From Thiotrichales bacterium (lineage in GTDB: Bacteria; Pseudomonadota; Gammaproteobacteria; HK1): a stretch of DNA of 64,000 bases. Below are positions 1 to 64,000 of the stretch, in pieces. A program made the position numbers and the translations under genes. Numbering within the stretch: position 1 is the stretch's first letter; the number at the start of each line of letters is the position of its first letter. The stretch is taken from contig JAPOSC010000064.1 of the NCBI GenBank assembly GCA_026709935.1, forward strand, positions 1 to 64,000. The letters run 5' to 3'. The notes below the pieces were generated by a model. That model was not told the origin of the DNA and searched no databases. It saw only the letters and a program-made list of their open reading frames with translations.

Positions 1-5
1 CATTC

Positions 6-30
6 GCTCCGAGTCATCCTGACTCGGAGC
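6..30. repeat. Perfect 11-bp inverted repeat (hairpin)
   Basis: Arms GCTCCGAGTCA and TGACTCGGAGC flank a 3-nt loop. No T-run follows on either strand, so a classical intrinsic terminator is not clear. It lies about 170 nt past the stop of the minus-strand gene at 203-1621 and could act as its terminator or be a palindromic repeat. The rest of 1-202 holds only a 14-bp palindrome at 103-116. Confidence 0.5.
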
Positions 31-202
31 ATTGTGACTTTCCGCTATAATTCCCTTTTCAAGCTCCATATCAATCGGGGCGGATGGCAGCTTTCATCGA
101 TCAGAGGACGTCCTCTTCCTCGAATGTTGAGCCGTTCCAGACTCGTCGCAGATAGGCTGTCCAGCCGGCCTGCGTGTCCGGGTTCCGCCTGTCCCGGCAG
201 CA

Positions 203-1621
203 TCACTGGTCTCCCTTGCTATCCGTAAACACGGGAACGAAAAGCACAAAACCATTCGCACCCGATACACCGGCGGCGCCTGTCTCGTAGCCCTCCCCAC
301 CGCCGCCGCCACTCCCACCACCGCCGATATCGATCTCGAAAAGATCGCCAGCGGACAGACCAGAAAGTTCCACAATCCGGGTTTCGCCAGGAAAGCCCCT
401 GCCGCCATCGCCCCCGCTTGCGGCAAGACGGCCGTCGGCAGAAGGTACGGTCGCTCCACGTCCACCATTACCGCCATCGCCGTAGTGGCATCCGTTCCCT
501 TGCCGGCCAGGAACAGCCTTGCCTTCGTCAAGCCCGCCGCCGCCGCCACCGCCGCCGCCGCTTCCCCCTGCGGCCCGATAAGCCGTTTGTCCGTGCCTCA
601 CGCTGGTTGCTTCGCCCCCGCCTCCACCGCCGCCACCGCCACCGCCGCCACCGCCCGCACCGTAACAAAACGTGGGCTCGGCAAGCTCGAAGAAGCGCAG
701 GGTATCGCGCACGAACAGCCCGTCCTCGGGATCAGGCAGCGCGTCGGCCTCCGCCGAGCAGGGGGTAGCGGTCAGGCCGAGCTGGATGCCGTCGAAGTGC
801 CGGAGCACGCCGCTCCACTTGCCGTAGATCGAGCGGTGGCACTCGTCGTTGATGACGAGATCGAAGTAGCCGGGTGACAGTGAACGGTACTCGGCGATCA
901 TGGTCTGCAAGGTCGCGACGGTGACGCGCTTGGCGCGGTCGAAGCGGCGGCCCGGGCGCAGCACATGGCAGGGATAGTCCCGCAGATGGTCGGTGAAGGC
1001 GTCCTCGGCCTGCCGGGCCAGCGGAATCCGGTCGACCAGAAACAGAACCCGGGTGACGATGCCCGCCTCGAACAGCCGCTTGATGAAGGCGGCCGCGGTG
1101 CGGGTCTTGCCGGTGCCGGTCGCCATCTTGACCAGCAGCTTCCGCCGGCCGCGCGAAACCTCGGCGGACAGCGCCTCGATGCATTCGATCTGGTAATCGC
1201 GGTCGACGATCTTCCGGTCGATGGCGACCATCGACACCTCGCGGCGCACCCTGCGGGCGGCGACCCGCCGTTCGAGGTCGTCCTGAGCGAAGAACCCGGC
1301 AATCCGCCGAGCGTGGGCATCCGCCTCCCGGTCCAGGAAGCGTACTTCCTCGCCGTTCGACAGGAACACGAACGGCACATCGAGCTGTGCGGCGTAGTGC
1401 CGACCCTGATCCTGCGCCGCAATGGGGTCGATGCTCGCCCGCTTGGCTTCCAGCACCGCCACGGGTCGGCCCTGCCGGTCGCAGAGCACATAGTCGGCCT
1501 GCGTGCCGTCGGGCAGTGCGTGCTCGAACAGAACGCTCGATCCGTCGGCGAGGCTCCAGCCCGCATCCTGGAGCAGGGCATCGATCCTGACGCGGGCGAA
1601 GGCTTCGGTGGTGCCGCTCAT
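203..1621 (-). CDS. Truncated Type I restriction R subunit (HsdR) fused to a polyglycine domain
   Basis: Residues 1-320 are the front of an HsdR-type restriction translocase. There is a PD-(D/E)xK nuclease region ending in VLEAK (E58, K60), a Walker A MATGTGKT (166-173), a DECH box (259-262) and LTATP (283-287). The match stops at about residue 320, just after FFELAEPTFCY, where full-length relatives continue for several hundred residues. From there to the end (472) the protein is glycine-rich, with poly-Gly runs and a GNGFVLF-type ending like Gly-rich C-termini of phage tail fibres. The second helicase lobe is absent, so restriction activity is not expected. No M or S subunit is visible. It starts 7 bp after msrB and may be co-transcribed with it. 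The junction could be a real recombination or an assembly join. Confidence 0.75.
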   Translation of the reverse strand: MSGTTEAFARVRIDALLQDAGWSLADGSSVLFEHALPDGTQADYVLCDRQGRPVAVLEAKRASIDPIAAQDQGRHYAAQLDVPFVFLSNGEEVRFLDREADAHARRIAGFFAQDDLERRVAARRVRREVSMVAIDRKIVDRDYQIECIEALSAEVSRGRRKLLVKMATGTGKTRTAAAFIKRLFEAGIVTRVLFLVDRIPLARQAEDAFTDHLRDYPCHVLRPGRRFDRAKRVTVATLQTMIAEYRSLSPGYFDLVINDECHRSIYGKWSGVLRHFDGIQLGLTATPCSAEADALPDPEDGLFVRDTLRFFELAEPTFCYGAGGGGGGGGGGGGGGEATSVRHGQTAYRAAGGSGGGGGGGGGLDEGKAVPGRQGNGCHYGDGGNGGRGATVPSADGRLAASGGDGGRGFPGETRIVELSGLSAGDLFEIDIGGGGSGGGGGEGYETGAAGVSGANGFVLFVPVFTDSKGDQ

Positions 1622-1628
1622 GCCGCCG

Positions 1629-2051
1629 TCAGGGGTTGACGCCCTCGGCCTCCACCCCCACCGCCTCTTCCAGCACCAGCGACGCGGAGTTCATGCAGTA
1701 GCGCAGTCCGGTCGGAGGCGGGCCGTCCGGGAACACGTGGCCGAGGTGGGCGTCGCAGACCGCGCAGAGGACTTCGGTGCGGCGCATCCACAGCGACCGA
1801 TCCTCCTCTTCCGCGACGTGGGCGGCATCGATCGGCTGCCAGAAGCTCGGCCAGCCGGTGCCGGAGTCGAACTTGGCGGCGGCGTCGAACAGCGGCGTGC
1901 CGCAGCAGCGGCACCGGTAGACACCCGGGCGCTTGCAGTCGTGGTACTCGCCGGTGAAGGCCCGCTCGGTGCCCTTGCGGCGCGTCACCCGGTACTGTTC
2001 CGGCGTCAGCATCGCCCGCCATTCCTCGTCCCGCTTCACCACCTTGTGCAT
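1629..2051 (-). CDS. msrB: Peptide-methionine (R)-S-oxide reductase MsrB
   Basis: Reduces methionine-R-sulfoxide in proteins, using thioredoxin; cytoplasmic repair enzyme. The 140-aa protein has the zinc-site pairs C47/C50 and C96/C99, the GTGWPSF motif, GHVFPDGP and the catalytic Cys119 in RYCMNS. An in-frame ATG exists at 2066, but the ATG at 2051 has GAGGGA seven bases upstream and fits the promoter predicted at 2076-2104, so I prefer it. The hsdR-like gene follows 7 bp downstream. Function is secure from the motifs. Confidence 0.93.
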
Positions 2052-2075
2052 GCCTGCGTCCCTCATGATCGAACG

Positions 2076-2104
2076 AGATAACCGAGATAAACGACATAGT
2101 TGAA
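2076..2104 (-). promoter_or_regulatory. Candidate sigma-70 promoter for msrB
   Basis: On the minus strand TTCAAC is followed after 17 bp by TTATCT. The predicted start near 2069 would give a short leader carrying GAGGGA before the ATG at 2051. Seen by eye only. Confidence 0.35.
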
Positions 2105-2118
2105 CGAACCCGGGTGCG

Positions 2119-3366
2119 CTACCTCGGTGCCACCTTCAGGGCCACGACCAGGTCCATGACATTGGTGCCGGTCGGGCCGGTATGCACGAGATCGCCGCTG
2201 GCTTCGAGAAACGTTCCGGCATCGGCGGCCCGCAGACAGCGCTCGGGGTCCAGGCCGGCCGCGACGCCGCGCGCCACCGTGCCGGCATCGACGATGGCGC
2301 CCGCGTCGTCACCGGGTCCGTCGGTGCCGTCGGTGCCGGCGGCGAGCACGCATGTGCCCGGGTGCTCGCGAATCTCCAGCGCCGCCGCCAGCGCGAGACT
2401 TTGACAGCGCCCTCCCCGCCCGGGATCGGGAGGCAGCACGACGGTGGTCTCGCTCGCCCATACGTGCGCAGCCGGATCTCCTTTCGCAATCGCATCGCCG
2501 ACCTGGCGTCCGACCTCGACGGCATCCCCTTCGAGGAGGTCCGGATGCTCGACGACCTCCACACCGGCGGCCCGGTACACCGCGGCGGCGGCGGAACGCG
2601 CATCGGCCGGACGGGCCACGAGTTCCGTCCGGATGCGGCGGGTCACGTCGGCACCGGACAGCGGCGGTGCCTGTCGGCCCATTTCCGCGAGCCAGAGCGG
2701 GAGATCGAGGTCGTCGATCGCGATATCCCCGTCCGAATGCGCGACCAGCAACCCCGACCCGATCACCTTCGGATCGTCACCGGGCACGTCCGAGATCGCG
2801 AGATTGAGGGTCCGGCTCGCGGCGAGCCGCCGGGCCAGCCGCCCCCCCTTGATGCGGGAGATGCGTTTGCGCACGCGATTGATGACGCCGATCGGGTGTC
2901 CCGCGGCCAGCAGGTACGAGTTCACCCGGGCGAGGTCCGACGCATCGAACCCTTCGGGAAGGAGCTCCACGAGCGCGGAGGCGCCGCCCGACACCAGCGC
3001 CAGCGCCTCCGCGTCGGCCGGGATCGCATCCACGAAGTCCACGAGCGCGCGGCCGGCCGCCAGACAGGATTCATCGGGCACCGGATGCGAGGACTCGACC
3101 ACCGCGACCGGCCATCCGGGATCGAGCCCATCACCCGCGTGGCCATGCTTCGTGATGACGAGGGCGCGCTCGATTCCGGTCCCGAGCCCATCGAACGCGC
3201 CCGCCATCATGGCCGGCGCCGCCTTGCCCACCGCGAAGGCGAAACGCGGCGCGAAGCCCCGTTCTCCAGCCAGCCGGCGGCGCACGCTCTCGCGGCCTCC
3301 GGTGGCATCGAGCGCGGCGCGGAGTCCGTCGAGCAGAAGGCGTCGAGGGTCCGCTACTGCTTGCAT
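2119..3366 (-). CDS. gckA: Glycerate kinase, class II (MOFRL family)
   Basis: Phosphorylates D-glycerate, feeding it to glycolysis; cytoplasmic. The 415-aa length and the pattern (N-terminal [11 protein letters not shown], central [20 protein letters not shown]-terminal [17 protein letters not shown]) are typical of the DUF4147/MOFRL kinases often mislabelled hydroxypyruvate reductase. The open frame extends upstream to 3588, but that part is low-complexity and non-conserved; [11 protein letters not shown] at 3366 is the family-like start. It is not obviously in an operon: a 127-bp gap separates it from metZ, whose stop lies at 3494. Confidence 0.88.
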
Positions 3367-3493
3367 GGAAAACCGGCCATTCGTCGAACTCGGTCCGGAT
3401 CCGTCGTTGGTTCCCGGCCCAACTGCGGGGGCCGGGATCCCCGACCATGACAGGCTTTCACCGGATCCATCCCCATTACGCCACCGTTGGGCG

Positions 3494-4722
3494 TCAGCCG
3501 GCGCTGGCGTCGGCCCGCGGCATCGGCCCGTCCATCGCCAGCGCATCGAGCCCGCGAGCGAGGTCGACGCGGATATCCTCGAACGCATCGAGCCCGACCG
3601 CCACCCGGATCAACGATTCCCCGATCCCCGCCGCCTCGCGCTGCTCCGGCGTGATCCGGCCGTGGGTGGTGGAGGCGGGATGGACGATGGTGGTCTTCAC
3701 ATCCCCGAGGTTCGCGGTGATGGAAAGCGCGCGCGTCGCGTCGATGACCCGCCACGCCTCGGCCCGACCTCCGTACACCTCGAAGGCCACGATGCCACCA
3801 CCCGCGCTCTGCTGCCGGGCCGCAAGCGCGTGGCCGGGGTGCGTTTCCAGTCCGGGATAGAAGACACACCGCACCGCCGGATGGTCCACAAGCCATCGCG
3901 CGAGTCGCGTCGCCCGCTCGCAGATGGCCTGCATGCGGATGCCCAGCGTCTCCAGCCCGTGCAGGAAGACCCAGGCGTTGAACGGACTCATGCTCGGCCC
4001 CGTGGTGCGCATCAGCGACATGAGCGCATCGTGGTGCGCAGGGTCATTGAGCACCACCGCGCCGCCGACGCAGCGGCCCTGCCCGTCAAGATATTTGGTG
4101 GCGGTGTGAACCACGATGTCGGCCCCCAGATCGAGCGGGCGGGACAACGCCGGCGTACACAGGCCGTTGTCGACGACAAGCGCCGCGCCATGGGCACGCG
4201 CGAGCACCCCGAGAGCGGTGATATCCGCCACCGCTCCGAGCGGATTGGTCGGGCTCTCGACGAAAAGCATCTTCGTCTCGGGTCGGATCGCACCGCTCCA
4301 CGCCGGCAGGTCCGTCACGTCGACGAAGGTGGCCTCGACGCCGAACCGCGCGAGCACGTTGGCGAACAACGAGGTGGTGGTGCCGAACAGACCGTTGGCC
4401 GCGACCACATGGTCTCCCGTGCGCAACAGGGCCATCGACGTGACGAGGATCGCGGCCATGCCCGACGAGGTGGCGACACAGTGGGCACCGCCCTCCAGCG
4501 CCGCCAACCGGCGCTCGAACGCCCGTACCGTCGGATTCGTGAACCGGGAGTAGACGTTGCCGGGTTTCTCGCCGGCGAATCGCGCTGCCGCTTCGCGGGC
4601 GTTCGCGAACACGAAGCTCGAGGTGGCGAAGATCGGGTCGTTGTGCTCCTGCTCACTGGTTCGGACCTGACCGGCGCGCACCGACAGCGTGTCGAACCCC
4701 AGCCCGTCGGCGTCCAACTCGT

Positions 4723-4726
<4 letters not shown>
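3494..4726 (-). CDS. metZ: O-succinylhomoserine sulfhydrylase MetZ
   Basis: PLP enzyme that forms homocysteine from O-succinylhomoserine and sulfide in methionine synthesis. The 410-aa protein has the Cys/Met-metabolism fold: YSRFTNPTV near the N-terminus, the GMAAI segment, VVDNGLCTP and the PLP lysine in [12 protein letters not shown]. The start ATG overlaps the purF stop (ATGA), which implies translational coupling; a longer open frame reaching 5365 lies inside purF and is not coding. purF-metZ adjacency is the Pseudomonas arrangement and favours MetZ over MetB, though the two are close relatives. Confidence 0.9.
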
Positions 4727-6225
<1,499 letters not shown>

Positions 6226-6275
6226 CGCTGTCGCACCCGTTGGACGTGAGAGCCGCCGTTCACGCTCGCAACCTG

Positions 6276-6300
6276 GCCCGGAAATTTCACCGATTCACGG
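6276..6300. repeat. Copy of a dispersed GGAAATTTCACCGATTC motif
   Basis: Located in the cvpA-purF gap. The core GGAAATTTCACCGATTC recurs exactly at 56562-56578 and in diverged form near 26590 and 62680, always between genes. Likely a REP-like element or mobile-element remnant; role unknown. Confidence 0.5.
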
Positions 6301-6395
6301 CGGCGGGCTCGGGCGACGGCTGCCCGGAATGATACCGAGTGGCGGCACGGGAGAGAAATTGCGCGCCAGGGTCAGGGCCGGGATCATGGCCAGGG

Positions 6396-6896
6396 TCAGG
6401 GATCCGTATCGAAATGGATCGCCTCCTGCATGTCCGGCGGGAGGAAGGCATGGATCTCCCTTGCGAGCTCCACCAGGTGAGGAAGCAGAACGGACTGGCT
6501 CCACCACGGATCCCGGGGGAGCGCCGTCAACCCCGCGAGCAGGACCAGCAACGCGGTGATCATGATGCCCCGCAACACTCCGAACACAATCCCGAGCGTG
6601 CGATCGGTGCCCGACATGCCCGTCTTCTCCACGACCAGTCCGGCCAGACGAAGCACGATTCCGCCGAGCAGGAGCACCCCGAAGAAGATCCCGGCGAAGG
6701 CGATGCCGACGCGCACCGAGGGCACCGAGACGTAACCCTCGAGCCACATCGCGACCACGCCGGAGAACACCAGAGCGGCCCAGAACGCCGCGATCCAGCC
6801 GGCGAGCGACAGGGCCTCGCGGATGAACCCCCGCATGAGGCTGATGACACCGGAGATACCGACGATGCCGAGGATCGCGTAGTCGATCCAGATCAT
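6396..6896 (-). CDS. cvpA: CvpA family membrane protein
   Basis: A 166-aa inner-membrane protein with four predicted transmembrane stretches (about residues 3-20, 28-50, 62-88 and 100-122). It begins MIWIDYAILGI and has the conserved RGFIREALSL segment after the first helix. CvpA is needed for colicin V export and envelope stress tolerance in E. coli; its biochemical role is unsettled. It lies between dedD and purF, as in E. coli and Pseudomonas, and is probably co-transcribed with them. Confidence 0.93.
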   Translation of the reverse strand: MIWIDYAILGIVGISGVISLMRGFIREALSLAGWIAAFWAALVFSGVVAMWLEGYVSVPSVRVGIAFAGIFFGVLLLGGIVLRLAGLVVEKTGMSGTDRTLGIVFGVLRGIMITALLVLLAGLTALPRDPWWSQSVLLPHLVELAREIHAFLPPDMQEAIHFDTDP

Positions 6897-6968
6897 TCGC
6901 GACCTATCCTTCCGGCCATGGTCTGCGGGGTCGCCCCGGACGGTGCCGGCGGCGGGCTCCGGCCCCGA

Positions 6969-7670
6969 TCAACCGCCGCGATACGGCACCACGATCCCCT
7001 CGAGCGCCATCTCGCGCCGCAGCTTCGCCGCGGACGCCTTCGCCTGCGCTCGGTCAGGCATCGGCCCGACGAAGACGCGCGAGACAACCCCCTGCGCCGA
7101 GGATCCGGATTCGACGAACGCGGGGTATCCCCTGGCCTGAAGGCGCTTGCGCAATGCGGTCGCGTTCTCGGACTTCAGGAAGCTTCCGAGCTGAACAGTC
7201 CAGCCTCCTGCGGTCGCCGCTTCTGCGACCGGCTTGCTTGCGGCTCCCGGTTCCGGCTGCTTCTTCACCATCGCCGGGTCGAGGCGTGCGACGGACGCCC
7301 GGGACCCGGCCTCGGAAGCCGGCGATCCGGAGGCAGTAGCGACCTGCGCAGCGCCGGACGAGTTCGCAGGGGCGCCGGCAGCAGGATCCTCGGAGGAGAC
7401 GGTGTGTTCCCCGGTGTCCGCTCGCGACGTGCCATGATCGAGTTCTCGTTCCAGCTCCGTATCGAGACGCGGCGTGCTCGGGGCATTGAGGGTGATACGC
7501 GTCGGCGCCCCGAACTCGACCTGCGGACGCTCCGGAATTGCGGAAATCAGATCCGCGGCCGTCTCCCCGCCGGTCTCGCCGGACATGTCGAACAGTAGCG
7601 GGACGAGCACCACCGCCAGCGATACGAGAACGACCGCGCCGACCAAGCGTTGCTTGAGACGTTCCTCCAT
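6969..7670 (-). CDS. dedD: SPOR-domain protein DedD
   Basis: Binds denuded peptidoglycan at the septum. The 233-aa protein has one N-terminal membrane helix (about 10-27), a long Ala/Ser/Pro-rich periplasmic linker, and a C-terminal SPOR domain (about 150-230). The SPOR start WTVQLGSFLKSENA and the later SRVFVGPMPDRAQA are recognisable. It starts 3 bp after the folC stop and precedes cvpA, the standard folC-dedD-cvpA cluster. Confidence 0.9.
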   Translation of the reverse strand: MEERLKQRLVGAVVLVSLAVVLVPLLFDMSGETGGETAADLISAIPERPQVEFGAPTRITLNAPSTPRLDTELERELDHGTSRADTGEHTVSSEDPAAGAPANSSGAAQVATASGSPASEAGSRASVARLDPAMVKKQPEPGAASKPVAEAATAGGWTVQLGSFLKSENATALRKRLQARGYPAFVESGSSAQGVVSRVFVGPMPDRAQAKASAAKLRREMALEGIVVPYRGG

Positions 7671-7673
7671 CGC

Positions 7674-9014
7674 TCAAGTTTCCGGACAGATCGCCGAAGT
7701 TGCAAGGCGAAGCGCCCGCTGCACGGTCACGAACGAACCGAAGACCACCACCTCCTCGTGCTCACCGCGATGCGCGAGCGCGGCCTCGAATGCGGCCTCC
7801 ACCGAATCGAACGCGAAGGTCGGCGCAGAGCGGGGAAGCGCGCCGACCAGCTCCCGCGCATCGCGCCCGCGCGAGCCCGGCAGCGAGGCCAGGTACCACC
7901 CGTCGATTTCGCGGGCGAGGGAGCGAAGCATGGCGCCGGCATCCTTGTCACCGAGGACGCCGCATACGGCACGGCGCGTCGGCCGTGCGCGGTTCGACGC
8001 CAGGTAGGCCGCAAGCGCTTGCGCGCCAAGGGGGTTGTGAGCGACATCGACAAGCACCCGCGGCGGGGTATCGAGCCACTGCAGCCGGCCCGCGATCCAT
8101 GCGCTCGCGACGCCGGTGCGCATCGCCTCGTCGCTCACCTCCACCCGCGGCGACAGCGCGTCAAGCACCGCGAGGCACGCCGCGGCGTTGTCCAACTGGT
8201 GGGGACCGACAAGGCCCGGCGGTGGCAGCTCGCCGATCGCCGAAGCGTCGGCGCCCCACCATTTCCAGCCGTTCGGACCACGCGCGAATCCATAGTCGCG
8301 TCCCGGGATTCGACACGGGGTTCCAATCGCACGGGCGTGATCCACCACGCTTTGCGGCGGCGCGCGCTCACCGAGGACGCAGGGTACGGCCGGACGCATG
8401 ATCCCCGCCTTCTCCCGTCCCACCGACTCGCGGTCGTCCCCGAGCCATGCCTGGTGGTCAACACCGACCGCGGTGATCAGGGATACGCTCGGCTCGAACG
8501 CATTGACCGCATCCAGTCGGCCACCGAGACCGACCTCCATGATCGTCACGTCGACCCGCGCCCGCTCGATGATGTCGGCCGCCGCGAGAGTGCCGAACTC
8601 GAAGAAGGTCAGTGAAGTGTCCCCGCGCGCCGCATCGACCCGCTCGAACGCCTCGACGAGTACGGCGTCGGACACCTCCCGCCCCCCGATCCTCACCCGT
8701 TCGTTGTAGCGGTGGAGGTGCGGGGACGTGTAGGTCCCGGTCCGGAATCCGGCCGCGATCAGTATCGATTCGAGAAATGCGACGCACGACCCCTTGCCGT
8801 TCGTGCCGGCGACCACGATGCGCAGCGGCCGGTGCGACTCGGGCGCCGCGTCGAGTCCCATCGCGTCGCGCACGCGACGGCACCGTTCCAGACCGAGGTC
8901 GACCGCCTGTGGGTGCAAGGTGGACTGCCAGTCCAGCCAGTCCGCGAGCGGACGTGGCCCCGCCGGTTTCGCCACCCGCCCGGCGCTTGCGCGCCGCACC
9001 GCCCGATCGGACAT
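7674..9014 (-). CDS. folC: Bifunctional folylpolyglutamate/dihydrofolate synthase FolC
   Basis: Joins glutamate to dihydropteroate and then extends the polyglutamate tail of folates. The 446-aa protein carries the Mur-ligase ATP loop VAGTNGKGSCVAF, then TGTYTSPHLHRYNERVR and ITAVGVDHQAWLG, and LVDVAHNPLGA in the C-terminal domain. I place the start at MSDRAVRRAS (9014). The frame stays open to 10013, but that extension runs inside accD and is not coding. The start is 11 bp after the accD stop, and accD-folC-dedD are probably one transcript. Confidence 0.93.
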   Translation of the reverse strand: MSDRAVRRASAGRVAKPAGPRPLADWLDWQSTLHPQAVDLGLERCRRVRDAMGLDAAPESHRPLRIVVAGTNGKGSCVAFLESILIAAGFRTGTYTSPHLHRYNERVRIGGREVSDAVLVEAFERVDAARGDTSLTFFEFGTLAAADIIERARVDVTIMEVGLGGRLDAVNAFEPSVSLITAVGVDHQAWLGDDRESVGREKAGIMRPAVPCVLGERAPPQSVVDHARAIGTPCRIPGRDYGFARGPNGWKWWGADASAIGELPPPGLVGPHQLDNAAACLAVLDALSPRVEVSDEAMRTGVASAWIAGRLQWLDTPPRVLVDVAHNPLGAQALAAYLASNRARPTRRAVCGVLGDKDAGAMLRSLAREIDGWYLASLPGSRGRDARELVGALPRSAPTFAFDSVEAAFEAALAHRGEHEEVVVFGSFVTVQRALRLATSAICPET

Positions 9015-9025
9015 CGGGAGAGCGA

Positions 9026-9886
9026 TCAGGGCGGCGGCTGGTGGGTCAGCATCGCGAGCAGGCCCGCGATGGTGTCGCGCTGCTCGCGCCGGTCGACGAT
9101 CATGTCGACCGCCCCATGCTCGAGCAGAAACTCGCTGCGCTGGAACCCCTCGGGAAGCGTCTCCCCGATCGTCTGCTCGATGACCCGCGGACCGGTGAAG
9201 CAGATGAGCGCGCCGGGCTCGGCGATGTTGACGTCCCCGAGCATGCCCAGACTGGCCGATACCCCTCCGGTGGTGGGGTCGGTCAGCACCGAGACGTAGG
9301 GCAGACGCCGCTCCTGAAGCCGGGCGAGCGCGGCGCTCGTCTTGGCCATCTGGAACAGCGCGAAGAGACCCTCCTGCATCCGCGCTCCGCCGCTGCAGGC
9401 GAACGCCACGAGGGGAATGGCCTCCCTGACCGCGGTCTCTGCCGCGCGGACGAAGCGCTCTCCCACCACCGACCCCATCGACCCCGCGCGGAATCCGTAC
9501 TCGAAGGCGACGGCGACGACGGCGATGCCCCGCACCCGCCCCATCATCGCCACCAGAGCGTCCTTCTCGCCGGTGGTCTTCTGATCCTTCGCGATCTGGT
9601 CCAGATACTTCTTTCCGCTCCTGAACTTGAGCACGTCGATCGGTTCGACCTCGGCTCCGATCTCGACCCGCGGCTCCTCGTCGAGGAACAGTTGGAGCCG
9701 ACGGCGTGCGCTCTGGCGCATGTGGTGCCCGCACTTGGGACAGACATCGGCGTTGCGTTCGAGCTCCGCCCGGTAGAGCACGGCGTTGCACTGGGGACAC
9801 TTCGTCCACAACCCCTCCGGAACGGACCGGCGGCTGGCGCCGTCGGTACGGATCCGCGAAGGCAGGAGTCGCCCGAACCAGCTCAT
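9026..9886 (-). CDS. accD: Acetyl-CoA carboxylase carboxyltransferase subunit beta
   Basis: Beta half of the carboxyltransferase that makes malonyl-CoA for fatty-acid synthesis; partner AccA is not in the window. The 286-aa protein has the zinc ribbon C30/C33/C49/C52 (CPQC, CPKC) and the crotonase-fold body with [12 protein letters not shown] and [14 protein letters not shown]. The start overlaps the trpA stop (ATGA). accD following a trp gene is common in gammaproteobacteria. Confidence 0.96.
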
Positions 9887-10695
9887 GACGTCGCCGCGTC
9901 CAGAGCCCGGCGCAGCTCTCCGATGAAAGCGGCGAGCACCCCGGGAAGGGCCTCCGGCGCGTGGGCGCTCTCCTCGACGCGGGCGACGACCGCGGTGCCG
10001 ACCACCACCGCATCGCTGATCCGCGCGACCCGCGCCGCGGACGCCCCGTCGCGAATCCCGAATCCGACCCCGACCGGAAGATCCGTCACACGCCGGATGC
10101 GGGCCATGCGCTCGGCCACCTCGTCGACATCGAGAGTGGCGGCGCCGGTCACCCCCTTGAGCGAAACGTAGTAGACGAATCCGCTCGCCTCGCCACAGAT
10201 CCGCGCGATCCGTTCGTCGCTGCTCGTCGGAGACACCAGGAACACCGGGTCCATTCCGTGCGCACGCACCTCGCGCGCCAGATCGTCCGCTTCCTCTGGG
10301 GGAAGGTCTACAGTGATGAAGCCGTCGACCCCGGCCGCGGCGGCACGCTCCGCTGCGCCGGCGTAGCCGGCGGCTTCCAGCGGATTGAGATAGCCCATCA
10401 GCACGATGGGGGTCTCGGCGTCATCGGCGCGGAACTCGCGCACGATGTCGAGCACCTTCCCGAAATCCATGCCGGCGGCGAGCGCCCGCTCGCTCGCGCG
10501 CTGGATGACCGGACCGTCCGCCATGGGATCGGAGAACGGCACTCCGAGCTCCAGGATGTCGGCGCCCGCCTCCACCATCGCGCGCATCACCGGAACCGTG
10601 GCCGCGGGGCACGGATCCCCGGCGGTGACGAACGGGACGAGAGCAGTCCGATTCCGAACCCGGAGCGCCGCGAATCGGTCTGCGATCCGGCTCAC
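9883..10695 (-). CDS. trpA: Tryptophan synthase alpha chain
   Basis: Cleaves indole-3-glycerol phosphate and passes indole to TrpB. The 270-aa TIM barrel shows the catalytic Glu in [21 protein letters not shown], and PTSSDERI. I choose the GTG at 10695 because it overlaps the trpB stop (GTGA) and the protein then begins at the family-typical [11 protein letters not shown]. The open frame reaches 10935, but that part lies inside trpB and is unlike TrpA. It overlaps accD by 4 bp downstream. Confidence 0.94.
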
Positions 10696-11924
10696 AGGTC
10701 GATCCCCTCGATGGCCGCGACGGTCTGGATGTCCTTGTCGCCGCGACCGGAGAGCCCCACCACGACGATGTCGTCGGGGCGCATATCCGCCGCCAGCTTG
10801 ACCGCATACGACAGCGCGTGACTCGATTCCAGGGCGGGAATGATGCCCTCGGTGCGCGTGCACACGTGAAACGCCGCCAGCGCTTCGTCGTCGTTCACGG
10901 CAACGTAAGTGGCGCGTCCGCTGTCCTTGAGCCACGAATGCTCCGGGCCGACGCCAGGGTAGTCGAGACCCGCGGAGATGCTGTGCGCCGGCGTGATCTG
11001 TCCGTCCGAGTCCTGCATGAGGTAGGTGCGGTTGCCGTGGAGCACGCCCGGGCGGCCAGCCGCGAGGGGGGCGGCGTGCTTGCCCGTCTCCACCCCGGAG
11101 CCACCCGCCTCGACTCCGTAGAGTGCGACATCCGCGTCGTCCAGAAACGCATGGAACAGCCCCATGGCGTTCGAGCCGCCGCCGACGCAGGCGACGCAGG
11201 CATCGGGGAGGCGCCCTTCCTGTTCCAGCACCTGCGCTCGCGCTTCTCGACCGATCACCGAGTTGAAATCACGGACCAGCATCGGATAGGGATGCGGCCC
11301 CGCCACCGTGCCGATGATGTAGTAGGTGTCGTCGATGTTGCTCACCCAGTCGCGCATCGCCTCGTTCAGGGCGTCCTTGAGCGTTTTCGAGCCGGATTCC
11401 ACCGACACCACTTCGGCTCCGAGAAGTTTCATGCGAAAGACGTTGGGGGCCTGTCGTGCAATATCCTCCGCCCCCATGTAGACGACGCATTCGAGCCCGA
11501 GCCGGGCCGCGACGGTCGCGGTCGCCACGCCGTGCTGGCCGGCTCCGGTCTCGGCGATGATGCGGGTCTTGCCCATCCGTTTCGCGAGCAGGGCCTGGCC
11601 CACGGTGTTGTTGACCTTGTGCGCCCCGGTATGGTTCAGATCCTCTCGCTTGAGATAGATCCGGGCGCCCCCGATCTCCCGGGACCAGCGACGGGCCAGG
11701 TACAGCGGCGATGGCCGGCCCACGTAGTGCCTGAGTTCGGCGTCCAGCTCGGCGAGGAACTCCGGATCCTTCGAACAGCGTTCGTAGGCGTCGCGCAGCT
11801 CCTCCACCGGACGCACCAGCGTCTCGGCGATGAAGGTGCCTCCATAGGGGCCGAAGTGGCCGCGCTCGTCGGGATAGCGCCCGATGAGCCGATCCTCGGC
11901 CTTGACGTTCGCCAGATCAGGCAC
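10692..11924 (-). CDS. trpB: Tryptophan synthase beta chain
   Basis: PLP enzyme that condenses indole with serine. The 410-aa protein has YVGRPSPLY, the PLP lysine in HTGAHKVNN, the catalytic Glu in ETGAGQHG, the phosphate loop GGGSNAMG and LSGRGDKD near the end. It overlaps trpF by 8 bp at its start and trpA by 4 bp at its end, so trpF-trpB-trpA are tightly coupled. No trp leader peptide is seen upstream of trpF. Confidence 0.97.
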
Positions 11925-12540
11925 TGATCACCTCCTTCATGAACCGTTCCATGCTCCGGACATCCTTCTCTCCGGGAGCGCTCTCCACGCCTCCGCTCAC
12001 GTCGACCGCGAACGGCCGCACTCGACGGATTGCGCCCGCGACGTTCTCCGGCGTCAGCCCTCCGGCGAGGACGACGGGACAGCCGACATCCTGCGGGACC
12101 ACGTCCCAGTCGAATCTCGTACCGGTCCCGCCCCACAGTGCATCGTGGTGGGCGTCGAGCAGCAACGCCCGAGCACCGGGGTAGCGCGCCGCCGCCTGCG
12201 CGATATCCGCCCCGGTGCGCACGCGCACCGCCTTCACGTACGGCTTCCCCGCTCCCGCGCACAGCTCCGGAGATTCCTCTCCGTGGAACTGGAGCAGATC
12301 GACGGGCAGGCCCTCCACCACGGTTTCGACATGGTGCGGCTCCGGGTTCACGAACACCCCGACGACCGAAACCAACGGTGGCAACGCCGCGCAGATCTCT
12401 CGGGCCCGATCCGGGGCGACGTAACGCGGGCTCGGCGCGTAGAACATGAGGCCGATGGCGTCCGCCCCCGCCCTCGCCGCTGCTCTCGCATGTTCCGGGC
12501 GGGTGATCCCGCATATCTTCACCCGGGTGCGCCTCATCAC
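11917..12540 (-). CDS. trpF: Phosphoribosylanthranilate isomerase
   Basis: Isomerises phosphoribosylanthranilate to CdRP in tryptophan synthesis. The 207-aa TIM barrel has the catalytic Cys in [11 protein letters not shown] and the Asp in [10 protein letters not shown], plus the LQFHGEES strand. The first two codons are both ATG, so the start may be 12540 or 12537. It sits 60 bp after truA, the gammaproteobacterial truA-trpF order. Confidence 0.95.
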
Positions 12541-12600
12541 GTGGGCCTCGAAGTCATCCGGCGGCCGGACCCCTGGGCCGGGGCAGCCTCGCTGGTGACG

Positions 12601-13380
12601 CTACCAGAGTGCATCCGGGAACGGTACCGCCGGAATGCCGGCGGCGTCGGGGTAATCCACCCGGACCAGGTAGAGTCCGCCCGGCGACGCGGTGACTCCC
12701 GCAGTCCGGCGGTCACGGGCCTCGAGGACCGTGGCCACCCACGCCGGATCCCGCTCTCCCGACCCGACCGCCACGAGTGTACCTGCGATGTTCCGCACCA
12801 TGTGCTGCAGAAATGCGTTTGCGGCCATATCGATGACGATCCTCTCCCCGTGGCGGCTCACGTCGATCCGATGCACGCAGCGCACGGGACTCTTCGCCTG
12901 ACATCCGGCGGCGCGAAACGACGAGAAATCGTGCTCGCCCACGAGGTGACGGGCGCCGAGATGCATGCGCCGGGCATCGAGGGGACGGTACTCCCACGCC
13001 GCTCTCCCGGCGAGAAGAGCGGGACGCGTGCGTCGGTTCACGATGACGTAGCGGTAGCGGCGCCGCAGCGCCCGAAACCGGGCGTGGAAGTCGTCACCGA
13101 CGGCCCGGGTCCAGAGCACGGCCAGATCCGGCGGGAGATATGTATTGGTGCCGCGCACCCAGGCCCGGGCCGGTCGAGACGCGTCGGTGTCGAAGTGCAC
13201 GACCTGGCCGAGAGCATGAACACCGGCGTCGGTGCGGCCCGCGCAGACGACCCGAACCGGCGACGCCGCGATTCGGGCCAGCGCCTTCTCCAACTCGCCC
13301 TGCACCGTACGCCGGGTGGTCTGGACCTCGAAACCGTGGAATCGGCGGCCGTCGTATTCAAGACCGAGCGCGATACGCAT
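12601..13380 (-). CDS. truA: tRNA pseudouridine(38-40) synthase TruA
   Basis: Converts uridines 38-40 of the tRNA anticodon arm to pseudouridine. The 259-aa protein begins [16 protein letters not shown] and has the catalytic Asp51 in GRTDAGVHA, followed by [14 protein letters not shown] and [12 protein letters not shown]. Length and motifs are standard. The gene lies between fimV and trpF; a 7-bp stem at 13440-13461 separates it from fimV. Confidence 0.96.
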
Positions 13381-13439
13381 TGCCGTGCGACCGATGCCGA
13401 TTCAGTGCCGTTCCGCCCAGCCCCCGGGCAGCCGCGACC

Positions 13440-13461
13440 GCTGTCCCAGGCGCCGGACAGC
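13440..13461. terminator. Hairpin between fimV and truA
   Basis: GCTGTCC and GGACAGC pair around an 8-nt loop just past the fimV stop. It has no T-run, so it is only a weak terminator candidate. Confidence 0.3.
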
Positions 13462-13477
13462 GTGCGTGCATGGTGAT

Positions 13478-15886
13478 TCAGGCAAGCCTGGAGAGCATTT
13501 CCCGGGCGATCTCGCGCTGCGCGTCATCGCCTTCGGCCAGCACTGCCTCGAGGAACCCACGGGCGCTCTCGTTATCCCCCATCTCCATGTACACCTGGGC
13601 GAGATCGAGCCTGGTCTGCACCCCATCATCGCCGACATCTTCGAGTGCAAGCCCCTCGGCCCCCTCGACGTGGACGGGAACCGCGGAATCGTCGGGGGGC
13701 ATCGTCTTCTCCGGCAAACCCGGGGCGTCGGAGTCGCTTGATTCCGGCTCACGATCAACATTCCGTTCGGTGGCCGTTCCGGCGTTTCCTTCAGGCGTAT
13801 CGGGCCGTCCCTCATCCCGAGATTCGGGGTCGCGCCCGGAGACATCTGCTGCCTCGGCCGCCGGTGCGGCAGGCCCGGGGACGCGAGAATCGGCGGTTCC
13901 GCGGGCGGAACCGTCGGCGATGCGTTCGGGGCCGCCGCGGGCCTCGTCGACAGTCCGGCTCGAACCTTCGGGCGCAAACTCCGTGGCAAGCTCATCGAGA
14001 GCCAACTCGTCATCACCTGCGTCCGGGGCGGAATCGTCATCGGTCAGCGCATTGATGTCGAACACGAGCTCGTCCGCATCGGCCCCGGAATCGCGCTCGG
14101 GAATCCGGTCATCCTCGTCCCGCCACAGCGCTGCAATCTGTTCTTCCGTCGGCCGCTCTTGCGTCGGCTGTCCTTCCCTCGATCCCTGGAGTCCGGGATC
14201 GGCAGCCGGGGCCGCGCGAGACCCGAACCCGGCCCCTTCGCCCACCGCGGCCGCGGCGACCGACCCGACGCGCGACGGATGCGCCCGAGGATCGCGCCTT
14301 TCATCGGAAAGTCCGGCGGCGACCGCTTCAAGCTCCACGAGCAGATCTTCCTCTTCGGGCGGCGACGGCTCAGCCGCCTCGATGACATCCTCCTTCGTTT
14401 CGGTCGAGGCACGGCGGCGGCGAAGCAGAGTCAGAACGCCGAGCAGCAGCAGAAGCAGACCGGCTCCGCCGACCAGAAACACCGGGTTGACAGGCAGGGC
14501 TCCGAGCCCGAATGGCAGCGGTTTCGGCTCCGCCTCCGAGGGCACGGCCGGCTCGGCGACGGCCGGCATCGGCGCTCCCTCGCTCGGTGTCGGCGTAGGC
14601 GTAGGCGTCGGCGCGGATGCTGTGCTCAATTCCGTCCGCAGCGCCGCGATCTCCTGGTTCTTGAGCTCAACCAACCGATTCAGATCGTCGATCCGATCCG
14701 CAGCGCCGGCCATCGGCTCCACCTCCTGCCCCGGCATCGACTCGGGCCTTGCGCTCAGTTCGGCCTGCAGCGCCGCGATCTCTTCGTTCTTGAGCTCGAC
14801 CAGCCGGCTCAGGTCGCTGATTTGGTCCTCCACCTCGGCGAGGCGAAGCCTGAGTTCGTCGTTCTCCCGGCGGACCGTGTCCGTCTCCTCCATCGCGAGG
14901 GCGAGCTCCCTGCGCAGAGCCGAGATGTCCGTGCCGTCATCCCGTCCGGCAGTGCCAGTGGGCGTTTGCGGCGACACGACCTCGACTCGTCCGCCCCGCT
15001 CCGCCCCGGAATCCCGAGTGACCGGCGCGGCGCGAGCGGATGCCGATGCTCGGTGCTCTTGCCACGCGACCTGCTGGCGCTGCACCTCGGCAATCGCCGC
15101 CTCCAGATCGCTCGGCCCGATCTCCTCCCGGCTCGGGATGCGCAGGGTCGCCCCCGCCTTCAGCGCATTGATGTTCATGATCGCGAACGCTTCCGGATTG
15201 GCCTCCAGAATCGCCAGCATCATGCGCTGAGGGCTGATGGATTTGTCGGGCCGCAGGCGCGATGCGATGGACCAGAGCGTTTCCGAATTCCGGACCGGTC
15301 CGTACTCCGCGCCGCTCGAAGTCGCCGTCGAGGCGGTTGGAGCCGGGGGAGGCTCGACCCTCGGAGGCTCAGTCTTGGGAGGTTCAACCCCGGGAGGTTC
15401 AACCTTGGGAGGTTCGACCTTGGGAGGTTCGATCTCGGGGAGCTCCGCCAACTCTGCGCGACGAGTCGGGCGCACGGCGGCGGTGCCGGCCGCGGCCACA
15501 AGGTGCAGCTTGTAACCGCGTACCGTGCGCCCGCTCGGCCAGTCCGCATCGACGAGGAACGTGAGCGACGGCTCGTTGATCGGTGCGGCCGTGCGCACGT
15601 GGACGTAGCCGTGACTTTCACTCTCGGCGATGACGACGAATTCGAGAAGTTCGAGATGCCGCAGCCTCGCCACCCCGGCGAGTTCGAACTGGGCCGGGGA
15701 ACCCAGGGTGACTTCCAGCCCTTCGAGATCGCCGCTTCGCGCGTCGCGGACGGGGATCCGCGCATCCAGAGGTTCGTGCTGCGCGGAACGGGCTTCGATG
15801 GGGCCGAGTTCCAGGGCGGGCGCGAGCGTGGGCGCGAGAGCCACGATGCAGGCCATGCACGCGGCGAGTCGGCGCACGATGTTCAT
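13478..15886 (-). CDS. fimV: FimV/HubP-type polar organiser with LysM-like domain
   Basis: Envelope protein that organises the cell pole and type IV pilus function in Pseudomonas and Vibrio. The 802-aa form has an N-terminal signal sequence (MNIVRRLAACMACIVALAP). A FimV N-terminal domain follows, opening LELGPIEARS. A Pro-rich linker of PPKVE-like pentapeptides is next, then a LysM-like ETLWSIASRL region. Two related coiled-coil blocks (RLVELKNEEIAALQAEL and RLVELKNQEIAALRTEL) precede a membrane helix near residue 475. The rest is an acidic cytoplasmic tail ending in a TPR-like FimV C-domain (VYMEMGDNESARGFLEAVL). The frame opens at 15925; the ATG at 15886 directly precedes the signal peptide, though neither start has a well-spaced Shine-Dalgarno. 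Confidence 0.88.
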   Translation of the reverse strand: MNIVRRLAACMACIVALAPTLAPALELGPIEARSAQHEPLDARIPVRDARSGDLEGLEVTLGSPAQFELAGVARLRHLELLEFVVIAESESHGYVHVRTAAPINEPSLTFLVDADWPSGRTVRGYKLHLVAAAGTAAVRPTRRAELAELPEIEPPKVEPPKVEPPGVEPPKTEPPRVEPPPAPTASTATSSGAEYGPVRNSETLWSIASRLRPDKSISPQRMMLAILEANPEAFAIMNINALKAGATLRIPSREEIGPSDLEAAIAEVQRQQVAWQEHRASASARAAPVTRDSGAERGGRVEVVSPQTPTGTAGRDDGTDISALRRELALAMEETDTVRRENDELRLRLAEVEDQISDLSRLVELKNEEIAALQAELSARPESMPGQEVEPMAGAADRIDDLNRLVELKNQEIAALRTELSTASAPTPTPTPTPSEGAPMPAVAEPAVPSEAEPKPLPFGLGALPVNPVFLVGGAGLLLLLLGVLTLLRRRRASTETKEDVIEAAEPSPPEEEDLLVELEAVAAGLSDERRDPRAHPSRVGSVAAAAVGEGAGFGSRAAPAADPGLQGSREGQPTQERPTEEQIAALWRDEDDRIPERDSGADADELVFDINALTDDDSAPDAGDDELALDELATEFAPEGSSRTVDEARGGPERIADGSARGTADSRVPGPAAPAAEAADVSGRDPESRDEGRPDTPEGNAGTATERNVDREPESSDSDAPGLPEKTMPPDDSAVPVHVEGAEGLALEDVGDDGVQTRLDLAQVYMEMGDNESARGFLEAVLAEGDDAQREIAREMLSRLA
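15349..15438. repeat. Six tandem 15-bp units inside fimV
   Basis: Units such as GAGGTTCAACCTTGG repeat head to tail and encode the PPKVE-like pentapeptides of the FimV linker on the minus strand. The central units differ by only one or a few bases, so copy number could vary by slippage. Confidence 0.85.
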
Positions 15887-16004
15887 CTCCGGCGTCACCG
15901 GCGGCCCGCCGGCGGCGGCGTACATACGGCGGGCCAGAGCCGGGCCCCGGTGATGGACGCGCCGGGCATTTCCCGCCTCCGTGTTTCGCGCTGGGTCGGA
16001 CCGT

Positions 16005-17060
16005 TCACGTTCGTACCGCAGACTCGAAAGTAGTCATTCGCCAGTAGTCATTCGCGAGGGCCTCGGCGATCTGGACGCTGTTGAGCGCCGCGCCCTTGCG
16101 TACGTTGTCGGAGACGATCCACATGTTCAGTCCCCGCGGGCAGGAGATGTCCTCCCGGATCCGGCCCACGAACACGGCATCCGTCCCGACCGATTCGGTC
16201 ACCGCGGTCGGATAGCCGCCGTCGGTGCGCTCGTCCATCACCTCCACCCCGGGCGCTCCAGCGAGAATTTCGCGCGCTTCGTTCGCGCTCAACTTCTCGC
16301 GGGTCTCGATGTGCACCGCCTCGGAATGTCCGTAGAACACCGGGACCCTGACCGTCGTCGGGTTCACCCGAATGGAATCGTCCTCCATGATCTTGTGCGT
16401 CTCCCACACCATCTTCATCTCTTCCTTCGTGTAACCGTTGTCCATGAAGACGTCGATGTGGGGCAGAGCGTTGAACGCGATCTGCTTCGGATAGATCGCG
16501 GCCTCGGCCTGCTTGCCGTTGAGCAGCGCCGCGGACTGCGTCGCGAGTTCCTCGATCGCCCTCTTTCCGGTCCCCGACACCGACTGGTAGGTCGCCACGT
16601 TGACGCGTTCAATCCCCACCGCCGCATGGAGCGGCTGCAGGGCGACCACCATCTGGATGGTGGAGCAATTCGGATTCGCGATGATCCCGCGGTGGGTGTA
16701 ATCGGCAATCGCGTGCGGGTTGACCTCGGGAACGACGAGCGGAATATCGTCTTCGTACCGGAACTGCGAGCTGTTGTCGACAACGACACAGCCGGCTTGC
16801 GCGGCCCGCGGGGCGTGGCGGGCCGAAACCGATGCCCCGGCGGAGAACAGCCCGATTCGGGCGCGCGAGAAGTCGAACTTCTCAAGGTCGCCCACCATGT
16901 GTCGCGTACCCCTGAATTCGACGGACGAACCCGCCGATCGCCGACTCGCGAGTGGATACAGGTTCCCGACCGGAAAATCGCGCTCTTCGAGGATCGAGAG
17001 CATCGTTTCGCCAACCGCTCCCGTCGCCCCCACCACGGCGACGTCGAACATGTTGTTCAT
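16005..17060 (-). CDS. asd: Aspartate-semialdehyde dehydrogenase
   Basis: NADPH-dependent reduction of aspartyl phosphate, the branch step to lysine, threonine and methionine. The 351-aa protein has the dinucleotide loop GATGAVGETM, the catalytic Cys132 in NPNCSTIQ, and RVPVFYGHSEAVH. I favour the ATG at 17060 because AGGGAG lies about 9 nt upstream; 17069 and 17051 are in-frame alternatives. It lies between leuB and fimV, as in Pseudomonas, and supplies the same pathway as lysC (27.5 kb) and dapD (20 kb). Confidence 0.95.
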   Translation of the reverse strand: MNNMFDVAVVGATGAVGETMLSILEERDFPVGNLYPLASRRSAGSSVEFRGTRHMVGDLEKFDFSRARIGLFSAGASVSARHAPRAAQAGCVVVDNSSQFRYEDDIPLVVPEVNPHAIADYTHRGIIANPNCSTIQMVVALQPLHAAVGIERVNVATYQSVSGTGKRAIEELATQSAALLNGKQAEAAIYPKQIAFNALPHIDVFMDNGYTKEEMKMVWETHKIMEDDSIRVNPTTVRVPVFYGHSEAVHIETREKLSANEAREILAGAPGVEVMDERTDGGYPTAVTESVGTDAVFVGRIREDISCPRGLNMWIVSDNVRKGAALNSVQIAEALANDYWRMTTFESAVRT

Positions 17061-17211
17061 CTCTCGCATTGCTCCCTGCATTTCGTCACCAATCGCGCCG
17101 CGTCCGACGCACGATACAACCCTGTGCACCGGGGCCGTACACCAGGGCCACGCACCAGAGTCATACAGCGCAAAGGATGCCCGCCCGGGTCGTGGATCGA
17201 TCGTACGTCCA

Positions 17212-18285
17212 CTACAGGGCGGCGGCGACCGCGTCCCCCATTTCCCGGGTGCCTACCACGGTCGTGCCCGGCGACTCGATATCCGGTGTTCTCAGCCCTC
17301 GGTCGAGCACGCTTGCGACCGCTCTCTCGATCCGATCCGCGAGATCCGCAGCGTCGAGTGAGTAGCGCAACATCATTGCGGCGGAAAGGATCGTCGCCAG
17401 GGGGTTTGCCACGCCGCGTCCCACGATGTCCGGCGCGGCTCCGTGGATCGGTTCGTAGAGCCCCTTCCCCGAAGCATCCAGCGACGCGGACGGGAGCATC
17501 CCGATCGAGCCGGTCAGCATGGACGCGAGATCCGACAGGATGTCGCCGAACATGTTGCTCGTCACGATGACGTCGAACTGCTTCGGGGCGCGAACAAGCT
17601 GCATCGCCGCATTGTCCACGTACATGTGACTCAGCTCGACGTCGTCGTACTCCTCGGCAACCTGCGTCGCCACCTCGCGCCACAGCTCGCTCGCCTCGAG
17701 CACGTTGGCCTTGTCGACGGAGCAGACACGGCCGGATCGTCGCCTCGCGGCGTCGAACGCCGCCCGGCACACCCGCTCGATCTCGTCCTCAGCGTACACG
17801 AGGGTATTGAAGCCCTCGCGGCACCCGTCCTCACGGGCCCGGATCCCCCGCGGCCGTCCGAAGTAGATACCGCCGGTCAGCTCCCGGACGATCAGCACGT
17901 CGAGCCCGCGGACGACGTCGGCCTTCAGAGTCGATGCATCCGCGAGCTGAGGATACGCGATGGCCGGACGGAGATTCGCGAACACGCCGAGCTCGGCCCG
18001 CAGGGCGAGCAGCCCGCGTTCCGGCCGAATCTCGCGCGCGAGTCCGTCCCATCTCGGCCCTCCCACCGCGCCGAGCAGGATGGCGTCGCACACGCGGGAC
18101 CGTTCCAGGGTCGGCTCGGGCAGCGGCACGCCGCAGGCATCGATCGCCTCCCCCCCAATCGGCGCGCGCTCGATCTCGAATCGCGCATCGGCGCCGGTAT
18201 CGAGCGCTTCGAGAACCTTCAGCGCTTCGTCGACGATTTCCGGCCCGATTCCATCACCGGGCAGCACGAGAACCTTGCTGCTCAT
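17212..18285 (-). CDS. leuB: 3-isopropylmalate dehydrogenase
   Basis: Oxidative decarboxylation in leucine synthesis, NAD-dependent. The 357-aa protein begins [16 protein letters not shown], has FANLRPA, the YFGRPRG segment, VDKANVL and the metal-binding NMFGDILSD, then the NAD motif [13 protein letters not shown]. Full length with no anomaly. leuC and leuD are not in the window. Confidence 0.97.
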
Positions 18286-18640
18286 GTCGCGTCCTTAGAG
18301 AAGAGGTTCGGGGATGGAGTGAAGAGGGACTTCCGGAAGTCCGGGAACGGACGGCACGCGCCCGCCTGCGCACATCCGCAACGAGCGGCGCCTCAAGCAC
18401 ATCAAACCCTCGCACATCAAATCCGGGCGCATCGAACGGCGTCGCCCCTTACAGTTGAGCCAAGTTTTCAAGCCAGGTTCTCAGCCGACAGGGACGAGGC
18501 TGCGAGCGGTACGGCGCGCCGCCACTTCAAAAGAGTTCGGGTGGTTCGGACATCTCTCGTCTGTCTGAGGTACAGCCTCGCTAGAATAGCCAAATTCACA
18601 AGTGGGCGCATGCTTTCCGTACCACCGTGAGACCGATGCA
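18286..18640. other. Divergent intergenic region leuB/queG
   Basis: No gene seen. It must hold the promoters of leuB (minus) and queG (plus). TAGAAT at 18582-18587 is a reasonable -10 for queG, but no convincing -35 sits 17 bp upstream. An in-frame GTG at 18602 is an alternative queG start. Confidence 0.4.
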
Positions 18641-19738
18641 GTGACCGAATCGCACCGCCGCCGGGATGTGGACTACACCGCGCTCACCGCATCGGTGCGG
18701 CAACGTGCGATGGAGCTCGGCTTCCAGCAGGTGGCGATCAGCGATGGCGAGCTGAGCCGCGACGAGGCGGCGCTGCTCGCCTGGCTCGATGCCGGATACC
18801 ACGGCGAGCTCGAGTACATGGCCCGCCACGGCGTGCGGCGTGCGCGGCCGGCGGCGCTGGTGCCGGGCACCATCCGAATCGTCAGCGTACGCATGGACTA
18901 CCGGCGCGGTGGCGCCGACCCGGAGACGGTTCTCGGAAGTCCGCAGCTCGGCTATGTCTCCCGGTACGCGCTCGGGCGCGACTACCACAAGATGATCCGC
19001 CGCCGCCTCCAGCGCCTCGCCGACCACATGGAATCCGAGGTCGGCGTTTTCGGTTACCGTGCTTTCGCCGACAGTGCACCGGTGATGGAGAAGCCGCTCG
19101 CGCGCAACGCCGGGCTCGGCTGGATCGGCAAGCACACCAACCTCATCAACCGGACCGCGGGGTCGTGGTTCTTCCTCGGTGAGCTCTACACCGACCTCCC
19201 CCTCGACGTGGATCGCCCGGCCTCGGACCACTGCGGAACGTGCCGGGCCTGCATCGACGCCTGTCCGACCGGCGCCATCGTCGCCCCCTATCGCCTCGAC
19301 GCGCGCCTGTGCATCTCCTACCTCACCATCGAGCTGCGCGGTTCGATCCCCGTCGCCCTTCGCCCACTGATCGGCAACCGGATCTTCGGGTGCGACGACT
19401 GCCAGCTCGTGTGCCCCTGGAACCGCTTCGCTCGCACCAGCCCCGAGGCCGACTTCGATCCGCGCCACGGGCTCGACTCCGCCTCCCTCGTCGAGCTGTT
19501 CGCGTGGTCGCGCGAGGACTACGAAGCGAGGACCGAGGGCATGGCGCTGCGGCGGATCGGATACGAGCGATGGCTGCGCAACATCGCGGTAGCGCTCGGC
19601 AATGCGCCGGCCTCGCCCACGGTGACCGAGGCGCTCACCGGACGCCGCGACCATCCGTCGGCGCTCGTGCGCGAGCATGTCGCCTGGGCGCTGGCGCGCC
19701 ATCGCGAGGGGCCACCGGAGCGCATCCCGAGCGCATGA
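18641..19738 (+). CDS. queG: Epoxyqueuosine reductase QueG
   Basis: Last step of queuosine synthesis: cobalamin- and Fe-S-dependent reduction of epoxyqueuosine in tRNA. The 365-aa protein has the catalytic Asp144 in FADSAPVMEK, a first 4Fe-4S set C198/C201/C204/C208 and a second set in FGCDDCQLVCPWN. A C-terminal HEAT-like region follows (RNIAVALGNAP, VREHVAWALARH). The frame allows a GTG at 18602, but the GTG at 18641 gives the usual N-terminus with few residues before TALTASVRQRAMELGF; neither has a strong Shine-Dalgarno. Other queuosine genes are not nearby. Confidence 0.93.
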   Translation: MTESHRRRDVDYTALTASVRQRAMELGFQQVAISDGELSRDEAALLAWLDAGYHGELEYMARHGVRRARPAALVPGTIRIVSVRMDYRRGGADPETVLGSPQLGYVSRYALGRDYHKMIRRRLQRLADHMESEVGVFGYRAFADSAPVMEKPLARNAGLGWIGKHTNLINRTAGSWFFLGELYTDLPLDVDRPASDHCGTCRACIDACPTGAIVAPYRLDARLCISYLTIELRGSIPVALRPLIGNRIFGCDDCQLVCPWNRFARTSPEADFDPRHGLDSASLVELFAWSREDYEARTEGMALRRIGYERWLRNIAVALGNAPASPTVTEALTGRRDHPSALVREHVAWALARHREGPPERIPSA

Positions 19739-19946
19739 GGCCGGGACAAAGGCAGGAGTGTCGGACCAGATCCCTCCCGTGACTGGACATCGACCGGGCG
19801 GGAATGTGCGGGCGTCGGAGATTCTCCTCGCGCCGAAGCACGCAATGCTCCCCGCCGACACGCCTGAACGGCATTCCGATGCGCGGGCGAAATCCGGATA
19901 ATCGGGCGCCGAGCCGCCGGGCGCGACGGCCCGGTGCATCCCGTCG

Positions 19947-19954
19947 AGGAGGAG
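19947..19954 (+). promoter_or_regulatory. Strong Shine-Dalgarno of dapD
   Basis: AGGAGGAG five bases before the ATG at 19960 fixes this start over the upstream open frame that begins at 19804. Confidence 0.85.
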
Positions 19955-19959
19955 CGGTC

Positions 19960-20781
19960 ATGGACGATATCAAGGCAGTGATCGAATCCGCGTTCGAGCG
20001 GCGTGGTGAAATCTCCCCCAGGCACGCCGAGCCCGCGGTGAAGGACGCGGTGACGGAGGCGATCGTCCTGCTCGACTCCGGACGGGCGAGGGTCGCAGAG
20101 CCCCGGGATGGCGGCTGGATCGTCAACGAGTGGCTGAAGAAGGCGGTGCTCCTTTCGTTCCGCATCGACGACAGCCGGGTCCTCGAGGGCGGATTCACCC
20201 GCTACTTCGACAAGGTCCCGACCAAGTACGAAACGATGGACGACGCGGAGTTTCGCGAACACGGCGTGCGCGTCGTGCCGCCTGCGGTGGTGCGGCGCGG
20301 GGCCTGGTGCGCGCCCGGAGTGGTGCTGATGCCGAGCTACGTGAACCTCGGGGCCTACGTCGACAGCGGCACCATGGTGGACACCTGGGCCACGGTCGGA
20401 AGCTGCGCGCAGATCGGAAAGAACGTCCATCTGTCGGGAGGTGTCGGCATCGGTGGCGTCCTGGAGCCGCTGCAGGCGAGTCCGACGATCATCGAGGACG
20501 ACTGCTTCATCGGAGCGCGCTCCGAAATCGTCGAGGGCGTGGTGGTCGAACGGGGCTCGGTGATATCGATGGGGGTCTACATCGGCCAGAGCACGCGCAT
20601 CTACGACCGCGAATCGGGGGAGGTGTCATTCGGAAGAATCCCGGCCGGATCGGTCGTGGTCTCCGGCAACCTGCCTTCCGAAGACGGAAGGTACAGCCTG
20701 TACTGCGCGGTGATCGTCAAACGCGTCGACGAGCGCACGCGATCGAAGGTCGGCATCAACGAGCTGCTGCGGACGATCTGA
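19960..20781 (+). CDS. dapD: Tetrahydrodipicolinate N-succinyltransferase
   Basis: Succinylates tetrahydrodipicolinate in the lysine/meso-DAP pathway. The 273-aa protein begins [15 protein letters not shown] and has [11 protein letters not shown] in the N-terminal half, then a left-handed beta-helix of hexapeptide repeats ([31 protein letters not shown]). The length equals that of E. coli DapD (274 aa). No other dap gene is adjacent. Confidence 0.97.
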
Positions 20782-20934
20782 GTCGGCGGGATATCGGGCC
20801 CGGACGGCGATTCCCGCCCGCGCCCCCGGAGGCCGTCACGCGGTGTGATCCCGGTGAGTTTCAGCCCCCCGGAGCGCCCCCCGGGGCGATTTCGGGAGCG
20901 AGCATGCTCCAATCCGGGGGAATAGCGGGAGGGT

Positions 20935-20962
20935 GGAAAGGCCCGGCTCCACGGGCCTTTCC
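20935..20962. terminator. Bidirectional hairpin between dapD and the HU-like gene
   Basis: GGAAAGGCCCG and CGGGCCTTTCC form a perfect 11-bp stem with a 6-nt loop in the convergent gap. There is no long T-run, but position and strength suit a shared terminator. Confidence 0.6.
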
Positions 20963-21045
20963 GGAACCGTCCGATCTGCCGGGAAGAAATGCAGTCCGCC
21001 AACCTGTCCCGCGGAGCCACGCGGGATGACCGGCGGTCGCGACCG

Positions 21046-21372
21046 TCAGGTCACCATGTCCCTGAGGCCCTTCAACGGCAGAACCTTCACGACGGTATGC
21101 GCCGGCTTCGCGGCGAACGTCGTCTCCTCGCCGGTGAACGGATTGACACCCCTGCGGGCCTTCCGCGCCGGCTTGCGCACCGTCGTAACCTTCAGCAGTC
21201 CCGGAAGCGTGAACGTGCCCGGTCCCCGCTTGCCGATGTGACTCTGTATCTGTGCGCTCAACGAATCCATGACTTCCGTGATCTGCTTTCTCGTAAGGCC
21301 GGTATCTTCCGCAATCGCGGCCAGCAACCTGGCCTTTGTCATCGGCTGTTTGACCGCCGTCGCCTTCGCCAT
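21046..21372 (-). CDS. HU/IHF-family DNA-binding protein
   Basis: Small nucleoid protein, 108 aa. After a basic N-terminal tail (MAKATAVKQPMTKARLLAA) come the two helices typical of the family (TGLTRKQITEVMDSLSAQI). The beta-arm region has RRGVNPFTGEE in place of the canonical RxxRNPxTGE, and the end is VKVLPLKGLRDMV. It is closest to the PpuA/HU-like HimA group rather than the main HupA or HupB. A GGGGGAG Shine-Dalgarno lies upstream, and TATAGC near 21400 is a possible -10. Confidence 0.85.
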   Translation of the reverse strand: MAKATAVKQPMTKARLLAAIAEDTGLTRKQITEVMDSLSAQIQSHIGKRGPGTFTLPGLLKVTTVRKPARKARRGVNPFTGEETTFAAKPAHTVVKVLPLKGLRDMVT

Positions 21373-21684
21373 GCGTACGCTCCCCCTGAGTTGAATCCGA
21401 AAGTGCTATACAGACCGCGCTTTTTATGCGCTGAAATCGCTCCCCCGCGTGCGTATTTCCTCGCCACCGGCTGGCTGGAGGTCCGGCCAGCCATCGCACC
21501 GCTCCGAACGAGAGAGGAAAGAGCCTTCAGCGCCACAGTCGCGTTAATCATAAACTACGGTGTCGTCCGATTACTACTTTCAACCGGGACCATCCAGGGC
21601 CGAGAATTTCTCCAGCCCTGGCCGAAAATCGGTGAGAAATCCGGCGGGCCCCGGTCCGGCCGCGAACCGACGCCCTCAAGCCCC
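21373..21684. other. Intergenic region HU-like/pgi
   Basis: No gene seen. It carries the probable HU promoter (TATAGC on the minus strand) and an inverted-repeat element at 21599-21645. Confidence 0.4.
21599..21645. repeat. Imperfect inverted repeat ending in GAATTTCTCC / GGTGAGAAATC
   Basis: GCCGAGAATTTCTCC on the left mirrors GGTGAGAAATCCGGC on the right. It lies 40 nt past the pgi stop and could serve as a terminator. The arms resemble those of the element at 51248-51314. Confidence 0.45.
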
Positions 21685-23325
21685 TCAGCCCGAGAGGCGC
21701 CGGTACTCGGCGACGAGGCCTCCAGTCGATGCGTCGTGCGGCCGGACGCCATCCGGATTCGCGAGTTCCCTCGCGATTGAAGTCGCGAGTTCCTTGCCCA
21801 GCTCGACCCCCCACTGATCGAATGAATTCACCCGCCAGATCGCGCCCTGGACGAACACCTTGTGCTCGTAGAGCGCGACGAGGGCACCGAGCGTGAAGGG
21901 GTCGAGGCGTTCGAACATCAGGGTGTTGGTCGGACGATTGCCGTCGAACGTTCGGTGGGATGCGAGCCGGTTCGATGGCCCGAGCGGCATTCCGCCCGCC
22001 GCGAGATCGGCTCTGACTTCGGCCTCCGATCGACCGAGCATCAGCGCCTCGGTCTGGGCCAGGCAGTTCGCGACGAGAAGACGGTGCTGGTCTTTCAGGG
22101 AATGATCACAGCTCGCGGCGACGATGAAGTCCGCGGGCACGAGCCGGGTTCCCTGGTGCAGCAACTGGAAGAACGCGTGCTGCCCGCCGGTGCCCGGCTC
22201 ACCCCACACGACGGGTCCGGTCGCGTAGTCGACGGTCGTCGATGCGAGCGTGACGCGCTTTCCGTTGCTCTCCATGTCGAGCTGCTGCAGGTGGGCCGCG
22301 AACCGGTCGAGCCGCTGGTCGTACGCGAGTACCGCGTGGGTCTCGGCCCCGAAGAAGTTGACGTACCACACCCCGAGCAGGGCGAGGGTCACCGGCAGAT
22401 TCCGGTCCAGCGGCGCCTCGAGGAAGTGCCGATCCATCGCGTGCGCGCCGGCCAGCAGCGCCCGGAATTGCGTCATTCCCACCGTAATGGCGATCGGCAG
22501 CCCGATCGCGGACCACAGCGAGTAGCGACCGCCGACCCAGTCTTCGAACTCGAACATGTGTTCGGGGGCAATCCCGAACCCGACGACCGCCGCGCGGTTG
22601 GTCGACGCGGCCACGAAGTGCCGAGCCACGGCGGCCTCGTCGCCGGCGGCGTCGAGCAGCCAGCGCCGCGCGGCATGGGCGTTCGTCATCGTCTCGACGG
22701 TGGTGAAGGTCTTGGAGGCCACCACGAACAGCGTGCGGGCCGGGTCGAGCCCGCGCAGCGTCGAGGTCAGATGCGCGCCGTCGATGTTGGAGACGAAGTG
22801 GACCCGCGGCCCGTCGGCGTGCGGCGCGAGCGCCCGGCACACCATCCGCGGCCCCAGGTCCGACCCCCCGATGCCGATATTGACGACATCGGTAATCCGC
22901 TCCCCGCCATGACCGCGCCAGCGTCCCGAGCGCACTTCCTCCGAAAAGCGCTCCATCGCTTCGAGCGTGCGCTCGACGCCGGCGCGCAACGCACCGTCGA
23001 CCTTGCACACGGGCGAGTCGCGCGAATCGCGCAGCAGCGCATGCAGCACCGCCCGGTCTTCGGTCTCGTTGATGCGGACGCCCGAGACCATCGCGTGGGC
23101 CCGCTCCATCACGCCCGACTCGCAGGCGAGGGCGCGAAGGAGATCCATCGTCTCTGCGGTGACGCGATTCTTCGAGTAGTCGAGCAGGATTCCGCACGCC
23201 CGCAGGGACAGGCGTTCGAACCGATCCGGATCACCCGCAAAGAGATCGCGCAGGTGTTCCGAAGCCACCCGCGGGAAGTGCGCCTGGAGCGCACCCCACG
23301 CCACGGTGTCGGTAAGACTGATCAT
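21685..23325 (-). CDS. pgi: Glucose-6-phosphate isomerase
   Basis: Interconverts glucose-6-P and fructose-6-P. The 546-aa protein has [31 protein letters not shown], the catalytic Glu in [19 protein letters not shown], and [19 protein letters not shown] near the end, the PGI signature. I place the start at [13 protein letters not shown] (23325); the frame is open to 23886, but the extension is low-complexity. It is transcribed away from glpK. Confidence 0.96.
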
Positions 23326-23653
23326 CGCACGCTCCGCGCCCTGCCGCCGGCGCCGGCCCGGCTCACTCGGACCTCCGATGATACCCCCGGCGCGTCGCCA
23401 CTCCTGGTCGAACCCCCCGAATCCCCTCCGAACCACATTTCCCGCCGGGCCGGCGCGTGCGGTCGAGATGTCCCGACGGGGCGTTCCGGAGGCCGGAACC
23501 TCGCCGAAACCGCAACCCGGAACGGATCTCCCGCAATGCGGACAAGCATGGCCGCCTTCCGGCCAGCCCGGTTCGTTCGTCGTTCGGGATGCGCGTACCA
23601 TCGGAGACTCGTCAGACCGGGCACACATGTTCACGGCAAACGGAGACTGCGGC
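23326..23653. other. Divergent intergenic region pgi/glpK
   Basis: About 330 bp without a gene. GGAG ten nt before the glpK ATG is its Shine-Dalgarno. No clear paired -35/-10 boxes or operator palindromes could be picked out. Confidence 0.4.
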
Positions 23654-25150
23654 ATGTCCGACTCCCCCCTGCTCCTCGCCATCGACCAGGGCACCACCAG
23701 TTCGCGGGCGATCGTGTTCGACGCCGGCGGGTCGGTCCGCACCGTCGCGCAGCGCGAGTTCACCCAGCACTTCCCCGCCGGCGGGTGGGTCGAGCACGAC
23801 CCGGAAGAGCTCTGGTCGGCAACCCTGGCCGTCACGCGCGAGGCACTGGCTGCGACAAGCGGCACGGTGGCGGCGATCGGCATCACGAATCAGCGCGAGA
23901 CCACGGTGGTCTGGGATCGCGTGAGCGGCGCCCCCATCCACCGCGCCATCGTCTGGCAGGACCGCCGCACTGCCGCACAGTGCCGGGCGCTGCGCGATGC
24001 CGGGCACGGACCCACGGTCGGCGAGAAGACCGGCCTGCTGCTCGACCCGTACTTCTCCGCCACCAAACTCGCCTGGATTCTCGATCACGTCGACGGCGCA
24101 CGCGACCGCGCGGCGGCGGGCGAGCTCGCGTTCGGCACCATCGACACCTTCCTGATCTGGCGCCTGACCGGCGGACGGGTACACGCCACGGACGCCACCA
24201 ACGCGTCGCGCACCCTGCTGTTCGACATCCATGCCCAGCGCTGGGACGACACCCTTTTGCGACTGTTCGATGTGCCCCGCGACGTGCTGCCGGAAGTACG
24301 CGACAGCGCCGCCGACTTCGGCGTGACGGCGGTGGATGTCCTCGGGTGCGCCATCCCTATCGCGGGGGTCGCCGGTGACCAGCAGGCGGCGACGGTCGGT
24401 CAGGCGTGCTTCGAGCCCGGCATGATGAAGAGCACCTATGGCACGGGATGTTTCGCGGTGATGAACACCGGGGTGGAGGCAGTCCGGTCTCGGAACCGGC
24501 TTCTGACCACGGTGGCCTGGCGCCTGGAGGCCAAGCCGACCTACGCCCTGGAGGGCTCGATCTTCGTGGCCGGCGCCGCCGTGCAATGGCTTCGCGACGG
24601 CTTGCGGGTCATCGAGGATGCGCCGCAGACCGAAGCGCTGGCGGCCGGTCTGCCCGGTTCCGACGGGGTCTACCTCGTTCCCGCGTTTACCGGTCTCGGG
24701 GCGCCGCACTGGAATCCGGACGCGCGCGGCGCCCTCTTCGGCCTCACCCGGGACACCGGGCCCGCGCACCTTGCCCGCGCCGCCCTGGAGTCCGTCTGCT
24801 TCCAGACCCGGGACCTCATCGCCGCGATGGAGGCCGACCGAGGGGCCGCGATCGATCGCCTCCGGGTCGACGGCGGCATGGTGGGGAACGCCTGGCTGCT
24901 CCAGGCCCTCGCGGATATCGTCGGCGTCGCCGTCGAACGGCCGCGCAACGCCGAAACCACCGCCCTGGGCGCGGCATACCTGGCCGGGCTCCAGACCGGC
25001 GTGTTCCGCTCCGTCGACGACATCGGCGTGCGCTGGGCGCGCGACGCGGAATTCACGCCCCGGATGCCGGACCGGGAGCGCGACCGACTGGCGCGCGGCT
25101 GGAAGAGCGCGGTGGCGCGCACCCTGGAGCACCGCGGCCCTTCTCCATAG
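23654..25150 (+). CDS. glpK: Glycerol kinase
   Basis: Phosphorylates glycerol to glycerol-3-phosphate. The 498-aa FGGY-family protein begins with [18 protein letters not shown]. It has [49 protein letters not shown] and the ATP-site [16 protein letters not shown]. The ATG at 23654 is preceded by GGAG; the open frame back to 23306 overlaps the pgi start and is not coding. No glpF or glpD is adjacent, so it appears to be a single-gene unit. Confidence 0.96.
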
Positions 25151-25267
25151 AATTCCACCTACTCGTCCATCCGGCCCGGATGAATGCGGTACTGACGCAG
25201 CTCGTGGAACATCGGCGCTTGCTTGCAGAATGTCCGAGCTCGCGGCTCCGTTTCCGGCCCCGCGGTT

Positions 25268-26557
25268 TCAGAGCCGGGTGCGCAGCCGCTCCAGACCCGC
25301 CTCGATCGTCTCGATCGATCGGCAGAATGCGAACCGCAGGTAGCGATCGCCCTCGTTGCCGATCGCGTAGAAGTTGTCACCCGGCACCGTCGCCACCCCG
25401 ATCTCCCGGATGAGGTGCATCGCGGCGTCGAAAGGTGACATCGACGCGAGCGCCGGCACGGCCCGGTAGTCCGCGAAGAGGTAGTAGGCGCCCTCGGGCG
25501 GACTCGCGGCGAAGCCCACCTCGCGCAGCCCGCCGAGCAGCAGATCCCGCTTCCTCCGGTAGCTCTCAGCGATACCGTCGAAGAAGGCCCGATCCTGGCG
25601 AAGCAGCGACACCGCGCCCTTCTGGAGCGGCGTGGGCGCCTGCACCACGAGGTTGTCGTGCACCGCGCGCAGCCGCCGGGTACGTTCCGGTGGGGTGATC
25701 ACCCAGCCGATACGCCATCCGGTCGAACGCCCGGTCTTCGAGATCGAGTTCACCACCAGGGTGCGTTCGGCCATGCCGTCGAAGCCGGCGAGATACGCGT
25801 GGCGGTGCCCGTCGAAGGTGATGTGCTCGTAGATCTCGTCGGTGATCGCGAAGAGGTCGTGCGTCCGGCACACCTCGGCGATGAACGACAGCTCGTCATC
25901 GTCCAGCACCTTGCCGGTCGGGTTGTGCGGTGTATTCACGACGATCGCCCTGACCGACGGGTCGGCGGCGACGCGGCGTACCTCGCCCCGGTCGAGCCGC
26001 CAGGTGCCCGCGTCCCGATCCTCACGCAGGGTCACGAACTTCGGCACGAGCCCGAAGATGGCGGCCTGCGACGGGTAGAGTTCGTGGTAAGGCTGCATCA
26101 CTACGACGCCGTCGCCCGGTTCGAGCAGGGACCGAAACGCCACCGCCATGCCTTCGCTCGCCCCAAGCACCACGGTGATCTGCTCATCAGGGTCCGGACG
26201 GTGACCGTAGAATGCCTGGGTGTAATCCGCGATTGCGTGCCTCAGCTCCGGGATCCCGAACGGGAACGAATACTGGTTGAACTGATCGCGCGGGTTTTGC
26301 ACCCCCGCCAGAAGCGCCTTCAACGGTAGATCGAGCGAGTTGTCGCCTACCCCACCGTGCTCTTTCAGGACTTCACGCAACGTCAGCGATTCGAGCCGGC
26401 GGATACCCTCCTCCGTCCCTCCGAGCATCGCCGAAATTCCCCCCCACACCATGTCGTACACCGGCGCCTCGTCGGTGAACCCCTGGGAGAAGTTCACGGC
26501 GCCGTGCTCGATCGCGAGCCGGGTCATCAGGCGTATGACAGTTTCCTTCACTTCCAC
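25268..26557 (-). CDS. PLP-dependent aminotransferase, class I/II
   Basis: A 429-aa fold-type I aminotransferase. It has NFSQGFTDEAP near the start, the NQYSFPFGIPELR loop, VNTPHNPTGKV, TDEIYEHITFDG, the PLP lysine in SISKTGRSTGWRIGW and a C-terminal RFAFCRS with the substrate-carboxylate Arg. The pattern resembles kynurenine/methionine/glutamine aminotransferases rather than AspC, but the substrate cannot be fixed from sequence. It is convergent with glpK. Confidence 0.85.
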   Translation of the reverse strand: MEVKETVIRLMTRLAIEHGAVNFSQGFTDEAPVYDMVWGGISAMLGGTEEGIRRLESLTLREVLKEHGGVGDNSLDLPLKALLAGVQNPRDQFNQYSFPFGIPELRHAIADYTQAFYGHRPDPDEQITVVLGASEGMAVAFRSLLEPGDGVVVMQPYHELYPSQAAIFGLVPKFVTLREDRDAGTWRLDRGEVRRVAADPSVRAIVVNTPHNPTGKVLDDDELSFIAEVCRTHDLFAITDEIYEHITFDGHRHAYLAGFDGMAERTLVVNSISKTGRSTGWRIGWVITPPERTRRLRAVHDNLVVQAPTPLQKGAVSLLRQDRAFFDGIAESYRRKRDLLLGGLREVGFAASPPEGAYYLFADYRAVPALASMSPFDAAMHLIREIGVATVPGDNFYAIGNEGDRYLRFAFCRSIETIEAGLERLRTRL

Positions 26558-26586
26558 GGACGGTCCTTCCTCGCCGATGCCCTGAT

Positions 26587-26621
26587 GCGAAAAATTTACC
26601 GATTCACGGCTGCGAACGCGG
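26587..26621. repeat. Diverged copy of the dispersed motif
   Basis: AAATTTACCGATTCACGG plus a following GCGAACGCGG matches the 6276 and 56558 elements. It lies upstream of the aminotransferase start. Confidence 0.4.
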
Positions 26622-26703
26622 ATCAGCCCGACATGTCATCGACCGGGCGTCCCTTGAGCCGGTGACGAATACCACGCAAGCCATGCGAGGAAGCCTCTCC
26701 AGC

Positions 26704-26722
26704 CGCCGGGAAGGTCCCGGCG
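26704..26722. terminator. Hairpin downstream of tRNA-Ser
   Basis: CGCCGGGA and TCCCGGCG pair around a 3-nt loop, about 80 nt past the tRNA 3' end. No T-run follows on the minus strand, so terminator function is only possible. Confidence 0.3.
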
Positions 26723-26803
26723 AACACCAGGAAGCGTCATCCGGGGGTTTTTGTGAGAGGGATTCGAGTATATCCCTTCAAGTCGTTGTTTTTATTTGAT
26801 GGT

Positions 26804-26894
26804 TGGCGGAGAGGGAGGGATTCGAACCCTCGATGGGCTTTCAACCCATACTCCCTTAGCAGGGGAGCGCCTTCAGCCGCTCGGCCACCTCTCC
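26804..26894 (-). tRNA. serV: tRNA-Ser (anticodon GCU)
   Basis: The 91-nt gene includes an encoded CCA. The acceptor stem GGAGAGG/CCTCTCC, the D-arm GGCCGAGCGGCTGAAGGC, the anticodon stem CTCCC/GGGAG around GCT, a long variable arm and the T-loop GGTTCGAATCC are all intact. The long variable arm confirms a class II serine tRNA, reading AGC/AGU codons. csrA upstream and tRNA-Ser(GCU) downstream is the E. coli order. Confidence 0.97.
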
Positions 26895-26905
26895 GGGGAA
26901 AACGG

Positions 26906-26934
26906 AGCATACAGAATCGGGGGATCGCCCGCAA
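26906..26934 (-). promoter_or_regulatory. Sigma-70 promoter of tRNA-Ser
   Basis: On the minus strand TTGCGG, a 17-bp spacer, and TATGCT preceded by TG (extended -10) lie just upstream of the tRNA 5' end. Confidence 0.6.
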
Positions 26935-27058
26935 AACGCCAGCGGGGAGACAGGGCGTGGCAACAAGGGGGGTATCGAGGGGTGGCAGCAAGACAGATTC
27001 CATCCAGCCGGCGCCGCCCGGCAACGGCATGCCGGATGCGACGCGAGCCTCGCCACCG

Positions 27059-27274
27059 TCAGCACGAGGGGACGGACTCGTTGCCCCCCTGTCCGCCGGA
27101 GTGCTCCGATCTCCCATCCTGAATCCGCTCGAAGATTTCCCGGCGGTGAACCGCCACCTCCCTGGGAGCATCAATTCCGATTCGCACCTGGTTGCCCTTC
27201 ACTCCGAGCACCGTCACCACGACATCGTCGCCGATCATCAGCGACTCGCCGACTCTTCTGGTGAGGATGAGCAT
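27059..27274 (-). CDS. csrA: Carbon storage regulator CsrA
   Basis: Homodimeric RNA-binding protein that represses or stabilises mRNAs at GGA sites. It starts [20 protein letters not shown] and has [22 protein letters not shown], the conserved core with both RNA-binding edges (L4, R6, R44). At 71 aa it has a slightly longer tail than E. coli CsrA (61 aa). Two ATGs are adjacent (27277 and 27274); the GGAGG at 27280-27284 is 5 nt from the second and only 2 nt from the first, so I take 27274. Confidence 0.95.
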
Positions 27275-27279
27275 CATGT

Positions 27280-27284
27280 CCTCC
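27280..27284 (-). promoter_or_regulatory. Shine-Dalgarno of csrA
   Basis: GGAGG on the minus strand selects the second of two adjacent ATG codons. The GGA within it could also be a CsrA self-binding site, as in other species; this is inference. Confidence 0.6.
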
Positions 27285-27498
27285 TCGATCGCCGGGGTGC
27301 AGGTCTGACCCCTGGTGGTGGCGTCCTTGTGACCGTGCCGCTCCCGTCAAGCGTTCCGAGACCCGTGCCGTCCCCATCCCCGCACTTTCCGTCGCGGACC
27401 AGGGTCTCCGTCCCGCACCGCCTCCCGTGGCCGACGACCGTCGGAGACCGGGACGCGACCCATACGTTACCGAGTCGCCACGAGGCGCTACCGAGCCT

Positions 27499-28746
<1,248 letters not shown>

Positions 28747-28784
28747 GGCCGGAGGCTCATCACCGAGGGCTCACGGCCGAGGAC

Positions 28785-31415
28785 TCATGGCTGGACGCCG
28801 TCGCCCGCGAGCTGCGTGCGCACCCAGCCCGGTACGGAGCCGATGGCCTGGTCCACCCGGGACGGATCGTTGCCGCCGGCCTGCGCAAGCTCCGGCCGTC
28901 CGCCGCCACGCCCGCCGACCTGGCGCGCAACGTGGTTCGCAAGCGCGCCCGCCTCGATGCGGTCGGTGCAATCCTTCGTGACCCCGGCCACCAGAGCGAC
29001 CTTGTCCGCGTTGACCGTGGCGAGCACCACCGCGGCGGACCCGAGCCGGTTCTTGAGTCGGTCGACAGTCTCGCGGAGTGCCTTCGGGTCCGCACCGTCG
29101 ATCTTCGCGGCGAGCACCTTCAGCCCCCCCACGTCGACCGCCTGCGCAACGAGATCATCGCCGTGCGACGCGGCCAGCCGCGCCTTCAACCGGTCCAGGT
29201 CGCGCTCCAGATCGCGGCTGCGCGCAAGCATCGCCTCCACCCGGTCCGCCACCGTTTCCGCACTCGTCTTCATGCTGCTCGCGATGCGCTCGATCCGGGC
29301 CTCCATCGAATGCACCCAGGCAAGCGCCGTCTCGCCGGTCAGCGCCTCGATCCGGCGCACGCCGGCCGCGATGCTGCCTTCGGCGACGATCTTGAACAGA
29401 CCCACGTCGCCCGCGCGCGCCACATGGGTGCCACCGCAGAGCTCCACGGAGTAGTCGCCGAGCGAGAGCACTCGCACCGGGTCGTCGTACTTCTCGCCGA
29501 AGAGCGCGATCGCGCCGCTGCGCCTGGCTTCTTCGAGCGGCATGACCTCGGTCCGGGCTTCGTCGTTGTCGAGGATCCAGGACGTGACCAGCGTCTCGAT
29601 GCGTTGCAGCTCGTCCCTGCTCACCGACTCGTAGTGGGAAAAGTCGAACCGCAGGCGATCCGGTGCGACCAGGGAGCCTTTCTGCTCGACGTGTTCACCG
29701 AGCACCGCCCGCAGGGCCGCGTGCAGCAGATGGGTCGCGGAATGGTTGCGCGCGGCCGCCCGGCGGGCGCCGACATCCACCCGCGCCTCGACCACCGCGC
29801 CGACCGACAATGCGCCGCCGGTGACCACCCCGACATGCACGATCGCGTCGCCATGGCGCCGCGTGTCCATGACCTCGAAGCCGATACCGTTGGCCCCGAG
29901 CCGCCCCCGATCGCCGACCTGCCCGCCCGCTTCGGCGTAGAACGGCGTCTCATCGAGCACCACCCAACCTTCCTCCTCCGGGTCGAGCCGCTCCACCACC
30001 TGGCCGGCGCGGAACAGCGCGGTCACCGTCGCCCGACCGTCGAGACGGTCGTAGCCGACGAAGGCGGACGAGACCGCGACGTCGAACGCCGCTTCGTCCT
30101 CGGCCCTGAACCGGCTCGACGCACGGGCCCGGGCGCGCTGCCCCTCCATCGCCCGCTCGAACGCGTCGAGGTCGACGCCGAGCGCGCGCTCGCGCGCGAT
30201 GTCCGCGGTGAGGTCCGCCGGAAAACCATAGGTATCGTAGAGCCTGAACACCGTCTCGCCGGGGATGGTGTCGTCCTCGAGCCCTTCGATGGCGTCTTCG
30301 AGGATGCGCATCCCCTGGTCGAGGGTCCTGGCGAACTGCGCTTCCTCCAGGCGCAGAATCCGCTCGACCTGCGCGCGACGCCGGCGCAGCTCCGGGTAGG
30401 CGTCGCCCATCTCGGCGTCGAGCGCCGCGACCATGCGCCAGAAGAACGGATCGCGCGCGCCCAGCCGATGCCCGTGACGAATGGCGCGGCGCATGATGCG
30501 CCTCAGCACGTAGCCGCGGCCCTCGTTCGACGGGACAACGCCATCGGTCACGAGGAACGCGCACGAACGCACGTGATCCGCGATCACGCGCAGGGACTTG
30601 TCGTCCGGCGCATCCCGGTCGGCGCCCGCCGCAGCCGTAACCTCCGCCGCCGCGCTGATCAGGTGCGCGAACAGATCGATCTCGTAGTTGCTGTGCACCC
30701 CCTGGAGCACCGCGGCGGTGCGTTCCAGCCCGAGCCCGGTGTCCACCGACGGCTTCGGCAGCGGCTCCATTCGACCGGAGGCATCGCGGTTGAACTGCAT
30801 GAACACGAGATTCCACAACTCGATGTAGCGGTCGCCGTCCTCGTCGGGACTTCCGGGCGGCCCGCCCGGTACCTCCGGCCCGTGGTCATAGAACACTTCG
30901 GAACACGGACCACAGGGCCCGGTGTCGCCCATCGCCCAGAAGTTGTCCTTCTCGCCGCAGCGGGAGAAGCGGGCCTGGTCGATCCCGATGTCGTCGAACC
31001 AGATCCGGGCCGCCTCGTCGTCACCCTCGTACACCGTCACCCACAGCTTCTCCGGCGGGAGCCCGAGCACGCTGGTCAGGAACTCCCAGCAGTAACGGAT
31101 GGCATCGCGCTTGAAGTAGTCGCCGAAGCTGAAGTTGCCGAGCATCTCGAAGAAGGTGTGGTGGCGTGCGGTGTAGCCGACGTTCTCCAGGTCGTTGTGC
31201 TTGCCGCCCGCGCGCACGCAGCGCTGCGCGGTGGTCGCCCGCGCGTAGGGCCGGCGGTCGGTGCCGAGGAATACGTCCTTGAACTGGACCATGCCCGCGT
31301 TGGTGAACAGCAGGGTGGGATCGTTGCCGGGCACGAGGGGACTGCTCGGCACGATCTCGTGCCCGCGGTCGCGGAAGTACGTGAGGAAGGTTCGTCTGAG
31401 CTCGTTGCTGTTCAT
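28785..31415 (-). CDS. alaS: Alanyl-tRNA synthetase
   Basis: Class II synthetase charging tRNA-Ala. The 876-aa protein has the catalytic domain with [19 protein letters not shown], the motif [32 protein letters not shown], then the tRNA-recognition helices. The editing domain carries the zinc ligands HSATHLLH and LCGGTHV, and a C-terminal oligomerisation domain follows. Length equals E. coli AlaS. recX ends 27 bp upstream and lysC starts 38 bp downstream. Confidence 0.97.
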
Positions 31416-31442
31416 GAATCGACTGCCCGTGAATCGGTGGCG

Positions 31443-31897
31443 TCACCGCTGCGGGGGCGGACCGAGCGCCAATCGTATGTGCTCCGTGGTGAATCCGCGC
31501 CGCTCCAGGAAGCGGGCCTGCCGGGCCCATTCGCGGTAGTCGGCGGGCGCTGCGGCGCCGAAACGCCCGGATCTCGCCTGCGACGCGCGTTCCGCCCAGC
31601 CCGCATCGTCCCGTTCGACCGCCTCCTTCGCCGCGGCGGCGGCGATACCGCGCTGGCGAAGCGCCTCGCGAATCAACCGTGGACCCTGGCCGCGGTCGAG
31701 ACGGGAGCGAACGAACTGCTCGGTGAATCGCTCCTCGCTCAGCAGTCCCTCGGCTTCAAGGGCATCGAGCACGCGTTCGGTCGCTTCCGGGCCGAACCCT
31801 CCCGCCGCAAGCTTGGCCGCGAGCTCGCCGCGCGCATGCTCGCGGCGGGCGAGCAACCCGAGGGCCCGCTTGCGCAGGTCCGAATCCCGTTCGGTGG

Positions 31898-31901
<4 letters not shown>
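31443..31901 (-). CDS. recX: RecA regulator RecX, probable CTG start
   Basis: Small helical inhibitor of RecA filaments. The body shows the three-helix repeats typical of Rec[38 protein letters not shown] and [13 protein letters not shown]. No ATG or GTG lies near the recA end in this frame; the only upstream ATG (32066) is deep inside recA. The best candidate is the CTG at 31901, whose last two bases overlap the recA TGA, with GGAGAGG about 10 nt upstream; this gives 152 aa. A TTG at 31856 (137 aa) is the alternative. Identity is secure, start uncertain. Confidence 0.8.
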
Positions 31902-32932
<1,031 letters not shown>

Positions 32933-33093
32933 TCCTGGTCTCCCGATGGGCTGCCGGCGCCGACGAAAGTGCGGCGACCGGCCCGAATTATCCCACAGCC
33001 GCACGCGGCGAACCTAGCGACCTGCGCCGCGCGGGAATGGCGAATCGGGGCACGAGTGTTGTAGGTCTTGGTCCCGGGAAGCCGTCGGGACGA

Positions 33094-33585
33094 TCATTCG
33101 AGTAGGCGACCGCGCCGCGCCCGGAAGAACTCGATCAGCAGCCGGGCGGACTCGCGGGCGAGCACCCCGCCGAGGACCACCGGGCGATGATTGAGGCGGC
33201 CGCAATCGAGAATGTCGAACACGCTGCCCGCCCCGCCCCAGCGCTCGTCGGCCGCGCCGTAGACGACCCGCGCGATACGCGCATGGACGATCGCACCTGC
33301 GCACATCACGCAGGGCTCCATGGTCGCGTACAGGGTTGTACCCGTCAGCCGGTAATTGCCCGTCGCGCGCGAGGCGGCCCGGATGGCGCCAATCTCGGCG
33401 TGCGCGGTGGGATCGGCGGCCCGGATCGGCGCATTCCTCCCGGCTCCGATCTCGACGCCTTCCCGAACGATGACCGCGCCCACCGGCACCTCGCCCTCGC
33501 GAGCCGCCTGCGCGGCAAGGGCGAGGGCGCGGCGCATCCAGCGCTCGTCGTCCGGCCGGGCTCGATCCGGCGCCGACGGGCTCAC
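33094..33585 (-). CDS. tadA: tRNA-specific adenosine deaminase TadA
   Basis: Makes inosine at the wobble position of tRNA-Arg(ACG). The 163-aa protein has the zinc/catalytic motif HAEIGAI and the PCVMCAGA pair, plus GAVIVREG and FDILDCGRLNHRP. I take the GTG at 33585 (SPSAPDRARPDDERW...) because the longer frame to 33663 runs into the end of guaA; a shorter ATG start exists at 33537. guaA ends 34 bp upstream, so the two may share a transcript. Confidence 0.92.
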   Translation of the reverse strand: MSPSAPDRARPDDERWMRRALALAAQAAREGEVPVGAVIVREGVEIGAGRNAPIRAADPTAHAEIGAIRAASRATGNYRLTGTTLYATMEPCVMCAGAIVHARIARVVYGAADERWGGAGSVFDILDCGRLNHRPVVLGGVLARESARLLIEFFRARRGRLLE

Positions 33586-33619
33586 GCGCGATCCGCAAAT
33601 GGAACCCACGCCCTCGGCC

Positions 33620-35203
33620 TCACTCCCACTCGATGGTGGCCGGAGGTTTTCCGGATATATCATAAACTACACGAGATACACCTGATATCTCATTGATAAT
33701 TCTATTCGATACATGTTCAAGAAACGCATAAGGCAGGTGTGCCCATCGTGCGGTCATGAAGTCCACCGTCTCCACCGCCCGTATCGCGATCACGTGCTCA
33801 TACCGTCGCTGATCGCCGGTGACCCCTACCGATCGAACCGGCAGGTACACCGCGAACGCCTGGTTCACGGAGTCGTACAACCCGGCCGTGCGGAGCTCGT
33901 CGGTGAAGATCGCGTCGGCGCGGCGCAGCACGTCGGCATACGCCCTCCTCACTTCTCCGAGGATGCGCACCCCCAGACCCGGCCCCGGAAATGGATGGCG
34001 ATGGACCAGATCGGGCGGCAGCCCGAGCTCGACGCCGATGGCCCGCACCTCGTCCTTGAACAGCTCGCGCAGCGGCTCGACCAGGCGCATGTGCATCCGC
34101 TCCGGCAACCCGCCCACGTTGTGGTGCGACTTGATGACGTGCGCCTTGCCGGTCGTGGCACCGGCGGACTCGATGACGTCGGGGTAGATGGTGCCCTGGG
34201 CCAGCCAGCGAATCCCGTCGAGCTTCGCCGCCTGCTCCTCGAAGATCTCGATGAAGGTGCGCCCGATGCGCCGGCGTTTCTCCTCCGGATCCGACACCCC
34301 GGCGAGCGCAGCGAGGAACTGGTCTCCGGCATCGACCCTGCGCACGTCGACCCCGAGGCGGCCTGCGAACGCCGACATGACCTGATCGCCCTCGTCGAGC
34401 CGCAGCAGGCCGTTGTCGACGAAGATGCAGGTCAGCCGATCGCCGATGGCCCGCTGGAGCAGGGCCGCCACCACGGAGGAATCGACGCCGCCGGAGAGCG
34501 CGAGGAGGACCGCATCGTCGCCCACCTCGCGGCACACGCGCGCGACGCAGTCGTCGATGATGGCCTCCGGGGTCCAGTCCGACGCACACCCGCAGATGTC
34601 GTGCACGAACCGGCGCAGGATGCGCGCGCCCTGCCGGGTATGGGTGACCTCGGGATGGAATTGCACGCCGTAGAAGCCGCGCTCTTCGTCGGCGATACCG
34701 GCGATGGGCGCGCTGTCGGTGGACGCGATGCGCGTGAATCCCGGCGGCAGCGAGCACACGCGGTCCCCGTGACTCATCCACACATCGAGCAGGCCGTGGC
34801 CCTCGGCGTTCACCTCGTCCTCGATGCCGGCGAGCAGGCGTGAATGTCCGCGGGCCCGAACCTGCGCGTATCCGAACTCTCGGTGGTCCGAGGTCTCCAC
34901 CTCTCCTCCGAGCTGCGCCGCCATCGACTGCATCCCGTAGCAGATGCCGAGGACGGGAACGCCCAGCTCGAAGACGGCATCCGGGGCGCGATAGCCGGCC
35001 GGCGCGTTCACCGACTCAGGACTTCCGGAGAGAACGATCCCCCTCGGCGCCATGGCGCGCAGACGCTCGGGAGCGATGTCGAAGGCATGGATCTCGGAGT
35101 ACACGTTCGCCTCCCGCACGCGCCGGGCAATGAGCTGGGTGTACTGGGAACCGAAATCGAGAATGACGATCCGGTCGAAATGGATGTCGGTGGAAACGGT
35201 CAA
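33620..35203 (-). CDS. guaA: GMP synthase (glutamine-hydrolysing)
   Basis: Aminates XMP to GMP with glutamine and ATP. The 527-aa protein has the class I amidotransferase domain ([15 protein letters not shown], catalytic Cys in [15 protein letters not shown]) and the PP-loop ATPase ([13 protein letters not shown]). The C-terminal dimer domain [14 protein letters not shown] ends in KPPATIEWE. The start is a TTG at 35203, chosen because AGGAG lies six bases upstream and the length matches E. coli GuaA (525 aa). The frame stays open through the upstream tandem repeat only because that repeat unit is 42 bp and stop-free. Confidence 0.95.
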
Positions 35204-35209
35204 CGGAGA

Positions 35210-35214
35210 CTCCT
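35210..35214 (-). promoter_or_regulatory. Shine-Dalgarno fixing the guaA TTG start
   Basis: AGGAG on the minus strand sits 6 nt from TTG (35203-35201). No ATG with a ribosome site is better placed. Confidence 0.7.
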
Positions 35215-35245
35215 GTCGCGGCGCGTGCATCCCCGCACAAAGCGC

Positions 35246-37487
<2,242 letters not shown>

Positions 37488-39515
37488 GTGAGCGGACGCT
37501 TCGAACCGCGCCCGGTGGTGATCGATACCGATCCCGGCATCGACGACGCGCTCGCGATCATGCTGGCGCTGCGCTCGTACGAGCTGCGCGTCGAGCTGAT
37601 GACCACGGTCGCGGGCAACGTCGGGTTGCGGGCAACGACCGACAACGCGCGCCGCCTCCTCGCGCTGCTCGAACCAGCACCCGTTCCGCGGCTCGTGCCG
37701 GGCGCAAGCCGCCCCCTGCGCGGGCGTCTGACCACCGCTGCCGAGGTGCATGGCGATGACGGCCTGGCCGGGCTGTCGCGCGTGCGGGACGCCCGGGGCT
37801 GTCTCCTGTTTCCCGCAAGCCTCGGACCGCTCCCTGCCCGGGAAAACGCGGCGGACGCGATCGCAGCCAAGGCGCGTGAACATGGCGACGCACTCACCAT
37901 CGTCGCCCTCGGTCCGCTGACCAATCTCGCGCGGGCGATCGACGCGGACGCATCGGCGATGCGCGCGGTCGGGCGACTGATCGTGATGGGCGGCGCGATC
38001 GAGGCGCCGGGCAACGTGACCGCCTCCGCGGAGTTCAACTTCCATGTCGACCCGGAAGCGGCGGATCGCGTCCTCACGTCCGGAATGCGCATCACTCTCG
38101 TCGGGCTCGATGTGACCCACCAGGTGCGTCTTCGCTGGCCGGTGGTCCGCGATGCGCTGCGCGACAACGAATCGTCGCTCGCCCGCGCGATTCGTCACCT
38201 GATGCGCCCGATCGATTCGAACGACGGTGGGCTGTTCCTGAACGATCCGCTCGCCATGGCGCTTGCGGTCGACGCAACTCTGGTCCGCACCCGGGCGCTG
38301 CCGGTCCGGGTGGAGACGAAGGGCGAGCACACCCGAGGGATGTCGATCGCCGACCGGCGCCGGAATCGAGGCGCGCCACGAACCGGGGCGGCGGACGCCG
38401 CCGAGGATGCGCCGCTTGTGGACGTCGCATTCGAAGTCGATACCGCGCGCGTACTGGGACTCATGGCCGAACGGGTCCTCGGCGCCGCCCGGCCGGAGGA
38501 GCGCCCCGCGGACGTCGTGGTGGTGGGAAGCGCGAATACCGACTTGACGGTCACCGCCCGATCACTGCCGCGACCCGGCGAGACGGTCACCGAAGGCGCA
38601 CTCCACACGGGATTCGGGGGCAAGGGAGCGAACCAGGCGGTCGCCGCGCGCCGCGCCGGCGCCGAGGTCGCATTCGTCGCCCGCATGGGCGCCGATGCGC
38701 ACGCGGAGCGCTACCTCGAGCACCTGCGCGCGGAGGGGATCGACATCGGCGCCATCAGCCGCGACCGAAGAGCCGCGTCCGGGGTGGCGCTGATCGCGGT
38801 GGACGCGGCCGGCCACAACCAGATTGCGGTTGCATCCGGCGCCAATACGCGCCTCCGTCCTGCGCACCTGAAGGCGGGGTTGCGGCGAGTGCGCACGAAC
38901 ACGGTGGTCGTCGCCCAGCTCGAGGTGCCGATCGACACCGTGGAAGCCGCATTCCGCGCCGCCCGACGGGCGGGAGCCACCACCATGCTCAATCCTGCTC
39001 CCGTACCCTCCTCCACCGACAAGGTTCCCTCCGTCACCTCCACCGGCGCCACCGCTGCTCCGGAAGGGGCGCCGCTCGTCGGGCTTCTGCCTCCGACGCT
39101 CGTCGCAGTCACGGACGTGGTGGTCGTCAATCAGGTCGAGGGGGAGCAGCTCACCGGCCTGTCGGTGTCCGGTGTCGTTCATGCGCGGCGAGCGGCGGCG
39201 GCGCTGATCGAAAGCGGATTCGGCGCCGCGGTGGTGACCCTCGGCGATCGGGGCGCGGTCTGGACGGACGCAACCGGCAACGGGCGCACCGCTGCGCCCA
39301 GGGTCAAGGCCATCGACACGGTCGGCGCCGGCGACACCTTCGTCGGCTATCTGGCCTCAGGTCTGGCGCGCGGCATTGCGCTCGGCGACAGCGTGGCCGA
39401 AGCGGTGCACGCAGCCGCGCTCGCGGTGACCCGCCAAGGCGCCCAGTCCGGCATCCCCCGACGGCCGGAAGTCGCCCGTTCCGTCTCCGCCGCAACACGG
39501 GCTTCCGGGCCCTGA
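37488..39515 (+). CDS. Nucleoside hydrolase-ribokinase fusion
   Basis: A 675-aa two-domain protein. Residues 1 to about 330 are an inosine-uridine-type nucleoside hydrolase, with the calcium-binding DTDPGIDDA at 13-21, [12 protein letters not shown], the [12 protein letters not shown] segment, [12 protein letters not shown] and the closing Asp in NDPLAMA. Residues from about 341 on are a PfkB/ribokinase, with [14 protein letters not shown], the [16 protein letters not shown] motif and the catalytic [16 protein letters not shown] at about 609-624. One chain could thus release ribose from a nucleoside and phosphorylate it. The start is a GTG. It lies divergent from guaB. Confidence 0.9.
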
Positions 39516-39583
39516 TGACGCCCGGCGGTTCACTCCGCGAAACCACCGGACAATCCTGTTCCGGGGGAGAGGGGGTCACTGCC

Positions 39584-39625
39584 ATGAAGACGCTCAAGAT
39601 CGACATCGCAGGCTACATCGGATGA
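39584..39625 (+). CDS. Possible 13-codon leader peptide
   Basis: MKTLKIDIAGYIG with a purine-rich GGGGGAGAGGGGG stretch upstream. Its stop overlaps the ATG of the next small frame (ATGA). No homologue recognised; it could be a leader or a gene remnant. Confidence 0.3.
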   Translation: MKTLKIDIAGYIG

Positions 39626-39735
39626 AGGCGCGCAAGATGGCGATTGCACGCGGGGAGCACAAGCCCGCGGTGGGCTGCCTTCTCGAACCATTGACGCCAA
39701 GTGGCAAATGCATGTATCAGTGCAGCAGACGTTGA
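39622..39735 (+). CDS. Possible 37-aa small protein
   Basis: Overlaps the preceding tiny frame by ATGA. The sequence is basic and has three cysteines, ending CMYQCSRR. It stops 28 bp before the binding-protein gene and overlaps a candidate promoter at 39691-39720, so translation is uncertain. Function unknown. Confidence 0.25.
   Translation: MKARKMAIARGEHKPAVGCLLEPLTPSGKCMYQCSRR
39691..39720 (+). promoter_or_regulatory. Candidate promoter of the ABC importer genes
   Basis: TTGACG, an 18-bp spacer and TATCAG, with a predicted start about 37 nt before the ATG at 39764. The -10 is weak. Confidence 0.35.
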
Positions 39736-39763
39736 CGAGACCGAAGAACGGGGGAGCACCGCG

Positions 39764-40891
39764 ATGATTCGACTTGGAAACGGACCTTTCGCACCGCATG
39801 ACCGGAGCTGGCGAAGCTTGAGCCGGCGACGGTTCCTCAAGCAGGCGGGCGCCGGCGCCGCCCTCGTCGGAATGGGCGCCGCCGGCCTCCCCGGACCGGC
39901 GCTCGCAACCGACTACATCACCTTTCTCACCTGGTGCGATCACCTCGATCCGCGGCTGCTCGGCGGGTTCCGCGACATGACCGGCATCGAGGTGAAGGGC
40001 AAATCCTACGAGGGCACCGGCACCGCCCTCGCCATCAAGGACCAGTCGCTGCCCGGGGAGTGGGATCTGATCTGCGTGGACCTGCAGGACACCCCCATGG
40101 TGGGGCGCCAGGGATACCTCGCCGAGCTCGACGACAGTCGCGTGCCGTGGGACCGGATCCTCCCCGGCATTCGCGAACAGCCCCATACCTATACCGACGG
40201 CAAGCTGTACGGAATTCCGGACAAGTTCGGCTACTACGGACTCGCCTACAACAAGGACCGGGTCGACCCGGCCGAAGCCAGAACCGCGGAGATCATGTGG
40301 AACCCCAGGTACAAGGGGCGCATCGCGGTCTACGACTACTATTTTCCCATCATCCAGTTGGTCGGCCTCGCCCGGGGGCTCGCACCCAAGGACATCACGG
40401 TCGAGAACCTGGAGTCGACGATCCGCAAGCCCCTGCTCGCGCTCAAGGCCAACACCCTGGTGGTCGGCGACATCGTGACCGCATTGAATGCGCTGCACGG
40501 CGAGTCGGTGGACATGATCGTGGGGGGCGCCGAGTTCATGGTGGCCCTCGACATGGTCGAGAACAAGTCGCTCGACTACAACGTGTTCGACGAGGGTGCG
40601 CTGTTGTGGAACGAGAGCCTCGGGATCTTCGCCGATTCGCAGCGCAAGGACGCCTGCTGGCAGTTCATCGACTGGACGATGTCGCCGCAAGGGCAGCGCT
40701 ACCTCGCGACTTCCGAGTGCTTCTGGGCGAACCCGGTGCGCAGCGACACACCGCTGACCGAGGAAGAGGCGAAGATTCTTCGGTGGGACCAGCAGGTCGA
40801 CATCCTGAAGAACGCCCATCCCTCGACCATCGGCGCTCCGGAACTCGACGGGGCGATGCTTGATCTGTGGCAGGAGTTCCTCGCGTCCTGA
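39764..40891 (+). CDS. Tat-exported ABC substrate-binding protein, PotD/PotF type
   Basis: Periplasmic binding protein of a spermidine/putrescine-type importer, 375 aa. A twin-arginine signal is clear: SLSRRRFLKQAGAGAAL followed by a hydrophobic stretch and an AxA-like site in GPALATDY. Mature features include FLTWCDHLDP, GKLYGIPDKFGYYGLAYN and AKILRWDQQVDIL. A GGGGGAG Shine-Dalgarno supports the ATG at 39764. It heads a plus-strand run with two permeases; the ATPase faces them on the other strand. Ligand unknown; given the hypBA-ureohydrolase genes next door, I infer a cationic guanidine compound. Confidence 0.85.
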   Translation: MIRLGNGPFAPHDRSWRSLSRRRFLKQAGAGAALVGMGAAGLPGPALATDYITFLTWCDHLDPRLLGGFRDMTGIEVKGKSYEGTGTALAIKDQSLPGEWDLICVDLQDTPMVGRQGYLAELDDSRVPWDRILPGIREQPHTYTDGKLYGIPDKFGYYGLAYNKDRVDPAEARTAEIMWNPRYKGRIAVYDYYFPIIQLVGLARGLAPKDITVENLESTIRKPLLALKANTLVVGDIVTALNALHGESVDMIVGGAEFMVALDMVENKSLDYNVFDEGALLWNESLGIFADSQRKDACWQFIDWTMSPQGQRYLATSECFWANPVRSDTPLTEEEAKILRWDQQVDILKNAHPSTIGAPELDGAMLDLWQEFLAS

Positions 40892-40940
40892 GACATGACC
40901 CGGCCGTGACCTCCCCCGGCCGGCCCCGGGTACCCGGACG

Positions 40941-41807
40941 ATGAGTACCCCGCCCTCTTCATCCGGGTATCGCTTCGATCTCGCGAAGTGGGCCACCGTC
41001 CCCACGCTGCTGTGGACCGCACTCTTCTTCGCGGCTCCGCTCCTCTTCATGCTGGCGGTGAGCACCTGGAAACGGGGCCGAGGCACGCTCGATCCGGTGT
41101 GGGATCTCGGCAACTACGAGAAGATCTTCTCCAAGAGCTACCTCCTCCAGGGACTGTTCAACTCGCTGGAGGTATCGCTGATCGTAGTGGTGGTCAGCGT
41201 GCTGGTCGCGTATCCGCTCGCGTACATGCTCGCCTACCGCGTGCCGGCTCGCTGGCAGAAGCTCCTCCTGGTGCTGCTGATCCTGCCGTTCTGGACCTCC
41301 TACCTCGTCCGCTCCTATGCCTGGTCGGTGGTGCTGGGCGACAACGGCATCGTGAACTCCGCTCTGCTGGCGATCCACATCATCGAGGAGCCCTTGCAGC
41401 TCAACTACCGGCGGGGGGCCACCGTGCTCGGTTTCGTCCACTTCTTCGCCATGCTGCTCACCCTCACCATCTACGCCAACCTGGTACAGATCAGCCCCTC
41501 GTACCACCGGGCGGCGGCGGACCTGGGGGCTTCCGCATTGCAGACCTTCATCCGGATCACGCTGCCCCTGAGCCTCCCCGGAATCATGGTCGGCGCGTTC
41601 CTCACCTTCGTGATCACCATGGGCGATTTCATCACGCCCCAGATTCTCGGAGGCGCGAAGGAGCTGCTCCTGCCGCAATCGATCATCCTGCAGATACAGC
41701 GGGCCGCGGACATTCCCATGGCCGCGGCAATGAGCGTGCTGCTGATGCTGGCCGTGACCATCGTCTACTTCGCGTTCTCCCGATGGCTGCGACTGAGCCG
41801 GATGTAG
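40941..41807 (+). CDS. ABC permease, PotB type
   Basis: Inner-membrane channel subunit, 288 aa with about six helices (first near 14-36). The cytoplasmic EAA loop is HRAAADLGASALQTFIRITLPLSLPG, where the ATPase docks; the text here gives it in outline, with key residues A, DLGAS and LPLS. GDFITPQILGG near the end is typical of PotB proteins. It lies 49 bp after the binding-protein gene and 15 bp before the second permease. Confidence 0.9.
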   Translation: MSTPPSSSGYRFDLAKWATVPTLLWTALFFAAPLLFMLAVSTWKRGRGTLDPVWDLGNYEKIFSKSYLLQGLFNSLEVSLIVVVVSVLVAYPLAYMLAYRVPARWQKLLLVLLILPFWTSYLVRSYAWSVVLGDNGIVNSALLAIHIIEEPLQLNYRRGATVLGFVHFFAMLLTLTIYANLVQISPSYHRAAADLGASALQTFIRITLPLSLPGIMVGAFLTFVITMGDFITPQILGGAKELLLPQSIILQIQRAADIPMAAAMSVLLMLAVTIVYFAFSRWLRLSRM

Positions 41808-41822
41808 CGGGCCGACGGCGTC

Positions 41823-42608
41823 ATGCGCTGGCTCCGCCACGGCATCGGATGGACCTGGCTGGCGCTCGGCTACACGTTCGTCTTCCTGCCCGTGGTAGTG
41901 CTGGTGCTGTTCTCCTTCACCTCGCGAGACGTGCCTCTTCCGCCCTTCGAAGGTCCGAGCCTGGAGTGGTACCAGCGGATATTCGACAACGACCGCATGG
42001 TGGACGCGCTGGTCAACTCCGTGGTGCTGGCGGCAGTGTCGTCGTTCGTGGCGACGGTGCTCGGCTTCCTCGGCGCCTACGGCATTGCGCGTCACCGCAG
42101 CCGCTGGGAAGGGGTCATGCGCTACGTCATCATGGCCCCCATTACCGTCTCGTACCTGATCGTCGGGATCGGACTGCTGGTCACCTTCCATGTCATGGGC
42201 GTGCCCAAGTCACTGTGGGCGGTCGGCGTGGGCCATGTGGTGATCAACCTGCCGCTGTGCTTCTCCATCATCCTCGCCGGACTCGGGGAGCACCAGCGCA
42301 ACCTGGAACGGGCCGCTCAGGACCTGGGAGCGAGCGAGCTGGCAGCGCTGTTGAGAGTAACCGTCCCCGTCTCGCTCCCCTCCATCCTGGCGGCCTACTG
42401 CCTGTCCTTCACGCTGTCGTGGGACGAATTCATCATCGCCTTCCTCCTCACGCGCTTCGACGTGACATTGCCGGTCATGCTCTTCGAACTTCTGCGCGGC
42501 GGCAGCAGCCCCGAACTCAACGCGGCGGGCAGCGTGGTGTTCGGTATCTCCATGAGCGTGGTCCTGATCGCGGCCGCGGTCGCGATGATCGGCCGTCGCC
42601 GCGCCTGA
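41823..42608 (+). CDS. ABC permease, PotC type
   Basis: Second channel subunit, 261 aa, six predicted helices. It has YTFVFLPVVVLVLFSFT in the first helix, the PLPPFEGPSLEWYQRIF periplasmic loop seen in PotC relatives, and the EAA loop AAQDLGASELAALLRVTVP. SWDEFIIAFLLTR is diagnostic for this family. The gene directly follows the first permease and converges with the ATPase gene. Confidence 0.9.
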   Translation: MRWLRHGIGWTWLALGYTFVFLPVVVLVLFSFTSRDVPLPPFEGPSLEWYQRIFDNDRMVDALVNSVVLAAVSSFVATVLGFLGAYGIARHRSRWEGVMRYVIMAPITVSYLIVGIGLLVTFHVMGVPKSLWAVGVGHVVINLPLCFSIILAGLGEHQRNLERAAQDLGASELAALLRVTVPVSLPSILAAYCLSFTLSWDEFIIAFLLTRFDVTLPVMLFELLRGGSSPELNAAGSVVFGISMSVVLIAAAVAMIGRRRA

Positions 42609-42674
42609 GTTTCGACGCCGGCGCCGCGGCATCCGGTCCGACTGCGGAATCCACCGGGAGCGGTCCGGATACGC

Positions 42675-43763
42675 TCAGTCGGCGAGCAGGACGAGATCCT
42701 CGCGCCGCACGAACACCTCGGGCCGATCACCGCTACGGACGGGATGCTCCGCCGGCACCCGGATCAGCAGATCCGTCTCGCCTTCCTGCATCGAGACGGC
42801 GTGGCAGCGGCGGTGCGCACCCTGAAACACGGTCTCCCGGATGGTCACCCGACCAAAGGAGATTGCGCCCGCAACCGGCCCGAGCCTGATGTGTTCGGGT
42901 CGGACCGAGAGGTGCACGGTCGTCGTCCCGTCCGGCGCCCTGCCCTCCATCCGCACCTCGGCGAACGGCGTGCGCAGGTGCAAAAGGCCGTCGCGCCGGC
43001 CGGACACGGTGGCGGCGAGGATGTTGCTCTCGCCCATGAAGGTCGCGGTGAACAGGGTGGTCGGAGCGAGATAGACCCGGTCCGGCGAGCCGAGATCCTC
43101 GATTCGCCCGCGATTCAGCACCACGATCCGGTCCGCGATGTGCATCGCTTCTTCCTGATCGTGCGTGACGTGAACGGAGGTGACGCCGAGTTTCTTCTGG
43201 AGCCCGACCAGCTCTTCCTGCATCTGGCGCCGGAGACCGAGATCGAGCGCTCCCAGCGGCTCGTCCAGAAGCAGCACCGTGGGCTTCACGGCAATCGCCC
43301 GTGCGAGCGCGACCCGCTGGCGCTGGCCCCCGCTGAGCTGGTGAATGGAGCGCTTGCCGAAACCTTCGAGCCCCACCATGCGCAGTGCCTCGTCCACCCG
43401 GCCCTGGCGCTCGGGCTTGCGCACCTTGCGCATTTCCAGGCCGAAACCGACATTGGCTTCGACGGTCATGTGGGGAAACAGTGCGTAGTCCTGAAACACG
43501 GTCACGGTAGGCCGCCGTGAAGCGGGCAGCGTGGTGACATCCTGCCCTTCGATGAATATCCGTCCCGCGCTGGGGGTGATGAACCCCCCCAGCATCGCGA
43601 GGATCGTGGTCTTCCCACTGCCCGAGGGGCCGAGCAGCACCACGAACTCGCCCCGGTCGATGGCGAGGTTCACAGCGTCCACCGCGACCGCCTCGCCGTA
43701 AGTCTTGCGAACGCCGCGCAGTTCCACCAGTGGCCCGTCCGATCCGCGCCCTGTCGGGTTCAC
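42675..43763 (-). CDS. ABC importer ATPase, PotA type
   Basis: Drives the importer encoded at 39.8-42.6 kb. The 362-aa protein has Walker A LLGPSGSGKTT, Q-loop VFQDYALFPHMTV, signature LSGGQRQRVALARAIA, Walker B VLLLDEPLGALD and H-loop VTHDQEEAM. A C-terminal TOBE domain includes SVRPEHIRL. The frame opens with an ATG at 43793, but a GTG at 43763 has GGGGGA 5 nt upstream, so I prefer it. Unusually it lies on the strand opposite its permeases and is divergent from hypB. Confidence 0.9.
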   Translation of the reverse strand: MNPTGRGSDGPLVELRGVRKTYGEAVAVDAVNLAIDRGEFVVLLGPSGSGKTTILAMLGGFITPSAGRIFIEGQDVTTLPASRRPTVTVFQDYALFPHMTVEANVGFGLEMRKVRKPERQGRVDEALRMVGLEGFGKRSIHQLSGGQRQRVALARAIAVKPTVLLLDEPLGALDLGLRRQMQEELVGLQKKLGVTSVHVTHDQEEAMHIADRIVVLNRGRIEDLGSPDRVYLAPTTLFTATFMGESNILAATVSGRRDGLLHLRTPFAEVRMEGRAPDGTTTVHLSVRPEHIRLGPVAGAISFGRVTIRETVFQGAHRRCHAVSMQEGETDLLIRVPAEHPVRSGDRPEVFVRREDLVLLAD

Positions 43764-43865
43764 TTGATTCCCCCGTTTCCTCCCGATTAGCATTTACTCT
43801 CATATCGGATCGCCTTTCAACGCTGCGGGCGGAAGTCCGTCGGGCCCTTCTGTGGAGGTGGACTC

Positions 43866-44795
43866 ATGTGCTCGGTATGCGGTTGCAACGATGTCGGTGC
43901 CGACGGTCATGCTCACGTTGAACCCACCGGCCATCATCGCGTCCACACGCATCGTCACCATCACGCCCACACCGAGGCTGGCGACACCGAGGCTGGCGAC
44001 ACCGGGTCTGGCGACGGACATCGGCATGTCCACGGCCACGACCATTACGGGACAGGACCGGCCGGACTCACCGTGCCGGGATTCACTCAGGCGCGCCTGA
44101 TCGAAATCGAGCAGGACATTCTCTCCCGGAACGATGCGGACGCTGCCGCCAACCGGCGGCGGCTGACCGAGCGGGGGGTGCTCGCGCTCAACCTGATGTC
44201 GAGCCCGGGGGGCGGCAAGACCACCCTGCTCGTCGAGACCATCGAGGCCCTGAAGGGCACGCTCGCGATCGGGGTGGTGGAAGGGGATCAGGAGACCAGC
44301 AACGACGCAGAGCGCATCAGGGCGTGCGCGGTGCCGGCGGTGCAGATCAATACCGGCCGCGGCTGTCATCTGGATGCGCACATGGTCGGACACGCGCTGG
44401 ACGACCTGCCGCTCGCGCCGGGCGGCGTGGTGTTCATCGAGAACGTGGGCAATCTGGTGTGCCCGGCCGCCTTCGACCTCGGCGAAGCCTGCAAGGTGGT
44501 TATCCTCTCGGTCACCGAAGGCGAAGACAAGCCGCTCAAGTACCCCGACATGTTCGCGGCAGCCGACCTCATGCTGCTCGGCAAGACGGATCTCCTGCCG
44601 CACGTGGACTTCGATCCGGAGCGGGCGCTGGGGTACGCCCGACGGGTGAACCCGACCATCGCCGAGATCCGTCTCTCCGCCCGCAGCGGAGAGGGCATGG
44701 CGGCGTGGCTGGACTGGATTCTCGCCCGAGCCCGGAAGGCGGCGAAGGGTGCCGTCTCCAGTGTCCCCTCGCACGACGCTCCCGCTCATGCATGA
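43866..44795 (+). CDS. hypB: Nickel-insertion GTPase HypB
   Basis: GTPase that loads nickel into target enzymes. The 309-aa protein has an N-terminal CxxCxC site (C2, C5, C7) and a His-rich nickel-storage stretch (about 15-60). The GTPase has Walker [10 protein letters not shown] (112-120), [13 protein letters not shown], and the metal site [34 protein letters not shown] and [10 protein letters not shown] follow. GGAGG at 43854-43858 sets the start. hypA overlaps its end by 8 bp, and two ureohydrolases follow; no hydrogenase or urease gene is in the window, so the client is probably the ureohydrolase pair. Confidence 0.95.
43971..44015 (+). repeat. Three 15-bp repeats in the His-rich region of hypB
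   Basis: Two exact units ACCGAGGCTGGCGAC and one variant encode [15 protein letters not shown], a spacer within the His-rich N-terminus. Confidence 0.8.
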
Positions 44796-45159
44796 GCTCG
44801 CGCTGGCCCGGAGTCTCATCGAGATGGTCGACGACTACGCGCTCGCACACGGCGCGCGGCGGGTCACGCGGGTGCACGTGCGGCTCGGAGTGCAGTCGGC
44901 CCTGACCCGCGCCTTGCACGTGAGCTTTCGGGCCGCTTCGAGGGGCACGCGCTGCGACGGGGCGACGCTCGACATCGAGGTAATCCCGCTGACCGTCCAC
45001 TGCCGCCTCTGCGACGGCGTGAAGACACCGAGCGGACCCTGGAACTTTCGCTGCCCCGACTGCGGCCGCGCGACGCACGAGATCGTGACGGGACGCGAGA
45101 TGCAACTCGCCGCCATCGTGCTCGGGAATGACGGCGGCGCCGCCACCCACCCCGGGTAA
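44788..45159 (+). CDS. hypA: Nickel metallochaperone HypA
   Basis: Delivers nickel together with HypB. The 123-aa protein begins [10 protein letters not shown], so His2 of the MHE nickel motif is present, and has the zinc pairs C72/C75 and C89/C92. It is slightly longer than hydrogenase HypA. I choose 44788 over an upstream ATG at 44749 because MHE must be N-terminal for nickel binding. It overlaps hypB by 8 bp, and the alpha ureohydrolase starts 20 bp downstream. Confidence 0.94.
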
Positions 45160-45179
45160 TACACTGAAGGCCGAATGCA

Positions 45180-46259
45180 ATGGGAGTCCAGCCCGAAAAT
45201 CCGTGGTCCTTCGTCCCTCATCAGCACCGGGGACCTCATCAGGAGTGCGATCCGGAAGCCCACACCCGTTCCCCCACCCGGCACAACGCCTCGTTCAAGT
45301 CGGCGGGGATCATGACCTTCATGGGCGCTCCCTACTGCCCGCCGGAACGGGACCGGATCCGCGAGATGGGCGCCAGGGTCTGCTTCCTCGGTGCTCCCTG
45401 GGATCTCGGCACCATCGTACGCACCGGCACCTCCAGCGGCCCCCAGGGCATACGGGAAGCCTCCACCCAGTACTTCCCCTACATGTTCGAGTATGACGTC
45501 GATCTGATGACCTTCTTTCGCGTCATCGACTGCGGCGACGTTCCCAACGTGCCCGGCAACAACGAGCTGTCGCAGCAGTACATCTGCGACTATGTGGGCG
45601 AATGCCTGGAAGGTGGGGCCAAGGTCATCCTGGTGGGAGGTGACCATTCCGTACCGATCCCGGGCGCCTGCGCGCTCTCGCAATACCTTGCCCGGCACCG
45701 GCCCGGGGCGAAGATGGGCTACCTGCATATCGATTGTCACCTTGATGCCGCGGTCGACTGGGGTGGCAACGAGCTCACCAACGCGTCCGGGCCACCCATG
45801 GCTCTGAAGCTCCCCAACTGCAACGGCGAGAACATGGCCCACCTGGGGTCGCGCAACGGACTCAACCCGAAGGACTGGATGGACTTCTGGATCGACAACC
45901 GCATCCCGGTGATCCCCATGACGGAGGTAGTCGAGCGCGGGATCGACGCCTGTGCCCGGGACATCTTCGAGCGCGCCGCGAACGGAACCGAAGCCATCTA
46001 CTGCTCCTGGGACACGGACTCGATGGACCATAGCTGCATGCCGGGCACCTCCTGCCCGGAGAGCTTTGGAATCAAGGCGCGCGAGGCGCTGCAGATTGCA
46101 CGTATCGCCGGCGAGTACGGGGTGGACGTGCTGGAACTCGCGGAGCTCGCTCCGGTATTCGATACCAGTCAGATCAGCACCAAGCTGGCCTGCAACCTCG
46201 TCTACCACTACCTGGGAAGTCGGGCCGCGACGCTACGCGCTCGCAACGAGGCTCCGTAG
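45180..46259 (+). CDS. Ureohydrolase-family enzyme, catalytic (alpha) subunit, probable Ni-dependent guanidine-compound hydrolase
   Basis: Arginase/agmatinase fold, 359 aa. All six metal ligands are present: H156 (GGDHS), D185, H187 and D189 (HIDCHLDA), D278 and D280 (SWDTDSMD). An N-terminal extension of about 45 residues leads to GIMTFMGAPYCPPE, like the xFMRAPY lead-in of agmatinase relatives. The next gene encodes a paralogue lacking most of the ligands, and hypBA lie immediately upstream. This combination is known for metformin hydrolase and its presumed ancestor dimethylguanidine hydrolase. Guanidine hydrolase GdmH also uses HypAB-like helpers but is encoded as one subunit. I infer hydrolysis of a substituted guanidine; plain agmatinase cannot be excluded. 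Confidence 0.8.
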   Translation: MGVQPENPWSFVPHQHRGPHQECDPEAHTRSPTRHNASFKSAGIMTFMGAPYCPPERDRIREMGARVCFLGAPWDLGTIVRTGTSSGPQGIREASTQYFPYMFEYDVDLMTFFRVIDCGDVPNVPGNNELSQQYICDYVGECLEGGAKVILVGGDHSVPIPGACALSQYLARHRPGAKMGYLHIDCHLDAAVDWGGNELTNASGPPMALKLPNCNGENMAHLGSRNGLNPKDWMDFWIDNRIPVIPMTEVVERGIDACARDIFERAANGTEAIYCSWDTDSMDHSCMPGTSCPESFGIKAREALQIARIAGEYGVDVLELAELAPVFDTSQISTKLACNLVYHYLGSRAATLRARNEAP

Positions 46260-46298
46260 GCTTCCGCGCCTGCCGAACCATCACCGGGAGTCCGGTTC

Positions 46299-47348
46299 AT
46301 GAACCCTGCCAAGGCATTCGCCCACCTGTTTTCGCCGCTTGCGGACGAGGACGCCGACAACTACCGCAACCCGGGACAGATCTCGTTCCTGCGAGCGCCC
46401 TTCGTCCCCATCGACAGTGCCGAGCTGCGGGAAGTCGACGCGGAGTACGCGTTCATCGGCGTGCCCTTCGACGAGGGCAACGTCGGGAAGCCGGGCTGCG
46501 AGGACGGCCCCCGCGAGTTCCGGGTCGCCTCCCTCGACTACTTTCCCTACTGGTTCGAGTTCAACGTGGACCTGCACGGCTGCGCCGTCGACTGCGGCGA
46601 CGTCTCCATGCCGAGGGTGAATCCCGCGCTCGCCCGGGAACGCATCTACGAGGCGGTGCGGACCGCGCTGGAGGCCGGCTTCAATCCGATCATCTGCGGC
46701 GGCGATCGGTCGATCTCCATTCCCGCGTCCAGAGCGCTCTCCGATCATCTGGGGCAGGACCGGCGAATGGGCTACCTGCATCTCGGGGCCCATCTGGACT
46801 TCGCCGATCGGTGGGCCGGCGAGTCTCACGTCAGCACCTGCGCCATGGCGCGCATCACGGAACTCGGCAATCTCGATCCCGGCAACGTCGCCCACATCGG
46901 AGCCCGCAACTCCTTCAACCCCAGAGACCACGTGGATCTCGCGAAGGACCGCGGCGTCCGGTTCCACCCCATGCTTGAAGTGCTCGAACGCGGTGTCGAC
47001 GAGGTTCTGGACGAGGTGGTGGCCAGGGTGTGGAGCGGCACCGACGGGCAGTACCTGAGCTTCAACTTCAACGTCATGGATTCCTCGTGCGCGCCGGGGG
47101 TGACCGCCACCGAGCCCGGCGGCCTGGAGGCGCGCGAGATCATGCGGGTCGCGGCGAGGATCGCCGATGCCGGAGGACCGACGGTCATCGACGTGTCCGA
47201 GCTGTGCCCGATGTTCGACGTGAGCGGCTCGACCTCGCGCATGGCGGTCTGCGTCGTACTCCGGATCCTGGCCGGCGTCGCGCGCCACAACGGAAAGACT
47301 CTGGACGATTCCCTGCGCCGGCCCGGTTGGCGGCACGGGCAACGGTAG
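46299..47348 (+). CDS. Ureohydrolase-family pseudoenzyme, probable beta subunit
   Basis: A 349-aa paralogue of the preceding protein, sharing the fold and many framework residues (YFPYWFEFNVDLHGCAVDCGD). Four of six metal ligands are gone: R137 replaces the His of GGDH, G163 the first Asp of DxHxD, and N256 and N258 the two Asp of SxDxD. H165 and D167 remain. It therefore should not bind a dinuclear metal centre. A GGGAG Shine-Dalgarno lies upstream, 40 bp after the alpha gene. In metformin hydrolase the non-catalytic subunit is required for an active heteromer, and I expect the same here. Confidence 0.82.
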   Translation: MNPAKAFAHLFSPLADEDADNYRNPGQISFLRAPFVPIDSAELREVDAEYAFIGVPFDEGNVGKPGCEDGPREFRVASLDYFPYWFEFNVDLHGCAVDCGDVSMPRVNPALARERIYEAVRTALEAGFNPIICGGDRSISIPASRALSDHLGQDRRMGYLHLGAHLDFADRWAGESHVSTCAMARITELGNLDPGNVAHIGARNSFNPRDHVDLAKDRGVRFHPMLEVLERGVDEVLDEVVARVWSGTDGQYLSFNFNVMDSSCAPGVTATEPGGLEAREIMRVAARIADAGGPTVIDVSELCPMFDVSGSTSRMAVCVVLRILAGVARHNGKTLDDSLRRPGWRHGQR

Positions 47349-47524
47349 TCGGCTCACGCTCGACACGCGTCCGGAGCGCACTCGACCTCGTCGCCGCTCA
47401 CCGTCAGCTCCCGCGCGGCGTTGGAACCGTCTCCGACGTTAGCCGGCCTCCTCGCGATGCGGTCGGGCCACGATGACCGGGGAATGGATACCCTCCGGAA
47501 CCCGACCGCTTCCCGGCTGTCTCT

Positions 47525-48406
47525 TCAGGCCCGGCGCGGACCGGTCGACGGCAGCACTTCGACCAGCGCCGCACCGACGATGAGCACCGATCCGATGATC
47601 CGGGCGATGCCGAAGGGCTCGCCGGCCAGCACCGCGGCCGATACCAGTCCCGTGATCACCTCCAGCATCAGCAACAGTCCGGCCCGGCCGGGACTGAGGA
47701 GCCGCACCCCCCACAGGATCCCTCCCATGCTCGCGATGGTCACCACCGCGACCACCACAACGATGGCCGCCGCTCCGGGGGTGACGACCGGCGCCGGCCC
47801 GGACATGACCGGCAGCAGGGAGATGACCGCGATCACCGTGGCGCCACCCGCGAAGAAGGACGTGGTGTGCGCAACCGGCGAGACCGTGGCGTCCTGATGC
47901 ACGCGCAGGCTGCCGAGCGCCCACATCGCGCCGGCGATCAACGCGCACCAGTCGCCGGAACTGCGCGGCAGGGGCACACCACCCTCGCCCCCCAGTACCA
48001 CCCAGAGCCCGCCGAGCCCCAGCCCCAGCGCGGCGAGTCGCGAACCGGTGAACCGTTCGGCAAGCAGCAGGCGGCCGAGCACGGTGGCCCACACCGGACT
48101 CAGGTAAAACAGCAGGATCGCGGCCGCGACCTCGGTGAGGACGAGCGACACGGAATAGAGCACGAAGGAGCCCCCGGTGAGCAGACCGGTCGCGAACATG
48201 CGCGGGGTGAGTGCGGCCCGCGCGGGACGATGCCGGAGCAGGACCGGGACGAGGAGCGCGAGCCCCACCACGAACAGGCCGAGCGTGATCCACACCGCGC
48301 CCACGCCCCGCGCGTCGAGGTGCCGCACCGGTATCCAGTACAACCCCCAGAGCGCACCGGAGACCGCAATTGCGGTCTCGGAGGCGGTGAGTCGCGGGAA
48401 TATCAC
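47525..48406 (-). CDS. EamA/DMT-family transporter
   Basis: Inner-membrane carrier of 293 aa with ten predicted helices in two EamA repeats. The first repeat begins AIAVSGALWGLYWIPV, and the second begins near GDWCALIAGAMWALGSL. GGILWGVRLLSPGRAGLLLMLE near the end is typical. The start is uncertain: GTG codons at 48418 and 48406 are possible, and neither has a clear Shine-Dalgarno. Substrate unknown. It converges with the ureohydrolase operon and might export a product or be unrelated. Confidence 0.82.
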   Translation of the reverse strand: MIFPRLTASETAIAVSGALWGLYWIPVRHLDARGVGAVWITLGLFVVGLALLVPVLLRHRPARAALTPRMFATGLLTGGSFVLYSVSLVLTEVAAAILLFYLSPVWATVLGRLLLAERFTGSRLAALGLGLGGLWVVLGGEGGVPLPRSSGDWCALIAGAMWALGSLRVHQDATVSPVAHTTSFFAGGATVIAVISLLPVMSGPAPVVTPGAAAIVVVVAVVTIASMGGILWGVRLLSPGRAGLLLMLEVITGLVSAAVLAGEPFGIARIIGSVLIVGAALVEVLPSTGPRRA

Positions 48407-48648
48407 AAGGCGGCGCACACCGGCGCCGGATGATTCACCACGATCAGGCGGTTGCGCAGAGACACGTTTTCGTCCCGACTGGCCATGAACGTACCGATAT
48501 CGCGAGGACGCGCTTCCCGAGTTCGAAGCCGTCTCCCCCTCCCGTGCAACCGCGACGCCCCGGAGCAGGAACCGCGCGCCGGCCGCCAGGATTCGGACCC
48601 GGCGGCGAATGCGCAACCGCGGCCCGCGCGGACGGCGGCAAAAAACCG

Positions 48649-50280
48649 CTATGGCGCCGCTGGCTCTGGAGGCGGCGCCCCCAGAATCATGTCCGCTGCC
48701 TTCTCCCCGATCATGAGGGTTGCCGCATTCGTATTCGCCGAGGTCATGGTCGGCATGATGGAGGCGTCGACGACCCGCAGCCTCTCGATGCCGTGCACGC
48801 GAAGCTGATCGTCGACGACCGCTTCCCGGTCCGTCGCCGGCCCCATCCGGCAGGTCCCGGCAAGATGGAACGCGGTGGTGCCGATCCCCCGCGCGAAATC
48901 CAGGATCTCCCCGTCCGTGCGCACTTCGTCGCCGGGCAGCGCCTCGTGCCCGAAGTACGGGGCGAGCGGCTCGGTGCGCATCAACCGCCGGGCGAGCCGG
49001 ATCCCGCCGACGATGACCCGCCGGTCCGCTTCGGCGGCCAGATAGTTCGGCTGGATCTCCGGCTTCTCCCGCGGATCGGCGCTCCTTGCCCGGACATGCC
49101 CGCGGCTCTCCGGCCGGTGCTGCCACACCGCGACAGTGGCACCCGGCTCATCTTCCAGCGTGGACTGCACACCGAGGCGGTAGCTCGCGGGCGTGAACGT
49201 GAGCTGCAGGTCGGCGGCGTCGAGCACCTCGTCCGACTTCCAGAAGCAGTGCACGAGGGTCGGTTGCAGGGTGAGGATCCCGGTGCCGAGCGCGAAGTAC
49301 TTCGCAACCTCCACCCCCAGCCGCCAGCCCCGCGCAAGCTCGTTGATCGTGCGCACCCCCCCGACCCGGAACGCGGTCCGGATCGCGTAGTGGTCGCGCA
49401 GGTGCTCGCCCACGCCGGGCAGCGCCCGGCGCACGGGAATCCCGAGCGCACCGAGGAGCGTGGGTGCGCCGAGGCCGGAGAGCTGCAGAAGCTGCGGCGA
49501 ATTGACGGCGCCGCCCGAGACGATCACTTCGCGCGCCGCCCGCACCACCCGACGCTCGCCGTCGCGCAGATACTCCACCCCGACCGCGCGATTCCCCTCG
49601 AACCGGATCCGCGTGGCGTGGGCGTGCGCGCGGACCTCCACGTTGCGCCGCTGCATGGCGGGGCGCAGGTGCGCCCGGGCGGTGCTCATCCGGCGGTTGC
49701 GGTGAACGCTGCGCTGGAAGTAGCCGACGCCCTCCTGCTGCGCACCGTTGTAATCGGGGTTGCGCGGGATGCCGATGCTCTCGGCCCCGGCGATGAACGC
49801 TTCGCACAGCGGATGACGCCAGTCGAGATCCTCGACCACGAACTCGCCTTCGCGCCCCCGATACCGGTCGTCACCGGGGCCGATGCGACACTCGCTGCGC
49901 CTGAAGTAGGGCAGCACGTCGGCGTAGCCCCACCCCCGATTGCCGCGCTGGGCCCAGGTGTCGAAGTCCATGCGCTGGCCCCGGTTGTAGATATGGCCGT
50001 TGATGGAGCTCGACCCCCCGAACGTCCGGCCCCGCGGGTGCGCGATCCGGCGGCCCGCGGTGCCCTCGCTCGGCTCGGCCTCGTGGAGCCAGTTGACCGA
50101 AGGATCGGTCATCGTCTTCATGAATCCCGCGGGGATGTGGATGAACGGGCGCCAGTCCCGTCCTCCGGCCTCCAGGGCGCAGACCCGGTGCCGCCCGCCC
50201 GCGCTCAGGCGGTTGACGAGGACCGCGCCCGCGGTGCCGGTACCGACCACCACGAAGTCGAAGAGATCCGCACCCGGCAC
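48649..50280 (-). CDS. GMC-family FAD oxidoreductase (choline dehydrogenase-like)
   Basis: FAD-dependent alcohol oxidation, 543 aa. The N-terminal FAD loop is VVVGTGTAGAVLVNRLS, followed by HPRGRTFGGSSSINGHIY, the GMC signature 2 GAVNSPQLLQLSGLG, and the catalytic His in FHLAGTCRMG. The C-terminus has SANTNAATLMIGEKAADMI. It resembles BetA and other alcohol dehydrogenases; the natural substrate cannot be assigned. An SDR gene ends 6 bp upstream, so both are probably co-transcribed. Confidence 0.9.
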   Translation of the reverse strand: MPGADLFDFVVVGTGTAGAVLVNRLSAGGRHRVCALEAGGRDWRPFIHIPAGFMKTMTDPSVNWLHEAEPSEGTAGRRIAHPRGRTFGGSSSINGHIYNRGQRMDFDTWAQRGNRGWGYADVLPYFRRSECRIGPGDDRYRGREGEFVVEDLDWRHPLCEAFIAGAESIGIPRNPDYNGAQQEGVGYFQRSVHRNRRMSTARAHLRPAMQRRNVEVRAHAHATRIRFEGNRAVGVEYLRDGERRVVRAAREVIVSGGAVNSPQLLQLSGLGAPTLLGALGIPVRRALPGVGEHLRDHYAIRTAFRVGGVRTINELARGWRLGVEVAKYFALGTGILTLQPTLVHCFWKSDEVLDAADLQLTFTPASYRLGVQSTLEDEPGATVAVWQHRPESRGHVRARSADPREKPEIQPNYLAAEADRRVIVGGIRLARRLMRTEPLAPYFGHEALPGDEVRTDGEILDFARGIGTTAFHLAGTCRMGPATDREAVVDDQLRVHGIERLRVVDASIMPTMTSANTNAATLMIGEKAADMILGAPPPEPAAP

Positions 50281-50286
50281 GGTGCG

Positions 50287-51045
50287 TTATCCGCGCCCGA
50301 CGAACGGCATCTTGGTCGCCATGACGGTCATGGTCTGCACGTTGGCCTCCGGCGGGAGGCTCGCCATGCACACCAGCGCCTTCGCCACGTTTTCCACGTC
50401 CATCAGCGGCTCGACCGCGATCTCGCCGTTCGCCTGCGGCACCCCTTCGGCCATGCGCGCCGCCATCTCGGTCAGCGCGTTGCCGATGTCGAGCTGGCCG
50501 CAGGCGATGTCGTATTTGCGCCCGTCGAGGGACATGCACTTCGTGAGTCCGGTGATGGCGTGCTTGGTGGAGGTGTAGGGAGCCGAGTTCGGACGCGGGG
50601 CGTAGGCGGAGATCGAGCCGTTGTTCACGATGCGCCCGCCCATCGGCATCTGGCTCTTCATGAGCCGGAACGCCTCCCGGGCGCAGAGGAAGGTTCCGGT
50701 CAGGTTCACGTCGACGACGTGCCGCCACTGCTCGACGGTGAGCTCCTCCATCGGAGTCCCCGGCGCGTTGGCCCCGGCGTTGTTGAACAGGAAGTCGAGC
50801 CGGCCGAACGCCTCCTTCGTCCTCGAGAAGAGCGCCTGCACCGACATCGGGTCGGTCACGTCGGCTGGCACCACCAACGCCCGCTCGCCGTCGGCCTCCG
50901 CGTCCGCCTTCGTCTTCTCCAGAGGCTCCGAGCGACGCCCCGCCAGCACCACCGACCACCCCTCGCGCAGCATCGCCAGCGCCGAGGCCCGACCAACCCC
51001 GGTGCCGGCCCCGGTGATCATCGCGATCTTTACGTTTCCGTTCAT
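50287..51045 (-). CDS. Short-chain dehydrogenase/reductase
   Basis: Classical SDR, 252 aa. It has the NAD(P) motif [19 protein letters not shown], the Ser in [11 protein letters not shown] and the catalytic YTSTKHA. The ATG at 51045 is preceded by GGAGG at a good distance; an upstream ATG at 51060 is in frame but overlaps that site. Together with the GMC oxidoreductase it could form a two-step alcohol/aldehyde or keto pathway. Substrate unknown. Confidence 0.9.
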
Positions 51046-51247
51046 TCCCGCTTCCTCCATGTTCGATACCGTGACCCGACTCGGTTGTTATGCGAGCGCG
51101 GATCGTCATCAGCACGCCGCCACGGGCTGTGAGTCCGCAGCGACGTCCACAACATTCACGATGGATGTCCCGCCCGGTGACGGAACGGGATCTTTACGTA
51201 TCCAGCCCCGTGGGCGAGTCGTCAAACGACCGCGAGGCAACTCTTCA

Positions 51248-51314
51248 GCCCGAAAATCTCACCCATTCTCGGCAAGGATCGAAGAATCGCTGAGAACTGT
51301 TGAGATTTTCAGGC
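51248..51314. repeat. 67-bp inverted-repeat element
   Basis: The end GCCCGAAAATCTCA is mirrored by TGAGATTTTCAGGC. It lies between the SDR start and the lipoprotein stop. The arms resemble the 21599 element; MITE-like or REP-like. It could terminate the lipoprotein transcript. Confidence 0.5.
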
Positions 51315-51325
51315 CAGGACGCGAA

Positions 51326-51817
51326 TCACTCCACCACCTTCCAGAGCGCACCGCTCTTGGATGTCTCTCTCAGGCAGTTCAGCAAAATGCGCCGGGTCTC
51401 GTCCGCGGTGGTATTGGCGCCGCTGGCAAATGCGCTCACCAGCCCGCCGACCGCCCCCGCCGCCGCGCCGACCGCCGCGCCTTCTCCGATGCTGGTATCA
51501 AATCCACCGCTATCCAGAAGGCCGCCGTACGCCGCCCCGGCCGCCGCCCCCACGCCGGCGCCCCCCACAACACTGGTAAGGGTTTCGAGCTGCGCCTTCT
51601 GCGCGGCGGTCGCCTGACGATTCGCGGCGACCTGGCGGCAGACGGTCAACACCTGCTCGTAGCGGGCCTCGTTCCCGGGCTCGACCACGACCGCGGGCCG
51701 ATACTGATCCGACCCCAATCCGCTCGAGGTGGTCAACCCGGAGTACGCCGATCCGCAGCCGGACAACACGGCCACCAGACCGACCATGGCTAACATCGAA
51801 TGGATGCTCGTTCTCAT
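51326..51817 (-). CDS. Glycine-zipper lipoprotein
   Basis: A 163-aa envelope protein. The signal MRTSIHSMLAMVGLVAVLSGC ends in a lipobox (LSGC), with start 51817 chosen so that the signal is intact. The central QVAANRQATAAQKAQLETL is a short helix. Two Gly/Ala-rich zippers follow (VVGGAGVGAAAGAAYGG and GEGAAVGAAAGAVGGL). Such zippers insert in or associate with membranes. No specific function is known. It is divergent from the flavoprotein gene. Confidence 0.8.
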   Translation of the reverse strand: MRTSIHSMLAMVGLVAVLSGCGSAYSGLTTSSGLGSDQYRPAVVVEPGNEARYEQVLTVCRQVAANRQATAAQKAQLETLTSVVGGAGVGAAAGAAYGGLLDSGGFDTSIGEGAAVGAAAGAVGGLVSAFASGANTTADETRRILLNCLRETSKSGALWKVVE

Positions 51818-51991
51818 GGCTCCGCACTCTCCCAAGGAAGTCAATCCGCTTGAGGTTCGTTACGGTAAGGTGCATCAACACTGCACCAAGTTCAACGCTT
51901 GACGCATGCAGGTGAACGCAGTCGGGAGCGATAGTACCCTTCGCCCATCTGCGAGCCGACGCCCGGTCGGCGCAAACGGAGAAGATCTGCA

Positions 51992-54451
51992 ATGAACCGA
52001 AACCTGCCCGAGCGCGCGAGCGCGGTCGTCATCGGCGGCGGCGTGACCGGGGCGAGCGTCGCGTATCACCTTGCGAAGCTGGGGTGGACCGACGTCGTCC
52101 TTCTGGAACGCCAGCAGTTCGCGTCCGGCACGAGCTGGCACGCGGCGGGGCTCATCGGCACCGCGCGGCATGGCGACACCCACGCGGGGCTTTGCGCCTA
52201 CACGCGCAACCTGCTGCCGGAGCTGGAGGCGGAGACCGGGCAGTCGACCGGATTCCGGCAGGTCGGCAGCATCGCCATCGCGCACAACCGGGACCGCTTC
52301 GCGGAGCTGAGGCGGCTGGCGGACTCGTACAATGCGTTCGGGTTCGGGCGCATGGAAGTGATCACGGCCGAGGAGATCGGGCACTTCCACCCGTTGGTGC
52401 GCACCGATGACCTCCTGGGGGGCACCTGGCTGGAGATCGACGGGATGGCGAGCCCCGTCGACGTGGTGAGCGCCTATGTGAAGGGCGCCCGCGGGCGCGG
52501 GGTGCGCTGCTTGGAGAATGTGAAGGTCACCAGCATCCGCACCGCGAACGGTCGGGTGGCGGGGGTGGAGACCGAGGCGGGCGACATCGCCTGCGAGTTC
52601 GTGGTGTGCGCGGCGGGGCTGTGGTCGCGCCACCTCGGCCGGCTCGCCGGGGTGACGATCCCGCTCCACGCCTGCGAGCACTACTACGCCCACACCGAGA
52701 AACTCCCCGACCTCCCGCCCGACCTGCCGGTGCTGCGCGATCAGGACAAGTGCGCGTACTACCGCGAGGACGCCGGCAGCCTGCTGGTGGGGGCCTTCGA
52801 GCGCCACGGGCGACCCATCCGGCTCGACGCGATCCCGGAGGATTTCTGCTTCGACGAGCTGCCCGGGCATATGGAAGAGCAGCTCATGCCGGTCCTCGCG
52901 GACGCGATGGAGCGCGTGCCGATGCTCCAGCAGGTCGGCTGGCGGAGCTTCTTCTGCGGCCCTGAGAGCTTCACCCACGACGGTCAGTTCCACGTCGGCG
53001 AATCCCCGGAGCTCCGCAACTTCTACGTCGCCTGCGGCCTGAACTCCGTCGGCATCGTCACCTCGGGCGGGATCGGCCAGGCCTGCGCGGAGTGGATGGA
53101 CAAGGGCCACCCGCCGCTCGACCTCACCGCCAACGATCTCCGCCGGGTGTTCACGTTCCAGGGGACTCAGGCCTATATCGAAGAGCGCGTGTCGGAGACA
53201 CTCGGGCTGCTCTACGACCGCCACTACCCCTACCGCCAGTTCGTCTCCTCGCGCGACGTACGCCACTCGCCGGTGCACGAACGGCTCGCCGAGCGCGGCG
53301 CCTGCTTCGGCGAATCGGCGGGCTGGGAACGGCCGAACTGGTTCGCGCCCGAAGGCGTGGCGGCCCGCTACGAGTACAGCTTCTCCCGCCAGAACTGGTT
53401 CGAACACTCGGCCGCCGAACACCGCGCGGCGCGCGAAGGCGTCGCGCTCTTCGACCAGTCGAGCTTCTCGAAGTACCTCGTCAAGGGCCGCGACGCCGGC
53501 CGGGCGCTGCAACGCATCTGCACCAACGACATCGAGGTCGAGCCCGGCCGGCTGGTGTACACGCACTGGCTGAACGAGCGCGGCGGCATCGAGGCGGAAC
53601 TCACCGTGACCCGGCTCGCCGGGGATGCATTCCTGGTGGTGAGCGGCGCCGGGGTGACGCGGCGCGACCTTGCCTGGCTCGAACGCCACATCGACGACGA
53701 CGCGCACGCGGTGGTGGTGGATGTCACCGCGCAGTGGGCGGTGTTCGGGGTCATGGGGCCGGAAAGCCGCGCGGTGGTGACCGCGATCATCGGCGAGGAT
53801 CTCTCCAACGAGGCGTTCCCCTTCGCTGCGGTGCGCGATGTGGAGATCGGCGGCGCGACGGGACGGGCGGCCCGGGTCTCCTACGTCGGCGAGCTCGGCT
53901 GGGAGCTGTACGTACCAGCGGACCAGGCCCGGCATGCGTTCGACCGGATCATGGCCGCGGGCGACAGCCACGGTCTCCGGCTGGCCGGCATGCACGCGCT
54001 CGACTCGGGCCGGATCGAGAAGAAGTTCGTCCACTTCGGCCACGACGTCGCCGATGTCGACACCCCGGTGGAGGCGGGCATGCGCTGGGTGTGCCGCATG
54101 GACAAGGCAGGCGGGTTCATCGGGCGGGACGCGCTCGCACGCCAGATCGATTCCGGCCGGCCGACACCGAAGCGGCTGCTCCAGCTCCTGCTGGCCGATC
54201 CGGAGCCGCTCCTCTTCGGACACGAGCCGATGCTCCGCGACGGCGAGGCGGTCGGCTACCTCACCTCCGGCAACTACGGGCACACGCTGGGCGGCGGCGT
54301 CGGGCTCGGGTACGCGAAGCACGACGGCGGCGTGAGCCGCGAGTGGGTCGAGAGCGGGGCCTGGGAGATCCTCGTCGAGGGCGAGCGGATTCCCGCGAAG
54401 GCCTCGCTCCGCGCGCTCTACGACCCGAGGGGAGAGCGGGCGCGGGGGTAG
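51992..54451 (+). CDS. Dimethylglycine/sarcosine dehydrogenase-like flavoprotein
   Basis: An 819-aa fusion of an FAD-binding amine oxidase (residues 1 to about 380), a linking FAO_M domain and a C-terminal GcvT-like folate-binding region (about 430-810). The FAD loop is VVIGGGVTGASVAYHL. GTSWHAAGL contains His50, matching the residue that binds FAD covalently in dimethylglycine dehydrogenase. Such enzymes remove N-methyl groups to methylene-THF or formaldehyde. Proximity to a possible dimethylguanidine operon is suggestive only. The ATG at 51992 follows a 174-bp divergent gap. Confidence 0.87.
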   Translation: MNRNLPERASAVVIGGGVTGASVAYHLAKLGWTDVVLLERQQFASGTSWHAAGLIGTARHGDTHAGLCAYTRNLLPELEAETGQSTGFRQVGSIAIAHNRDRFAELRRLADSYNAFGFGRMEVITAEEIGHFHPLVRTDDLLGGTWLEIDGMASPVDVVSAYVKGARGRGVRCLENVKVTSIRTANGRVAGVETEAGDIACEFVVCAAGLWSRHLGRLAGVTIPLHACEHYYAHTEKLPDLPPDLPVLRDQDKCAYYREDAGSLLVGAFERHGRPIRLDAIPEDFCFDELPGHMEEQLMPVLADAMERVPMLQQVGWRSFFCGPESFTHDGQFHVGESPELRNFYVACGLNSVGIVTSGGIGQACAEWMDKGHPPLDLTANDLRRVFTFQGTQAYIEERVSETLGLLYDRHYPYRQFVSSRDVRHSPVHERLAERGACFGESAGWERPNWFAPEGVAARYEYSFSRQNWFEHSAAEHRAAREGVALFDQSSFSKYLVKGRDAGRALQRICTNDIEVEPGRLVYTHWLNERGGIEAELTVTRLAGDAFLVVSGAGVTRRDLAWLERHIDDDAHAVVVDVTAQWAVFGVMGPESRAVVTAIIGEDLSNEAFPFAAVRDVEIGGATGRAARVSYVGELGWELYVPADQARHAFDRIMAAGDSHGLRLAGMHALDSGRIEKKFVHFGHDVADVDTPVEAGMRWVCRMDKAGGFIGRDALARQIDSGRPTPKRLLQLLLADPEPLLFGHEPMLRDGEAVGYLTSGNYGHTLGGGVGLGYAKHDGGVSREWVESGAWEILVEGERIPAKASLRALYDPRGERARG

Positions 54452-54529
54452 ACGGACTCGGGTGAGGGAAGGGGGCCGGACGCGGCCCGAGAGGCCGTCA
54501 CACAGCGCGACTCCGGCAAGATTTCGGCC

Positions 54530-54562
54530 CCCGAGTCATCCCCGAGTCATCCCCGAGTCATC
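54530..54562. repeat. Three tandem 11-bp repeats
   Basis: CCCGAGTCATC occurs three times head to tail upstream of recQ. The same CCGAGTCATCC string is part of the hairpin at position 6-30. Confidence 0.8.
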
Positions 54563-54720
54563 CATTGAAGCGTCCATTCCGGACGATTCCGAGCACATGG
54601 CCCGGCCTGACCGGAATTGCTGGGCAACCGTCCGTGCTTCGAGACCACGACCGGTCGCCGCCCATGCGCTTCATGAACAGGTAGCACGCCTTCACGGAGA
54701 CTGTGCCGGAGCGCGGCGGG

Positions 54721-56547
54721 ATGTCAGGATCCGGGGCCATGCACGGGACGCCGCAAGAGGTCCTCGAACGTGTGTTCGGATACGGCGCGTTCCGGGGCGA
54801 TCAGGAAGCGATCATCGGCCATGTGGCCGGGGGCGGCGACGCCCTGGTGGTGATGCCCACCGGCGGCGGCAAGTCGCTCTGCTACCAGATTCCCGCTCTG
54901 CTCCGCGACGGCGTGGCGGTGGTCATCTCGCCGCTGATCGCGCTGATGCAGGACCAGGTGGACGCTCTGCTGCAAGCCGGGGTGCGCGCCGCTTACCTGA
55001 ACTCGACGCTCGACTTCGACGCAGTGCGCAGGGTCGAAGCCGACGCCCGCGCGGGCGCACTCGACCTGCTCTACGTCGCGCCGGAACGCCTGACCAGCGA
55101 GCGCACACTGGCTCTGCTCGACGGGGTCCGCATCGCGCTCTTCGCCATCGACGAAGCGCACTGCGTCTCGCAGTGGGGCCACGACTTCCGCCCCGAGTAC
55201 CTCCAGCTCTCGGTGCTGCACGAACGCTACCCCGCCGCGCCGCGCGTCGCCCTCACCGCCACCGCAGACGCCCCGACCCGGCGCGAGATCGCGGAGCGCC
55301 TGGGGCTGGATGCCGCGCGGGTCTTCGTCAGCGGCTTCGACCGGCCCAACATCCGCTACGCCATCGTGCCGAAACACAACGCGCGCCAGCAGTTCCTGCG
55401 CTTCCTCGACGCCGAGCACCGCGGGCATGCGGGCATCGTCTATTGCCTGTCGCGCCGCCGGGTCGAGGAGACGGCGGACTGGCTCCGCGCCCGGGGATAC
55501 CACGCCCTGCCCTACCACGCGGGCATGAGCACCGACGATCGCAAGCGCCACCAAGACACGTTCGTGCGCGAGGACGGCGTGATCATCGTCGCCACCATCG
55601 CGTTCGGCATGGGGATCGACAAGCCCGACGTGCGTTTCGTCGCCCATCTCGACTTGCCGAAGAGCATCGAGTCCTACTACCAGGAGACAGGGCGCGCGGG
55701 ACGCGACGGCACCCCCGCCGACGCCTGGATGACCTACGGACTCTCCGACGTGGTCACGCTGCGCCAGATGGTCGAGGGCTCCGGCGCGGACGAGCAGCGC
55801 AAGCGCATCGAGGTACGCAAGCTCGACGCCCTGCTCGGCCTGTGCGAGCTGACAACCTGCCGGCGCCGGACGCTGCTCGCCTACTTCGGCGAGGAACGGG
55901 CCGAGCCGTGCGGGAACTGCGACAACTGCATCACGCCGCCGGACACCTGGGACGCGACCGAGGCGGCGCGCAAAGCACTCTCTTGTGTGTACCGCACCGG
56001 GCAGCGCTTCGGCGCGGGCTACGTCACCGATGTCCTGCGCGGGCGCGACAGCGAACGCATTCGCGGTTTCGGGCACCACCGGCTTTCGACTTTCGGCATC
56101 GGTGCGGACATCGACCCGAACACGTGGCGTTCGGTATTTCGCCAGCTCGTGGCACGCGGACTCATGCGCGTCGACGTCGAGGGGTTCGGGTCACTGAAGC
56201 TCACCGAGACGAGCCGCGCGGTGCTGCGCGGCGAGTGCGCGCTGCACCTGAGGCGCGATGCGCCGGCGGGGAGGAAGCCGCGCCGCGAACGCCCGGCCCG
56301 AGCCGTGCGCACCGCCCTCGGCCCCGAGCACCAGACACTGTTCGACGCTCTTCGCGACCGCCGGCGCGAGCTGGCCCGGGCGCAGGGGGTGCCGCCCTAC
56401 GTCATCTTCCACGATGCGACCCTGGAGGCGATGGCCGAGCAGCGGCCACGCACACTTGAGGCGTTCGCGACGCTCCCGGGCGTGGGCGAGAAGAAGCTCG
56501 AGCGTTACGGGACGACATTCATCGAAGCGATCGAAGCCCACACCTGA
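54721..56547 (+). CDS. recQ: ATP-dependent DNA helicase RecQ
   Basis: 3'-5' helicase for repair and fork restart. The 608-aa protein has [11 protein letters not shown], Walker [46 protein letters not shown] and ETGRAGRDG. The zinc-binding RQC cysteines follow (CELTTC, CGNCDNC), with a C-terminal HRDC domain ([13 protein letters not shown]). Starts at GTG 54703, ATG 54721 and ATG 54739 are all in frame, and I choose 54721. No SOS box is evident. Confidence 0.95.
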
Positions 56548-56557
56548 CCCGCGCGCA

Positions 56558-56600
56558 GCCCGGAAATTTCACCGATTCGCGAAGCGAGAGCGCGGAGATG
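56558..56600. repeat. Copy of the dispersed motif downstream of recQ
   Basis: GCCCGGAAATTTCACCGATT followed by GCGAAGCGAGAGCGCGG. The second half matches the element at 62678-62720, and the first half matches 6276-6300. Confidence 0.5.
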
Positions 56601-56605
56601 GCCAA

Positions 56606-56639
56606 GCATCGGCTTGCTTCGCAAGCCTTGTGGGATGCG
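56606..56639. terminator. Two-tier hairpin after recQ
   Basis: Inner stem GGCTTGC/GCAAGCC with a TTC loop inside an outer stem GCATC/GATGC. It is in the convergent recQ/class V aminotransferase gap. No T-run. Confidence 0.4.
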
Positions 56640-56782
56640 CCACCGGCCCCGGGAGCCCGGAATTGACGCCTCGCCACGAATGGCGTCCGACCATCCGCAC
56701 CACGCGCTGCACCGGTCATCAAGGCGATGGCGGAGCGCGCCGTTCAGCTCCGCGGCAGGATGGGGATGTTTGACCAGCGTCT

Positions 56783-57994
56783 TTACCGCGAAAGCTCCTC
56801 AATGGCTCCGAGCGCCTGCTTCAGGTCGTCGTCGTCGGTGAAGTAGCCGGGGGCGATCCGCACTGCGCCGAGGACCTTCGCCGTGCCCAGATCCTCGTGC
56901 ACCAGCGGGGCGCAGTGCAGGCCGGCGCGCACGCAGACGTGGTAGTCGGCGTCGAGCATCTCGCCGACCTGAGTGGCCGGCAGACCGTCGATGTTGAACG
57001 CCAGCGTCGCGACCCGCGGGCGGTTGCCGCGTGGCCCGTGGACCGTGATCCTGTCCATGGCGTCGAGAGCGTGCTGAATCCGGCGAATGTGCTCGACCTC
57101 CACGGATTCGATCCGGCCGAGCGCGTATCCGCACGCGGTGGCGTGGTCGGCGTCGGTCGGCGCACCGGGCTGGCCGCGACCCAGGTCCGCGAACCACTTC
57201 TGCGCCGCGTTCAGCCCCGCGATGCCGGGGATCGAGCCGGTGCCCGCCTCCAGGCGGTGCGGATAGGCGTCGGGCTGGAATGTCGAGATCGAGTCGACGC
57301 CGGTGCCGCCGACCCGCATGTGCCGGATCTCCACGCCGTCGGCGACCACCATCCCTCCGATCCCCATGGGACCGAGCAGACCCTTGTGGCCGGTGAAGCA
57401 CAGAACGTCGATCCCGAGCGCGTCCATGTCGATGGGGATGACTCCGGCGCTCTGGGCGGTATCGACGACGAACACGGCCCCGACCTCGCGCGCGGCCGCC
57501 CCGATCGCGGCAAGGTCCTGGACCGAACCGAGCACGTTCGAGCCATGGTTGACGACCACCACCCGGGTCCGGGGGCCGAGCGCATCACGGATCGCAGCCG
57601 GGTCCACGTAGCCCTCGGCGTCGGCCCCCACCCGCGTGACCCGCACCGCACGGTCACGCTCCAGATGGTAGAGCGGACGCAGCACGGAGTTGTGCTCGAC
57701 CCGCGTGGTGACGATGTGGTCGCCGGACTCGATGAGCCCGAACAGCGCGATGTTCAGCGCATCGGTGACGTTCTGGGTGAACACCACCCGACCGGGGTCG
57801 CCGCAGAAGCCGAAGAACTGCGCGAGCAGGCGGCGGGTCTCGAAGATCATCTGCTCCGCCTCGACCGCGAGGGTGTGTCCGGCCCGGCCCGGGTTGACCC
57901 CGTGGCTGCGGAAGAACGCGTCCATGAACCGGTACACCGGCTCGGGCTTCGGCCACGTCGTGGAAGCATTGTCGAAGTAGTAATGCTCTTTCAT
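56783..57994 (-). CDS. Class V aminotransferase (cysteine desulfurase-like)
   Basis: PLP enzyme of the NifS/CsdB group, 403 aa. It begins MKEHYYFDNASTTWPKPE, has GRAGHTLAVEAEQMI, VEHNSVLRPLYHL, VDTAQSAGVIPID, the PLP lysine in CFTGHKGLLGPMG, and the candidate active Cys in RAGLHCAPL. GGAGG 6 nt upstream selects 57994 over 58021. No isc, suf or thiamine genes are adjacent, so its sulfur acceptor is unknown. It lies 34 bp after the RND pump and may be on the same transcript. Confidence 0.87.
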   Translation of the reverse strand: MKEHYYFDNASTTWPKPEPVYRFMDAFFRSHGVNPGRAGHTLAVEAEQMIFETRRLLAQFFGFCGDPGRVVFTQNVTDALNIALFGLIESGDHIVTTRVEHNSVLRPLYHLERDRAVRVTRVGADAEGYVDPAAIRDALGPRTRVVVVNHGSNVLGSVQDLAAIGAAAREVGAVFVVDTAQSAGVIPIDMDALGIDVLCFTGHKGLLGPMGIGGMVVADGVEIRHMRVGGTGVDSISTFQPDAYPHRLEAGTGSIPGIAGLNAAQKWFADLGRGQPGAPTDADHATACGYALGRIESVEVEHIRRIQHALDAMDRITVHGPRGNRPRVATLAFNIDGLPATQVGEMLDADYHVCVRAGLHCAPLVHEDLGTAKVLGAVRIAPGYFTDDDDLKQALGAIEELSR

Positions 57995-58028
57995 GTTCAC
58001 CCTCCGCCGGTTGGGGATCACGGCTGCT

Positions 58029-61000
58029 TCAGGCCATCATCGGCTCTCCGGCCCGGGCCTCTGTCGGCCGGCTCGCGCCCTCGCCGATGCGGAGCAGGCT
58101 CGGGAGCAGGATGAGGGTGAACGCCGCGCTCACGCACATCCCGCCGATGATGACCGCGGCAAGGCCTCGGTACAGCTCGCTCCCCGCCCCCGGGACGAGC
58201 AGCAGGGGCAGCATCCCGAAGATGCTCGTCAGCGTGCTCATGACGATCGGCCGGAGCCGCATCCCCACCGCCTCGGTGACCGCGGCGCGCCGGGTGAGTC
58301 CTTCGCGCTCCATCGCCCGGGTCTGGTGTACGAGCAGGATGGCGTTGTTCACCACAAGCCCGAGCAGGATGATGAACCCGATCATGGTCAGCAGATCGAG
58401 GGGCTGGATCACGCCGAAGACATCGTTCATCAGCCGCAGCGCCACCAGGCTGCCGACGGTGGCGAGCGGCAGCGCGAGCAGCACCAGCACGCTGTCGGTG
58501 AAGGAGCGGAACAGGGCCGCCATCAGGAGGAAGAGGATCGCGACGGCGAGCAGGAAACTTCCGCTCATGCTCCCGAGCGCGGTCCGGAGCTTGTCCGCGG
58601 TTCCCGAGAAGCGGATTTCACCGTCGTCGGGAAGCTGGGATTCGATCTGCGGCACCACCTGGTCCGCGATGGTTTCGATCGCTTCTTCGAGCGCCATCCC
58701 CTCCGGCGGCGTGACCTGCAGGGTGACGGTGCGGCGGCGGTCGATGCGCCGGATCTCGTTGGGGCCGGCGGTCCGCTCGATCCGGACCAGCTCGCTCACC
58801 GGCAGCACCCCGCCCGGCGTCGCGAGCGGGATCGAGGCAAGCTCCTCCGGCGTCTCCCAGCGCGGAACCCGGGCCACGATGTCGAGGCGCTGCGCGCCGT
58901 CGAAGTAGTCGCCCACCCGGAGCCCGTCGCCGAGCGCGCGGGTCACCGCCGCCATCACCTCGCGGCTCCAGCCCGCCTCGGCGAGCCGGCGCTCATCGGG
59001 CACGAGCCGCAGTTCGGGCTCGGCGAGCTCGAGCCCCGGGAACGGACGCACCCGCGCCCCGGGGAGCGCCTGACTGATGCCGATGAACCCGCCGAGCGCC
59101 GCCTCCATCAACGCTTCGATATTGCGGCTCTGGATGTCGACGTCGATGGTATTGCCCGAGCCGAAGCCCCCGAACAGCGAGGCGCGCCGGGCGAAGGCGA
59201 TGGTGTCGGGGAATCCGCGTATGGCCTGATTGACGATCGGAATCAGCTCGTCGGTGCGCGCCTCGTCCGCCGTCCGCGCCCCCATGAACACCCCGCGCGA
59301 GAACGCGACGAAGAAGTACGAGTCGATCTTCGGCTCCTGGGCCCCGTCGAGGTACGGCCGCATCCGCGCGGACACGACCTGACCCATCTCGTCCTCCAGA
59401 TGGTCGATGTTCACTCCGGGCGGGGGCACGATGAACGCGAATACCAGGTTCCGGTTGCCCTGGGGCAGGTAGCTCGCCCGCAGCGCGAGCGGAGATGACG
59501 GGAGCGCGGAGGCAAGCCGTTCCGGCACCGGAAGGAGGTCCAGAATGGCCTTCGGTGCCAGGGCGAGCGAGACCCCGAGCGGGATCACGGTCAGCGCCGC
59601 GATCCACAACCCCCGCCGCGCTGGCCCGTCGGTGAGCCGCACGATGACGGCGGTGACGGCCTGCTGCCAGCCCCCCGCCGATCGGTCCCTCGGCCGCTCG
59701 CGCGCAAGCCACTTCGACGCCGCGGCGGGAATGACGGTCAGCGCCACCACCATCGACGCGATCACCGCCATCGCGATGGTGAGCGCGAGGTCGGCAAAGA
59801 GCTGGCCGGCCTCGTCTTCGAGGAACACGATGGGCAGGAAGATGGCGACGGTGGTCGCGGTCGAAGCAAGCAGGGCGCCCCACACCTGCGAGGGCCCCGC
59901 CAGCGCGGCCTCGTCCGCGGCCATGCCTCGCTCGCGCAGCCGCACGATGTTTTCCAGCACCACGATGGCGGCGTCGAGGGTCATGCCGACCGCGAACGCG
60001 AGGCCCGCGAGCGAGATGATGTTGACCGTCCTCCCGGTAAAGTCGAGGCCGATGAACGCCGCGAACAGCGAGATCGGGATCGCCACCGCCACCAGCAGCG
60101 TCGCACGGAACCGGCGCAGGAACAGCCAGAGCACGACGACGGCGAGCATGATGCCGAGCCCGAGGTTGTTGCGCACCATTTCGATCGATCGGTGGATGTA
60201 GGTGGTCTCGTCGTAGACCTGCCTGAATGCGAGCCCTGCGCGCGCGAGCGGACCTTCGGCGAGTTCCGCCGCCGCGGACTTGATCCCCCGCATGACCTCC
60301 AGCACGTTCACACCGATCTCGCGGTGGGCGTTCACCGCGATGGTCCGCACGCTGTTGGAAATGACGAAGCTCCTGCGGTCGGCGAGCGCGACCTCGATGT
60401 CGGCCACATCGCGCAGCCGTACCGGCAGGCCGTCGCGCCATTCCAGGACCAGATCCCCGATATCCCCGGCATCGAACGCGCCGGTGAACCGCAGGGTGTA
60501 GCGCCGCTTGCCGACGCTCACATCGCCGCCCGAGACATCTTCGTTGGCGCCGGCGAGAAGGGCGGCGGCCGGGAGCTGGACCCCGAGGCTCGCCGCGCGG
60601 TAGGGATCGACGGTGATGCGCACCTCGCGCTCGCGCCCGCCGTAGACCTCGGAGCGCGCAACGCCGGGCACGCGTTCGAGCCGGGTCTGGATGACTTCCT
60701 CCGCGTACTCCTTGTAGCCCTGGATGTCGCGCGCGTTGCCCTCCCCGGTGGTGGTCATGAACCACGCGACAGCGCGACTGTTGCCGCCCACGGTGTCGAT
60801 GACCGGCTCGTCGGCATCCTCGGGGTAGCGCGGCACGCGGTTGAGGCGGTTGAGCACCTCGATGAGTCCGCGCCGCAGGTCGTGCCCGACCACGAACTCG
60901 ATGGACACCTCGCCCTGGCCACGCTGGGCCTGGGAGACGATACGGCTCACCCCCGGCAATCCGCGCAGGACCTTCTCCTGCGGCTCGACGATCTCCGCCT

Positions 61001-61178
61001 CGATCTCCTCCGGCGCGGCGGCGCGCCAGGCGGTGCGGATGGTGATCTCCGGCCGCTCCACTTCGGGCGTGAGCTGGACGGGAAGGCGGGACAGGCTGAT
61101 GGCGCCGAACAGGAGAACGAGCAGCACCGCGACCAGGGTGGCGGTGCGATTCGACAGCGCGAGGCGCGATCCGATCAC
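58029..61178 (-). CDS. RND efflux transporter (HAE1/AcrB type)
   Basis: Proton-driven inner-membrane pump, 1049 aa, the normal length. It begins with TM1 ATLVAVLLVLLFGAISL and two large periplasmic loops. The TM4 proton-relay segment is AFAVGMTLDAAIVVLENI, where the Asp is conserved (AcrB keeps two). The second half repeats this with IILLGLVVNNAILLVHQTR. The start overlaps the adaptor stop (ATGA). The fork points to a multidrug or lipophilic-compound pump; substrate not predictable. Confidence 0.93.
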   Translation of the reverse strand: MIGSRLALSNRTATLVAVLLVLLFGAISLSRLPVQLTPEVERPEITIRTAWRAAAPEEIEAEIVEPQEKVLRGLPGVSRIVSQAQRGQGEVSIEFVVGHDLRRGLIEVLNRLNRVPRYPEDADEPVIDTVGGNSRAVAWFMTTTGEGNARDIQGYKEYAEEVIQTRLERVPGVARSEVYGGREREVRITVDPYRAASLGVQLPAAALLAGANEDVSGGDVSVGKRRYTLRFTGAFDAGDIGDLVLEWRDGLPVRLRDVADIEVALADRRSFVISNSVRTIAVNAHREIGVNVLEVMRGIKSAAAELAEGPLARAGLAFRQVYDETTYIHRSIEMVRNNLGLGIMLAVVVLWLFLRRFRATLLVAVAIPISLFAAFIGLDFTGRTVNIISLAGLAFAVGMTLDAAIVVLENIVRLRERGMAADEAALAGPSQVWGALLASTATTVAIFLPIVFLEDEAGQLFADLALTIAMAVIASMVVALTVIPAAASKWLARERPRDRSAGGWQQAVTAVIVRLTDGPARRGLWIAALTVIPLGVSLALAPKAILDLLPVPERLASALPSSPLALRASYLPQGNRNLVFAFIVPPPGVNIDHLEDEMGQVVSARMRPYLDGAQEPKIDSYFFVAFSRGVFMGARTADEARTDELIPIVNQAIRGFPDTIAFARRASLFGGFGSGNTIDVDIQSRNIEALMEAALGGFIGISQALPGARVRPFPGLELAEPELRLVPDERRLAEAGWSREVMAAVTRALGDGLRVGDYFDGAQRLDIVARVPRWETPEELASIPLATPGGVLPVSELVRIERTAGPNEIRRIDRRRTVTLQVTPPEGMALEEAIETIADQVVPQIESQLPDDGEIRFSGTADKLRTALGSMSGSFLLAVAILFLLMAALFRSFTDSVLVLLALPLATVGSLVALRLMNDVFGVIQPLDLLTMIGFIILLGLVVNNAILLVHQTRAMEREGLTRRAAVTEAVGMRLRPIVMSTLTSIFGMLPLLLVPGAGSELYRGLAAVIIGGMCVSAAFTLILLPSLLRIGEGASRPTEARAGEPMMA

Positions 61179-62275
61179 CCCGGCGGCTCCGGGTTCACGA
61201 CCTGCACCGACTGCCCGGGGCGAAGCCGTTCGCCGCCGCGGATCACCACGCGGTCACCGGAGGCGATACCGGCGACTTCGATGAGCTCGCCCTGGGCGAT
61301 CCCCGGGGTGACCGCAACGCGGTCGGCGAGACCGTTCTCGCCGACGCGATAGACGGCGGTGCCACCGCGGCGCAGCACCAGCGCGTCGCGGGGCACGGCG
61401 ACGACATCGCGCGCGGCCGCGGTGGGGATTGCGACCCGCACATCCTGCCCGACCGGCCAGGATCGGTCTTCGACGCCGAGGCGCAGCTCGTAGAGCCGCG
61501 AGCGGTTGTCGCCGACCGGCACGATGGTGCGCACAGTGGCGCGCGAGTGACCGGGGCCGGCCTGGAGCGCAAGCTCACCACCCTCCTCGACGAACGCGAG
61601 CGCCGCGATGGGGACCCATGCCCGAACCTCCCGCGCGCCGGTGTCGACGATCCGCACCACCGCCTCACCGCTGTTGGCCCATTCGCCACCCTGACGCACG
61701 CGCTCGGTCACGATCCCGCCGAAGGGCGCCCGGATCCGCGTGCGTTCCAGGCGCTCCGTGGTCAGCGCCACGCGGGCGCGGGCGGCGCTGAGCTCGCTGC
61801 GGCTGATGTCGCGCTCCGCCACCGCTTCTTCGAGCCGGCTGCGCGTCGCCGTATTCTGCGTCACCAGCCTTTCCAGCCGCTCGACCTGCGCATCAAGGAA
61901 GATGAGGCGCGCGTTCTCGCGGGCCACCGCCGCCTCGTTCTCCGCGAGCGACTGCCGCAGCAGAGCATCGTCCATGCGGGCGACCAGATCGCCTTCGGCA
62001 ATCGCGGCCCCGACCTCGGCCACCCATTCCAGCCGACCGTCCACCTCGGCCGCGACCCGCGCCTGGTTGCGGCTGATCACGGTCCCCGGGTACCAGGTGA
62101 CAGGCGCCAGCACATGGCTCTCGGCCGTCGCCACCACCACCGGGGCGGGGGGCGGTCCTTGCGCATTGCCGCCGCCCTGGGCGAACGCGGAAGGGGGGAC
62201 GAACGCGGCCAGCAGCACCGCGAAGAGCAGCGCGACGACCGGAACCTCCATCACCACCCGACTCGGCCCGAACAT
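61175..62275 (-). CDS. RND periplasmic adaptor (MFP)
   Basis: Links the pump to the outer-membrane channel. The 366-aa protein has an N-terminal signal or anchor (VALLFAVLLAAFVPPSAFA), a biotinyl-lipoyl-like region, and a coiled-coil hairpin of about 80 residues including LIFLDAQVERLERLVTQN. A beta-barrel domain follows (ERTRIRAPFGGIVTERVRQG). The frame is open back to 62467, but the ATG at 62275 directly precedes the signal. It overlaps the pump gene by 4 bp and is divergent from the TolC-like gene. Confidence 0.92.
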   Translation of the reverse strand: MFGPSRVVMEVPVVALLFAVLLAAFVPPSAFAQGGGNAQGPPPAPVVVATAESHVLAPVTWYPGTVISRNQARVAAEVDGRLEWVAEVGAAIAEGDLVARMDDALLRQSLAENEAAVARENARLIFLDAQVERLERLVTQNTATRSRLEEAVAERDISRSELSAARARVALTTERLERTRIRAPFGGIVTERVRQGGEWANSGEAVVRIVDTGAREVRAWVPIAALAFVEEGGELALQAGPGHSRATVRTIVPVGDNRSRLYELRLGVEDRSWPVGQDVRVAIPTAAARDVVAVPRDALVLRRGGTAVYRVGENGLADRVAVTPGIAQGELIEVAGIASGDRVVIRGGERLRPGQSVQVVNPEPPG

Positions 62276-62545
62276 CGTCGCATCGTCTTCCACCACCGTC
62301 TCCTCAGTCGGAATGTCCTTCGCAGCGGGCGCGCAAGTCGGCTCCGCGGCCTTTGTCCGAAGCGTCGGGGAATCCCGGCCCGCTCTCCGGCGTCTGCGCC
62401 TCGCCCGGTGCCGGTCAGGCGGACAACGGTCTGCTCGCAGATCATACGCCGTCTCACGAAAGAGCATAGAGACATTCGATAGTGGGGCACCCTCGATCGC
62501 GGGGTCACCACAAATCGGACGTACACCCGGCCGAGCCCGTCAACC

Positions 62546-62575
62546 AGACCGGAAATTTCCGGAAATTTCCGGTCT
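62546..62575. repeat. 30-bp perfect palindrome
   Basis: Two overlapping CCGGAAATTTCCGG palindromes inside AGACC/GGTCT ends. It sits between the divergent efflux genes and could be an operator. Confidence 0.7.
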
Positions 62576-62677
62576 AGATCCGATCCAGCGTGATCTAATA
62601 CCCTGCCGGCCTGCCTGAATTCGGCCTGGATTTGTTTCACCAGGAGGCCGGCGTGACTCGACATGTCGAGGACGCCA

Positions 62678-62720
62678 GCCCGAATTTCTCACAAGGTTGC
62701 GAGCGAGGGCGCGGTGATGG
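62678..62720. repeat. Copy of the dispersed motif upstream of the TolC-like gene
   Basis: GCCCGAATTTCTCACAAGG then GCGAGCGAGGGCGCGGTGA. It resembles the 56558 element in both halves. Confidence 0.45.
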
Positions 62721-62776
62721 CTGATTTCGTGCAGTGTCAGCGTCCGCAGGAGCCGTGAGCCGGTATCGCGTCATCC

Positions 62777-64000
62777 ATGTTCTCCGACGACAGATTTCCC
62801 GAACGACGCGCAGCGTCCTGCGGACCTTGCCCGGCGGCTTGCCGCAAACGGTGGCCCGGCCTGTATGTGGCCGTCTCGCTCTTCTTCGCCGTCCCCATGC
62901 CGGCGACGGCGGACCGCGCCCCGGAGCCGGACCCGACCCCCATCGAGTTCGACCTGACGCTGGAGGACGCGATCGAGATCGCACTGGAACGGAACCAGAG
63001 ACTCCTCGACGCACGCCTGGACCGCAGGTTCGACAAATTCAACCTCGAAGCGGCCGAAGATACCTACCGCCCCCGCTTCGGGATCTCCTCGAGTTTCGAT
63101 TTCACCGAGGCCGACTCGCAGAAAAACGACGCGAGCGGCACCGCCACTGCGAGGCTGAATCTTCCCACCGGCGGCGCATTCACACTGGGATGGACAGAGA
63201 ACTGGTCCGACGAAGGCCCCGAAACCTGGAGTCAGACCACCGGATTCTCCCAACCGCTGTTGAAGGGCGCCTGGCTCGGGATCGCCAACGCTCCCCTGCG
63301 GCGGGCGCTGATCACCGAACGGCGCAACATCATCGGATTCCGGAGGACGGTGGCGCAGCAAGTGGACAATGTGATCGGAGCCTACCGGAGACTCATCCAG
63401 GCGATCCGGAGGGTGAGGATCGACGAAACCTCCGTACAGCGCGCTCGGGAGCAGCGTGAGGCGACCCGGGCCCTGATTCGGGCCGGGCGGGTCGCGCCGC
63501 GCGAAGCGGTGCGTTCCGAGGCGTCCATCGCCAACCGGGAGCTTTCGCTCGCCCGGTCCCGGAACGCTCTCGATGACGCGAACTACACCCTGATCAAGCT
63601 TCTGGAGTTCGGCAGCACGGTCCGCATCCGGCCGCTGGAGACATTGCGCATCGAACGCAGGGATGCGGTGGTGGAACCCCCGTTTGAAGAAGTGCTTCGC
63701 AACCACCCCGATTTCCTCCTGGCCATGCTGACCGTCGAGAGCGCCATCATCGACGAGGCGGTCGCCCGCAACGGGCTGCTGCCGGATCTGGACCTCCGCT
63801 TGAGCCACGGGCGCGATTCCTCCGGCGGCCCCTCGGACTACCGGGTCGGGCTGAACGCCACCATACCCCTGAACGACCGCGCGCCCTCCCGCGCGAAGGC
63901 GCGCGCGGACTACAATCTGCGCAAGGCTCGGAGGAACCTGGCGGAGACGCGCGAAACGATCCGCCGCAACCTGCGCCAAGCGGTGAACAGTGTCGAGGTC
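62777..64000 (+). CDS. TolC-family outer-membrane efflux protein (partial)
   Basis: Outer-membrane channel partner for the divergent RND pump; the frame runs off the window with no stop. 408 codons are visible. After a signal peptide (VAVSLFFAVPMPATA) comes the family start FDLTLEDAIEIALERNQRLLDARL. A beta-domain with FDFTEADSQ and alternating strands follows, then TolC-like helices with ARSRNALDDANYTLIKLLE. A repeat of the pattern begins at PPFEEVLRNHPDFLLAMLTVE. Probably an efflux gene, though other TolC-type channels have the same fold. Confidence 0.85.
   Translation, partial: MFSDDRFPERRAASCGPCPAACRKRWPGLYVAVSLFFAVPMPATADRAPEPDPTPIEFDLTLEDAIEIALERNQRLLDARLDRRFDKFNLEAAEDTYRPRFGISSSFDFTEADSQKNDASGTATARLNLPTGGAFTLGWTENWSDEGPETWSQTTGFSQPLLKGAWLGIANAPLRRALITERRNIIGFRRTVAQQVDNVIGAYRRLIQAIRRVRIDETSVQRAREQREATRALIRAGRVAPREAVRSEASIANRELSLARSRNALDDANYTLIKLLEFGSTVRIRPLETLRIERRDAVVEPPFEEVLRNHPDFLLAMLTVESAIIDEAVARNGLLPDLDLRLSHGRDSSGGPSDYRVGLNATIPLNDRAPSRAKARADYNLRKARRNLAETRETIRRNLRQAVNSVEV

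Follow-up and report, generated by a model that had tools for sequence, protein, structure and literature searches.

Two heteromeric nickel enzymes, the metformin hydrolase MefH and the dimethylguanidine hydrolase DmgH, are the closest described relatives of the system analyzed here. According to PMC11399263 and PMC11271267, both need co-expression of their subunits and have an alpha2-beta4 structure in which beta caps alpha, and residues N199, W192 and E320 of alpha and Y22 and F82 of beta are singled out. PMC11271267 also reports 56 MetCaCb-like pairs, in which beta lacks three to five metal ligands and which mostly lie near nickel chaperone genes, and RsMetCaCb, a heterohexamer at 61.7% alpha identity without metformin activity. 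The DmgH authors used linkage to urease as support for dimethylguanidine as the native substrate. Dimethylguanidine itself has, according to PMC11399263, yet to be identified in any biological system, which raises the question of why bacteria keep such heteromeric enzymes.

The window, by which we mean the whole 64,000-nucleotide stretch that was analyzed (positions 1 to 64,000, forward strand, of contig JAPOSC010000064.1, assembly GCA_026709935.1), comes from a Thiotrichales bacterium whose draft genome is 95.9% complete and comprises 88 contigs. One scan across genome contigs yielded 33 related loci (loci carry L-numbers and genomes G-numbers below), and 35 alpha and 32 beta proteins were used for a tree, in which the window pair belongs to a subclade that we call W (16 alpha, 14 beta). 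Most of the sampled genomes are metagenome assemblies, so absences of genes are soft throughout. Eight genes at 39701-47348 would form an uptake-plus-hydrolysis cassette, listed here with one neighbor:

39701-40891, + strand: PotD-like substrate-binding protein of the cassette ABC transporter, with a Tat signal (SBP_bac_8; weak PotD match below cut-off; fold match to PotD/PotF).
40941-41807, + strand: PotB-like ABC permease (NCBIfam PotB 182.8 bits, below the equivalog cut-off; conserved in W loci only).
41823-42608, + strand: PotC-like ABC permease (NCBIfam PotC 162.5 bits, below the equivalog cut-off; conserved in W loci only).
42675-43793, - strand: PotA-like ABC ATPase, oriented opposite to the other cassette genes (NCBIfam PotA 352 bits; 53-76% identity with its counterparts in other W cassettes).
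43866-44795, + strand: hypB, nickel-insertion GTPase with an N-terminal MCSVCGC motif and a His-rich stretch (277 bits to TIGR00073, above its cut-off; 45.7 bits to HypB_prefix_1, whose cut-off is 30).
44788-45159, + strand: hypA, nickel metallochaperone with an MHEL start and two CxxC pairs (PF01155 87.9 bits).
45180-46259, + strand: alpha, catalytic ureohydrolase subunit with all six metal ligands (359 aa; from homology, residues, tree and alignment).
46299-47348, + strand: beta, metal-free ureohydrolase subunit that has four of six ligands replaced and retains Y22 and F82 of the N-terminal cap (349 aa; from homology, residues, tree, alignment and dN/dS).
47525-48430, - strand: EamA-type DMT transporter with an uncertain start (recurs beside W cassettes without being universal there; also in L013, L020 and L021).

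Alpha has the metal ligands H156, D185, H187, D189, D278 and D280, and beta carries R137, G163, N256 and N258 at four of the six ligand positions, with H165 and D167 retained. We arrive at the same coordinates, frames, intact alpha and four dead beta ligands as the original prediction. Its further claim, that the fold is kept along beta, is borne out by homology to solved subunits: beta matches MefH beta (8RYI chain C) over residues 1-342 (E 1.6e-152), and alpha matches solved MefH alpha chains (8SNF, 8RYI) over residues 8-359 (E 1e-164 to 1e-163). Identity to the solved subunits of metformin hydrolase is about 60-63% for either protein; against the metformin-plasmid MefH pair of Pseudomonas hydrolytica, our own alignment gives 62.5% for alpha and 60.3% for beta. 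The diagnostic residues are all kept, namely N199 (where His is usual), W192 and E320 in alpha, and Y22 and F82 in beta. When the window is compared with L009, its nearest relative, dN/dS comes to 0.086 in alpha and 0.070 in beta, whereas hypB and the binding protein give 0.26-0.28, so purifying selection on beta is as strong as that on alpha and beta is not decaying.

Of the 33 loci, all that reach far enough have beta close to alpha, the sole exception being an orphan alpha (L025), and R137, N256 and N258 of beta are invariant within W; the pairing is not chance. The dead-site pattern is graded across the whole family: all 32 beta proteins have G or S at position 163 and N at 258, while 30 of them have N at 256, 28 have R at 137 and 7 have Q at 165. 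Early-branching beta proteins (L027, L035, L038, L039) retain H at 137, and those of L038 and L039 additionally retain D at 256, residues which suggest that the metal site of beta may have been lost stepwise. In the phylogeny, which had been proposed along with the original prediction, the window pair sits in the MetCa and MetCb clades, each a single branch (support 99/99 for alpha, 100/99 for beta). Within these, W is supported at 100/100 for both subunits and is separate from Aminobacter DmgH, MefH and their relatives.

Several loci have unusual arrangements. The orphan alpha of L025 (4733-5800) lies on a 10.8-kb contig of a genome with another complete pair, and in L024 (9977-13942) a DmgH-type alpha and beta are ~1.9 kb apart, with two predicted frames in the gap. 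L012 and L038 share one 39-kb contig, JABJGO010000013.1, which holds a W pair and a DmgH-type pair; between them is a single GdmH-like ureohydrolase gene adjoining that of a His-rich membrane protein resembling a nickel transporter. The cassette looks accessory and horizontally spread: alpha at E < 1e-100 was found in 2 of 17 genomes of the window's family (the window and G405) and, of 369 genomes sampled from its class, in the window alone. Synteny at the nucleotide level with other genomes of the genus stops at about 51912. Upstream of the cassette, at 37488-39515 (+), a single 675-aa frame joins a RihC-like nucleoside hydrolase N-half to a ribokinase C-half, a fused nucleoside-salvage enzyme whose homologue in G405 is a 680-aa open frame (53% over residues 4-507).

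HypB and then hypA lie directly upstream of alpha in the window, and hypBA is upstream of the pair in most related loci. HypD (hydrogenase maturation) was matched in 0 of 25 genomes searched and in 4 of 14 control genomes, so a hydrogenase is not the obvious client of the nickel chaperones. Urease alpha was not found in the window genome either, and with HypD and urease looked for, no other nickel client was detected in it. Given the adjacency of hypBA and these two absences, in a draft of 88 contigs, HypA and HypB probably serve the alpha-beta pair and nickel delivery is probably dedicated to it. Together with the homology and the alpha and beta clades, this lends good support, on sequence grounds, to a heteromeric nickel hydrolase that would act on a small guanidine, and to that extent the original prediction of a heteromeric substituted-guanidine hydrolase of the MefH/DmgH kind stands.

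The transporter and the active-site pocket set W apart. Of the W loci that extend as far as the binding-protein gene, 14 of 14 encode a PotABCD-like transporter, and binding protein and permeases of W type occur in 0 of 19 other loci, some of them short; non-W loci have transporters of the NCS1 or TauT type, in many cases a type III glutamine synthetase, and in several urease. The ATPase gene is inverted in the window and L009, whereas the remaining W loci have it after the permeases and co-oriented with them. A plain polyamine importer was considered and rejected. The fold of the binding protein is PotD-like (model mean pLDDT only 66), but the spermidine-binding acids D168 and E171 of PotD align with Y213 and P216, though an invariant D212 is adjacent.

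In MefH numbering, which we use for all pocket positions (80, 184, 190, 196, 200, 288-290 and 319), the alpha proteins of W share T80 (Q or N in others), V190 (P in others), E196 (variable in others), A200 (C or G in others), A319 (S or V in others) and S289-C290, where others have TTA or STS at 288-290 and MefH has NSA; the window alpha has T80, C184 and T288-S289-C290. Nine of the 16 W-fixed changes fall within 4 residues of 12 metal or pocket positions taken from PMC11399263 and PMC11271267, an area of 73 of 348 positions (Fisher p 0.0016; p 0.011 at a distance of 3 residues and 0.005 at 5), the 4-residue distance and the residue list having been picked after the alignment had been viewed. 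Such changes point away from N,N-dimethylguanidine and metformin as the substrate. Four genomes (G001, G003, G004 and G012) contain both kinds of pair, W and DmgH-type. Urease alpha is present in 2 of 12 W-only genomes vs 11 of 13 genomes with the DmgH type (p 0.0012), and shares a contig with DmgH-type alpha in G001, G003, G012, G018, G020 and G023. No urease was found in the flanks of W loci, and with none seen in the window genome, the linkage that the DmgH authors used as support for dimethylguanidine is absent here. Urea carboxylase was over the cut-off in 0 of 32 genomes, low-score matches being nearly all to the biotin-carboxylase part alone, and a search for a guanidine riboswitch in the window and 12 related loci found none. 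We also looked for dimethylamine monooxygenase (PF11927) as a downstream step and set it aside, as only G005 and Aminobacter have it among 39 genomes.

Together, pocket, transporter, coexistence and missing urease favor a small guanidine other than N,N-dimethylguanidine, and none of them names it. The suggestion in the original prediction that the substrate is possibly dimethylguanidine is, as worded, not supported: W lies outside the assayed Aminobacter branch. We consider it rather probable that the eight-gene cassette encodes a nickel alpha-beta hydrolase for a substrate that is neither N,N-dimethylguanidine nor metformin.

The reading that survives best beside this is that the pair is a plain DmgH-like hydrolase of dimethylguanidine whose importer differs and whose pocket differences are neutral, which is possible but, in our judgement, unlikely. 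The two enzymes belong to one family at about 62% identity and have N199, W192, E320, Y22 and F82 in common; PMC11399263 describes DmgH activity in a homologue of about 70% identity and a more active DmgH with T289S, so S289 is compatible with this substrate. Unchanged beta cap residues and N199 near the metals would fit the same substrate too, but the fixed changes are subclade-wide and concentrate at the active site, the pair coexists with a DmgH-type pair (resting on four genomes), urease linkage is lacking and the transporter differs. Our literature search found no report of N,N-dimethylguanidine having been tested on the W subclade.

Creatine is another N,N-disubstituted guanidine, and a nickel-dependent creatine hydrolase yielding urea and sarcosine might feed the product of a sarcosine/dimethylglycine dehydrogenase-like gene at 51992-54451, 4.6 kb downstream, whose DAO+GCV_T protein has counterparts in all other W genomes. 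We hold this to be very doubtful and rejected creatine as unsupported: that gene belongs to the core of the genus (76-90% identity in genomes of the genus that lack the cassette) and is unlinked to the cassette elsewhere, with no homologue in any other W locus fetched; the DAO+GCV_T family is about equally common in relatives without W; and the pocket gains no basic residue able to hold a carboxylate. A metformin or biguanide hydrolase is more improbable still. C184 and S289 are common to the window and MefH and not to Aminobacter DmgH, but C184 occurs in DmgH-type relatives too, T288 and C290 stand where MefH has N288 and A290, Q80 is replaced by T80, and RsMetCaCb, which may sit on another branch than the window pair, lacks metformin activity. 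Finally, we give hardly any credence to alpha as an ordinary homomeric manganese agmatinase or arginase with beta as a decaying duplicate: both proteins match the general Arginase family (PF00491), but agmatinase scores (TIGR01230; alpha 120.5 bits, beta 119) are below the curated cut-off of 174.3 and the NCBIfam arginase score is also below its cut-off, alpha has N where ordinary members carry the catalytic His, beta is under strong purifying selection with its replaced residues invariant, and nearly all loci retain both genes.

Our preferred reading, a cassette for another small guanidine, would work as follows. The PotABCD-like ABC transporter would import a small cationic guanidine, HypB and HypA would load nickel into alpha, and the di-nickel alpha would assemble with metal-free beta, most likely as alpha2-beta4, with beta capping alpha and completing its active site. 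The enzyme would hydrolyze a small N-substituted guanidine to an amine and a urea-type product, and the amine is probably the nutrient, because neither urease nor urea carboxylase was seen in the genome. By judgement, we would rank another N-alkyl or N,N-disubstituted guanidine first and methylguanidine second as candidate substrates. Paired ureohydrolases have been published, and we found in the literature no description of the W cassette or of its putative separate specificity. That W is a third class, by specificity, among the heteromeric nickel ureohydrolases, having spread through alpha- and gammaproteobacterial metagenome genomes in an eight-gene cassette that brings its importer along, and serving an unrecognized natural guanidine used for its amine and not its urea nitrogen, is a proposal that we regard as about evenly balanced. 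As a second class that differs in transporter and pocket and coexists with the dimethylguanidine type, W would be an independent handle on which methylated or alkylated guanidines are found in nature, and the W binding protein would offer a direct route to finding the compound.

How does the window compare with the known systems? Like DmgH of Aminobacter niigataensis DSM 7050 (L028; PMC11399263), it has tandem alpha and beta genes with hypBA upstream, a six-ligand alpha with N199, W192 and E320, and a degenerate beta, at 62.5% (alpha) and 61.2% (beta) identity. The DmgH pocket reads Q80, S184 and S288-T289-S290, and that of other DmgH-type relatives Q80 and T288-T289-A290; the window, with its T80, C184 and T288-S289-C290, does not fit either. 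The DmgH contig carries urease and a nearby NCS1-type permease, whereas the window has the PotABCD-like transporter and a genome in which no urease was found. MefH, also named MetCaCb or MfmAB (8RYI, 8SNF, 8X3G), has the same architecture and active-site frame and is the best solved-structure match for both subunits. Its pocket (Q80, N288-S289-A290) is drug-adapted, we see the pair here on a plasmid, with transposases around it, and of the MefH set C184, N288, S289 and A290 the window has only C184 and S289. The MetCaCb-like pairs of PMC11271267 are likewise paired ureohydrolases, and the four replaced ligands of the window beta are within the three-to-five range given there; the main text of that paper describes no subclade-specific transporter or specificity class, and its supplementary lists may include W members. 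GdmH (7ESR, and 9FEK, where it is named agmatinase 2) is again a nickel-dependent ureohydrolase acting on a small guanidine (PMC11399263, PMC12508155), but unlike the window pair it is a single-gene enzyme, and it is far more distant (E 1e-46 to 2e-46).
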